Origin: a virus
Length of the DNA: 37,128 nt
Virus record (IMG/VR): IMGVR_UViG_3300021127_000017
Span: 1-37,128 of that record
Direction: 5' to 3' (one strand)
Positions 1-37,128 of this stretch are shown piece by piece. Numbering within the stretch: position 1 is the stretch's first letter; each line of letters starts with the position of its first letter. The translations under genes were made by a program, and so were the position numbers. The notes under the pieces were generated by a model that saw only the letters and a list, made by a program, of their open reading frames with translations, did no database searches and was not told where the DNA came from.

Positions 1-585
1 AAAAACTTCTAACATTTTTATATGATCAAGGTTTGAATAATATATCCATTCCACTGGCAAGATGTTTTCATAATCATATGGGTACTCATCTTCAAATTTG
101 AATCTGTCTTTTGACCAAAATATGTCTGCAATATAACTGTTATCTCTAAAAAAATTAGCTCTTTCAAAATTAGCAAAGTTGCAAATTACATATTCTGGAA
201 GGTAATTATATTTATTTATGAAGCCAAAAAACGCTGAAATATTTTTCATTGGTGAAGCACCATTGTAAGATATGTTGCCTACTCTAAAATCAATTTTATT
301 TTTTAATTTATCTTGTAATATATTTGGCCAGATCATGTCTGTTGGAAGGCCCAGTCCAAATGTTACAGAACAGCCCATAGTTATTACATTCGGTTTTGTT
401 GATAAGTCAACTGTCCTAATCCCATCAGAATTAAATTGGTAATTGTAGTTTTCATTTGGGTTTTCAGAATGTTGGGATACAATATTTTCTGTTCTTGAAA
501 AATCAAAATTTAATAATGGATTACCGTCAGTTAAATACTGTCCGCCATGTGGTGGATGGTGTGGGGTAAAATACCTAAACAGCAT
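1..585 (-). CDS. SGNH/GDSL-type hydrolase, partial (3' end outside window)
   Basis: Translating the minus strand from an ATG at 585 gives 195 residues with no stop before the window edge, so the C-terminus is missing. Residues 71-77 read GCSVTFG, the block I nucleophile motif of SGNH hydrolases (Ser73). A Gly at about 103 (VGNISYNGAS) and an Asn at about 136 (NFANFER) sit where blocks II and III fall. The C-terminal Asp/His pair would lie off the edge. Such enzymes de-esterify or acylate sugars and lipids; with the two sugar genes just upstream, an O-acyl-glycan role is an inference. An AAAGG about 10 nt before the ATG is a plausible ribosome site. The nearest in-frame stop upstream of the ATG supports this start. 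Confidence 0.7.
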   Translation of the reverse strand, partial: MLFRYFTPHHPPHGGQYLTDGNPLLNFDFSRTENIVSQHSENPNENYNYQFNSDGIRTVDLSTKPNVITMGCSVTFGLGLPTDMIWPNILQDKLKNKIDFRVGNISYNGASPMKNISAFFGFINKYNYLPEYVICNFANFERANFFRDNSYIADIFWSKDRFKFEDEYPYDYENILPVEWIYYSNLDHIKMLEVF

Positions 586-667
586 TAATATATGACCTTT
601 GAACTTTTGATCTTTCTGTATTTAAGTTTAAACTTTATCTTATTGATTATTCGCTTTATACGCTTTT

Positions 668-1702
668 TCATACTCTTAATTTGCTCTCTACCCAATCTCT
701 TTCCCAGGTGATTCCTTGTGCGTTCTTAGACCATGAGTAAGGCTTATAGTCTTTATCGTAAACATCAAATGGAGATCCCGACCCTGGATAATATTTATAA
801 CTTTCATCTATTATATTATTTCTAAGTTGAAATATCATGTTGCCAAAAGTTGATCTTGGAGTTGCCACAAAGTCTTCTGATTTGACCATTACAAGCATAC
901 TTATCAATGCTAGTACAATTTCATTGTGAAATGGTAGGGCTTTAAAATCTTCCGCAAAATTTTCAAGTATAACATTTTCTAATGATATTAAATTATAATC
1001 AGAATTGCTCAATATTGGATTGTCAAAATTATCTACGCTGCATATGATTGGTAGACTCTTATCATTAAACTTTTCAATTCCCGCATCAAAATTTTCTTTT
1101 GTAAATTTATAATATTGGTGATGATCGTACATGATTCTAATGTGCGTACCATTATATCTGCCCAAACTCTTGGAAACTTTGTCAGCTAATTCAACATATG
1201 GCTGCTTAAATTTCAATCTACTTATAGACTCATCCATTTCAATAGTTCTATTAAAAAAGAATCTACTATAAGGGATTAAAGTCAAAGTTAAAATATTATC
1301 CAATTCATCATTTATCTTAAATTGTTTTTTACCAGAAGCAAATATATCAATGTTTGTTTCGTCTTCTGTGCAATTCATAAAATGATGCTGAGTATTAACC
1401 ATGTTTACATTTAATCTATCTTTAATATACAAATCATTTGGATGAATAACTACATTATCATATGAAAAATCCACTAAATCAAATAAAGATGGATTGCTTG
1501 AATCAAGTATACTATTTAATTTTGATACATCTGTATTGTTTATATCTTCTGTTTGAGGGTTTTGTATGCTTTGTCCATTATCATTCCAAACTAAATCTAT
1601 TTGATCATTTTTAAACAATCCAGCGAATCCCGCCAAAAGTTGCAGGCTGTAAAATTGATTACCTAGTCCGTTGTTTGAATATCCTATAAAAGTTAATCTC
1701 AT
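668..1702 (-). CDS. Fucosyltransferase-like glycosyltransferase (GT-B, putative)
   Basis: The reading frame is open from 1780, but the first 26 residues overlap the dehydrogenase gene. The ATG at 1702 overlaps that gene's stop (ATGA), so I take it as the start (344 aa). The N-terminus FIGYSNNGLGNQFYSLQLL resembles the GGLGNQ-type start of fucosyltransferases (GT11/GT23/NodZ-like). A central THIRIMYDHH could be the HxR donor-binding motif, and VATPRSTFGNMIFQL near the C-terminus matches the S-T-F-G segment of O-fucosyltransferase folds. It probably transfers a deoxyhexose or similar sugar. The donor and acceptor are unknown. Coupled translation with the dehydrogenase suggests a joint job in glycan synthesis on the virion or host surface. 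Confidence 0.55.
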   Translation of the reverse strand: MRLTFIGYSNNGLGNQFYSLQLLAGFAGLFKNDQIDLVWNDNGQSIQNPQTEDINNTDVSKLNSILDSSNPSLFDLVDFSYDNVVIHPNDLYIKDRLNVNMVNTQHHFMNCTEDETNIDIFASGKKQFKINDELDNILTLTLIPYSRFFFNRTIEMDESISRLKFKQPYVELADKVSKSLGRYNGTHIRIMYDHHQYYKFTKENFDAGIEKFNDKSLPIICSVDNFDNPILSNSDYNLISLENVILENFAEDFKALPFHNEIVLALISMLVMVKSEDFVATPRSTFGNMIFQLRNNIIDESYKYYPGSGSPFDVYDKDYKPYSWSKNAQGITWERDWVESKLRV

Positions 1703-2982
1703 GAATATGGCATCTTTCCTGGGAATACACTGAATACTCCGTACTGAAGCGGTATAGTTGGAACTCCATGATATCCCCAAACATCTATTACCATTGAATT
1801 AATTGGTATTGATATCTTCTTAAATATATCGTGGGGTGTACCGATAAAAAATATTTTTGGTTGATCTACATTCAATATCTCATCTTTAACAATTGGATCA
1901 AATACAATAAAATCAACGCCTAACTCTGTCAAATAATATTCTAGGAGTTTTACGGGGCTTCCTACCGTTAGATTGATATTCTTTTTATACGCCTCTCCCA
2001 AAATTACAACTTGTTGGTTTCTTCTGTCTTGGTGTCTTTTGATAAACTTAGCCATTTCATATGTCTGATCATCTCTAGTCTTAGCAACAAACTCAAAAAT
2101 ATTTGATGATAAGTCAAGTTTTGTAGCTAGGTAAGACATGGCTATCTGGTCTCTTGGGTGGCATCCTCCACCATCTCCCAATCCTGCTCTCATGTAAGCT
2201 GGGGATATAATTCTCTTATTTGCAGATGTGATAACATTTATCACTTCATCAACATCTCCGCCATTTTTTCTTGTCATCTCTGCTAGTGCGTTAGCGAAAA
2301 TAATCTTCATACCAATAAATGTATTATAAGCTACTTTAGCTAATTCAGCAGATTCTATTCTCACAACATGGATAAACGCTTGAGTGATGGCTCTGTATAA
2401 ATTTGCAATTTCGTGGGGATATGGAGCGTCATCTTCTTTACCGATAAGTACAAATTCTGGATACAAGAAATCTTCAATTGTAGTGCCCATGGCAATAAAA
2501 TATGGGTTGTAAAGAATGTTAACTCTATCACGAATATTTTGGTAGATAGGCAGGATATTGTCTCTCATAGTTCCTGGAAGCATTGTTGATATCACAACAA
2601 TGTTTATCTTTTTGTTTGGATTTTGATCAAGAATAGCCTTTATGTCTTGGTTACATTTAATAATATATGAATAATTAAAGTCTTGAACGTCATCTGGGAC
2701 AGGGGTAATCCCCTCAAATTTTTCTTCATGGGGAGTTTGAACAGCAATAAAAACTGTATCTGAATTGACAATTACTGATTCTAAATTATCTTGAAAGTTC
2801 ACTCTTCCAGAGTTTAAATAAATATCTATATCTTTTTCCATATAAGGAACTTTTTTATTCTCTATATAGTTTTTTACTTCTGGATTTAAATCATATCCAA
2901 GTATTTCAGAGTTTAATGCTGTGCTCATGGCTAATGCACAGGGCAAACCTAATTTGCCTAAGCCTACGAATCCAATATTCAT
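1699..2982 (-). CDS. UDP-glucose/GDP-mannose dehydrogenase family protein
   Basis: This 427-aa protein has the length and order of nucleotide-sugar 6-dehydrogenases, which oxidise C6 of a UDP- or GDP-sugar to a uronic acid in two NAD-dependent steps. The Rossmann motif GFVGLGKLGLP is at residues 4-14, with the NAD-ribose Asp at 31. STMLPGT is at 132-138. The linker helix SAELAKVAYNTFIGMK at 211-226 carries the conserved Lys and Asn. The catalytic Cys is 274 in GGGCHPRD. A C-terminal domain starts near GEAYKKN (329). Substrate (UDP-Glc, UDP-ManNAc or other) cannot be told from sequence alone. The gene starts nine bases after an extended -10 box and overlaps the glycosyltransferase by 4 nt. Confidence 0.85.
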   Translation of the reverse strand: MNIGFVGLGKLGLPCALAMSTALNSEILGYDLNPEVKNYIENKKVPYMEKDIDIYLNSGRVNFQDNLESVIVNSDTVFIAVQTPHEEKFEGITPVPDDVQDFNYSYIIKCNQDIKAILDQNPNKKINIVVISTMLPGTMRDNILPIYQNIRDRVNILYNPYFIAMGTTIEDFLYPEFVLIGKEDDAPYPHEIANLYRAITQAFIHVVRIESAELAKVAYNTFIGMKIIFANALAEMTRKNGGDVDEVINVITSANKRIISPAYMRAGLGDGGGCHPRDQIAMSYLATKLDLSSNIFEFVAKTRDDQTYEMAKFIKRHQDRRNQQVVILGEAYKKNINLTVGSPVKLLEYYLTELGVDFIVFDPIVKDEILNVDQPKIFFIGTPHDIFKKISIPINSMVIDVWGYHGVPTIPLQYGVFSVFPGKMPYS

Positions 2983-2991
2983 GTTGTTTAT

Positions 2992-3000
2992 ATTATATCA
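2992..3000 (-). promoter_or_regulatory. Extended -10 promoter for the sugar operon
   Basis: On the minus strand the bases read TGATATAAT, ending 9 nt before the dehydrogenase ATG. No good -35 hexamer lies 16-18 nt upstream. The predicted start of transcription is near 2985, which gives a leader of only a few bases and no room for a Shine-Dalgarno site. Confidence 0.6.
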
Positions 3001-3035
3001 CAATAACATTTTTTTTTAGTAAAACATTTAAAAAG

Positions 3036-3110
3036 TCCGACAGGCTGGATTTGAACCAGCGATACATACCTTATAAGAGTACTTCCAAAACCAGGCTAGA
3101 ATACTGTCGG
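3036..3110 (-). tRNA. tRNA-Ile, anticodon UAU (reads AUA)
   Basis: The minus strand folds as a cloverleaf of 75 nt including discriminator A. The acceptor stem CCGACAG/CTGTCGG is a perfect 7 bp. The D-arm is TTCT/GGAA with GG in the loop. The anticodon stem GTACT/GGTAT contains two G-U pairs around the loop CTTATAA, giving anticodon TAT with U33 and A37. A 5-base variable loop precedes the T-arm GCTGG-TTCAAAT-CCAGC. CCA is not encoded. Position 26 seems absent or absorbed into the D-stem, and the first pair is C1-G72, both somewhat unusual. AUA is common in this AT-rich genome, so the tRNA likely supplements the host. It lies downstream of the structured RNA and its promoter. Confidence 0.8.
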
Positions 3111-3121
3111 TTAAAAGTAAG

Positions 3122-3241
3122 GTACGGTAAGCAATTCCAGCACATTGAATGGCTGCCCTATCTATCCACATGAACTCATTCACGCTCACACGGGTATGTA
3201 TATGTAACTATAACATCCTAAGAAAGTGTTGCTTACCGTAC
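3122..3241 (-). ncRNA. Candidate structured RNA with 13-bp terminal stem
   Basis: The minus strand from 3241 begins GTACGGTAAGCAA and ends at 3122 with its exact reverse complement, enclosing 94 nt. Inside, CGTGAA/TTCATG forms a 6-bp hairpin with a TGAG loop, and CAGC/GCTG and ATGU/ACAU-type short stems are possible. A perfect consensus promoter places the transcription start at 3241 or 3242, that is, on the first base of the stem. No reading frame of note lies inside. The tRNA-Ile follows 11 nt after the stem, so both may be one precursor. I do not recognise the family: I see no hammerhead core and no tmRNA or 6S hallmark. Confidence 0.55.
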
Positions 3242-3247
3242 TCTTAT

Positions 3248-3277
3248 ATTATACTATAATGTATTATTTAATGTCAA
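3248..3277 (-). promoter_or_regulatory. Perfect sigma70-type promoter for structured RNA and tRNA
   Basis: On the minus strand TTGACA (3277-3272) is followed by 18 bases and TATAAT (3253-3248), both full consensus. The -35 hexamer lies within the last codons of hsp20. The predicted start is about 7 nt after the -10, at 3241. Confidence 0.75.
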
Positions 3278-3797
3278 TAAGTCTTGGACGCTCTTCTTTT
3301 GGAAGTTCACGTACAAGCTTGACTGTTAGAATTCCGTCTTCAAATGTAGCAGATCGGACTTCAACATATTCCGCCAAAGCAAATGCACGAGAAAATGAAC
3401 GGGTTCCAATGCCCTTATGGGCATAATTCTTTTCACCATTCTCTTTAATTGATCCTGTAATGATCAATGCATTTTTTTCTTGCTCAACTGAGATGTCTTT
3501 CTTGGAGAATCCCGCCACTGCAAATTCAATAAGGAATGTATCTTCATCCTCTTTGACTACATTGTATGGTGGGTAATTGCCAGAATTTTTGACAATTTTT
3601 TCCCCAATTTTTTCTAGATTCTTTACTTGCTCATCCCATCCAATAAAATTACTGGAGATGTTTGAGCCATTATATACTGTGTATACTGCTGGAGATGCAG
3701 TTGCTGTTGTTGTGATTGATGTGCCAAATGCATTCAAAGTGCTATTTGTTCCTGCTGTATACATTGCGAAGGCAGAGTTGCCGTTTAGTTGTGTCAT
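3264..3797 (-). CDS. hsp20: Small heat shock protein (Hsp20/alpha-crystallin, IbpA-like)
   Basis: This is a 177-aa ATP-independent holdase chaperone. Residues 1-70 are a low-complexity Thr/Ser/Ala-rich arm. YPPYNV starts the alpha-crystallin domain, with VAGF, a SxEQEKNALIITG strand, the GIGTRSFSRAFALAEYVEV stretch and GILTVKL. The tail PRLIDIK matches the IbpA end. Phage Hsp20 proteins are best known from cyanophages and T4-like phages, where they are thought to assist folding late in infection. The gene has its own perfect promoter, a 5' stem-loop and a strong ribosome site (AAGGGG, 5 nt before ATG), which suggests high independent expression. Its final codons contain the -35 of the next promoter. 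Confidence 0.92.
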   Translation of the reverse strand: MTQLNGNSAFAMYTAGTNSTLNAFGTSITTTATASPAVYTVYNGSNISSNFIGWDEQVKNLEKIGEKIVKNSGNYPPYNVVKEDEDTFLIEFAVAGFSKKDISVEQEKNALIITGSIKENGEKNYAHKGIGTRSFSRAFALAEYVEVRSATFEDGILTVKLVRELPKEERPRLIDIK

Positions 3798-3828
3798 TTT
3801 AACCCCTTTCAGCGAGTTAGTTTAGTTT

Positions 3829-3849
3829 CGGAATCCCGAAGGCATTCCG
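3829..3849 (-). promoter_or_regulatory. 5'-terminal leader hairpin of hsp20 mRNA
   Basis: On the minus strand the stem CGGAAT/ATTCCG is extended by CC/GG closing a TTCG tetraloop, with one bulged G. It starts 7-8 nt after the -10 box, so it would be the very 5' end of the mRNA. No T-run follows, so it is not a typical terminator. It may protect the mRNA. A role as a thermosensor is possible but the ribosome site (3801-3807) is outside the stem. Confidence 0.6.
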
Positions 3850-3856
3850 TATATAT

Positions 3857-3886
3857 ATTATATCAAATAATTTGATTATTTGTCAA
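3857..3886 (-). promoter_or_regulatory. Perfect promoter of hsp20 (TTGACA-N18-TGATATAAT)
   Basis: On the minus strand TTGACA (3886-3881) and TATAAT (3862-3857) are 18 nt apart, and TG precedes the -10 by one base. The -35 overlaps the stop codon of the preceding gene. It combines a full -35, full -10 and extended -10, and is the strongest-looking promoter in the window. Confidence 0.8.
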
Positions 3887-4626
3887 GGAGTTGTGTTATT
3901 TGAGGAGCGATTGCCGTATCCAGCACTTGGCTTACCATCATTTTCATATGTGGCTTTTGATGGGAAGTAATATCTATCGTCTTGATTTTGTGAATGGAAT
4001 CCTGGATCAAATATACCATGGCTAGCGGGTGAGAATACTCCATCCCAAATTGATTTATTTGTATCTGGAATTACATCATGATCATTTCCAAGATCACCGC
4101 ATCCGCATGTCATGCATTTGTGCACATTTGAATCTGCATATTCTGATGGAGATTGTGCGGTTCTTGTTTCATCACCCAGTAGGTTAACCTGTGGGTTATT
4201 TAATCCTTCAAGGGCTTTTTCAGCTTCTTCTTTTGTTAAGTAACAACCCGATGATTGGGCTGTTCCGCTTTTCATGACTGCCCATCCGTGTTGACAATCA
4301 GGGGTATTAAATTCTATATACCAACCATCCCCGCCAGTTAATAATAATTTTTCCATAGCTTTTTTAGCTGGAATGCAATTTGGGACAGTCTTACCATCTT
4401 GTTCTTTTGTACCAGCATACTCATACCCATCCCAGCAAGGCCCCTGCCCCTTTTGCAAGCAAGACAAACACTTTAATGTTTTTGAACTTGCCTCTGGAAC
4501 ATTAGAATACAAAGCTCCTAACTGAGCTTGTGCTTCTGCTTTATTTGGGTGGGAACCAACAACTTTACCAGTGGCATCTACCACTACGTTGTATTTTGAT
4601 CCTGATCTAGCTATATGATATGGCAT
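3883..4626 (-). CDS. Head-associated/structural phage protein (putative)
   Basis: This 247-aa protein has an N-terminal module (residues 1-42) with a VVDATGKVVGSHPNKAEAQ pattern followed by QLGALYSN, as in phage proteins that carry a short K-x-A-x-A-Q-L-x-A-L element. At about 53-90 it has C-x-x-C, then CWDGYEYAGTKEQDGKTVPNC. The G-Y-E-x-x-G-x-K and V-P-N-C motif is known from phage portal, protease and other head proteins. A second Cys cluster (CMTCGC) is near 171. The C-terminus is polar and Asn/Ser-rich. Head function is inferred from the motif only. An extended -10 box ends 6 nt before the ATG and no Shine-Dalgarno is visible, which suggests a leaderless mRNA. Confidence 0.45.
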   Translation of the reverse strand: MPYHIARSGSKYNVVVDATGKVVGSHPNKAEAQAQLGALYSNVPEASSKTLKCLSCLQKGQGPCWDGYEYAGTKEQDGKTVPNCIPAKKAMEKLLLTGGDGWYIEFNTPDCQHGWAVMKSGTAQSSGCYLTKEEAEKALEGLNNPQVNLLGDETRTAQSPSEYADSNVHKCMTCGCGDLGNDHDVIPDTNKSIWDGVFSPASHGIFDPGFHSQNQDDRYYFPSKATYENDGKPSAGYGNRSSNNTTP

Positions 4627-4632
4627 ACTCTA

Positions 4633-4641
4633 ATTATACCA
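4633..4641 (-). promoter_or_regulatory. Extended -10 promoter, leaderless start
   Basis: The minus strand reads TGGTATAAT, then six bases (TAGAGT), then the ATG at 4626. With the usual 6-7 nt spacing, transcription would start on the A of the ATG. Leaderless mRNAs with this spacing are common in actinobacteria. Confidence 0.65.
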
Positions 4642-5121
4642 TTACTGATATATAAGAACTTCAGCCAAATCGCCTGGAGTCACTAAATATTCTGGCTTAT
4701 TAACTAATTGAATTCCAGCAGCTGCATAACAGATTGCTGCAAATTCAGAACAAATGATTCCTTGTCTGACAGCCAACTTTTCAACAAGCTTACCCTTCAA
4801 CAACTTCAAGCCCAAAATTCTGAGAGCTAGAACAGCAATGTCTAGGAAACCATATACTGTTCCTATTAGGCTTTGAGCCTTCTTGAATATAATATCTCTT
4901 TGCTCATCTGTCAAATCTTGATGTTGATTCCATGCAATTTTTTTATATTTGTCTACATGGCTGATTATAATACCTTTGCCTGGGGTTGCTTCAGCAATTA
5001 ATCCATTCCCCAAATATACTACTACATGGTTCCATCTTGACAGATTTCCGACTTGTATAAGTCTAGCTGCTGCCCCATTTGTTCTTACTACTCCAAAATC
5101 ACCTTTACGTGGTTGGTACAT
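4642..5121 (-). CDS. Permuted papain-fold hydrolase (YiiX/NlpC-P60-like)
   Basis: This 159-aa protein begins with a small beta domain (KGDFGVVRTNG). WNHVVVYLGNGLIAEA at about residues 30-45 carries the His, and CSEFAAICYAAAGI near 124-137 carries the Cys. His before Cys is the circularly permuted order of the YiiX/LRAT-like branch of the NlpC/P60 superfamily, which act as amidases, peptidases or acyltransferases. A hydrophobic helix (LDIAVLALRILGLKLL) lies between. It sits next to the lysis genes, so cell-wall or lipid cleavage is plausible, but a tail or entry role cannot be ruled out. It overlaps the HNH gene by 17 nt. Confidence 0.65.
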   Translation of the reverse strand: MYQPRKGDFGVVRTNGAAARLIQVGNLSRWNHVVVYLGNGLIAEATPGKGIIISHVDKYKKIAWNQHQDLTDEQRDIIFKKAQSLIGTVYGFLDIAVLALRILGLKLLKGKLVEKLAVRQGIICSEFAAICYAAAGIQLVNKPEYLVTPGDLAEVLIYQ

Positions 5122-5563
5122 TTTTATTATCTCCTTTTGTTATTATTTCTGCTGCAGGGGCAGTCCCGTTTTTTCTAAATCTTAAAGATTCCCACAGTGC
5201 GTGTGGTAATGAATGAATCCCATAGTGGGTTCTGTGGTGATTGGTACAAAGTACTTCAAGGTTGCCTGGGCTTTCCAACCATTCAGCAAATTCTTGGTCA
5301 TTTGTAAAATGTAAACCAAAATACTCTTCAATCTTTGTCTTATCAGCATTTGGAATTTGGCTGAATTCCACGTAAGTATGATGCAGTTCTGGCTGTCCAC
5401 CACAAAGATCATCATTAATTACACATTTCCAAAGTCCTGCCTTTTTAATTTTTCTTTTGGCAGCATTGAAATATTTATAATTTGGATCCTTTTCTCTAGG
5501 ATCGTGTTCTGGAATGTGAGCCAGAATGTTTAGTGTTATTTTTTGATCATGTGCGTCTGTCAT
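5105..5563 (-). CDS. HNH endonuclease
   Basis: This 152-aa protein has the HNH metal finger: PELHHTYVEF near residues 58-67 carries the first His pair and GNLEVLCTNHHRTHYG near 100-115 carries the Asn and final His residues. C47 and C54 precede the motif. HNH enzymes nick or cut DNA; in phages they serve as packaging cofactors next to terminase or as free-standing homing enzymes. This one lies in the lysis region, about 3 kb downstream of the terminase, which slightly favours a selfish or accessory role. It starts in a 4-nt ATGA overlap with the upstream membrane protein. Confidence 0.75.
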   Translation of the reverse strand: MTDAHDQKITLNILAHIPEHDPREKDPNYKYFNAAKRKIKKAGLWKCVINDDLCGGQPELHHTYVEFSQIPNADKTKIEEYFGLHFTNDQEFAEWLESPGNLEVLCTNHHRTHYGIHSLPHALWESLRFRKNGTAPAAEIITKGDNKNVPTT

Positions 5564-5898
5564 TTTATCAATCCGCTGTTAATTTTTATAACTTCTTTAA
5601 CATCGGCTCCTTCTGATTTATATGTATCTGTAGATATAGGCTTTGGGACATCATTGCTTTTATCATCAATATTATTTACATAAGGCGTTTGTATGTGAGA
5701 GTCTGGCATTACATTTGGACTCATAGAAGAATTGTGTGAAACTAATCCTCCAGTTACAAAACCAATTAATACATAGCCTAGATGTGGTAAATCTCTTTGG
5801 AATCCCGTCGCTGCCCATGTGCTGAATGCTCCCATGAAAGCGATTGACAATTGTTTTGCATCTGCTATATGAAATTTGAAATGATGTTTTAGGCTCAT
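5560..5898 (-). CDS. Small membrane protein, putative holin
   Basis: This 112-aa protein has a hydrophobic stretch from about residue 17 to 54 (AKQLSIAFMGAFSTWAATG, then LGYVLIGFVTGGLVS) that could form two membrane helices joined by a short charged turn. A soluble polar C-terminal tail follows. It starts in the ATGA overlap with the endolysin stop. Position right after the endolysin and topology fit a holin. The family is not recognisable. Confidence 0.5.
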   Translation of the reverse strand: MSLKHHFKFHIADAKQLSIAFMGAFSTWAATGFQRDLPHLGYVLIGFVTGGLVSHNSSMSPNVMPDSHIQTPYVNNIDDKSNDVPKPISTDTYKSEGADVKEVIKINSGLIK

Positions 5899-6746
5899 AG
5901 TGACCCCTTCAATGTATCATAAACTATTTGTGGGACTGCCCCACCTTGAACTATGATACCAGCTTTTTTGTCAAATACCTTTAATGCTGCTTCAGTTTGA
6001 GTATTCATTGTTCCAGTAACGTATTTAGATGCCAATAATCCCTTTTTAAATAAGGCTTTCTGAACTGTCATAACAGCATCATTAGTTTGTCCTAATGCAA
6101 ATGATTGCTGTGTACTTGGAAATGGTGGTGCGATAAATACAGTTTGTGATGGAGAAGTTACAGTAGTTCCATTTGTTGTTCCAGGGTGAGTGTAGAGCAA
6201 TCCGCCTGTGAGTACTGTTGCGGTACCTGTTACTCCTGCCACAGCTTTCTTGCTTGCTGATACTGGTGCAGTTGGCTTTAATGGAACTGGATACCTTGGT
6301 CTAATTACTGCAATGACAAAAAGATAGTTTCTGTGAACTCTCCAACATCCCTCTTTTGTTGGATCATTTGGGTTGCCAGTATTGAAGGCAATTGTGGTGA
6401 ATCCTCCTGGACTTGCTGCTTCACACAGCTCTACGTGGTCCGTAACCCCATCGCCGTTCCAATCATACATAACCAGATCACCTGGTTGCATGGACATTTT
6501 GTTTACAACAAGCCCTTGCATTTGAAACCAATGTAAGGCTGCTGGATTAAATGAAAATCCTTTAGGAGTTTGTGCAGCAATTAAATGTGATAGTCCAACT
6601 TGAGCAAAACACCAACTCAATCCCATGGCACAATACGGAGCTGACGGAATTCCGTACCAGTCCCCGTATGGGTTCTCATTTGAGACTCCTTCATGAAAAC
6701 CTATTTGAGTTCTAGCGACATTTAGTACATCTAATGCGGTAGCCAT
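5895..6746 (-). CDS. Endolysin: CHAP-type amidohydrolase plus peptidoglycan-binding domain
   Basis: This 283-aa protein has an N-terminal CHAP/NlpC-P60-like domain (1-150), with Cys39 in APYCAMGLSWCF and His104 in DWNGDGVTDHVEL. The Asp-rich loop DWNGDG at 95-100 resembles a calcium site often seen before the CHAP His. A Pro/Ala/Ser/Thr linker (150-210) contains a short hydrophobic stretch. A PG_binding_1 domain (about 213-283) has the VMTVQKALFKKGLL and TEAALKVFDKKAGI repeats. It degrades host peptidoglycan at lysis. It overlaps both neighbours (TAATG and ATGA), so it is translated together with the two membrane proteins. Confidence 0.88.
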   Translation of the reverse strand: MATALDVLNVARTQIGFHEGVSNENPYGDWYGIPSAPYCAMGLSWCFAQVGLSHLIAAQTPKGFSFNPAALHWFQMQGLVVNKMSMQPGDLVMYDWNGDGVTDHVELCEAASPGGFTTIAFNTGNPNDPTKEGCWRVHRNYLFVIAVIRPRYPVPLKPTAPVSASKKAVAGVTGTATVLTGGLLYTHPGTTNGTTVTSPSQTVFIAPPFPSTQQSFALGQTNDAVMTVQKALFKKGLLASKYVTGTMNTQTEAALKVFDKKAGIIVQGGAVPQIVYDTLKGSL

Positions 6747-7036
6747 TATTTACCCCTTTTATTTGAAACATCAGTAATTGCATCTAGTAGTATGCTATCT
6801 GGAGTATTAGGCTCATTGTCTACATAAATAGCACTGATAGTCTTCTTGTCTTCAGCTCTTTGAGCGGATTCTCCAAAACCGATCACCAAGGCACCAAAAA
6901 ACATGACTAGGCCTAGGCTTCTAAAATTATACATCTTGTTAATAATCAAGGTGAACGTAGCAAAATAGCCAGATGCCCTGGCTGGGTTTCTGGCTACATA
7001 TTTTCTTAATGCTCTATGATATTTACGTATGCTCAT
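6746..7036 (-). CDS. Small single-pass membrane protein, putative holin
   Basis: This 96-aa protein has a basic N-terminus (KYHRALRKYVARNPARASG), a semi-hydrophobic helix (GYFATFTLIINKMY) and a clear membrane span LGLVMFFGALVIGFG near 43-57. A charged C-terminal half ends in NKRGK. Its stop codon overlaps the endolysin start (TAATG). A membrane protein just before the endolysin is the usual holin position in actinobacteriophages. Either this or the protein after the endolysin could be the true holin, with the other modulating it. Confidence 0.55.
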   Translation of the reverse strand: MSIRKYHRALRKYVARNPARASGYFATFTLIINKMYNFRSLGLVMFFGALVIGFGESAQRAEDKKTISAIYVDNEPNTPDSILLDAITDVSNKRGK

Positions 7037-7040
7037 ATAT

Positions 7041-7062
7041 GCTTATTTTACCATAAATAAGC
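7041..7062. terminator. AT-rich hairpin between membrane protein genes
   Basis: GCTTATTT and AAATAAGC pair over 8 bp with a 6-nt loop. The stem is AT-rich and no clear T-run follows on the minus strand, so it may only weaken read-through or be an mRNA structure. Confidence 0.25.
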
Positions 7063-7070
7063 CATAAAAT

Positions 7071-7337
7071 CTATTTTTTTCTAAAGATATGTATATGGAA
7101 ACGACTCTTTAGTGATTTGGCTTCAGTTAACCATTTGTTAATATTAAGCAGGTATACAGATATATAAATGGTTGATCCAAATATAAATCCCCATTGCTTT
7201 GTTACTATGCTATATGCAACCCAAGCACATTCAGTTACTATGCCTACTGCATATCCCCGCCAATTCTTGCGACCAGTCAAATAGATGCCAATGACACCTA
7301 TAATTGATAATCCCCAAGACCATAATTCATTATTCAT
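7071..7337 (-). CDS. Small membrane protein, weakly PnuC-like
   Basis: This 88-aa protein has two or three membrane helices: ELWSWGLSIIGVIGIYLTG (about 4-22), AVGIVTECAWVAYSIV (30-45) and FIFGSTIYISVYLLN (51-65), then a basic tail. The repeated aromatic/Gly pattern (W-A-Y-S-I-V, K-Q-W-G-F) recalls half of the PnuC nicotinamide riboside transporter fold. It is far shorter than a transporter. It could be a third lysis protein or a membrane modifier. The start has GGGGG 4 nt before ATG, and an extended -10 ends 9 nt before it. Confidence 0.5.
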   Translation of the reverse strand: MNNELWSWGLSIIGVIGIYLTGRKNWRGYAVGIVTECAWVAYSIVTKQWGFIFGSTIYISVYLLNINKWLTEAKSLKSRFHIHIFRKK

Positions 7338-7346
7338 ATTACCCCC

Positions 7347-7355
7347 ATTATACCA
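7347..7355 (-). promoter_or_regulatory. Extended -10 promoter for the lysis cassette
   Basis: The minus strand reads TGGTATAAT, with TTGAAT 17 nt upstream inside the loop of the preceding hairpin. The predicted start is near 7340, only a few bases before the ATG at 7337. It would drive the membrane proteins, endolysin and following genes. Confidence 0.55.
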
Positions 7356-7358
7356 AAT

Positions 7359-7383
7359 AGGGCGAGTTTATTCAACTCGCCCT
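7359..7383 (-). terminator. 9-bp GC-rich hairpin after the secreted protein gene
   Basis: AGGGCGAGT and ACTCGCCCT form a perfect 9-bp stem with a 7-nt loop, 18 nt after the stop codon at 7402. The sequence after it on the minus strand (ATTTGG) has no long T-run. Terminators lacking a T-run are reported in actinobacteria. A promoter follows at once. Confidence 0.55.
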
Positions 7384-7401
7384 ACCCAGTTGTACTAAAT
7401 G

Positions 7402-8514
7402 CTACTTAGTCGTAGCGAACTTGTACTTCTTAGCCTTAGCGTTGTAAAGCTTAACAAGTGCATTGTACTTTGCCTGAGCCTTTGCTAGATCAGATGTATG
7501 TGCTGTCTGTTCTGCGGTAAGAGCTGCAGTTGCATTTGCCAAATCTGTTGCATGTGCAGTCTTCTCTGCATTAAGTGCATTTTGTGCAGCAGTTAGGTCA
7601 GATGCATGAGATGCCTTTTCTGTCGCAAGATCAGCAAGTGCAGTCGCAAGATCAGCCTGAGCCTTTGTAAGCGTTGCATTTACAGTTGCCAATTGTGCAT
7701 TAAGCACTGCAATCTGGGCATTAAGATCTGCTACTGAAAATGTTCCAATTGCAGTCTTTACAGGTGCAGGTAGTCCAACTGCGTTTGAGCCGATTCCTGT
7801 ATCTGTTGCAACAACTGTAACTGTTCCACCAGAAAGTGGAGACAATGTGCCTGTTGCTGAACCAAGTACAGTTACTGGGGTTACGCCCGCTGCAGATGTT
7901 ACTGAAGAAGTTGTTATAACCTTAGTAATTGATGAATCAGAGAACGATGCTCCGATTAGTGTTACAGAGATTGGCTCTGATGCCACTGGGTTGCCAAATA
8001 CGTCAGTTGCTGAAACTGTGAATGTTGGAGCAGTATTAACTGCTGCTGTAGCAGGTACAGATAGTACTACATTAGATGCAGGACCAGCACTTCCCTTGAT
8101 GTATACAATCGTTGAATATGCACCATTTGTAATGGTTACTGAACCAGTGTTTGTGCTGGTTGTGTATGCATAAACTGTAATTGCTGCACCAGTTGATGTT
8201 GCAGAAATTGCTGACACTCCACTGGTAGATGATACTGGGATAGTTGATGTATTAAGTGCTGAAACAAGCTTTACGCCTGAGCCAACAAATGATACTGCTG
8301 TTGCTGTGTCTGCAGTAGCAGTAAGAGCAACGGTATCCGATCCATCAATAACGTTTGATGTTGGAACTGCAACTACTTGTGGAGCTGCAGATGTTGTTGT
8401 GTTAGCAACTCCAGCCACTGTCACCGAAAGCGGTGTAGCATGAGCTGATGTTGAAATTCCTACAAATGCTAGGGCTGCAGCAGTAGCAATTGCGATCTTT
8501 TTTGTTGTTTTCAT
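7402..8514 (-). CDS. Secreted surface-type protein: signal peptide, Ig-like region, coiled coil
   Basis: This 370-aa protein starts with a Sec signal peptide: KTTKK, then the hydrophobic core IAIATAAALAFVGIS and a likely cut after AHA at about residue 26. Residues 27-255 are Thr/Ser/Val/Ala-rich beta sequence with an Ig-like (Big) repeat feel; one unit has VSATDVFGNPVASEPISVT. Residues 262-360 form an Ala-rich coiled coil with repeats of the kind LTAEQTAHTSDLAKAQ. The end is Lys-rich. No catalytic motif is visible. A signal peptide is unusual for a phage protein; it would place the product on the host surface or outside. Candidate roles are superinfection exclusion, adhesion or a captured host gene. 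RBS AAAGGA lies before the ATG, and a hairpin follows the gene. Confidence 0.75.
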   Translation of the reverse strand: MKTTKKIAIATAAALAFVGISTSAHATPLSVTVAGVANTTTSAAPQVVAVPTSNVIDGSDTVALTATADTATAVSFVGSGVKLVSALNTSTIPVSSTSGVSAISATSTGAAITVYAYTTSTNTGSVTITNGAYSTIVYIKGSAGPASNVVLSVPATAAVNTAPTFTVSATDVFGNPVASEPISVTLIGASFSDSSITKVITTSSVTSAAGVTPVTVLGSATGTLSPLSGGTVTVVATDTGIGSNAVGLPAPVKTAIGTFSVADLNAQIAVLNAQLATVNATLTKAQADLATALADLATEKASHASDLTAAQNALNAEKTAHATDLANATAALTAEQTAHTSDLAKAQAKYNALVKLYNAKAKKYKFATTK

Positions 8515-8532
8515 TTTTTCCTTTTCGTTTGG

Positions 8533-8763
8533 TTATTTTCCTAGGTTTTTACCCAATAGTTTAGGTAAATCTAATAGCCCTTGCTTTAGGGCTGTAAGTT
8601 CTTCTTTTAAAGTTTTATTTTCTTTACGGAGCTTTTCCGCAATAGACTCAATTGTATCACATTGCATTTGTTTTGTCTCTAAGGCATCAATGTACCAGCT
8701 TAATTTTTGCTGAGAATCGTGATACAACTGTTCATAATCAATTTCTTTTTTACGCTTAAACAT
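8533..8763 (-). CDS. Small coiled-coil protein
   Basis: This 76-aa protein begins MFKRKKEIDYEQLY and has heptad-like hydrophobics from about residue 14 to 65 (LSWYIDALETK, IAEKLRKENKTLKEELTAL). The C-terminus is LLDLPKLLGKNLGK. It sits 8 nt after the terminase large subunit and 18 nt before the secreted protein gene. I do not recognise a family. It could be a scaffold, packaging accessory or coiled-coil regulator. Confidence 0.65.
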   Translation of the reverse strand: MFKRKKEIDYEQLYHDSQQKLSWYIDALETKQMQCDTIESIAEKLRKENKTLKEELTALKQGLLDLPKLLGKNLGK

Positions 8764-8771
8764 AAGTTACT

Positions 8772-10607
8772 CTACAGTATTGTGAAATTGTCTACAAATG
8801 AACGCTCTGGATCAGTATCTTCCAGACCTAAATATTCTCTAAGATGAGAAGGCATTTGTCTCTGTTTCGGCTGTCTGATTACATTATCATCATACTTCAC
8901 AGGTTCATCCCCTTCAACATCTTCATCAAACTGATCATATGAATAAATATGAACTTCATTATCGCCTTTAGGTGTTAATGATATCGCATTATAAATTGCA
9001 CCACAAGTCGCATCCGCCAAGTCTTTTGAACCTTTTCGTGGGTGGTCAACTTTGTCCTTCTTTATAATTCTAAGTTGTAGTAATTCATCAATAAGCAGTG
9101 GGATTCTTGGACCATTTACCCGCTCTTCCATGACAGTCAAAAGCATGTCTTCATAATGCTTTTTGGCTACAGATAGAATTTCACAATTCATACCCTGAGC
9201 TTTTAATTGTTCCATCATATCGTATGAATTCCAGCGGTCAAATGTTACTCTGCGAACATTAAAGCCACGCTGCTTCAAAGAAATAATATAATTCTTAACC
9301 TCAGTAAAATCAACTACATTTTCTTTACTTGGTGTCCAGTATCTTACTGCATCTACTACAACATATGGAGCAGCATCAGTCATGGCTCCCGCCATCTTCA
9401 TAGTAACCCATTTGTCAACGTGAGCCATTGTTACTGCACAATGGTCATGCTTTTGAGCCAAGTCAACGTGAATGTAATAATATTTATCTGGGTCTGGTTT
9501 AAACCAATCTCTGAAAGCATTATTTTCATCTAGGGCTACATTCAAATTGCTAAATGCATGCTCTACCTTTTCACGGGATGAGAACATAGCATCTACAGCC
9601 TCTGGTGGCATGCAGGCAAATCTAGCCAAGGCATCAATTGGGTTGGTGTAGAAGTTCATTGCCAGATCTGAAATTTTAATAGTTGGATTAATTTCCCATG
9701 TTGGCCTTCTCAATGCAAATGTTTTTGGAACGCTATAGTTTAAGATATGGTCTTCTTCCCATTGAATTGTAAATTCGTTACCCTCAGTTCCATCTGGAAG
9801 ATCTTCGTCAACCTTAAAGGTATGGGTTCTTGTTACAACTTCCTTGTCCGCAATCACTTCATTGTATCTTTGTTGTATAAAGTCATTCTTGAAACGTGGG
9901 AACGACAGCAAAATGATTTTACCAAACTGTGGAAAACGTGAGTCTACGGAGTTTTTAAACATGTTGTAGATGGCTGAAGCAGTCTTTGCCTGCTCGTTTC
10001 CGCTTGTAGATTCCAAATCAAAGCCTGAAATCTCATCAAGTACAGCAAACAAAAGGTTGTATCCTTCCCAAGATTCTCTTTGGGAGTGACCAGAGTGAAC
10101 CGTAATGCTTTTAGAAAACTCTACGCTTCCTACCTTTTCATTATATTTGCCATCAAACCAGCGACATCTGGTTATTCTATTCTTAAAGCCTTTAAAGAAA
10201 ACTTGTTGTGCCTGAACAGCGTTAACAGCAACGTTAATAATATCAATGCTGTCTCCTGGAGGCTTGCCATAATATCTTGCTGGATCTTTAAGACACAGCA
10301 ATAGGTAAACTACATAAGAACATGCAATTGTTGATGTGTAGTCTTTACCAGAACCCTTACCTAGTTGAAAGATAACTTCCTTACAGGTCTGCTTCCAACG
10401 TTTTTCGCCTTCTATTTCACCGTAAAGTTTTATAAGAGTTTCTCTTTTATAAATTTGAGTTGAAGCCTTAATCATCATATATTGATAATCAGAAAGCGGA
10501 GGTAGTCCTAAATAGTCTTTGGACGTTACAAATTCTTCAATCTCAACTGGTATTTCTTCAAAAGCATCTTCTTCAAGTGCTTCAAGAAAATCACTAAAAT
10601 CAGTCAA
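8772..10607 (-). CDS. terL: Terminase large subunit
   Basis: This 611-aa DNA-packaging motor has an N-terminal ATPase and a C-terminal RNase H-like nuclease. Walker A is GKGSGKD at about 83-89, in the sequence IFQLGKGSGKDYTST. Walker B is LLFAVLDEISG, with Asp191 and Glu192. The nuclease domain shows YIHVDLAQKHDHCAV near 373-387 (first Asp), RVTFDRWNSYDMM near 456-468 and KDLADATCGAIYNA near 541-554 (last Asp). It cuts concatemers and pumps DNA into proheads. It overlaps the upstream small subunit by 8 nt, as expected for a coupled pair. The portal gene that usually follows is missing at this place. Confidence 0.93.
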   Translation of the reverse strand: MTDFSDFLEALEEDAFEEIPVEIEEFVTSKDYLGLPPLSDYQYMMIKASTQIYKRETLIKLYGEIEGEKRWKQTCKEVIFQLGKGSGKDYTSTIACSYVVYLLLCLKDPARYYGKPPGDSIDIINVAVNAVQAQQVFFKGFKNRITRCRWFDGKYNEKVGSVEFSKSITVHSGHSQRESWEGYNLLFAVLDEISGFDLESTSGNEQAKTASAIYNMFKNSVDSRFPQFGKIILLSFPRFKNDFIQQRYNEVIADKEVVTRTHTFKVDEDLPDGTEGNEFTIQWEEDHILNYSVPKTFALRRPTWEINPTIKISDLAMNFYTNPIDALARFACMPPEAVDAMFSSREKVEHAFSNLNVALDENNAFRDWFKPDPDKYYYIHVDLAQKHDHCAVTMAHVDKWVTMKMAGAMTDAAPYVVVDAVRYWTPSKENVVDFTEVKNYIISLKQRGFNVRRVTFDRWNSYDMMEQLKAQGMNCEILSVAKKHYEDMLLTVMEERVNGPRIPLLIDELLQLRIIKKDKVDHPRKGSKDLADATCGAIYNAISLTPKGDNEVHIYSYDQFDEDVEGDEPVKYDDNVIRQPKQRQMPSHLREYLGLEDTDPERSFVDNFTIL

Positions 10608-11127
10608 CTGATATTACCTCAACTTTATTAGTTACGGCAGATAATCTTCTGGCTACTTCTTGTTTGCAATTTGGGCAGGTAGAGGTAACGTCACGAAGAA
10701 TTCCAACAAGAACTTCTTGCTTTCTTTCAGTCTCAAGTATTTGATCTGACATTTCATTCTTTTCAATAACGCCAGCTTTTTGCAACATGTCAATTCTCTT
10801 TGACTCAACGTCAGCAATTAGCTTTAAAGCCTGAGATTTAATATTAAGTGCATCCTGATCGTCTGCTTGCTTTACTGTTTTCCAAGCTTCCTGTATAACC
10901 ATAGAGTAATGTTGATCAGCTGCTCCCAAGGCTTCCTTAGCTCTCTCACGAATACCATTATCACCATGCATCAATTCACGCCAAGTATTAAGCATGTTTG
11001 ATACTTGTATTGGCTTTAAGTCAAATTGCTTAGCGATAGCATTCACATTGTTTCCTTTAATAAATTCAGAAACAACTTTATTCATCTGCTCAAAACTATC
11101 TGCTAGTTCAATGGCATTGTCACTCAT
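10600..11127 (-). CDS. terS: Terminase small subunit (putative), HTH plus zinc knuckle
   Basis: I start this gene at the ATG at 11127 (175 aa) rather than at 11175, because AGGAGG lies 5 nt before 11127 and the longer form overlaps fmdB deeply. Residues 20-55 contain a helix-turn-helix (VNAIAKQFDLKPIQVSNML). A long helical region follows, with KRIDMLQKAGVIEK. Near the C-terminus CPNCKQEVARRL could bind zinc with a partner subunit. Position directly before terL and HTH-helical layout fit the subunit that recognises the packaging site. Sequence similarity to known small subunits is not obvious, so this is mostly context. Confidence 0.6.
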   Translation of the reverse strand: MSDNAIELADSFEQMNKVVSEFIKGNNVNAIAKQFDLKPIQVSNMLNTWRELMHGDNGIRERAKEALGAADQHYSMVIQEAWKTVKQADDQDALNIKSQALKLIADVESKRIDMLQKAGVIEKNEMSDQILETERKQEVLVGILRDVTSTCPNCKQEVARRLSAVTNKVEVISVD

Positions 11128-11128
11128 A

Positions 11129-11305
11129 TTATCCTCCTGTTGAATAAAACCCTTTGGCATTAAAATGTATACCAAAAGTATTAAATACCCTAGTCATGTT
11201 ATAACCACACTTAGGGCACGGCGGGGTTTTTTCTTCTTCATCAAAACTTCGTCTGACTTCTGTCTTTGTATCACATGTGACACAATTATATTCATATGTA
11301 GGCAT
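11129..11305 (-). CDS. FmdB-type zinc ribbon protein, 58 aa
   Basis: This is a small gene nested between the HTH and terminase genes. The protein starts MPTYEYNCVTCDTKTEV, has CPKCGYNMTRVF and ends near FNAKGFYSTGG. This is the FmdB/CxxC regulatory zinc-ribbon pattern (MPxYEYxCxxC ... CPxCG ... GFYxTD) with its full normal length. Its function in phages is unknown; zinc binding through four Cys (8, 11, 31, 34) is very likely. Its ATG overlaps the stop of the upstream HTH gene (TAATG). Its last codons, GGA GGA, double as the ribosome site of the terminase small subunit. Confidence 0.85.
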   Translation of the reverse strand: MPTYEYNCVTCDTKTEVRRSFDEEEKTPPCPKCGYNMTRVFNTFGIHFNAKGFYSTGG

Positions 11306-11451
11306 TACTTGATCTTTCCTATTCCATACTTTTCTAAATATCTAATTATAGTCATTCTGCTACAACCAGCCTCTTTTGCAATTTCATCAAGGCTTTTCTT
11401 TTGTACAAGATATCTCTTATATAGCCATTCTTTACTTTCATACAATTTCAT
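11305..11451 (-). CDS. Helix-turn-helix microprotein, 48 aa
   Basis: The 48-aa product consists almost wholly of one HTH: KSLDEIAKEAGCSRMTIIRY is the recognition pair, followed by LEKYGIGKIK. It begins MKLYESKEWLYKRYLVQK. Similar tiny HTH proteins occur in actinobacteriophages and resemble the DNA-binding part of homing enzymes or resolvases. The ATG lies within the last 14 nt of the RuvC-like gene and its stop overlaps the fmdB start. Its target is unknown; autoregulation of the terminase or resolvase block is possible. Confidence 0.75.
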   Translation of the reverse strand: MKLYESKEWLYKRYLVQKKSLDEIAKEAGCSRMTIIRYLEKYGIGKIK

Positions 11452-11992
11452 TTACAGCATACCAAGCAATTCCAACTGCATCTGCAACATTGTCACTATT
11501 TGTGCCAACGCCTTTTGTTTGTGCAAACTTAATTGTTTTGCCCTTTCTAATTTCTCTTATCTTAGCCTTATACCAGTTCTCCGATTTCCCAGGAAACTCT
11601 TTGCGTACCGCTTCCTTTTCAACCTTGGTAAAATTCTTATTACCAATATAAGACTGCCATGTAATAGGGTGGACTTCAACCACCTTGATATTATCATGCA
11701 TAAGCTCACCCATAATTGTACCAAAAACGTAAGCCATTTTCAACCCAGTTGCGACTGATTTTACTGAAACGGCTGCTTCAATTGCAATAAAATCATATTC
11801 AAGCATCTGTTTAATTGCTTTTACTTTGTTCTTGGCATCAAGTATTCTATCGTATACTGTCTCTCCAGTAAATTCGATTTCCCCCCATTTGTTTACTTTA
11901 TGGTTGTCCATCAAACAAAATGCTATGCTATTTGTACTTGCATCTATACCAAGCACTTTGCTTGGCGTTCTACGAAGATCAGCTAACCCCAT
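11438..11992 (-). CDS. RuvC-like Holliday junction resolvase
   Basis: This 184-aa protein has the RNase H-like fold order of RuvC. VLGIDASTNSIAFCLMD (13-29) supplies the first Asp (17). FIAIEAAVSVKSVATGLKM (68-86) supplies Glu72. EVHPITWQSYIG lies near 106-117, as in RuvC VxPxxWK. SDNVADAVGIAWYA at 166-179 supplies the last acidic pair. It likely resolves branched replication or recombination DNA before packaging. It overlaps the zinc-finger gene upstream by 14 nt and the HTH gene downstream by 14 nt. Confidence 0.8.
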   Translation of the reverse strand: MGLADLRRTPSKVLGIDASTNSIAFCLMDNHKVNKWGEIEFTGETVYDRILDAKNKVKAIKQMLEYDFIAIEAAVSVKSVATGLKMAYVFGTIMGELMHDNIKVVEVHPITWQSYIGNKNFTKVEKEAVRKEFPGKSENWYKAKIREIRKGKTIKFAQTKGVGTNSDNVADAVGIAWYAVNEIV

Positions 11993-12263
11993 TTAGCATC
12001 TCCAATATAGATTTACGCTCAGCAGCAGCCTTTTTAGCCTTGCAAGATTCACATTCTTCACTGCTACTATATCTATTCAAGATTTGATCGCAGCCACGAT
12101 TCTTGCATATAAACTTAACTCCAGCCCTACGAGCTTTGGTATTCTGATACTTTTCTTTGATTTTTAAGTTTGTTGCTATCTTGCAACATTCATCTGAACA
12201 GTATTTTTGATTATGAGTCTTTGCCTCAAACTCGTTGTTGCATTCTTCATAGGCACAAATCAT
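11979..12263 (-). CDS. Zinc-finger protein, 94 aa
   Basis: The start is taken at the ATG at 12263, which overlaps the stop of the Cas4-like gene (ATGA); the frame is open to 12353 but that part overlaps coding sequence. CAYEECNNEF, then KYCSDECCK, form one Cys4 knuckle like those seen in many phage zinc fingers. A second pair-set, CKNRGCDQIL with CESCKAKKAA, forms another. A basic linker (KIKEKYQNTKARRAG) lies between. Nucleic acid binding is likely. The specific role is unknown. It is located within the recombination gene block. Confidence 0.65.
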   Translation of the reverse strand: MICAYEECNNEFEAKTHNQKYCSDECCKIATNLKIKEKYQNTKARRAGVKFICKNRGCDQILNRYSSSEECESCKAKKAAAERKSILEMLNGVS

Positions 12264-13054
12264 ATAGTTGTCTCCATCATTGGATAGTCTACATCGCCTA
12301 TATCTAACTTCATCTCTTTCCAACAAGTTTTCTTTACTGGGCAATATGAGCATGGCATTCTAGTCTTGCTCTCACCCGCTCTGCTTGGCAAAGTTTTCTC
12401 TTCATAAAGCTTATATACTCCACGAAGCCAGTCAAGAACATATTCAACTAATTTCTTATTCTGCTCGTCCATTTCAATTACAATAAGTAATGGCTCTTGG
12501 TCATTCTTATTCTCATAGAAGAACACACCAGTATCATGACCCTTTGTGTACATATAGATCAGAAGCTGAATCATGTGGTTTTCTTCTGGCTTCTGAGATG
12601 ATTGCTTATAAACAAATTTGTCATCCTTCATTGATTTAATCTCAAAAGGAATTTCAATATTATTTTCAACATCTAGAATAAGTGTATCTCTAAAGCCACG
12701 AATTGGTGGATCTTCAACAAGAATCTCTGCCTCATGGTCAATGACCTTATAGCTCTTATTCATTTTACTTAATCTTGATTGAAGTCTATCGTGAACAAAG
12801 GTTCCATTTTCCATATTGGCTTTACCCTTGTAGTCAGCAGTATCTTCAAACTCTGCACCATTAAATGCTAAATACCAATATCTAGCACACTTACCATGAC
12901 CATAACCAATTGTACTAGGGGCAAATGTTTTCTTTTGAGTGAACCCAGCCTTGCTCTCATATGTATCCTTAAACTCTTGTAAGAATTTATCCTTATCAAA
13001 AGTTCCAGACTTAGGCTTATACTGCTTATATTTAAGCTGACCTATTGATCCCAA
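12260..13054 (-). CDS. Cas4/RecB-like PD-(D/E)XK exonuclease with Fe-S cysteines
   Basis: This 264-aa protein has His88 (FVHDRL), Asp123 (RGFRDTL), the E-x-K pair Glu138/Lys140 (PFEIKS) and Gln163 (HMIQLLIYMY), the metal-binding set of RecB/Cas4 nucleases. Cys56 and the trio Cys235, Cys238 and Cys244 (CSYCPVKKTC) match the four-Cys iron-sulfur cluster of Cas4/AddB-type enzymes. It would resect DNA ends for recombination. No cas1 or cas2 or repeat array is present, so it is not a CRISPR adaptation gene here. The start is TTG at 13054, exactly abutting the previous stop (TAATTG). Confidence 0.8.
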   Translation of the reverse strand: MGSIGQLKYKQYKPKSGTFDKDKFLQEFKDTYESKAGFTQKKTFAPSTIGYGHGKCARYWYLAFNGAEFEDTADYKGKANMENGTFVHDRLQSRLSKMNKSYKVIDHEAEILVEDPPIRGFRDTLILDVENNIEIPFEIKSMKDDKFVYKQSSQKPEENHMIQLLIYMYTKGHDTGVFFYENKNDQEPLLIVIEMDEQNKKLVEYVLDWLRGVYKLYEEKTLPSRAGESKTRMPCSYCPVKKTCWKEMKLDIGDVDYPMMETTI

Positions 13055-13387
13055 TTAAACACCATACCTTGCTGAATACTTTAATGCATCTACTAACTTA
13101 TCAATTGTATCTGCTGCAGTATAATAAGTATTCTTTTTCTTTGAGGAATCCCCGCCCTTTTCAAAGGTAGTGTAATATCTTGCCTGCATAGCAAATTTAG
13201 CACTGATTGCTTGTAACTTTACAATTAGATCAGGTGCTTTATTTGAAGGTACATCTGGTTTTGTAATTAATTTAATAATCAATTCAAGAGCTGTGTCCAA
13301 ATCTTTATCCTGCATAAATTCACACATATCATTAAACTCTGTTATAGAGCTGATTTGTTCAACTACTGTTCCTGTTGTTTCCGCCAT
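13055..13387 (-). CDS. Hypothetical protein, 110 aa
   Basis: The product is mostly helical: acidic at the N-terminus, with LDTALELIIKLITKP near 30-44, then DLIVKLQAISAKFAMQARYYTTFEKGG and a C-terminal TIDKLVDALKYSARYGV. It lacks Cys pairs and membrane spans. It lies between the resolvase-like nuclease (25-nt overlap) and the Cas4-like exonuclease. Tight coupling suggests a recombination accessory factor. I do not recognise the family. Confidence 0.65.
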   Translation of the reverse strand: MAETTGTVVEQISSITEFNDMCEFMQDKDLDTALELIIKLITKPDVPSNKAPDLIVKLQAISAKFAMQARYYTTFEKGGDSSKKKNTYYTAADTIDKLVDALKYSARYGV

Positions 13388-13674
13388 GCTTCCTCCATCT
13401 GTTCAAACATTGCCCACTCAATTACGGCTAGTCGTGTCTTTTGGCCTTCTTCGCCCAATATAAGTTTAAGTACTGGATATTTATCACGTGATACTTTAAA
13501 AGTGTCCGTGCAAATTTTTGCCCAAATTTCTTTACTAATGGAGATTGACTTAGAGTACTCTTTATAATCAACGACAAAATCATTCCATATAGCATCACCC
13601 TTTTGGTAATCACCACGTCCTGAATTCTTTTGTCCTTTGGCTCCGTCACGTTTAATCTCTCCTCTTTCAGACAA
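13363..13674 (-). CDS. PD-(D/E)XK nuclease, Holliday junction resolvase-like
   Basis: This 103-aa protein has the pattern of small phage PD-(D/E)XK nucleases: an N-terminal Glu, then SGRGDYQKGD (18-27), then VVDYKEYSKSISISKEIW (34-51), with Asp27 and the D-x-K pair Asp36/Lys38. Helix IWAKICTDTF and strand YPVLKLIL follow. In relatives the equivalent is KGD ... ECK ... S-F-x-I. It would cut branched DNA. The window thus has two resolvase-type enzymes. It overlaps the upstream zinc ribbon gene by 8 nt and the downstream unknown by 25 nt. Confidence 0.65.
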   Translation of the reverse strand: MSERGEIKRDGAKGQKNSGRGDYQKGDAIWNDFVVDYKEYSKSISISKEIWAKICTDTFKVSRDKYPVLKLILGEEGQKTRLAVIEWAMFEQMEEAWRKQQEQ

Positions 13675-13855
13675 GTTGATGTTCCGATCTATGATTTTGA
13701 GAACATATCCAAACTATCTTTAATTCATCAACGTCCCAATATGCAAACTCTACATCTTCCCTGCAATGCTTACATCCATAATTACCGTACATCTTTTCAT
13801 ATCTGGTCATATCCTTACCAGACTTCTTGCTTACAAAATCATTAATCTTACTCAT
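13667..13855 (-). CDS. Zinc ribbon protein, 62 aa
   Basis: The likely start is the ATG at 13855, overlapping the recA stop by 8 nt (ATGAGTAA), giving MSKINDFVSKK. GCKHCREDVEFAYW near residues 27-40 and WICSQNHRSEH near 49-59 supply Cys/Cys and Cys/His pairs for one zinc ion. It is basic at the N-terminus. It probably binds nucleic acid or partners within the recombination module. There is no specific family call. Confidence 0.6.
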   Translation of the reverse strand: MSKINDFVSKKSGKDMTRYEKMYGNYGCKHCREDVEFAYWDVDELKIVWICSQNHRSEHQLV

Positions 13856-14846
13856 ACAAACTTTCCTGTAGTGTTTTAACAATTTCTGGATTATCTCTTA
13901 AATAATCCAAAGCCTTATTTCTTCCTTGGAATCTTTCCTCACCTATAGTATACCATGCCCCGCCCTTTTGAATTTTACCCATCATCTCGGCAGCATCAAG
14001 TACTTCTCCTACGAAGTCAACTCCTACACGATCTCCTTGAAAATAGAAGTCGTATTGTCCTGATAATCCCATAGGCCCTAATTTGTTGTAATCAACAATC
14101 CAATTGACTGGCCTTCCAACCTTTTGTTCAATAATCTTATCGCCAACCTGGACTCCAGACTTAATAGCATTTGCATCAGCTTCGGATGCCCATAGTTTGA
14201 TGACTGTGCTGGAGAAAAACTTAACCGCCATCCCCCCTGTTGGGATGTGACTTGCATGCATGCTACCGAATTGATTTCTCTGCTGAGAAATAAGAACTAG
14301 TAACGTATTTTTATTGGCGTAGTTGAGCATTTTAACTGCATGAGTCATATCCTTTGCTTCTGCACCAATCTGCTTGGTGTCTTCAAGTTTCTTTAATTCA
14401 TCACTATCTTTTTCAAAATAGATTGCTGGAAGCAATGCTGAAATAGAATCAACAACGATAATATCAACTCCCGCCTCCATTAATTGTGTAGCAACATCTA
14501 CCATATCATTAATGGTCTTTGCTGAGGAGTAAATAAGAGAAGAGGAATCTACTCCCAAGCCTTCAGCCCACTTAGCATCGTAAGATGCTTCCGAATCAAT
14601 CCAAGCACAAGTCTTTCCCTCTTTCTGGGCTAGACTGATCATTTGCAAACAGAATGATGACTTACCAGCAGATTTATTGCCCCAAATCAAAATTTGTCTT
14701 CCATAGCCTAGACCGCCTTTAAGTGCAAGGTTCAAACCTATGCTCGGGGTCTTTTGTCTTTCCGAACTTACATCTGTCGCAAGTTGAATGCGTTGTCTAG
14801 TTTTCGGATCAAGTTTTGATAATATTGCCTCTGATGGATTAGTCAT
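13848..14846 (-). CDS. recA: RecA recombinase
   Basis: This 332-aa protein is the strand-exchange ATPase. Walker A is GNKSAGKSS at 56-64, the catalytic Glu is in WIDSEASYD (Glu86), Walker B is DIIVVDS near 128-134, and ISQQRNQFG (186-194) holds the loop L1-adjacent Gln switch. Helix HIPTGGMAVKFFSST follows. It lacks most of the long acidic C-terminus of bacterial RecA. It would pair broken or replicating phage DNA, with the Cas4-like nuclease giving single strands and the resolvases finishing. It sits in the middle of the replication operon. Confidence 0.92.
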   Translation of the reverse strand: MTNPSEAILSKLDPKTRQRIQLATDVSSERQKTPSIGLNLALKGGLGYGRQILIWGNKSAGKSSFCLQMISLAQKEGKTCAWIDSEASYDAKWAEGLGVDSSSLIYSSAKTINDMVDVATQLMEAGVDIIVVDSISALLPAIYFEKDSDELKKLEDTKQIGAEAKDMTHAVKMLNYANKNTLLVLISQQRNQFGSMHASHIPTGGMAVKFFSSTVIKLWASEADANAIKSGVQVGDKIIEQKVGRPVNWIVDYNKLGPMGLSGQYDFYFQGDRVGVDFVGEVLDAAEMMGKIQKGGAWYTIGEERFQGRNKALDYLRDNPEIVKTLQESLYE

Positions 14847-14856
14847 TTATTCCTTA

Positions 14857-15096
14857 CTATTCTTCTGATTCTACTTCTGCTTGTTGCTGTGGGACTTCAG
14901 TCAACTCAAATGTTACTGATTTATCTTCATTTTGTGTAACAGCAATGCTGTATCCACCGTAATTTGCGATCAAGTCTTCCAATGGAATTGTAACCTTGCC
15001 CTGATGCTTCAATGTTGCTGCAAGAATCTGCTCAATACTAATATTAATATTTTGCTCTTCTGGAGCTGCATCCGTATTCTGTACTTCGTCTGTCAT
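14857..15096 (-). CDS. Small acidic protein, 79 aa
   Basis: The product is strongly acidic at both ends (MTDEVQNTDAAPEEQ and QQQAEVESEE). The middle contains ISIEQILAATLKHQGKVTIPLEDLI, then YSIAVTQNEDKSVTFEL, a likely alpha-beta core. It starts inside the dnaE stop region (4-nt overlap) and lies 10 nt before recA. Acidic small proteins in such spots may be polymerase accessory or DNA-mimic proteins, but there is no evidence for a function. Confidence 0.6.
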   Translation of the reverse strand: MTDEVQNTDAAPEEQNINISIEQILAATLKHQGKVTIPLEDLIANYGGYSIAVTQNEDKSVTFELTEVPQQQAEVESEE

Positions 15097-18000
15097 GCTA
15101 TATCCTTTACATATTTAGTTCCGTCATCTAATTGTGCGACGGTTGGTGAACAGAAAGACCCTGCCTTCATCTTTCCTAATGCCAAAGGGTAGACCTTTGG
15201 AAAAGCAATTGCACGATATAACTCTTTATCTTCATCAGAATAAATTATATGTGCCATCATTTTACCCTGTTTTGTTTTATAGTGTGTGAAATCAACCACA
15301 AACTTTTTATCTTCAGGTACATTTAAATCTTGAGAGTTTAGGTAATCAATAAATGGATCTCCCTTTTTATTAATTACATCTTCTATTGTAACATATCTAT
15401 GAATTCTATTGTCGCCTACAAGGAAGAAGTACATGTTACCAGTCTCAATTTGTGTATTTTCTTGATGGAAGATACCAATGGAACCAGTATCATCTACCAA
15501 CTCAACACGAGACCATCCCTTGCCCTTCTTAATTTGTTTAACCATAGCCATAAGAATGTAACAACCCTCTTCAAGAAAATCTTGCAATGGTGTAATCTGA
15601 GATTTGATGTATGGCGTTATGCCACGAGTATCAAATTTAGGAATATTTAGATATTCATAATAGTTCTGAGATTCATTTCCAGTTCTTGGATTATCGTCAA
15701 ATGTTGCCCCACCAATAAGATTAAGTGATGCTATAGCTCTTGAGTTGATCCCTGACTTTTTCGTCCCCGCAATTTCTTGTAGGTGAGCAAATGAATTATA
15801 TGGTCTAGAAGCGATGAGCTTCTTTCCAATATTTTCTGAAATAAATTTAACATTCGCAAGACCAAATCTAATGGAGTTACCTTGGATACTGAAATCAAGG
15901 TCTGATTCATTGACGTGAGGGAGTAGGATTTTAATCCCGAGTCTTTTAGCTTCAAGTAGATATTCTGTTCTCGCATCCTTGTCGCCTTCGTTTTTGAGAA
16001 GAGCAAATACGAATTCAAGCGGATAATAATGCTTAAGCCAAGCAGTCCAATAACCGAGCATGCTGTAAGCAACAGCGTGGGAACGGTTAAAAGAATACCC
16101 AGCATGCGCCTCAAAATCATGCCACAAGTGCTCAGCATCTTCCTTTGAGATGTAATTTTGTGCTCCGCTAACGAACTTGTCACGGAATGTGTCAAACTCT
16201 CTTGCATCTTTCTTCTTTCCAATAATCTTTCTAACCTTATCAGCTTCAGACCAAGACATACCACCTAAGTGTACGCAGGCTTGCATAACCTGTTCCTGAT
16301 AGATAATAACTCCATAAGTTCTTTCAGTAAATGGCTTCATGATAGGATGGACATAAGTTACCATCTTTTCTCCACGCTTGCGACCAAGATACTCTGCACC
16401 TACAGTGTTCATAGCACCTGGACGGACTAGAGCATTTGATGCTACCATATCCTCAAAATTATCTACACCCATCTTAATCAAAAGATTGGTATAGGGAGTC
16501 GCTTCTGCCTGGAATACACCCTTAGTAAAACCATTTGATAGGTCATAAAAGATATTCTTATCGTCCAATGGCAACGCATTAAGATCAATTGTCTTCTTAT
16601 GTCTTACCTTGATAATATCAACAGTATCTTTAATAACAGATAATGTCTTAAGGCCAAGTACGTCAAACTTAATCAATCCGATATCTGCTGCTTGATCCAT
16701 GTCATATGCAACAACTGGAACTCGTCCAGAAACCTCATCAGTAGCATCCTTACGTGTTTCAATAGGGGCATACTTAGAAATATCTTCATTCGCCACCACA
16801 ACACCAGCAGCATGCATTCCAACTGAACGGATTCTTCCACGCAAATCAGAACCAAACTTGATTACTTCTGGATACTTGTCACGGAACCATGCAGAGTTTG
16901 GATTTGTCTCAAACTCTTCAAAAGTCTCAATGCCCTTCAAAGCCTTATTAACTTCTCCCAATGGGACATCAAAAACTCTCGCTGCATCTCTAACTACGCC
17001 CTTATCCTTAAAATACTGATAAGTGGAAATTGATGCAACATTTTTAAACTTCTTACGTAGATAATCTTTAACCTCGCCACGGCGACGATCCATAAAGTCT
17101 GTATCAATATCTGGAAAGTCATTACGCTCTGGATTAATAAATCTGAAGAACAGCAAGTCATATTTAATTGGGTCTACTTCTGTAATACCCAATAAATAAC
17201 AGACTAGAGATCCTGCTGCAGATCCACGTCCTGGTCCAACAAGGATTTCATTGTCTTTCGCCCAGCGAACCATATCGCCCACAACAAGAAAATAGCTACT
17301 AAACTCTTTGTCATGAATGACGGAAAGCTCTTCTTCAAGCCTCTCTTTGTACTTCTCATCTTCTAAACCTTTTTCTTTTAAGGAATCATTGCACATCTTG
17401 ACCAGTTGCTTATGCGGATCAGACTTAGGCTTTGGAAGCAACTGTAAATTTTCATAAAATTCATAATCTTCAATTTTGTCTGCAATTGCCTGTGAATTAG
17501 TATAGATGTCATCTGGCCATTCACTGCCAAAGTCAGACTTAAGCTCATCAATATTTTGAATGTAAACATTGATGCTTTCAAAAGAGATTGGGCGGTTTGG
17601 ATACAAGTGGTTAAATCGCTCAAAGATATCCTTGAACTTCTTGCCAGACTCATAGTCAACACCGTCAGCCAAATTAGGCTTAGTTGATAGAATCAAAAGT
17701 GCTTCTTCTAGTGCCTTCTGCTCTTTTGTTGCATAGTGACAGTCACCCGTTGCGACCAATTTAATACCGAGAGTATCTCCAATGGCCAACAAAGCACCGT
17801 TAATTTCTTTTGGATTGTGTGATTGAACCTCTAAATAGAAGTCATCTCCGAAACGGTTAGCAAACCAGTTGGCATATTCAACTGCCTTATCCATATCTCC
17901 ACGTTCAATAGCCTTGCAAATAAGACCATTTAAGCATCCAGATAAAACAATAATATCGTCGCCATATTCATCAAGAATCTCTAAATCAATTCTAGGCTTG

Positions 18001-18359
18001 CGATAATATCCTTCTGTCCATGCCAATTGGGAAAGCTTTTGTAAATTCTTCAAACCATTTTGGTTTTTAGCAAGTAGAATAATGTGATTGAATACCTGAG
18101 TATTATCATCACGCTCTTTAATATCACGCTTGTCAAAACGATCTGTAGAAGAAATGTATGCTTCAAGACCGAGTATTGGTTTCATTCCCAGCTCTTTTGC
18201 TGCAATCTGCATATCTCTATGAGATGCCAGAGTTCCATGATCTGTTATAGCCATAGAGGTCTGTCCAGCATTTTTAGCTGCAGTCAATAGTTCATGTGGA
18301 GAGCATAGCCCGTCCATCAAAGAATAATGACTATGCACATGTAGATGTGTAAAATTCAC
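15093..18359 (-). CDS. dnaE: DNA polymerase III alpha subunit (DnaE-type) with intact PHP domain
   Basis: This is the replicative polymerase, 1088 aa from GTG at 18359; a TTG lies one codon earlier, but GGGCGGG spaces better from the GTG. Numbered from the TTG: PHP domain 5-270 with H8, H10, D17, H42, E67, H93, C143, D207 and H209, the full nine metal ligands. The polymerase triad is in PDIDTDF (D418, D420) and FDVLGLK (D567). GPGRGSAAGSL at 376-386 is the palm P-loop-like motif. Helix-hairpin-helix and OB regions fill the C-terminus. The intact PHP site suggests built-in proofreading as in actinobacterial DnaE1; no DnaQ is seen here. It lies between the ssDNA-binding protein and recA. Confidence 0.95.
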   Translation of the reverse strand: MNFTHLHVHSHYSLMDGLCSPHELLTAAKNAGQTSMAITDHGTLASHRDMQIAAKELGMKPILGLEAYISSTDRFDKRDIKERDDNTQVFNHIILLAKNQNGLKNLQKLSQLAWTEGYYRKPRIDLEILDEYGDDIIVLSGCLNGLICKAIERGDMDKAVEYANWFANRFGDDFYLEVQSHNPKEINGALLAIGDTLGIKLVATGDCHYATKEQKALEEALLILSTKPNLADGVDYESGKKFKDIFERFNHLYPNRPISFESINVYIQNIDELKSDFGSEWPDDIYTNSQAIADKIEDYEFYENLQLLPKPKSDPHKQLVKMCNDSLKEKGLEDEKYKERLEEELSVIHDKEFSSYFLVVGDMVRWAKDNEILVGPGRGSAAGSLVCYLLGITEVDPIKYDLLFFRFINPERNDFPDIDTDFMDRRRGEVKDYLRKKFKNVASISTYQYFKDKGVVRDAARVFDVPLGEVNKALKGIETFEEFETNPNSAWFRDKYPEVIKFGSDLRGRIRSVGMHAAGVVVANEDISKYAPIETRKDATDEVSGRVPVVAYDMDQAADIGLIKFDVLGLKTLSVIKDTVDIIKVRHKKTIDLNALPLDDKNIFYDLSNGFTKGVFQAEATPYTNLLIKMGVDNFEDMVASNALVRPGAMNTVGAEYLGRKRGEKMVTYVHPIMKPFTERTYGVIIYQEQVMQACVHLGGMSWSEADKVRKIIGKKKDAREFDTFRDKFVSGAQNYISKEDAEHLWHDFEAHAGYSFNRSHAVAYSMLGYWTAWLKHYYPLEFVFALLKNEGDKDARTEYLLEAKRLGIKILLPHVNESDLDFSIQGNSIRFGLANVKFISENIGKKLIASRPYNSFAHLQEIAGTKKSGINSRAIASLNLIGGATFDDNPRTGNESQNYYEYLNIPKFDTRGITPYIKSQITPLQDFLEEGCYILMAMVKQIKKGKGWSRVELVDDTGSIGIFHQENTQIETGNMYFFLVGDNRIHRYVTIEDVINKKGDPFIDYLNSQDLNVPEDKKFVVDFTHYKTKQGKMMAHIIYSDEDKELYRAIAFPKVYPLALGKMKAGSFCSPTVAQLDDGTKYVKDIA

Positions 18360-18381
18360 CAATACCCGCCCTTAAATTATA

Positions 18382-19053
18382 TTACCACTCAACAGAAGAA
18401 GATGTAGATGACTCTACTGCTTCCTCAGAGACGATACCCTTGTAAAAGTTCTCTTGATCTGAATATGGAACGTTGCGAACTGCAACATTCTTCAAATCAT
18501 ACAACTCATACTTTGATAGGTCAAGTACTGTTGCACCAGCAGTTGGAAGTGGAATTATGCTATAGTTAGTATCCTTCTCTGTTCCTGTACGCTTAATCTT
18601 CCAATCAAGATTGGTGATGCTTGCAGTCTCTGCTGCATACTGGCTGATTTCTGCAGTGGCACTCTTAGGGCCAATACCCTGTGACATGATTGCCACATAT
18701 GGCTCTTCCTTTCCATCATTAACTAGTACGTTAATGTAGAAACGTGGCTTAGACTTCCAGCCTGACTTTGGATCACGACGATATTCTTCGCATCCATAGC
18801 ATTGACCTTCATCTTCAATTGTGCAGACAGCCTTACGCTTGTAGTCTTTTGGATTTTGATGTTCAATTGCAACGATGCCTAGATCAGCTTCGTTGTTGTA
18901 GTTTGGTGAGTCAGGATCAATCTCCTGAAGAAAACGGATCTTCAAACTCTGTCCGTCATTTACCTTAAGCCAACGGCCCTTTGGACCGTCATTTGTGTAG
19001 TTTGGTTGTTCAATTGCCTTATTAATTGCATTTAAACCTGTTACGATACCCAT
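18382..19053 (-). CDS. Single-stranded DNA-binding protein (phage type, putative)
   Basis: This 223-aa protein begins MGIVTGLNAINKAIEQ. A core of beta strands (SLKIRFLQEID, PRFYINVLVND, PYVAIMSQG) with a Cys cluster (VCTIEDEGQCYGCEEYRRD) could hold zinc as in T4 gp32-like proteins. The end is acidic and Ser-rich (EEAVESSTSSSVEW), the hallmark tail of ssDNA-binding proteins that recruits partners. It lies between primase and polymerase. It has its own extended -10 promoter, a leader hairpin and a strong AAGGAG site, which fits a protein needed in large amounts. The SSB identity is from architecture, not from a close family match. Confidence 0.65.
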   Translation of the reverse strand: MGIVTGLNAINKAIEQPNYTNDGPKGRWLKVNDGQSLKIRFLQEIDPDSPNYNNEADLGIVAIEHQNPKDYKRKAVCTIEDEGQCYGCEEYRRDPKSGWKSKPRFYINVLVNDGKEEPYVAIMSQGIGPKSATAEISQYAAETASITNLDWKIKRTGTEKDTNYSIIPLPTAGATVLDLSKYELYDLKNVAVRNVPYSDQENFYKGIVSEEAVESSTSSSVEW

Positions 19054-19073
19054 ATATATTCTCCTTAGTATAG

Positions 19074-19092
19074 AGGGCGATACTTGTGCCCT
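19074..19092 (-). promoter_or_regulatory. Leader hairpin before the SSB gene
   Basis: AGGGC pairs with GCCCT, extended by a G-T pair, with a 7-nt loop. It begins about 11 nt after the -10 box, near the 5' end of the predicted mRNA, and ends before the AAGGAG ribosome site. Confidence 0.45.
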
Positions 19093-19102
19093 TTGTTATC
19101 CT

Positions 19103-19111
19103 ATTATATCA
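19103..19111 (-). promoter_or_regulatory. Extended -10 promoter of the SSB-polymerase operon
   Basis: The minus strand reads TGATATAAT, overlapping the primase stop codon by three bases. No clear -35 is visible. The predicted start is near 19096, 43 nt before the SSB ATG. Confidence 0.6.
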
Positions 19112-20071
19112 TCTATTAATATATTCAAAATGCGATTCCGCATTCTTTATACATCTTTTTATTTCTTCTTCTGTCAAATCACCCATATCTTTTGCATTAT
19201 GTGGATATATTACAGAATCATCATACACTGCCCAAGAAACATCTTTGTTCTTTAGAGCATTTGCTATTTGGCTTCCTAGTTTTCTACCAGCCTCGTCATT
19301 GTCTGTTGCTATAATTATAGAAGATGCATATTTGCTTAAATTAGCTAGGTTAGTCTTTGATATGCTACCGCCTAGTGTTGCCACTACATTTGGAAAACCA
19401 GCTTGATGAATTCTAATCGCATCAAAACAAGATTCAACAACAATAATTTTACCGCCCATTTTTTTTGCTCTATGCAGATTAAACATTGTTTTTTGACGTG
19501 GCAAGTTAGTGCTATTCTTAAAACGTTTTCCTTCTATTGATCTTCCAACAAGCCCGACTGGCAAGCCAGTGGGACTATGGACTGGCACAGTAACCATGCC
19601 CAAGTTTTCTGAATACCCTAAAGAAAAGTGTGCAATTGATCCTAGGTCAATCCCTCTTGATTCAAAATAGTCTTTTGCTTCTTGACTTTTAAGTAAATCA
19701 TTATATAGTTTTATAAGTGTTTCTTCTGGAAACTCTTCAAATTCAACTTCTTCGTCCATAAGCTTAATAAGCTCTTCATCAAAATGCTCAATTCTACTTC
19801 TTTCAATAGAAAGTATCATCTTGTTAGCCTCTAAACCATTTACCTGACCCACCTTTTCAATAAGGTCTCTTAGGTTTCCCTTTGCATCACAAGATGGGTT
19901 ATAACAAATATAAAGGCCTTTGGAATAGCTGACTGCAAATGACGGAGATCTTCTGTTTGAATGGAATGGGCAAAGGCATAAAAAATCTGTAGATGTTTCA
20001 GAAACAATCTTCACACCAATAGTCTGAAGAACCTCCCGCAATTGCGGTTGGTTATAAGTTTCAAGTATCAT
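19109..20071 (-). CDS. DnaG-type primase (CHC2 zinc finger plus TOPRIM)
   Basis: This 320-aa protein makes RNA primers. The N-terminal zinc-binding domain has CPFHSNRRSPSF at 34-45 and LYICYNPSCDAKGNLRDLI at 53-71, giving Cys34, His37, Cys56 and Cys61. A middle linker contains GYSENLGMVTVPVHSPTG and GLVGRSIEGKRFKN, the conserved catalytic core start. The TOPRIM part has IIVVESCFDAIRIHQAG with Glu, and IIIATDNDEAGRKLG with the D-x-D pair. It lacks the C-terminal DnaB-binding domain of bacterial DnaG, so it is short. It lies 4 nt after the small unknown gene. Confidence 0.9.
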   Translation of the reverse strand: MILETYNQPQLREVLQTIGVKIVSETSTDFLCLCPFHSNRRSPSFAVSYSKGLYICYNPSCDAKGNLRDLIEKVGQVNGLEANKMILSIERSRIEHFDEELIKLMDEEVEFEEFPEETLIKLYNDLLKSQEAKDYFESRGIDLGSIAHFSLGYSENLGMVTVPVHSPTGLPVGLVGRSIEGKRFKNSTNLPRQKTMFNLHRAKKMGGKIIVVESCFDAIRIHQAGFPNVVATLGGSISKTNLANLSKYASSIIIATDNDEAGRKLGSQIANALKNKDVSWAVYDDSVIYPHNAKDMGDLTEEEIKRCIKNAESHFEYINR

Positions 20072-20075
20072 TGAT

Positions 20076-20354
20076 TTACCTTTTTATAAACTGTTGTCCA
20101 GAGAACCCTATGTACTCTAGAGCCTGCTTCTTACCTAAGTATACACCAAACATAATTAGCGTAAACCCATAAGCGTCTTTCTTTTCTTGATAACTAATTT
20201 GCCACTGAGTTTCCATATCTAAAACTGGAACATATCCTCTGGCTTGCATATCTTGTACTAAAAGACGCTCATGCATTTCTCTTAAGCGACTTATATCCTT
20301 GTCGCTTTTAATCTGACCCGCAGTCATAAACTGATGTATAGTTTTCTTAAGCAT
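20076..20354 (-). CDS. Hypothetical protein, 92 aa
   Basis: The protein begins MLKKTIHQFMTAGQIKSDKD. It has a basic helical N-terminal half, SRLREMHERLLVQDMQARGYVP. The second half has aromatic beta-like sequence (METQWQISYQEKKDAYGFTLIMFGVYLG) and ends GQQFIKR. There are no Cys pairs or spans. It is the first gene after a promoter with a leader hairpin and lies 4 nt before the primase, so a replication role is likely. The family is unknown. Confidence 0.6.
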   Translation of the reverse strand: MLKKTIHQFMTAGQIKSDKDISRLREMHERLLVQDMQARGYVPVLDMETQWQISYQEKKDAYGFTLIMFGVYLGKKQALEYIGFSGQQFIKR

Positions 20355-20362
20355 AATGTCTC

Positions 20363-20378
20363 CGTATTTAGTTATACG
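20363..20378 (-). promoter_or_regulatory. 5'-terminal leader hairpin
   Basis: CGTAT and ATACG pair over 5 bp with a 6-nt loop. It starts about 6 nt after the -10 box, so it would be at the extreme 5' end of the mRNA, and the GGAG ribosome site follows right after it. Confidence 0.45.
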
Positions 20379-20383
20379 TAGAA

Positions 20384-20392
20384 ATTATATCA
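20384..20392 (-). promoter_or_regulatory. Extended -10 promoter of the primase operon
   Basis: The minus strand reads TGATATAAT, 29 nt before the ATG at 20354. Only a weak TTAGGT lies 18 nt upstream as a -35. The predicted start is near 20377. Confidence 0.6.
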
Positions 20393-20416
20393 TGCATGAG
20401 TGTTAGCACCTAAATT

Positions 20417-21640
20417 TTATGCAGGTGGCTCATACAACTCTTTGATGATACCACGATTCAAATCCCAGTCTAGATAGAAATCAAAATCTGTACCATGACG
20501 ATTTTTGCGACTTACAATCTCCATTACATTTGTATCTGCTGTCTTATGAACAGCAATTGATATATCAGCATCATATTCGATTGCCTTTGACCATGCAACT
20601 TGTGATAGCAATGGTGGTTCATCTTGAGATGAGGCATCATCCATCGTTGCAGCAGTAATATCAATAATAGGAATATTATTTCTTACAGCAAGATTCTTAA
20701 ACTCACGAGAAATATTCATATTACGCTCAGTTGGATTCTTTGAGTTATTTGAATCTGTAAACAACTGGTGATAGTCAAGGATAACAATGTCAGGCTTATG
20801 TTGATCAATTTTAGCCTGTACTGTTGTAGGGGTTACATTGCCTGCACCCTCATTGGAGACTAGTACAAATGACTGCTTATTATCAAACTTATTCCCCGCC
20901 CATGTTCTAAAATCATCAACGTTAATATTACCCTTAGCAAAATCAGATGCCTTAAATAATCCCGATCCCATCATGGTATAAATACGGTCACGCATATTCT
21001 CAGGAGTCATTTCAAGGGATACAATCATAGGCTTAAAACCCTGTTCCCAGGCTTTACAGGCTAGATAAGAGGAGAACCATGTCTTACCTCTACCTGGCCA
21101 GCCAATCATCACCATAAGATGTCCTGGGGCCATTCCTGTAGGGTATGCTAGGTCAATAGCCTTGAACCCAGTCATAATTCCTGGACTTCCACCCATAGCC
21201 AAAGATCTGTTCTTTACAGCCTCTAGGTGCTTCTCTGCAAGTGCGTAGTCTGTCAGGTCAACATCTCGTACCACATTGGCAATTCTTGAAAGCGAAGAAA
21301 GCTCATTTTGCATACCTTGCAAAACTCTTACCGCTGCATTTGTCTTTAGATTTGAACCGCTAGTAAGAAGAAGCTCTCTAATCTTACCGCCCAAAAATTC
21401 ATTCTTTAATTCATCTAAATAGTAGCCAGTCTCGCCTTTTACAGACTCTGGCTCAAAATCTTTGTGTCTCTCTGTTATTACTGAAATGTCTGGGACAGAT
21501 CTGAATTTATAATAATAGCTCTTTAAGCTTTCCCATACATCACGGTGCAATACAAAAACATCATCAACATTTTCTGCAAGTACAGTTGCAATATCTTTAT
21601 TCTTGCAGACCGCCGTTATCACTGCTGCTTCCGTATTCAA
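20417..21640 (-). CDS. dnaB: Replicative DNA helicase (DnaB-type)
   Basis: This 407-aa RecA-fold helicase unwinds DNA ahead of the polymerase. A helical N-terminal domain (1-150) precedes the ATPase core, which starts at GIMTGFKAIDLAYPTGM (154-170). Walker A is GWPGRGKT at 180-187. The catalytic Glu is in MIVSLEMTPENM (about 210). Walker B is DIVILDYHQLF near 284-294. SKAIEYDADISIAVHK and VSRKNRHG near the end are the DnaB sensor and arginine-finger regions. Its start overlaps the upstream putative loader by 44 nt. Confidence 0.9.
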   Translation of the reverse strand: MNTEAAVITAVCKNKDIATVLAENVDDVFVLHRDVWESLKSYYYKFRSVPDISVITERHKDFEPESVKGETGYYLDELKNEFLGGKIRELLLTSGSNLKTNAAVRVLQGMQNELSSLSRIANVVRDVDLTDYALAEKHLEAVKNRSLAMGGSPGIMTGFKAIDLAYPTGMAPGHLMVMIGWPGRGKTWFSSYLACKAWEQGFKPMIVSLEMTPENMRDRIYTMMGSGLFKASDFAKGNINVDDFRTWAGNKFDNKQSFVLVSNEGAGNVTPTTVQAKIDQHKPDIVILDYHQLFTDSNNSKNPTERNMNISREFKNLAVRNNIPIIDITAATMDDASSQDEPPLLSQVAWSKAIEYDADISIAVHKTADTNVMEIVSRKNRHGTDFDFYLDWDLNRGIIKELYEPPA

Positions 21641-21962
21641 TATCTTCCTCTTCTACTAGTTGCTTTGTTTTGGCTCTGACAAGAGTTCTCTTAACCTTGT
21701 CTTCTTGTATCTTCTTCATAGAGGTGTCTAATTTATCAAAATTAGATAAAAACCATTCCAATGGGTGTCCTGGCTTATTACAAGTAAAGTAATATTCCAT
21801 TACCTCTCTTGCTCTATCATACCCGATTGTTTCTACTACGTCAAGTAAATCCCATTTTCTCTTATATCTGTTTACTACAACAACTTTTCCATATTTACTT
21901 TTCCACAGCTGTTGATAAACCCCAATAAGTATATAGGCTTGTTGATTTTCTTCTTTACCCAT
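21597..21962 (-). CDS. Putative helicase loader / replisome accessory protein
   Basis: This 121-aa protein has YILIGVYQQLWKSKYGKVV at the N-terminus, then KWDLLDVVETIGYDRAREVMEYYF and HPLEWFLSNFDKLD. The W-x-x-x-Y-G-K ... E-x-x-E-Y-Y-F ... P-x-x-F-x-x-N-F-D-x-L layout is like small phage replisome organisers and loader N-termini. The C-terminus is charged (KTKQLVEEEDIEYG). It directly overlaps dnaB by 44 nt, as loaders often do. The call rests on position and a weak pattern. Confidence 0.5.
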   Translation of the reverse strand: MGKEENQQAYILIGVYQQLWKSKYGKVVVVNRYKRKWDLLDVVETIGYDRAREVMEYYFTCNKPGHPLEWFLSNFDKLDTSMKKIQEDKVKRTLVRAKTKQLVEEEDIEYGSSSDNGGLQE

Positions 21963-22171
21963 TATTTACCCTTTTGTAGATCTTTTTCAATTTCTTGCAT
22001 TTTTTCAATAAGCTTATCTTCAACGAATTTATATACACGATCAGTTGCTTGACCAGTATTTTCTCCAGAACGAACAAAGTCTTCAACACCTATAGAAACC
22101 TTGATATTCTCAAAGTTGCCCAAATTTCTGGTGTACTGAAGTTCTACCTTGACGTTAGTCTGATTCGTCAT
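21962..22171 (-). CDS. Hypothetical protein, 69 aa
   Basis: The start is placed at the ATG at 22171 (MTNQTNVKVELQYTRNLG); the longer frame to 22246 would overlap the neighbour deeply. It has a beta-strand N-terminal half (VKVELQYTRNLGNFENIKVSIGVEDFV) and a helical C-terminal half (VYKFVEDKLIEKMQEIEKDLQK). It overlaps the upstream gene by 17 nt and abuts the next (shared base at 21962). Small and unknown; it lies within the replication block. Confidence 0.6.
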   Translation of the reverse strand: MTNQTNVKVELQYTRNLGNFENIKVSIGVEDFVRSGENTGQATDRVYKFVEDKLIEKMQEIEKDLQKGK

Positions 22172-22397
22172 ATTCCTCTTCCTTCGTTGTAGCAGGATTT
22201 GTGAGTCCAAATCCAGTCTTAAACTTTTTAATATTCTTATCAGCAAGATGTTGATATAGCATCATCAGTCTGTCTGAGATAGCAATTATAGCATCTAGGT
22301 CTTCTTTTTGTAAAGCCAATTCCATGGCGTGTTCTAAAACAGTTAAAGACATTTCCAAGGCATGCTTAGCTTCTTTATTTAATTTATTATCTACCAT
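22155..22397 (-). CDS. Small helical protein, 80 aa
   Basis: The start is the ATG at 22397 (MVDNKLNKEAK), inside the last codons of the upstream gene. Two or three helices (ALEMSLTVLEHAMELALQK, IIAISDRLMMLYQHLADK) are followed by a polar, acidic tail (TKEEEYDESD). A helical bundle without known motif. Position before the putative loader and helicase suggests a replication or regulatory accessory. Confidence 0.55.
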   Translation of the reverse strand: MVDNKLNKEAKHALEMSLTVLEHAMELALQKEDLDAIIAISDRLMMLYQHLADKNIKKFKTGFGLTNPATTKEEEYDESD

Positions 22398-22954
22398 TCT
22401 GGCTGTTTCCAAACTGGAATAAATGTTCCGTCATCTTGTTTAGCATATAATACTTTCTCATTTCTTAATAAGGCTTCTAATTCGGCTCTGCTTGGTATAC
22501 TAGTAGAGTTTACCATACCATCTTTTCTAGGTCTACCTATGTGTACTGTTTTGAAAAAATCTCGTATTTCTCTAATATTATCATCAGAAAAATAATATCT
22601 ACCCTCCCTAGAATGATCCTTTAGGGAATAAGATCTTTGCGGGGTTGTAAAATCTCCCGCTTTTAAATGTCTTTTAATTGTATCAATATGTCTATTTAGC
22701 ATCTTGGCAACATAAGAAATGGTATAAGCGTGTTGTTTATTTTTACGCACATCTGATAAATTATACGCAACACGCTTACCCATTGGATAGTTCCAAGCAA
22801 TCATTAGGTCTTCAGATCTAGTGATATGAAGTGATTTATGTAATTCACCGTTTAGGTAAAAATACAATATTCTCTGTTTAGTGCCTTTTCTATTTCCTCT
22901 AGCCATAGCCCTAATGTGTTTCCATCTTTCTTGATAATCCACCTTTTCCCGCAC
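22391..22954 (-). CDS. HTH DNA-binding protein
   Basis: This protein is 187 aa from the ATG at 22954, or 171 aa from an alternative ATG at 22906. An N-terminal basic part contains RILYFYLNGELHKSL. The HTH is at YTISYVAKMLNRHIDTIKRHLK (about 77-98), like MerR/excisionase winged helices, followed by YYFSDDNIREIRDFF. A linker GRPRKDG resembles an AT-hook. The C-terminal part has LEALLRNEKVLY and ends WKQPEW. It is a likely transcription regulator or replication origin binder. It overlaps the upstream zinc ribbon by 103 nt from the first ATG and by 55 nt from the second. Confidence 0.65.
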   Translation of the reverse strand: MREKVDYQERWKHIRAMARGNRKGTKQRILYFYLNGELHKSLHITRSEDLMIAWNYPMGKRVAYNLSDVRKNKQHAYTISYVAKMLNRHIDTIKRHLKAGDFTTPQRSYSLKDHSREGRYYFSDDNIREIRDFFKTVHIGRPRKDGMVNSTSIPSRAELEALLRNEKVLYAKQDDGTFIPVWKQPEW

Positions 22955-23040
22955 ATCATACAGAATAATTCAATTCTTAATTTTTGAGAAAAGACTCTAT
23001 CTATGAAAACCCTGCCTTGACACTTTTTGCAGGTCATCAT
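22852..23040 (-). CDS. Zinc ribbon protein, 62 aa
   Basis: The protein starts MMTCKKCQGRVFIDRVFS and continues to LFCMMCGKRWIIKK, giving two C-x-x-C knuckles (residues 4, 7, 27, 30), a classic zinc ribbon. A charged helix (WLEEIEKALNRE) follows. The whole chain is conserved-looking, which supports it as a real gene in spite of the long overlap with the HTH gene downstream. The function is unknown. Confidence 0.65.
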   Translation of the reverse strand: MMTCKKCQGRVFIDRVFSQKLRIELFCMMCGKRWIIKKDGNTLGLWLEEIEKALNREYCIFT

Positions 23041-23059
23041 TGTTTGATTTGCCTACAAC

Positions 23060-23356
23060 CTACTTCGCTGCTTTTGCAAGTGTTTTTTCAACATCAGACT
23101 GTGCAGTAGTAGCTACAGCTGTAAGTGCAGCCGTTGTAGCTGCATCAAGATGCTCTTGCTTAGCAAGCTTAGACACAATACTCTTTGGATTAACACGGGC
23201 AAGTACAGGGCCAATAACACCATAGATTGCTGCAAACGCAACATGCTTTAGGTTATGATTAGCTGCTCCACCACGCTGCCAAAGAATTACTGCAGCGGTA
23301 GCCGTTGCATAGAAATAATGTTCTACCAAGGCCTTTTCAGAATTTGTAATACGCAT
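23060..23356 (-). CDS. Small membrane-associated protein, 98 aa
   Basis: MRITNSEKALVEHYFYATATAAVILWQRGG suggests a short hydrophobic helix (about 15-26). HVAFAAIYGVIGPVLARV (38-55) is a better membrane span. An Ala/Thr-rich helix (DAATTAALTAVATTAQSDVE) and AKAAK end follow. It sits between the phosphoesterase and the zinc ribbon gene. The family is unknown to me. A role in the membrane during replication or as a holin-like factor cannot be excluded. Confidence 0.55.
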   Translation of the reverse strand: MRITNSEKALVEHYFYATATAAVILWQRGGAANHNLKHVAFAAIYGVIGPVLARVNPKSIVSKLAKQEHLDAATTAALTAVATTAQSDVEKTLAKAAK

Positions 23357-23373
23357 TTTTATTTTTGTCTCCT

Positions 23374-24186
23374 TTAGACACTAAATTTCTTGCCATCTAC
23401 GTAGCAAGTATAATCTGGAGTAATCTCAATAATTTGAATATGAGGGTATACTCCGTTTTCGATATGTGCTACTGCAAAAGCTTTTTGCCAATTGTGAACA
23501 TTGGTGTAGCCCATACCTGTACTTTTTTCATCACTCATGTGACCAAGTTCGTAGCCTCTCAAGGTCTCTCCTCTCCCACCATTACGTAACTCCCATGTTT
23601 GATAGAAAGTTCCCGCTCTGTGTGAGTGTCCTCGGATAAGAGATATCCCCCAATTTTCTACGTCTTTACGCACAGACTCACCAGCATTTTGAGATATAGC
23701 ATTGCCGTGATGAATGTGAATATCGCCAAAACGATGTTTTGGCAAATCGCTATAATATATATATTCGTATCCCAAAGAATCCAGGCCCCACATTGTTTCT
23801 GGAGTTACCGCATCTATATAATCTGGGATCTTCTTTTCTAGATAATCAAAGATTCTTATATCATGATTACCTAAAGCTGTGAATAGCTGTGCATCTTTGC
23901 CAGCTACCTTTCTTGTCTTTGCATAAAAGTCACGAGCTTCTTTTGCTTCATGTTGAATCAATGGAATAATGGCATCTCCATTAGAGTCTTTATGCATTTT
24001 TAAAAATTCAGACGGACGATCATCAGTATATTTACTATAACAAGCTTGATCATCCGTATCTCCCGCATAATCTACCACATTTGGTTTAAACCAAGACATG
24101 ACTTTAAACCAAAGCTCTATGGCTTTGGGGTCAGCATAGGGAAATTGCTGATCTGACGATATCATCCATTTTAAATCATTAGACAT
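23374..24186 (-). CDS. Calcineurin-like metallophosphoesterase
   Basis: This 270-aa protein has the five blocks of the family in order: SSDQQFPY (Asp12), YAGDTDDQ (Asp43), TALGNHDIRI (Asn107/His108), IHIHHGNAIS (His159/160) and IRGHSHRAG (His187/His189). The Q in place of the usual first-block His (D-x-Q instead of D-x-H) is a common phage variant. It would hydrolyse phosphoesters, perhaps nucleic acid ends or nucleotides. It is adjacent to the tail module and starts in an 8-nt overlap with a coiled-coil gene. Confidence 0.85.
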   Translation of the reverse strand: MSNDLKWMISSDQQFPYADPKAIELWFKVMSWFKPNVVDYAGDTDDQACYSKYTDDRPSEFLKMHKDSNGDAIIPLIQHEAKEARDFYAKTRKVAGKDAQLFTALGNHDIRIFDYLEKKIPDYIDAVTPETMWGLDSLGYEYIYYSDLPKHRFGDIHIHHGNAISQNAGESVRKDVENWGISLIRGHSHRAGTFYQTWELRNGGRGETLRGYELGHMSDEKSTGMGYTNVHNWQKAFAVAHIENGVYPHIQIIEITPDYTCYVDGKKFSV

Positions 24187-24379
24187 TCTTTATTGAATCC
24201 AGCACTTCCTGTGAATACTCAGCTTTTGCAACTTCTTCTCTCAAAGCGGTAAGTTCATTTGAAACTTGAGTATATTCAGCTCTTAATAAAGCTTTCTCTA
24301 GTTCGTAGGCTGCTGCCATTTCGCCAATACGTTGTTGTAGGGCAGAAATAATTAATTCTGCTTTTTGATTTTGATCCAT
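24179..24379 (-). CDS. Small coiled-coil protein, 66 aa
   Basis: The whole chain is helical: MDQNQKAELIISALQQRI, then MAAAYELEKALLRAEYTQ and SNELTALREEVAKAEY with heptad spacing, ending EVLDSIKNV. Paired with the next coiled-coil gene, it lies between tail genes and the phosphoesterase. Possible tail assembly or chaperone component; unrecognised. Confidence 0.6.
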   Translation of the reverse strand: MDQNQKAELIISALQQRIGEMAAAYELEKALLRAEYTQVSNELTALREEVAKAEYSQEVLDSIKNV

Positions 24380-24388
24380 TTATATCCT

Positions 24389-24613
24389 TTAGTTAGTTGT
24401 TGTTGGTTGTAGCTTTGCAGCTTCCGCATTCAAATAGTCAATTTGTGCCTGAACGTCTGACATCTGCTTGGTAACAGCATCTATTGTTTCTTGATTTGGA
24501 GTGCTTACAGCTCGTAGCTCAGACAGCTGCAAATTAAGATTATATTGACTAAATAACATGCTTCTTAAATGTTGTTCAATAATAGTTATTTTTTCATCAT
24601 TAGTTAGTTCCAT
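24389..24613 (-). CDS. Small coiled-coil protein, 74 aa
   Basis: The protein begins MELTNDEKITIIEQHLRSML and has a helical pair (YNLNLQLSELRAVS, TIDAVTKQMSDVQAQIDYLNAEA) with a short loop between, ending in a polar TTTN. It has an excellent AAAGGAGG ribosome site and is the first gene after an extended -10 promoter. Similar helical pairs occur after minor tail genes in phages; a structural accessory or chaperone role is possible. Confidence 0.6.
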   Translation of the reverse strand: MELTNDEKITIIEQHLRSMLFSQYNLNLQLSELRAVSTPNQETIDAVTKQMSDVQAQIDYLNAEAAKLQPTTTN

Positions 24614-24629
24614 TGTTTCCTCCTTTCAT

Positions 24630-24638
24630 AGTATAACA
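24630..24638 (-). promoter_or_regulatory. Extended -10 promoter variant (TGTTATACT)
   Basis: The minus strand carries TATACT with TG one base upstream, 16 nt before the ATG at 24613. It follows a terminator-like hairpin, as at the 7347 promoter. Confidence 0.45.
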
Positions 24639-24652
24639 TAATTAATATTAAC

Positions 24653-24678
24653 AGCATTGGGACTCCCGCCCCAATGCT
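24653..24678 (-). terminator. 9-bp hairpin at the end of the tail operon
   Basis: AGCATTGGG and CCCAATGCT pair over 9 bp with an 8-nt loop, starting 1 nt after the tail-gene stop codon. The following minus-strand sequence is T/A-rich (GTTAATATT) but not a clean T-run. Confidence 0.6.
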
Positions 24679-24679
24679 A

Positions 24680-27571
24680 TCAATTTTGCTCCTTCCACCA
24701 ATCCGTAGACTTCTGCTGAGGTATAGCAGTTGGTACTGCTGGTACTGTAGGAAGTGCTGGTACAGTAGGTGGAGTAACTGGGATGTTTGGTGGCAATTTT
24801 GGAGGCGGAGCGACTGGTGGTGGTAATACTGGTGGAACCACAGGTGGAGGCGGTGTAACTGGGAGGTTTGGTGGCAATTTTGGTGGTGGCGTAACAGGTG
24901 GTGGGGTTACAGGTGGTGGGGTTACAGGTGGTGGGGTTACAGGTGGTGGGGTTACTGAGCCTGATGTTGTTGCACTTGCAGAACCACTGACTCCGCCAGA
25001 AGATGCAGTGACAGTCACAAGTGTGCTTGAAGGAGCACCAGAGACTGTAAATGGTGTGCTGGCTGAGGTTTGTGCAGTTGCAGTAAATGATGTAGGACTG
25101 ATTGCACCAAAAGTTGTACTTAGCGATACTGTATATGATGTCAAATCAGTGTTTGACCATGAAACAGTTCCACTAAATCCTGAACTTGTAATAGTTCCAG
25201 CATTAATTGATGGAGATAGAGTCAATCCAATTGCTGTTCCAGATCCATAAATCCAGTCAGCAACTACACCTGTTGAAGTGTTTCCCGCTCCATTATTGGA
25301 ATATGTTGCACCTTGCAAGACACCATTATATAAAGTTTCTGCAAGCATAAAGTAGTATCCATTTGGAGATGGAACATACAACTCAACCGCAACACCAGAA
25401 CTTACAGCTGGTATAGTACCACTTGAATATAGTACATAGGTTCCTGGATTTCCCCATCCATTTACACCACTGTGACCTGATGCTGGAGTTCCAGTTCTCC
25501 AAATTTCATAATATAAAGACACATTTGGATAATAAGATGTGTATCCTGATGGCAATGAATATGAGCCAACTAATTGTCCATGCCCAGATCCGTTACTTGA
25601 TCCAGCTACTAGCTGGGTTGATGGTGCTGCTAAAGGTAGAGTGTACGCATTATATGGAGAAGATATTCCAGAAACTAATTGATCACCATTTACTTCTCTT
25701 ATGTAAAATGCATAAAGTGTATTTGGGCTTAAATTTGAAATTGTTGCTGGATTAGAAACTGTAGTTGCAGACCAAGTTGAACCACCGTCAGTTGAATATT
25801 GTATACCAGATATAGAATTGCTTCCGCTGGATCCACCTGCAAGCCAAGATAGGGCTGCCGTAAAGTATGATGGTGAAACACTTGTAATTGAAGGCACACT
25901 TGGTGCAGTTCCTGTTACTTGAAATGGATTATTAGAAGCAGCAGTAGACCCAGCAGAAGGGGGAGTTGTTCCGTCCACAGATGCAAATACTGATACCCTG
26001 TAAAAAGTATACTGAAGTGCAGTATAGGTTGTTGTATAAGTTCCTGCTCCAGTATCAGCTATATACGGGCTGGCAGCGTAAGTCTGTAGCATAGCCCACG
26101 AAACGTTATCAGAGCTTCCCTCCACTTGATATCCATAGCCAAATGCTGCTCCTTGTGATTGCGTTGCTCTATTCCATGTAATTTGCAAGTTTCTTGTATA
26201 TGGGGCCAATTGTAATGGCAAGCCTTTTGTTACAGAAGATATTGTAAAAGAACTTGGGGGAAGTACAGCTGTAGGAGTACCTGTTGTAGTCAATTGTCCA
26301 GATGATCCTCCACTTGATGCACTCACATAGTTGCTTGCATATATATAAAAGGTGTACGTGGCTGGAGTTGCACTAGCCAAAGTATTATAGGTGAATGAAT
26401 AGGTACTGGCAGATGTTGCAGGTATTGATGTCCATGGTCCACTTGGAGAAACTGCCCAATAATACACACTCGGTGCATCATGAGTAGAATCAACAACAGA
26501 TTGGTTAAATACTATAGTGACACCATTTACAGTAGAAGATTTTGAATTGAATGTTGGCGTATTAGGTGGTTGAAGTGGCTTAGTAACTGACATTACTTTA
26601 ACATTACTAATTCCGCTAGTGTATCCAAAATAATCTGTATATCCACTATAAGCAGACTCCACTCCATAGATATATGTGTATGAGTTTGCTTCTGTTGTAG
26701 TAATTGTATGATTATAGGCACCGCTGACACTTGCCAAAGACCCGCCCAATGCTGTTGCAGATGCTTGAAGTTGTGCCAATGTAGTATAAGTACCAACATT
26801 TGATCCATACCAAGCCATGAATGTTCTTGTGGGGTCTGGAATGTATCCATCTGCAGACTGCCAAGTTGAACTATAAGACAATATTGACCCAGCATTTGCT
26901 GGAGATCCAGTGGAGGAAGACAAGGTAGAAGTTATTAATGTTGGGGTATTTTTAATAACGGCAATTCTTCCATTATTATAACTATCGCTTGTATCAATAC
27001 CATTAACTCCGCTAGATGTAGTACTTACAGTAACTGTTAATACTGGGTATCTTCCATCATATGACCCTATCAGTCCCATTGATGTAGTTGCAGCAGTGTA
27101 ATCTCCAGGTATTGCTGATGATGATGTTAAAGTTAATGTTCCAGAAGTAAAATTAATTGATCCTGAAGTTCCCGCCAAAGTAGTATAACCATCTACTGAA
27201 TATGATATTCCGTTTGGACTATATCCGTTTGGGTTCCATATTCCAGGTTGTAGGTACAGCGTATGAGCTGTATATTTATTTGTCGTGCCATTTGCTACTG
27301 CTGATGGAGTTGGCATTGTTCCCACATATACATAAGTTGGAAAAGTTGTACCAGCTGAGTCTGATGTTATAGCTGGTGGCAAATCTGTATGTGGTCCAAG
27401 TTTTGGCCAAAACTGAGTCCATGCTGAAATTAAATTGGTTCCCTTATTAATAAATATTTTTTTAACTTGAACCCAATTTGAAACAGTGTTAGTTCCTTTA
27501 TTAACAAATACTTTTTTTACTGGAACCCAATTTGATACTGTGTTGGTACCTTTATTGATGAACAAACCCAT
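24680..27571 (-). CDS. Minor tail protein with fibronectin-like domains and Pro-rich C-terminus
   Basis: This 963-aa structural protein has three 18-aa N-terminal repeats of the type INKGTNTVSNWVPVKK (residues 4-58). Thr/Ser/Tyr-rich beta sequence follows, with fibronectin III-like segments, such as PSVPSITSVSPSYFTAALSW and YSTDGGSTWSATTVSN with LSPNTLYAFYIREVNG. From about residue 890 it has VTPPP repeats (five units), then PPKLPPN elements, and it ends KSTDWWKEQN. The Pro-rich tail could be an extended stalk. It likely forms part of a tail-tip fibre that meets the host surface. It starts 1 nt after the stop of the 1532-aa gene with no clear ribosome site, so coupling is probable. Confidence 0.75.
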   Translation of the reverse strand: MGLFINKGTNTVSNWVPVKKVFVNKGTNTVSNWVQVKKIFINKGTNLISAWTQFWPKLGPHTDLPPAITSDSAGTTFPTYVYVGTMPTPSAVANGTTNKYTAHTLYLQPGIWNPNGYSPNGISYSVDGYTTLAGTSGSINFTSGTLTLTSSSAIPGDYTAATTSMGLIGSYDGRYPVLTVTVSTTSSGVNGIDTSDSYNNGRIAVIKNTPTLITSTLSSSTGSPANAGSILSYSSTWQSADGYIPDPTRTFMAWYGSNVGTYTTLAQLQASATALGGSLASVSGAYNHTITTTEANSYTYIYGVESAYSGYTDYFGYTSGISNVKVMSVTKPLQPPNTPTFNSKSSTVNGVTIVFNQSVVDSTHDAPSVYYWAVSPSGPWTSIPATSASTYSFTYNTLASATPATYTFYIYASNYVSASSGGSSGQLTTTGTPTAVLPPSSFTISSVTKGLPLQLAPYTRNLQITWNRATQSQGAAFGYGYQVEGSSDNVSWAMLQTYAASPYIADTGAGTYTTTYTALQYTFYRVSVFASVDGTTPPSAGSTAASNNPFQVTGTAPSVPSITSVSPSYFTAALSWLAGGSSGSNSISGIQYSTDGGSTWSATTVSNPATISNLSPNTLYAFYIREVNGDQLVSGISSPYNAYTLPLAAPSTQLVAGSSNGSGHGQLVGSYSLPSGYTSYYPNVSLYYEIWRTGTPASGHSGVNGWGNPGTYVLYSSGTIPAVSSGVAVELYVPSPNGYYFMLAETLYNGVLQGATYSNNGAGNTSTGVVADWIYGSGTAIGLTLSPSINAGTITSSGFSGTVSWSNTDLTSYTVSLSTTFGAISPTSFTATAQTSASTPFTVSGAPSSTLVTVTASSGGVSGSASATTSGSVTPPPVTPPPVTPPPVTPPPVTPPPKLPPNLPVTPPPPVVPPVLPPPVAPPPKLPPNIPVTPPTVPALPTVPAVPTAIPQQKSTDWWKEQN
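24774..24957 (-). repeat. Tandem 15-bp repeats coding for VTPPP
   Basis: The unit ACAGGTGGTGGGGTT (plus strand) is repeated about four times exactly from 24895 to 24954. Two longer similar blocks (GTAACTGGGA-GTTTGGTGGCAATTTT) start near 24774 and 24856. All lie in frame in the Pro-rich end of the tail protein. Confidence 0.85.
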
Positions 27572-27572
27572 T

Positions 27573-30500
27573 TTAGTATACTACCCACAAATCTCCAGTT
27601 GCACCGTTTGAACTGCCAGATGAAGGTGCTGCAGCTCCACCTGCAGAGTTATCGCTATAATAAATAGCTAATCCTAGTACTAATTGACCAGTTCCTGGGT
27701 CTTCTATAACCATTCTTTGTCTTGGATATGATCCAAGTGGGGGCACACTCATGTAGTTTGTTGGTCCCGCTCCATTGCTTCCAGTCAATACAGACACAGG
27801 TGCAGGGGAAGATGGGGTTGCCATACTATATGAATATCCCACTAAACTTTTTATACCTGTTATAACAACAGTGTTTTCGGTATTAGACAAAGATATGTTT
27901 GCTGGAGCTGTATAACCAATTACGGTTCCTTGATCACCACCTGCAGATCTCTGAGGTCCTGATTGCAATACAACACCAGTGCTACTCAAAGTTATAATTC
28001 CATTTGTAGTAGATGAACCTGAATATAAACTTATACCAGTTGTAGTAAAATCTCCACGAGAAGCACCTGCCAGCATATGGATTCCTGCAGTGGTAGTAAA
28101 TGTTCCATTGCTTTCACCTGTACCAACAACTTGTAGCTGTACTGGCGTAGCTCCATTTGCAGCAGTTATAAGAATTTTGCTTGCATCTGCTTGGATAGTA
28201 TTAATAGGAGCAGATGCTGGAATTGTAGTATTTGACGTTCCAGTTAAATATGAAGATGGGTTAATTGCAGCAGTTCCGCCATTATAACCTAGAGCAATGA
28301 TATGATTATTTAAAACCATACCTGTCTTTAGGTTAGTACCATCTCCAGTCCACAGGCCAATTCCATTTGATGTTGTAACGTTAAGCCACGAATTCTTAGC
28401 ATAAAGACCAATTCCATCCATGACAGTCCCATAAGCATTTATCGTTGGACCAATACCTAGGAATGGGATTGCATTAATTCCGCTAGTAGAGGATAAGTTT
28501 ACCGTATAGTCTGAATTTAATGGAACTATTCCACCACTATCAACAGTTAAATAAAAACCAGTATCTGTTGTTGTAGTTCCGCTTGTAACTGCTCTTGGGA
28601 ATATATATGCTGTTCTGCTACCGCTTGCTGATTTCAAAGTTATAAGATCATGAACACCATCAAGGGTTACAGTTCCTAATGTGCCTACCGATTTAATTGT
28701 TCCACCATTTATTACTGCATTTTTAGCATTCATTGTTCCATCTGCAGTTACGTAGAAGTTTGCATATGTAGTAATTCCAGTTGCACTTATATTTTGCTGG
28801 GTTACGTTACCTGACCATAAAAGTGGTGTTGTTTTAGCATTTGTAGAATTCAATGTTGTTGGTGGCACAAGATGCCCAGAAGAATAGTTTCCATCTCCAG
28901 ACAATACATATTGTGATGTTGGAGTCGTATATGTTCCATAGATTGTCCCAGAGTCTAGGTACACACCTCCACCTGTGGAAGTTTTAGAAATTTGAGTTGA
29001 ATTTACTGACCATCCACCAATACTTGCAGATGTAGTTGTCAATTGTCCAGTTGATCCACTTATAGATGTTACAGTACCAATAGCACTATTAAATAAAAGT
29101 GCTGTTGAGTTTAATATGAATCCCGCACCACTTAAAGCTCCGCCAGTAGTCAATGTACCAGAATATATTGAACCACCAGAACCAATTTGCAAATTACCTG
29201 TAAATGAACCTGATGTAGCATTTACCTGACCTCTAATATATGCATTAGAGGCATACACAGAGCCATCTGTGAGTATATGTGCTCCTGATGTAGCAGATAC
29301 AAATGTTATTGAAGTTCCCGCAGGAATTGCAGCAAATGTAGGATTTGATATTGTTAATGTTGCTGTTCCGCCACCACTTGTTATTGTTGTCCCGCCAGGA
29401 ATACCAGCATATACAACATACATTCCATTAATTATATTAGCATTGGCTGCAGATAAAGTTATAGTTGTAGAGCCAGATGCAATAACTGATCCATATGTAG
29501 TTGCTACAATTGGGGCAGCAGAACCAATATCAAGGCTACTTGAACCAGATATACTTATCTGATTTGACTTTACAGTACCATCTTTTTTAACCCAGAATAA
29601 TGCTTGACTGTCTGCAGTAGGGCCAGTTGAACTTGTAGCACTTGCTCCAGCCCAAAATGCATATGTACCAGTTCCAGATAATCCAGTATATGTATTGCCA
29701 CTTAATCCATTTAAAGTATTTTCAATTTTATTAGGGCTAATAACCCAGTCTGCAATATTTGCATTTTTTGTTATAAATGTTGGTCCACCACTTGTGGTAT
29801 TACCTAAAATTTGTGTTGATGGTGTAGATGCAGTTGTTGCTCCATCTCCATTACCCCAAATAAATAATCCTGCGTTTCCGCCATTTGTACCCAAGATAAT
29901 ATTGGGAACAGAAGTGTTACTTGATCCTAGATAAATAGAACCTGTTGAAGTAACAGATATTGCACTAGAAATTTGAGATGTCGTTGGGTTTTGAGGTTGT
30001 ACTGGAGTAGCTGCAGAAGGAAGAGATCTATTGCCAAACTTATCATAATAATAAGTTACGATCCATCTTGCAACAAAGTTTGTTGACAATACTACCAATG
30101 GAGATGTACCAGATGCCACAAGGCCATTCATTATGTACGAACCAGAAGCTCCGCCTGTTAAAAAGTTTGATGCAACTAAAGTTCCAGAGGTATTATATGT
30201 TGATAGTGTTAGCACATAGTTAGCTCCTGATGTAGTAATATTAGAAACAAATGTATTTACTGGCACATTTGTTCCAGTAAAAGCATATCCAATACATGCT
30301 GTTGGAACTACAGATGCTCCAGATGGATCAACAAATGTACTTAGTGTAACTGTATTTGTGCCCGCTGCTCCGCCAGAAACATATGTTGCATTTATGTAAT
30401 CTGGTAGGCTTGTTGGCAAAGAACTTGGATTTATAAAAAACTCATAAACTTCAATGTGGTCAACTGATACTGGTACACCAGCAAGGTTAATTTGATATCC

Positions 30501-32171
30501 GTCAGAAATATTGGTAACAGTTGGGCTTGGAGTAGTTCCAGATAAAGGATTGCCTCTTGTTGCTAAGGTGAAACTCTTTCCACTGCTCTGATTTCCCTGT
30601 GCGTCAACGCTATAAACTACACCGCTAAATGAAGAATAATATGCTCCAAATTGAGAATATAAGTCTGCAGATGAAACTGTTCCTGTTTGAGAAAATGTAA
30701 CAGTATTTGTTGAAGTATTTAAATATGTTGGGAATAAATTAAATGATCCTGTATGATTATTTCCAGTTACAGTTTCAGCTAAAACTACTGTAAATTTCTT
30801 TCCCGCATTTTTTGTTGACTGAGCTGTTCCACCAGTTGAATATGTTCCAGTTGCTGAAGCTACCAATACTGAAAATTGTGTTGCACTTACAGTATCAATT
30901 AATGCTTGTGCATTTAGACCTGATGGCGTTATTCCTGAAACTATTACACCTTCTCCAACAACAAAATCAAGTGCTGTTTGATCTGTGGTATACGTAATTC
31001 TAGTTTTACCTGATGGATCAGAAGATGTTACAGCATTAGTTATATTAACAGTTTCAAGTGGAGGGGCATAAGAAACTACAATGGAATCTCCCGACCAAAC
31101 TGCAGTAGCAGTTGATAGGTTGCTTGGTGGGGTTACGTTTACGTTTGTTACTGTTCCTGGAACAATTGGCTGAGATGGTGTTGCAAAATCAGTATATACT
31201 CCTGATGTTGAAGACAGTCTTGCGTTTACATATCTCTTTGCGGTATCGGTAACTATAATTGATATTGGGCTTACTGTACCCAAATAAACTCTATTCCATC
31301 CCGTCAAATTTGTATTTGGATCTGTTGGAAGAGTATTTGATTCTTCTTCCCAGATATCAATTGCTGTGAGCTGATTTGATACTGTTGCACCACTTTTTGT
31401 ATTTATATTCCAGGTGACAGAATAACCTCCAGGAATTGGATTTAATGAAAATGTTGGTGGCAATAGATCAATGGTATACCCTGGTGGCACCGCACATAAT
31501 TCTGTGCCTAGATTCACATTCGTATTATCTGTTACATAAACACAAAAGCTTGTGAATGATGTACAAAAGAATCCCATTGTCTGGGTATTAATTGCTTTTG
31601 TAAAATAAAATGTTTGGTGAACAACACCAGTGCCTGTTACTAAGGGGAATACTCCCTGGGGGCTATACCCAACAACACTGCCTGTTGTAGAACTTGATGT
31701 AGCATGAACTGCAGCATTTGTTGCAGTCGAATTATATCCAGCACTGAAATCAAAATCAAATTCAAATTTTAAATCGTCACCAGAACCTGGGGTAAATGTT
31801 CCACCTGAATATGTTCCCCAAGTAAAGACGATATTCTCTACACTTCCAAGGTTGACAAACTTAGGAATTCCAGATGGTGAATTTGGATCTGTGAAAAAAT
31901 CCCATGGTGGAATAAATGTATCTGTTGGAGCTGGCGTTGTAGAACCTTGATCTGGAATAGTTCCACCAGCCGTAACAGCCAATCCGCCTGGACCAAATGC
32001 CAATGCGTTAGTTGTGCTTCCAATGACTTCAATGTCTGCACCAATTCTAGCTCTTGTTATACCCTTTTTATTTTTTCTTAATCTTAAATCAGAAGAGTCA
32101 ATAGGAATAGTCTGTCGCTTTGCGACCCTATTTGAAGAGATGTATATGGCTTCTTGACCACCATCTATCAT
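27573..32171 (-). CDS. Large tail protein (tail fibre/minor tail type), 1532 aa
   Basis: The N-terminus has RQTIPIDSSDLRLRKNKKG and GADIEVIGSTTNALAFGPGG. The bulk is Thr/Ser/Gly-rich beta sequence with Ig- and carbohydrate-binding-like stretches, including a FDFDFSAGYNSTATN region near 130. The repeated phrase GSTTITLSAANANI with GGTTITSGGGTATL is near 920-960. The final SNGATGDLWVVY matches the end of actinobacteriophage minor tail proteins (GDLWV). No hydrolase motif is obvious. It likely builds the host-contact fibre. A GGGGG stretch before the ATG may be its ribosome site. It is translated from the promoter before the 194-aa gene. Confidence 0.7.
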   Translation of the reverse strand: MIDGGQEAIYISSNRVAKRQTIPIDSSDLRLRKNKKGITRARIGADIEVIGSTTNALAFGPGGLAVTAGGTIPDQGSTTPAPTDTFIPPWDFFTDPNSPSGIPKFVNLGSVENIVFTWGTYSGGTFTPGSGDDLKFEFDFDFSAGYNSTATNAAVHATSSSTTGSVVGYSPQGVFPLVTGTGVVHQTFYFTKAINTQTMGFFCTSFTSFCVYVTDNTNVNLGTELCAVPPGYTIDLLPPTFSLNPIPGGYSVTWNINTKSGATVSNQLTAIDIWEEESNTLPTDPNTNLTGWNRVYLGTVSPISIIVTDTAKRYVNARLSSTSGVYTDFATPSQPIVPGTVTNVNVTPPSNLSTATAVWSGDSIVVSYAPPLETVNITNAVTSSDPSGKTRITYTTDQTALDFVVGEGVIVSGITPSGLNAQALIDTVSATQFSVLVASATGTYSTGGTAQSTKNAGKKFTVVLAETVTGNNHTGSFNLFPTYLNTSTNTVTFSQTGTVSSADLYSQFGAYYSSFSGVVYSVDAQGNQSSGKSFTLATRGNPLSGTTPSPTVTNISDGYQINLAGVPVSVDHIEVYEFFINPSSLPTSLPDYINATYVSGGAAGTNTVTLSTFVDPSGASVVPTACIGYAFTGTNVPVNTFVSNITTSGANYVLTLSTYNTSGTLVASNFLTGGASGSYIMNGLVASGTSPLVVLSTNFVARWIVTYYYDKFGNRSLPSAATPVQPQNPTTSQISSAISVTSTGSIYLGSSNTSVPNIILGTNGGNAGLFIWGNGDGATTASTPSTQILGNTTSGGPTFITKNANIADWVISPNKIENTLNGLSGNTYTGLSGTGTYAFWAGASATSSTGPTADSQALFWVKKDGTVKSNQISISGSSSLDIGSAAPIVATTYGSVIASGSTTITLSAANANIINGMYVVYAGIPGGTTITSGGGTATLTISNPTFAAIPAGTSITFVSATSGAHILTDGSVYASNAYIRGQVNATSGSFTGNLQIGSGGSIYSGTLTTGGALSGAGFILNSTALLFNSAIGTVTSISGSTGQLTTTSASIGGWSVNSTQISKTSTGGGVYLDSGTIYGTYTTPTSQYVLSGDGNYSSGHLVPPTTLNSTNAKTTPLLWSGNVTQQNISATGITTYANFYVTADGTMNAKNAVINGGTIKSVGTLGTVTLDGVHDLITLKSASGSRTAYIFPRAVTSGTTTTDTGFYLTVDSGGIVPLNSDYTVNLSSTSGINAIPFLGIGPTINAYGTVMDGIGLYAKNSWLNVTTSNGIGLWTGDGTNLKTGMVLNNHIIALGYNGGTAAINPSSYLTGTSNTTIPASAPINTIQADASKILITAANGATPVQLQVVGTGESNGTFTTTAGIHMLAGASRGDFTTTGISLYSGSSTTNGIITLSSTGVVLQSGPQRSAGGDQGTVIGYTAPANISLSNTENTVVITGIKSLVGYSYSMATPSSPAPVSVLTGSNGAGPTNYMSVPPLGSYPRQRMVIEDPGTGQLVLGLAIYYSDNSAGGAAAPSSGSSNGATGDLWVVY

Positions 32172-32186
32172 TAACTACCCCCTAAT

Positions 32187-32771
32187 TTATCCTCTTGGGC
32201 CTATTGCTACCCAGTTGATATAAATCGCTCCACTTATATTTGCAGTGTTCTTATTTGTAGATGTTGTTGCTGCAAGTCCTATTGTATAGGCTGCTGCTCT
32301 AACAATTCTGTAGTTAAATCCTGTTTGAGTAGGATTATAAATAGTAACTATGGCATCAGAGTTTGATGTAGAAACTGCACCAGAAGTGTCTCCAGTGTGC
32401 AGTGTTGCAAATATAAATGGTGTAGTTGTAAATGATGGGATTGAATTGCTACTATTAGCAAATGTTACGCTGTTATAAAAATATTGAATTGAAGCTGCTG
32501 TAGTGGCTCCGCCACCACCGATAGTGTTTGGTGTATTAGTTGATCCTCCACTTGTATAGTAGGCCTTTGCTCTACCATATACAATTTGCTGTGATGACAA
32601 GTCATACACGACTGATGTGTTTTCTCCAGAGAAGCTTGGGGTAGCATTAGCGAGTCCAAAATTATTTGTCAATGAATTTAGGCTATCTGAATGTTGATTT
32701 ACAACATTGATAACCTGGTGCCATGCAGCCAAATCTATAATATTTGGATCCGATATCTTAATATATCCCAT
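32187..32771 (-). CDS. Tail-associated protein, 194 aa (hypothetical)
   Basis: The protein begins MGYIKISDPNIIDLAAWHQVINVVNQHSD, a polar helical start, then NNFGLANATPSF and a beta-rich, Thr/Ser/Asn-rich body. The C-terminal strands resemble a receptor-contact head (FNYRIVRAAAYTIGLAATT, ISGAIYINWVAIGPRG). The ending G-A-I-Y-I-N-W-V-A-I-G resembles the C-terminus of phage tail-fibre and minor tail proteins. AAGGAG lies before the ATG. It is the first gene after an extended -10 promoter and lies 15 nt before the large tail gene. Function is inferred from the neighbours. Confidence 0.6.
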   Translation of the reverse strand: MGYIKISDPNIIDLAAWHQVINVVNQHSDSLNSLTNNFGLANATPSFSGENTSVVYDLSSQQIVYGRAKAYYTSGGSTNTPNTIGGGGATTAASIQYFYNSVTFANSSNSIPSFTTTPFIFATLHTGDTSGAVSTSNSDAIVTIYNPTQTGFNYRIVRAAAYTIGLAATTSTNKNTANISGAIYINWVAIGPRG

Positions 32772-32800
32772 TTTTCTCCTTATTTATGCAGCTATAGATA

Positions 32801-32809
32801 ATTATACCA
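32801..32809 (-). promoter_or_regulatory. Extended -10 promoter of the tail-fibre operon
   Basis: The minus strand reads TGGTATAAT, 29 nt before the ATG at 32771. No good -35 is visible. It lies 11 nt after the stop codon of the upstream minor tail gene. Confidence 0.6.
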
Positions 32810-32819
32810 TTATTGTATT

Positions 32820-35800
32820 TTAATAGGATGTTCCGTTGCCCACCATATTTAGCACTAGGTCAGTTTGAAGGCCATTCTGGAAGGAATGCTTTACCGATTG
32901 TACTACATATTGTTGAGCATTTAATCCTACAAGGTGGTATGTAAGGGTTATTATATCCCCCACCTGGATTAAAGGATTTCCAAATATTGTGAGGCTGGTG
33001 TCTTTTGAGAATCCATCAATAGCATTTGAGATGACCCCCATCATTCTATTTGCAGCAGTTTCAGATTGAATCCATTGTGTGTCAACCTGTGCTACCTCAG
33101 TAGTGTTTCCTGGGTCTATTACACGTTCCAAAAGGGAAACATCCGAGACGGCAACAATGTCATGTGTCCATACGTTTAATGTAACTGTAAATTGATTTAG
33201 GTCATCAGATTGCTTAGTCAAATATACCATTTGTGGAGAGTTGTTAGCAATGGCAAATTTACCTCTAAAACCAGTATTGATTACACTTGAGTATGAAGCT
33301 GAATATTCATCCATAACCTGAAGTTGTAAATATTGTTGATCAGTTGCAGTATTTCCAGGGTAGTAGTACCAGTTATACTCTACTGGGAGAATGTCAACTG
33401 ATGTAGCTGCTGGAGTTGTATATTGAATATCATAAGAATTAATTCCAGTTACTGATGGTGTTGTTTGCATCATATAGCTTGTAGAATTTTTAAATATGTT
33501 CTGACCCTGAATCATTCCATTTAAGAATTCTTTAGTTTGATACCAATAATTTACACTCTTGTCAAGTAATGGTCTTACTGTAGCATATATCTCTCTAATT
33601 GAACCAGTGGTTGCACTTACAGTGACTGGAGTTACATATGAAATATTTGTAATAGTCTGTGGTGAATTAGACATATACCCACCAAAATATGTTCCAGTTG
33701 AAAAATTAGATGTTGGTATGTAAGGGCGTTGTCTTCTTTGGCTGGCGGTGTTCATATTCATTGCTGTCCAACCCTGAATTCCCACCACTGAATTAGCAGT
33801 TGGCTGTTCCCAGCCAGTTATCTCAACATTGTTCAAGAATACTGAGAATACTTCTTGTGGTACAGAGGCTGTTCCAGCCTCGCCGTCAGTTCCATCACTT
33901 GTGTAATGGCTTACTCTTAAGTGGAACGCCTCATCAACAGATGCCGTGTAACTATACACCCCAGTACTATTGGTTTGTTTAACTAAAACTTTTGCAAAAT
34001 TATTTAATACAGCATTGACTTCACCAGTCACGTTTGCCCAATATAACACGCCAGATGAGTTATAAATAATCATATAATAATTATAGTTATTACTCATAGT
34101 AGTTGTTTCTGGAGTATAAGTATTTACTTGAACCAATTCAACAAAATACCCGCTAGATCCATTGCCACCAGATGCATTAAAGAACAGACCAGCTGCACTT
34201 CTATCTTGAGTATTCAAACCAAATTTAATAGAATATGTTTTGTATCCAATATCCCTAGCAGATGTAGGATACAGCGTTACTTTAGATGAACCGCTTGGTA
34301 TCATTCCAACAACTTCAATTTGATTTGGGCTACCCGCACCTATTGTAGAGATACTTGCTGTTCCAGATCCTCCAGAAGAAAGGTTCTTTGATGCTAGAGA
34401 AGTTATGATGTTGTGTGCAACTGGCGTAGTTCCAAAAAGACCTCTTTGAACATTTGTGATTTTATTTTGAGGTACAATAGTAACATTGTAGTCACCCTTA
34501 GTTGTTCCATCAGATGTAGTCAGCGAAGACTGATATTTTTTAATAAATTTATTTATCTCTGCTTGCAATTCAATATCATTCTTAACATTTGCATAAACAT
34601 ATCCACTTGAATTTGAAATAAGATATTGCTTATACTCGAATGAAACTATCTCATCTTCTATCACGGAATATCCATTATTATTTAGAGAGTATGTGTGGAA
34701 TTGATTTAATAGATCTCTTTGGTATAGCTGAAAGCTTGAATCTGTTTCCGCCATGCTTGAAGCAAGATAGTTAAATCCTACAGAATCAGTATTTCCTTGT
34801 TGCCATACTACGTCATTAGATGTGGTATAAATAAATGAAGCTGTATTTTTAATAGCTGGATCTGTGGCATTTTGAAGGGCTAGGGATTGTAGGATCTTTG
34901 GACTTTGATATCTTATTGATATCATACCAACTTTAGATGAGTTTGTAACACCATATCCCTCCATCACAATGTTGTTATCATCTATAGACATAACAGATTG
35001 GTTTATACCAAGATTGACTAAGTTAGCATTATTAATGATATTAGATAAGCTTAAGAATCTCATGACTCCGTATTCATCAATAAAGCAACCAATTTGGTAC
35101 GCCAAGAATATTGAATTTAACGCAGCTACGAGAGTGGTGTCTTTTGAGTTGCAATAGAAGTAAGATAACTCCATTGGAATCAATGGATCGTTGCAAACTT
35201 TATACAATGAATCATAATCATAATCTGTAAATCCAGTAAGATCAAGTATATTGCTGACAATATCTAGTACACCCTTTAGGTTTGCTACATAATCCGCAAC
35301 AGGAACTGTTTGTAGATATCTAGTTATATCATAGCATTGAACTTTAATTTCTTTAATATCTGTTTCGTCCCAGGTGTCAACATAATAAATCCCGCCTGGA
35401 ATATAAGTGTTAACTGTCGTTGTAGTTGTTGTTGTATATGAAATTAAATTAAAACTTGAATAAATTTTAATATTTTTTCTCAACATATTTGCCAGGATAC
35501 TTGTTGATTTATTACTTTGATTTGATAATACTGGTATAACGGAAGAGCCATTAAATGCTGGAATTCCAGACAAAGTAGTCAATAGGTCATCAGGATTAAT
35601 TGTTGATAGCGGGATAACTGTGCTCTTGCTGTCAAGGGCTTTGGTTATCGTTACATCCTCTACAAAATTACTTAAATCAATTTCTAGTCTTGGAGACATT
35701 TCAATTAAATGCATTCTATTTGCATCTGAGGCGAATGTTGTATTTGATGTAGTAAAAGCAGAATTTATAGTTTTTGAAAGCTGCGTTACTGTTAACTTAG

Positions 35801-37128
35801 TTAAAGATGTATATAGTGACAATGCTCCAGTTGTTTGGTCTAGGTATGGCATTGTAGTTACTGGTGTTCCTGTTGGATCTCCCCACTTCTTCTGAGTCCA
35901 CTGAGAACCATTCCAGTAGATTACCAATACTCCGTTTGATGGTACAGTGATGCTTGATGTTCCATCAACAGTTATTGCAGTTCCATTAACTTTAATTTGA
36001 ACGGTTGGGATTGTAACCATTGTATTAAATTTAAATACAAGCTTATTTGTATTTACTGCTGTCTGGTATAAAGCAGTAAGTGATGTGTTTGATGTATCAG
36101 AAACAAAATATTTATATGGATTGATATCTGTTGGAACCACATTTTTAATAAGTGGTACATACTGTGTTGCTAAAATATGGTTTGGGTTCTGAACAATAGA
36201 GCTTACTGGAGAATATGTAGTCCCAGCATAACCGTTCAATAATGGAGAACTAATCTTTCTAAAATCAGCTTGAAGAGAATATTTATAGTCTCCAGTGGTT
36301 ACATATGATTCTCCTGGTCTAAAATTAGTTACAACGCTGTATGGGTCCCACAGGGTATGATATTGATAATCAAAATAAGAACAAACGTAAACTTCTGGAA
36401 CCGTAAAGTATATAGTTGGAGTTCCGCTTGAAGAGTCTAAAGTTGTCGCCACTATATTGTATGAAAATGTTGTAAGGTTTCCAGATGTTTGGTTTGCAAA
36501 CAAAGGGTAACGAGTGCCATTTGTAGTGGTGTCATCAGTTACTGTCGCATAAGAAACAGGGGTTGCCCAAGTAGGTGCGCCTGTGCCGTTAGATTGCAAA
36601 AATTGACCAGTAGTACCATTGGCAATAAATGCCGTTGTACCAGCAGCCGTTTGATAAGGAATTTGACTAGCAATACCACCAGCCAAGTTTGTTGCTGTAG
36701 TCGCTGTTGAAGCTGAACCTACTGACAATGTGCTTTGAGCTACATATTGTGGTGCAGAGCCAGTAGAAGTTAAAACATAGTTTGCAGAGCCAATGCCTAA
36801 GAAAGTCGTTGCGCCTGCGCCTGATTGATAAGGTAAAGAGCCTGCTAAACCACCTGACAAATTGGTTGCTGATGTAGCAGATGCTACTGCACCGCTTACG
36901 ATTGAGCCTAAAATTGAGGTAATCCAACTAGGATTTGAGTAGCTACTAGTTGTATATACGCCATTTGTGACAGTTGCAGCGTTGCCTGAAATGCTAATAC
37001 CCCATGTACCACTTGCGCCTGTTCCTGATGTGCTAGGTGCGCCAATAGTGTTATATGAGATTGTAGGGGCTGTAGAGCCGTTATAACTTACAGGCGATGC
37101 GCCACCAGTACCGCTTGAATTAAATGTA
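32820..37128 (-). CDS. Minor tail protein, 5' end outside window; N-terminal part fibre-like
   Basis: The frame is open to the right edge (first full codon at 37127-37125), so the gene is partial; a start at TTG 36860 would cut through a repeat and is unlikely. The first part (37128 to about 36460) reads as tail-fibre repeats: ATNLSGGLAGSLPYQSGAG and ATNLAGGIASQIPYQTAAG, each with a GTxGQ/SANYVL...GSAPQ-type continuation, then TTNGTRYPLFANQTSGNLTT. From about 36460 down, the sequence is a minor tail protein with LEIDLSNFVEDVTITKAL, YDITRYLQ, GCFIDEYGVMRFLSL, NKITNVQRGLFGTTP and a C-terminal DIITLTYHLVGLNAQQY. It likely sits at the tail tip. The join may be a mosaic or a chimera. Confidence 0.7.
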   Translation of the reverse strand, partial: TFNSSGTGGASPVSYNGSTAPTISYNTIGAPSTSGTGASGTWGISISGNAATVTNGVYTTSSYSNPSWITSILGSIVSGAVASATSATNLSGGLAGSLPYQSGAGATTFLGIGSANYVLTSTGSAPQYVAQSTLSVGSASTATTATNLAGGIASQIPYQTAAGTTAFIANGTTGQFLQSNGTGAPTWATPVSYATVTDDTTTNGTRYPLFANQTSGNLTTFSYNIVATTLDSSSGTPTIYFTVPEVYVCSYFDYQYHTLWDPYSVVTNFRPGESYVTTGDYKYSLQADFRKISSPLLNGYAGTTYSPVSSIVQNPNHILATQYVPLIKNVVPTDINPYKYFVSDTSNTSLTALYQTAVNTNKLVFKFNTMVTIPTVQIKVNGTAITVDGTSSITVPSNGVLVIYWNGSQWTQKKWGDPTGTPVTTMPYLDQTTGALSLYTSLTKLTVTQLSKTINSAFTTSNTTFASDANRMHLIEMSPRLEIDLSNFVEDVTITKALDSKSTVIPLSTINPDDLLTTLSGIPAFNGSSVIPVLSNQSNKSTSILANMLRKNIKIYSSFNLISYTTTTTTTVNTYIPGGIYYVDTWDETDIKEIKVQCYDITRYLQTVPVADYVANLKGVLDIVSNILDLTGFTDYDYDSLYKVCNDPLIPMELSYFYCNSKDTTLVAALNSIFLAYQIGCFIDEYGVMRFLSLSNIINNANLVNLGINQSVMSIDDNNIVMEGYGVTNSSKVGMISIRYQSPKILQSLALQNATDPAIKNTASFIYTTSNDVVWQQGNTDSVGFNYLASSMAETDSSFQLYQRDLLNQFHTYSLNNNGYSVIEDEIVSFEYKQYLISNSSGYVYANVKNDIELQAEINKFIKKYQSSLTTSDGTTKGDYNVTIVPQNKITNVQRGLFGTTPVAHNIITSLASKNLSSGGSGTASISTIGAGSPNQIEVVGMIPSGSSKVTLYPTSARDIGYKTYSIKFGLNTQDRSAAGLFFNASGGNGSSGYFVELVQVNTYTPETTTMSNNYNYYMIIYNSSGVLYWANVTGEVNAVLNNFAKVLVKQTNSTGVYSYTASVDEAFHLRVSHYTSDGTDGEAGTASVPQEVFSVFLNNVEITGWEQPTANSVVGIQGWTAMNMNTASQRRQRPYIPTSNFSTGTYFGGYMSNSPQTITNISYVTPVTVSATTGSIREIYATVRPLLDKSVNYWYQTKEFLNGMIQGQNIFKNSTSYMMQTTPSVTGINSYDIQYTTPAATSVDILPVEYNWYYYPGNTATDQQYLQLQVMDEYSASYSSVINTGFRGKFAIANNSPQMVYLTKQSDDLNQFTVTLNVWTHDIVAVSDVSLLERVIDPGNTTEVAQVDTQWIQSETAANRMMGVISNAIDGFSKDTSLTIFGNPLIQVGDIITLTYHLVGLNAQQYVVQSVKHSFQNGLQTDLVLNMVGNGTSY

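Follow-up and report, generated by a model that had tools for sequence, protein, structure and literature searches.

A family of phage RNAs carried beside tRNA genes is complementary to helices 69–71 of host 23S rRNA and may act on the ribosome in trans

Results

The window analysed in this work is a stretch of 37,128 nucleotides from a virus record (IMGVR_UViG_3300021127_000017). The terminases nearest to that of the window come from Streptomyces phages (about 65% identity), which makes an actinobacterial host likely. On the minus strand, a promoter can be read from the sequence at 3248–3277 (TTGACA at 3272–3277, an 18-nt spacer and TATAAT at 3248–3253), the −35 element of which lies inside the last codons of an hsp20-like gene (3264–3797, minus strand) that forms the upstream context outside the RNA. 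Six nucleotides separate TATAAT from GTACGGTAAGCAA (3229–3241, minus strand), one fewer than counted in the initial annotation, which had placed the promoter itself correctly. The exact reverse complement, TTGCTTACCGTAC (3122–3134, minus strand), follows 94 nt further on, so that both arms can form the 13-bp closing stem (P1) that had been described before. P1 encloses a non-coding RNA of about 120 nt (3122–3241, minus strand), which is supported by its predicted fold and by a family of 67 loci. RNAfold assigned −36.6 kcal/mol to this segment, as compared with −26.9 ± 3.5 for shuffled sequences (z = −2.8; 1 out of 200 shuffles was as good). An inner hairpin of 6 bp (CGTGAA/TTCATG), proposed earlier, is feasible, but RNAfold favoured a 10-bp version and the hairpin sequence is not kept among relatives. 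As already recognized, a tRNA gene lies 11 nt downstream, namely tRNA-Ile(tat) (3035–3110, minus strand), which presumably shares one transcript with the RNA. After this tRNA, we observed on the same strand a sugar-nucleotide dehydrogenase-like ORF (1699–2982) with the NAD-binding motif GFVGLGKLG, and a second ORF (668–1780) that overlaps its 3′ end; both might be read from the same promoter as the RNA.

When we searched for the exact stem, with arms allowed to be 80–110 nt apart, the 13-bp pair was found together with a common core sequence and the promoter in 9 viral contigs, all of which carried tRNA genes downstream. A core-pattern search identified three loci within tRNA arrays (L016–L018), where the same core was enclosed by wholly different complementary stems. 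Since the exact pair recurs in nine contigs and relatives possess different, equally complementary stems, the locus is, judging from these sequences, not a product of chance. A wider core pattern returned 74 stretches, mostly with a closing stem and neighbouring tRNAs, and after stretches without a family-type stem had been dropped the family consisted of 67 IMG/VR loci, with 41 different sequences and 30 different P1 helices. P1 measured at least 11 bp in the family, and at its inner positions all 330 of 330 cells across the 30 helices were standard pairs, with 4–6 pair types at each position; swapped partners paired in 46% of cases, although some pairing is expected given that the best stem per locus was chosen. 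With 30 different stems pairing in 330/330 cells, the structure is therefore maintained by compensatory change. In an identical scan, best-stem scores ranged from 27.5 to 35 for members and from 14.5 to 18 for unrelated loci, while the sister RNA L063 (see below) scored 23.

A same-strand tRNA touched the RNA in 60 out of 69 loci, usually at a distance of 0–7 nt, and family RNAs were found as the first element of tRNA arrays, within them or outside them. Identical promoter hexamers at spacing 18 stood upstream of relatives heading a tRNA array, and array-heading loci of the GTACGG/GTACAG group retained this arrangement. Relatives thus keep both stem and promoter, the loss of which the initial annotation had named as the outcome that would speak against its proposal, and its view of a small, structured and promoter-driven phage RNA with co-oriented, touching tRNA genes was supported. 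What it had missed is that the stem sequence varies freely and that the only fixed part of the family is the core, CUUAGGAUG-n-AUAGUUAC. Conservation of this core is partly imposed by the search pattern in the 74-stretch set, a bias that is absent from the stem-only set, from the Streptomyces BLAST set and from scans that did not require UG. Individual folds, read by eye, point to another hairpin (P2), the stem of which varies and the loop of which carries AGUUAC, while the fold of one alignment of all sequences showed P1 alone, as the subfamilies differ inside. At one locus, L013 (IMGVR_UViG_3300031884_000080), the same RNA and an identical hsp20 protein were accompanied by 24 tRNA genes in the 9 kb downstream, which is a nearly full set.

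The family is absent from Rfam and undescribed. At the gathering threshold, Rfam 15 recovered only the tRNA from the window, in agreement with the earlier statement that the RNA matches no known family, and sub-threshold matches (E ≤ 10) were unconvincing. Only tRNAs were likewise found in 18 further family loci, and no match above threshold in the Streptomyces phage and sister RNAs. BLAST searches with RNA queries against annotated phages gave no window-type relatives, and the open-access literature that we searched did not describe the RNA, which does not disprove the existence of a description elsewhere. Several other matches were discarded as coding- or chance-like, with neither a family-type stem nor tRNA context: the relaxed-stem matches L019–L029, the genome matches L092–L093, and L069, L095, L101, L125, L126 and L128. 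Within two of these (L019:598–704 and L025:422–528), a coreless inverted repeat of GGTAAGCAA closes a short segment after a promoter-like sequence, and might represent an unrelated RNA or chance. Upon inspection, we also dropped mimicry of the 23S GTPase centre by GUAAGAG/GUAAUAG hairpin loops, which are not conserved, and an internal GCAC:GUGC pairing, which fails in the window.

The core proved to be the reverse complement of helix 69 (H69) of 23S rRNA and of the strand that follows it (1910–1929; E. coli numbering throughout), apart from a small central indel or mismatch. Its invariant letters CUUAGGA are antisense to E. coli 23S 1923–1929 and AUAGUUAC is antisense to 1910–1917. The other fixed letters, UG, mismatch the E. 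coli sequence but match the 23S rRNA of Actinomycetota (Nonomuraea, L107, and Arthrobacter, L108: GTAACTATAACCATCCTAAGG), so that the window core CUUAGGAUG-UUAUAGUUAC corresponds, with one G omitted, to the reverse complement of H69 and the next strand in Actinomycetota. In the window, this core comprises element E2, CUUAGGAUG (3214–3222, minus strand), complementary to actinobacterial 23S 1921–1929, and element E1, UUAUAGUUAC (3204–3213, minus strand), complementary to 1910–1919 in helix 69, with its 3′ part, AGUUAC, in the P2 loop. None of 3000 shuffled cores matched as well as the real one; the conserved segments are thus complementary to a target beyond chance, as in a trans-acting antisense RNA. 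The predicted core:23S duplex reached −27.8 kcal/mol at 1907–1934, as compared with −21.2 for the next 23S site and −16.6 for the best 16S site. Every member of the main family carried an indel or mismatch opposite approximately 1917–1922, and none matched perfectly.

We found further antisense segments in the 3′ half of the RNA, which had not been used in the exact-stem, core-pattern or wider-core-pattern searches. In the window these are E3a, CCAUUC (3147–3152, minus strand), complementary to 23S 1968–1973, and E3b, GUGC (3140–3143, minus strand), complementary to 1964–1967 and invariant in the Streptomyces phage RNAs. A possible fourth element, E4, GGAAUU (3133–3138, minus strand), is complementary to approximately 1937–1942, shares 2 nt with P1 at the inner end of this stem and is the weakest of all. 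Summed over the 3′ halves of 22 diverse members, the best antisense window in E. coli 23S was 1935–1985 (rank 1 of 168, +4.6 sd). Against Arthrobacter 23S the 3′ halves scored 335 versus 255.8 ± 9.9 for shuffles, above 60 out of 60, with one overlapping window scoring higher. Words common to the 3′ halves are fragments of CCATTCGTGCAGG and GGAAT, antisense to 1962–1973 and approximately 1937–1942, respectively. Among 41 mutually related sequences, GTGC was present in 71% of the 3′ halves (18% when shuffled) and GGAA in 73% (27% when shuffled). Assignment of 3′ elements in single members rests on short words, and two loci (L034 and L036) are without clear words for the third element.

In three intergenic core-pattern types without the family stem (L031, L043 and L063), ATTCGTG lay adjacent to the core, and we retained them as sister RNAs. 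When we scanned for the non-permuted order, with UG not required, we identified the further types L096, L102 and L100 in soil contigs, with promoters, terminators or other closing stems. They represent a second topology, in which the same elements occur in reverse order. The Streptomyces phage Gilson (L103) encodes a sister RNA after its endolysin gene, and BLAST with this Gilson-type RNA returned 126 Streptomyces phage records. In 14 aligned Streptomyces phage RNAs, GTGC and CTTAGGA were invariant, while TATA-n-TTAC varied mainly opposite C1914, at which these RNAs do not pair. The predicted Gilson fold leaves the core unpaired and places GTGC at a hairpin loop. Sister RNAs located outside tRNA arrays have their own terminators.

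Two additional conserved parts were observed in these RNAs. A 5′ hairpin with invariant GGAAATGAGTCCG, which matches neither the 16S nor the 23S sequences tested, is present in Gilson (L103:11728–11850), L109–L120 and L124, and its stem shows compensatory changes in the Streptomyces phage RNAs (ACAGCC/GGTTGT versus ACGACC/GGTCGT). In L043, L072, L097, L098 and L100, the non-permuted core is preceded by roughly 50 conserved nucleotides (CTTCGGGGACTGC.CGGCTTGTGGGCCGAT.GACAGACTGA.AGTTGTT), which probably belong to a larger RNA.

A scan for CTTAGGAC revealed two further intergenic candidates, the cores of which fit E. coli-type H69. L127 contains CTTAGGAC-GTTATAGTTAC within a stem, and its marker proteins are nearest to those of Proteobacteria phages. 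L129, located after a capsid gene, contains CTTAGGACAGTTATAGTTAC, GTGCATTCGTG and a terminator, and its marker proteins are nearest to those of Bacillus/Moorella phages. In both, the change runs in the direction predicted from a fit to the host, two cases being few.

Discussion

Sequence comparison and statistics establish the RNA family, its compensatory stem, its complementarity to 23S rRNA, the fit to the likely host phylum and the recurrence in two topologies; from these sequences we infer that the RNA is produced, binds and has an effect. Phages are known to attack host translation by means of proteins and to bring their own tRNAs, and we know of no natural phage RNA that acts in such a way on host rRNA. 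Since the few conserved letters of the family match, in antisense, the very centre of host 23S rRNA, these phages probably grip the host ribosome with an RNA. We propose that the element is probably a phage trans-acting non-coding RNA directed at 23S rRNA H69–H71 of free or assembling 50S subunits; that H69–H71 is the target seems very likely from the complementarity, whereas an inhibitory effect on such subunits is put forward only tentatively. The role in host translation suggested in the initial annotation is accordingly plausible, but the conserved core antisense to H69–H71 had been missed.

In this proposal, the long and freely varying P1 would hold a scaffold from which short stretches with complementarity to 23S domain IV are displayed. 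Helix 69 and its following strand (1910–1929) would be paired by CUUAGGAUG and (U)UAUAGUUAC, and strands around helix 70/71 (1964–1973 and approximately 1937–1942) by CCAUUC..GUGC, possibly together with GGAAUU. Probably transcribed jointly with tRNAs, the RNA would bind free or assembling 50S subunits and hinder 30S joining or 50S maturation, and the phage would therefore throttle or re-allocate host translation. H69 forms the bridge to 16S helix 44 on the decoding side (PMC12805891), and growth of E. coli is inhibited by antisense PNA to helix 69 (PMC7038079). Helix/loop 70 is required for subunit association and for contacts with tRNA and RRF, and is cut by mycobacterial MazF toxins, of which MazF-mt6 cuts 50S but not 70S (PMC5408214). 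These roles, and the fact that H69 is buried in the bridge in whole ribosomes, are the reason why we consider free or assembling 50S subunits to be the likely binding partner. Against our proposal stands that a ribosome block would also harm translation of the phage, unless timed or partial. Moreover, the match is never perfect in the main family, the third-element words are short and there are just two E. coli-type cases.

Could the same complementarity serve another purpose? As a shield or splint, the RNA might base-pair with the helix/loop 70 region of 23S when 50S subunits are free, protecting this region from host ribonuclease toxins or holding cut ends together during anti-phage defence. 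E2 and E3/E4 indeed flank loop 70, and GGAAU, consistent with the enrichment of GGAA in the 3′ halves, would mask AUUCC (approximately 1938–1942), the site of the actinobacterial toxins MazF-mt3 and MazF-mt6 (PMC5408214). We nevertheless regard this as unlikely, given that GGAA is missing from some members and, in the window, lies partly within P1, that the strongest pairing involves H69 rather than loop 70 and that these hosts are without a known toxin. A guide or blocker of H69 modification (pseudouridines 1911/1915/1917 and methyl-C1920), with the imperfect centre of the duplex marking the site, appears quite improbable. To our knowledge, guide RNPs are not known in bacteria, and neither inspection by eye nor Rfam revealed C/D or H/ACA-like elements. 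The non-pairing place also differs in the Streptomyces phage RNAs, even though every main-family member is imperfect opposite approximately 1917–1922 and helix 69 is a modification hub in which TlyA methylates C1920 (PMC12805891).

Two further explanations do without rRNA binding. The frequent contact with a same-strand tRNA could mean that the RNA acts in cis on the tRNA operon, as a leader for processing, stability or antitermination, and resembles 23S only incidentally. This we deem very improbable: it is the letters pairing with 23S, phylum-specific ones included, that are fixed, and the RNA may head an array, lie within one or stand apart from any. Sister RNAs, furthermore, follow the endolysin gene and have their own terminators. 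Protection of the tRNA precursor, one of the functions originally considered, is unsupported, since the array positions of relatives vary and the Streptomyces phage sister RNAs follow the endolysin gene. It is hardly conceivable that the RNA instead directs a nuclease to host rDNA. The 23S target stretch overlaps the sequence that the homing endonuclease I-CeuI recognizes, and this conserved part of rDNA is known to be used in homing; however, 7–10-nt elements that are split among loops and circularly permuted do not resemble a continuous guide, and an unsystematic look recognized no nuclease gene beside the RNA.

Returning to base-pairing with the host ribosome, we consider it reasonably probable that phages of Actinomycetota and some of other phyla carry recurrent anti-ribosome RNAs that pair in trans with host 23S H69–H71, are fitted letter by letter to the H69 of the phylum and control subunit joining, assembly or ribosome survival. 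If true, ribosomes would be controlled in a new manner, by a natural RNA that base-pairs with host 23S on its inter-subunit face, and H69–H71, at which antisense PNA already inhibits growth, would be marked as a site that nature may use too. The proposal also gives an unannotated RNA of phage tRNA arrays a function that can be tested, and relatives of this RNA occur in more than 100 cultured Streptomyces phages.

Among known systems, the T4 RNAs rnaC and rnaD (species 1 and 2 stable RNAs, of 119–139 nt) likewise lie beside tRNA genes of a phage array, and the T4 record assigns no function to them. They differ in that they lack an H69 antisense and share no core, and we rejected them as sequence homologues, as their BLAST gave enterobacterial and other phages with no actinobacterial phage among the matches listed. 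In rnaD (L106:2054–2172), TCGCTACC and AAGGAATT are antisense to adjacent 23S 1929–1936 and 1937–1944; AnYang and VR20 retain the former but not the latter, and about five such 8-mers are expected by chance. GOLLD and ROOL are phage or prophage RNAs near tRNA genes that are several times longer than the present RNA, and neither was matched by Rfam in the window and 18 family loci. snoRNAs and archaeal C/D and H/ACA guide sRNAs are also structured, with split antisense to conserved rRNA, unlike which the phage RNA has no box motifs (by eye) or Rfam snoRNA match and belongs to a phage/bacterial setting. With trans-acting antisense sRNAs of bacteria and phages it shares a predicted promoter of its own, stem-loops, short seeds in loops or unpaired regions and, in its forms outside tRNA arrays, terminators. 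Those known to us act on mRNAs, whereas the phage RNA would target rRNA through three or four short segments that lie apart from each other and match the host phylum. Helix 69 is also the rRNA target of the antisense PNA oligomers reported by Kulik et al. in 2017 (cited in PMC7038079), which are synthetic, in contrast to the natural, structured and multi-site phage RNA.
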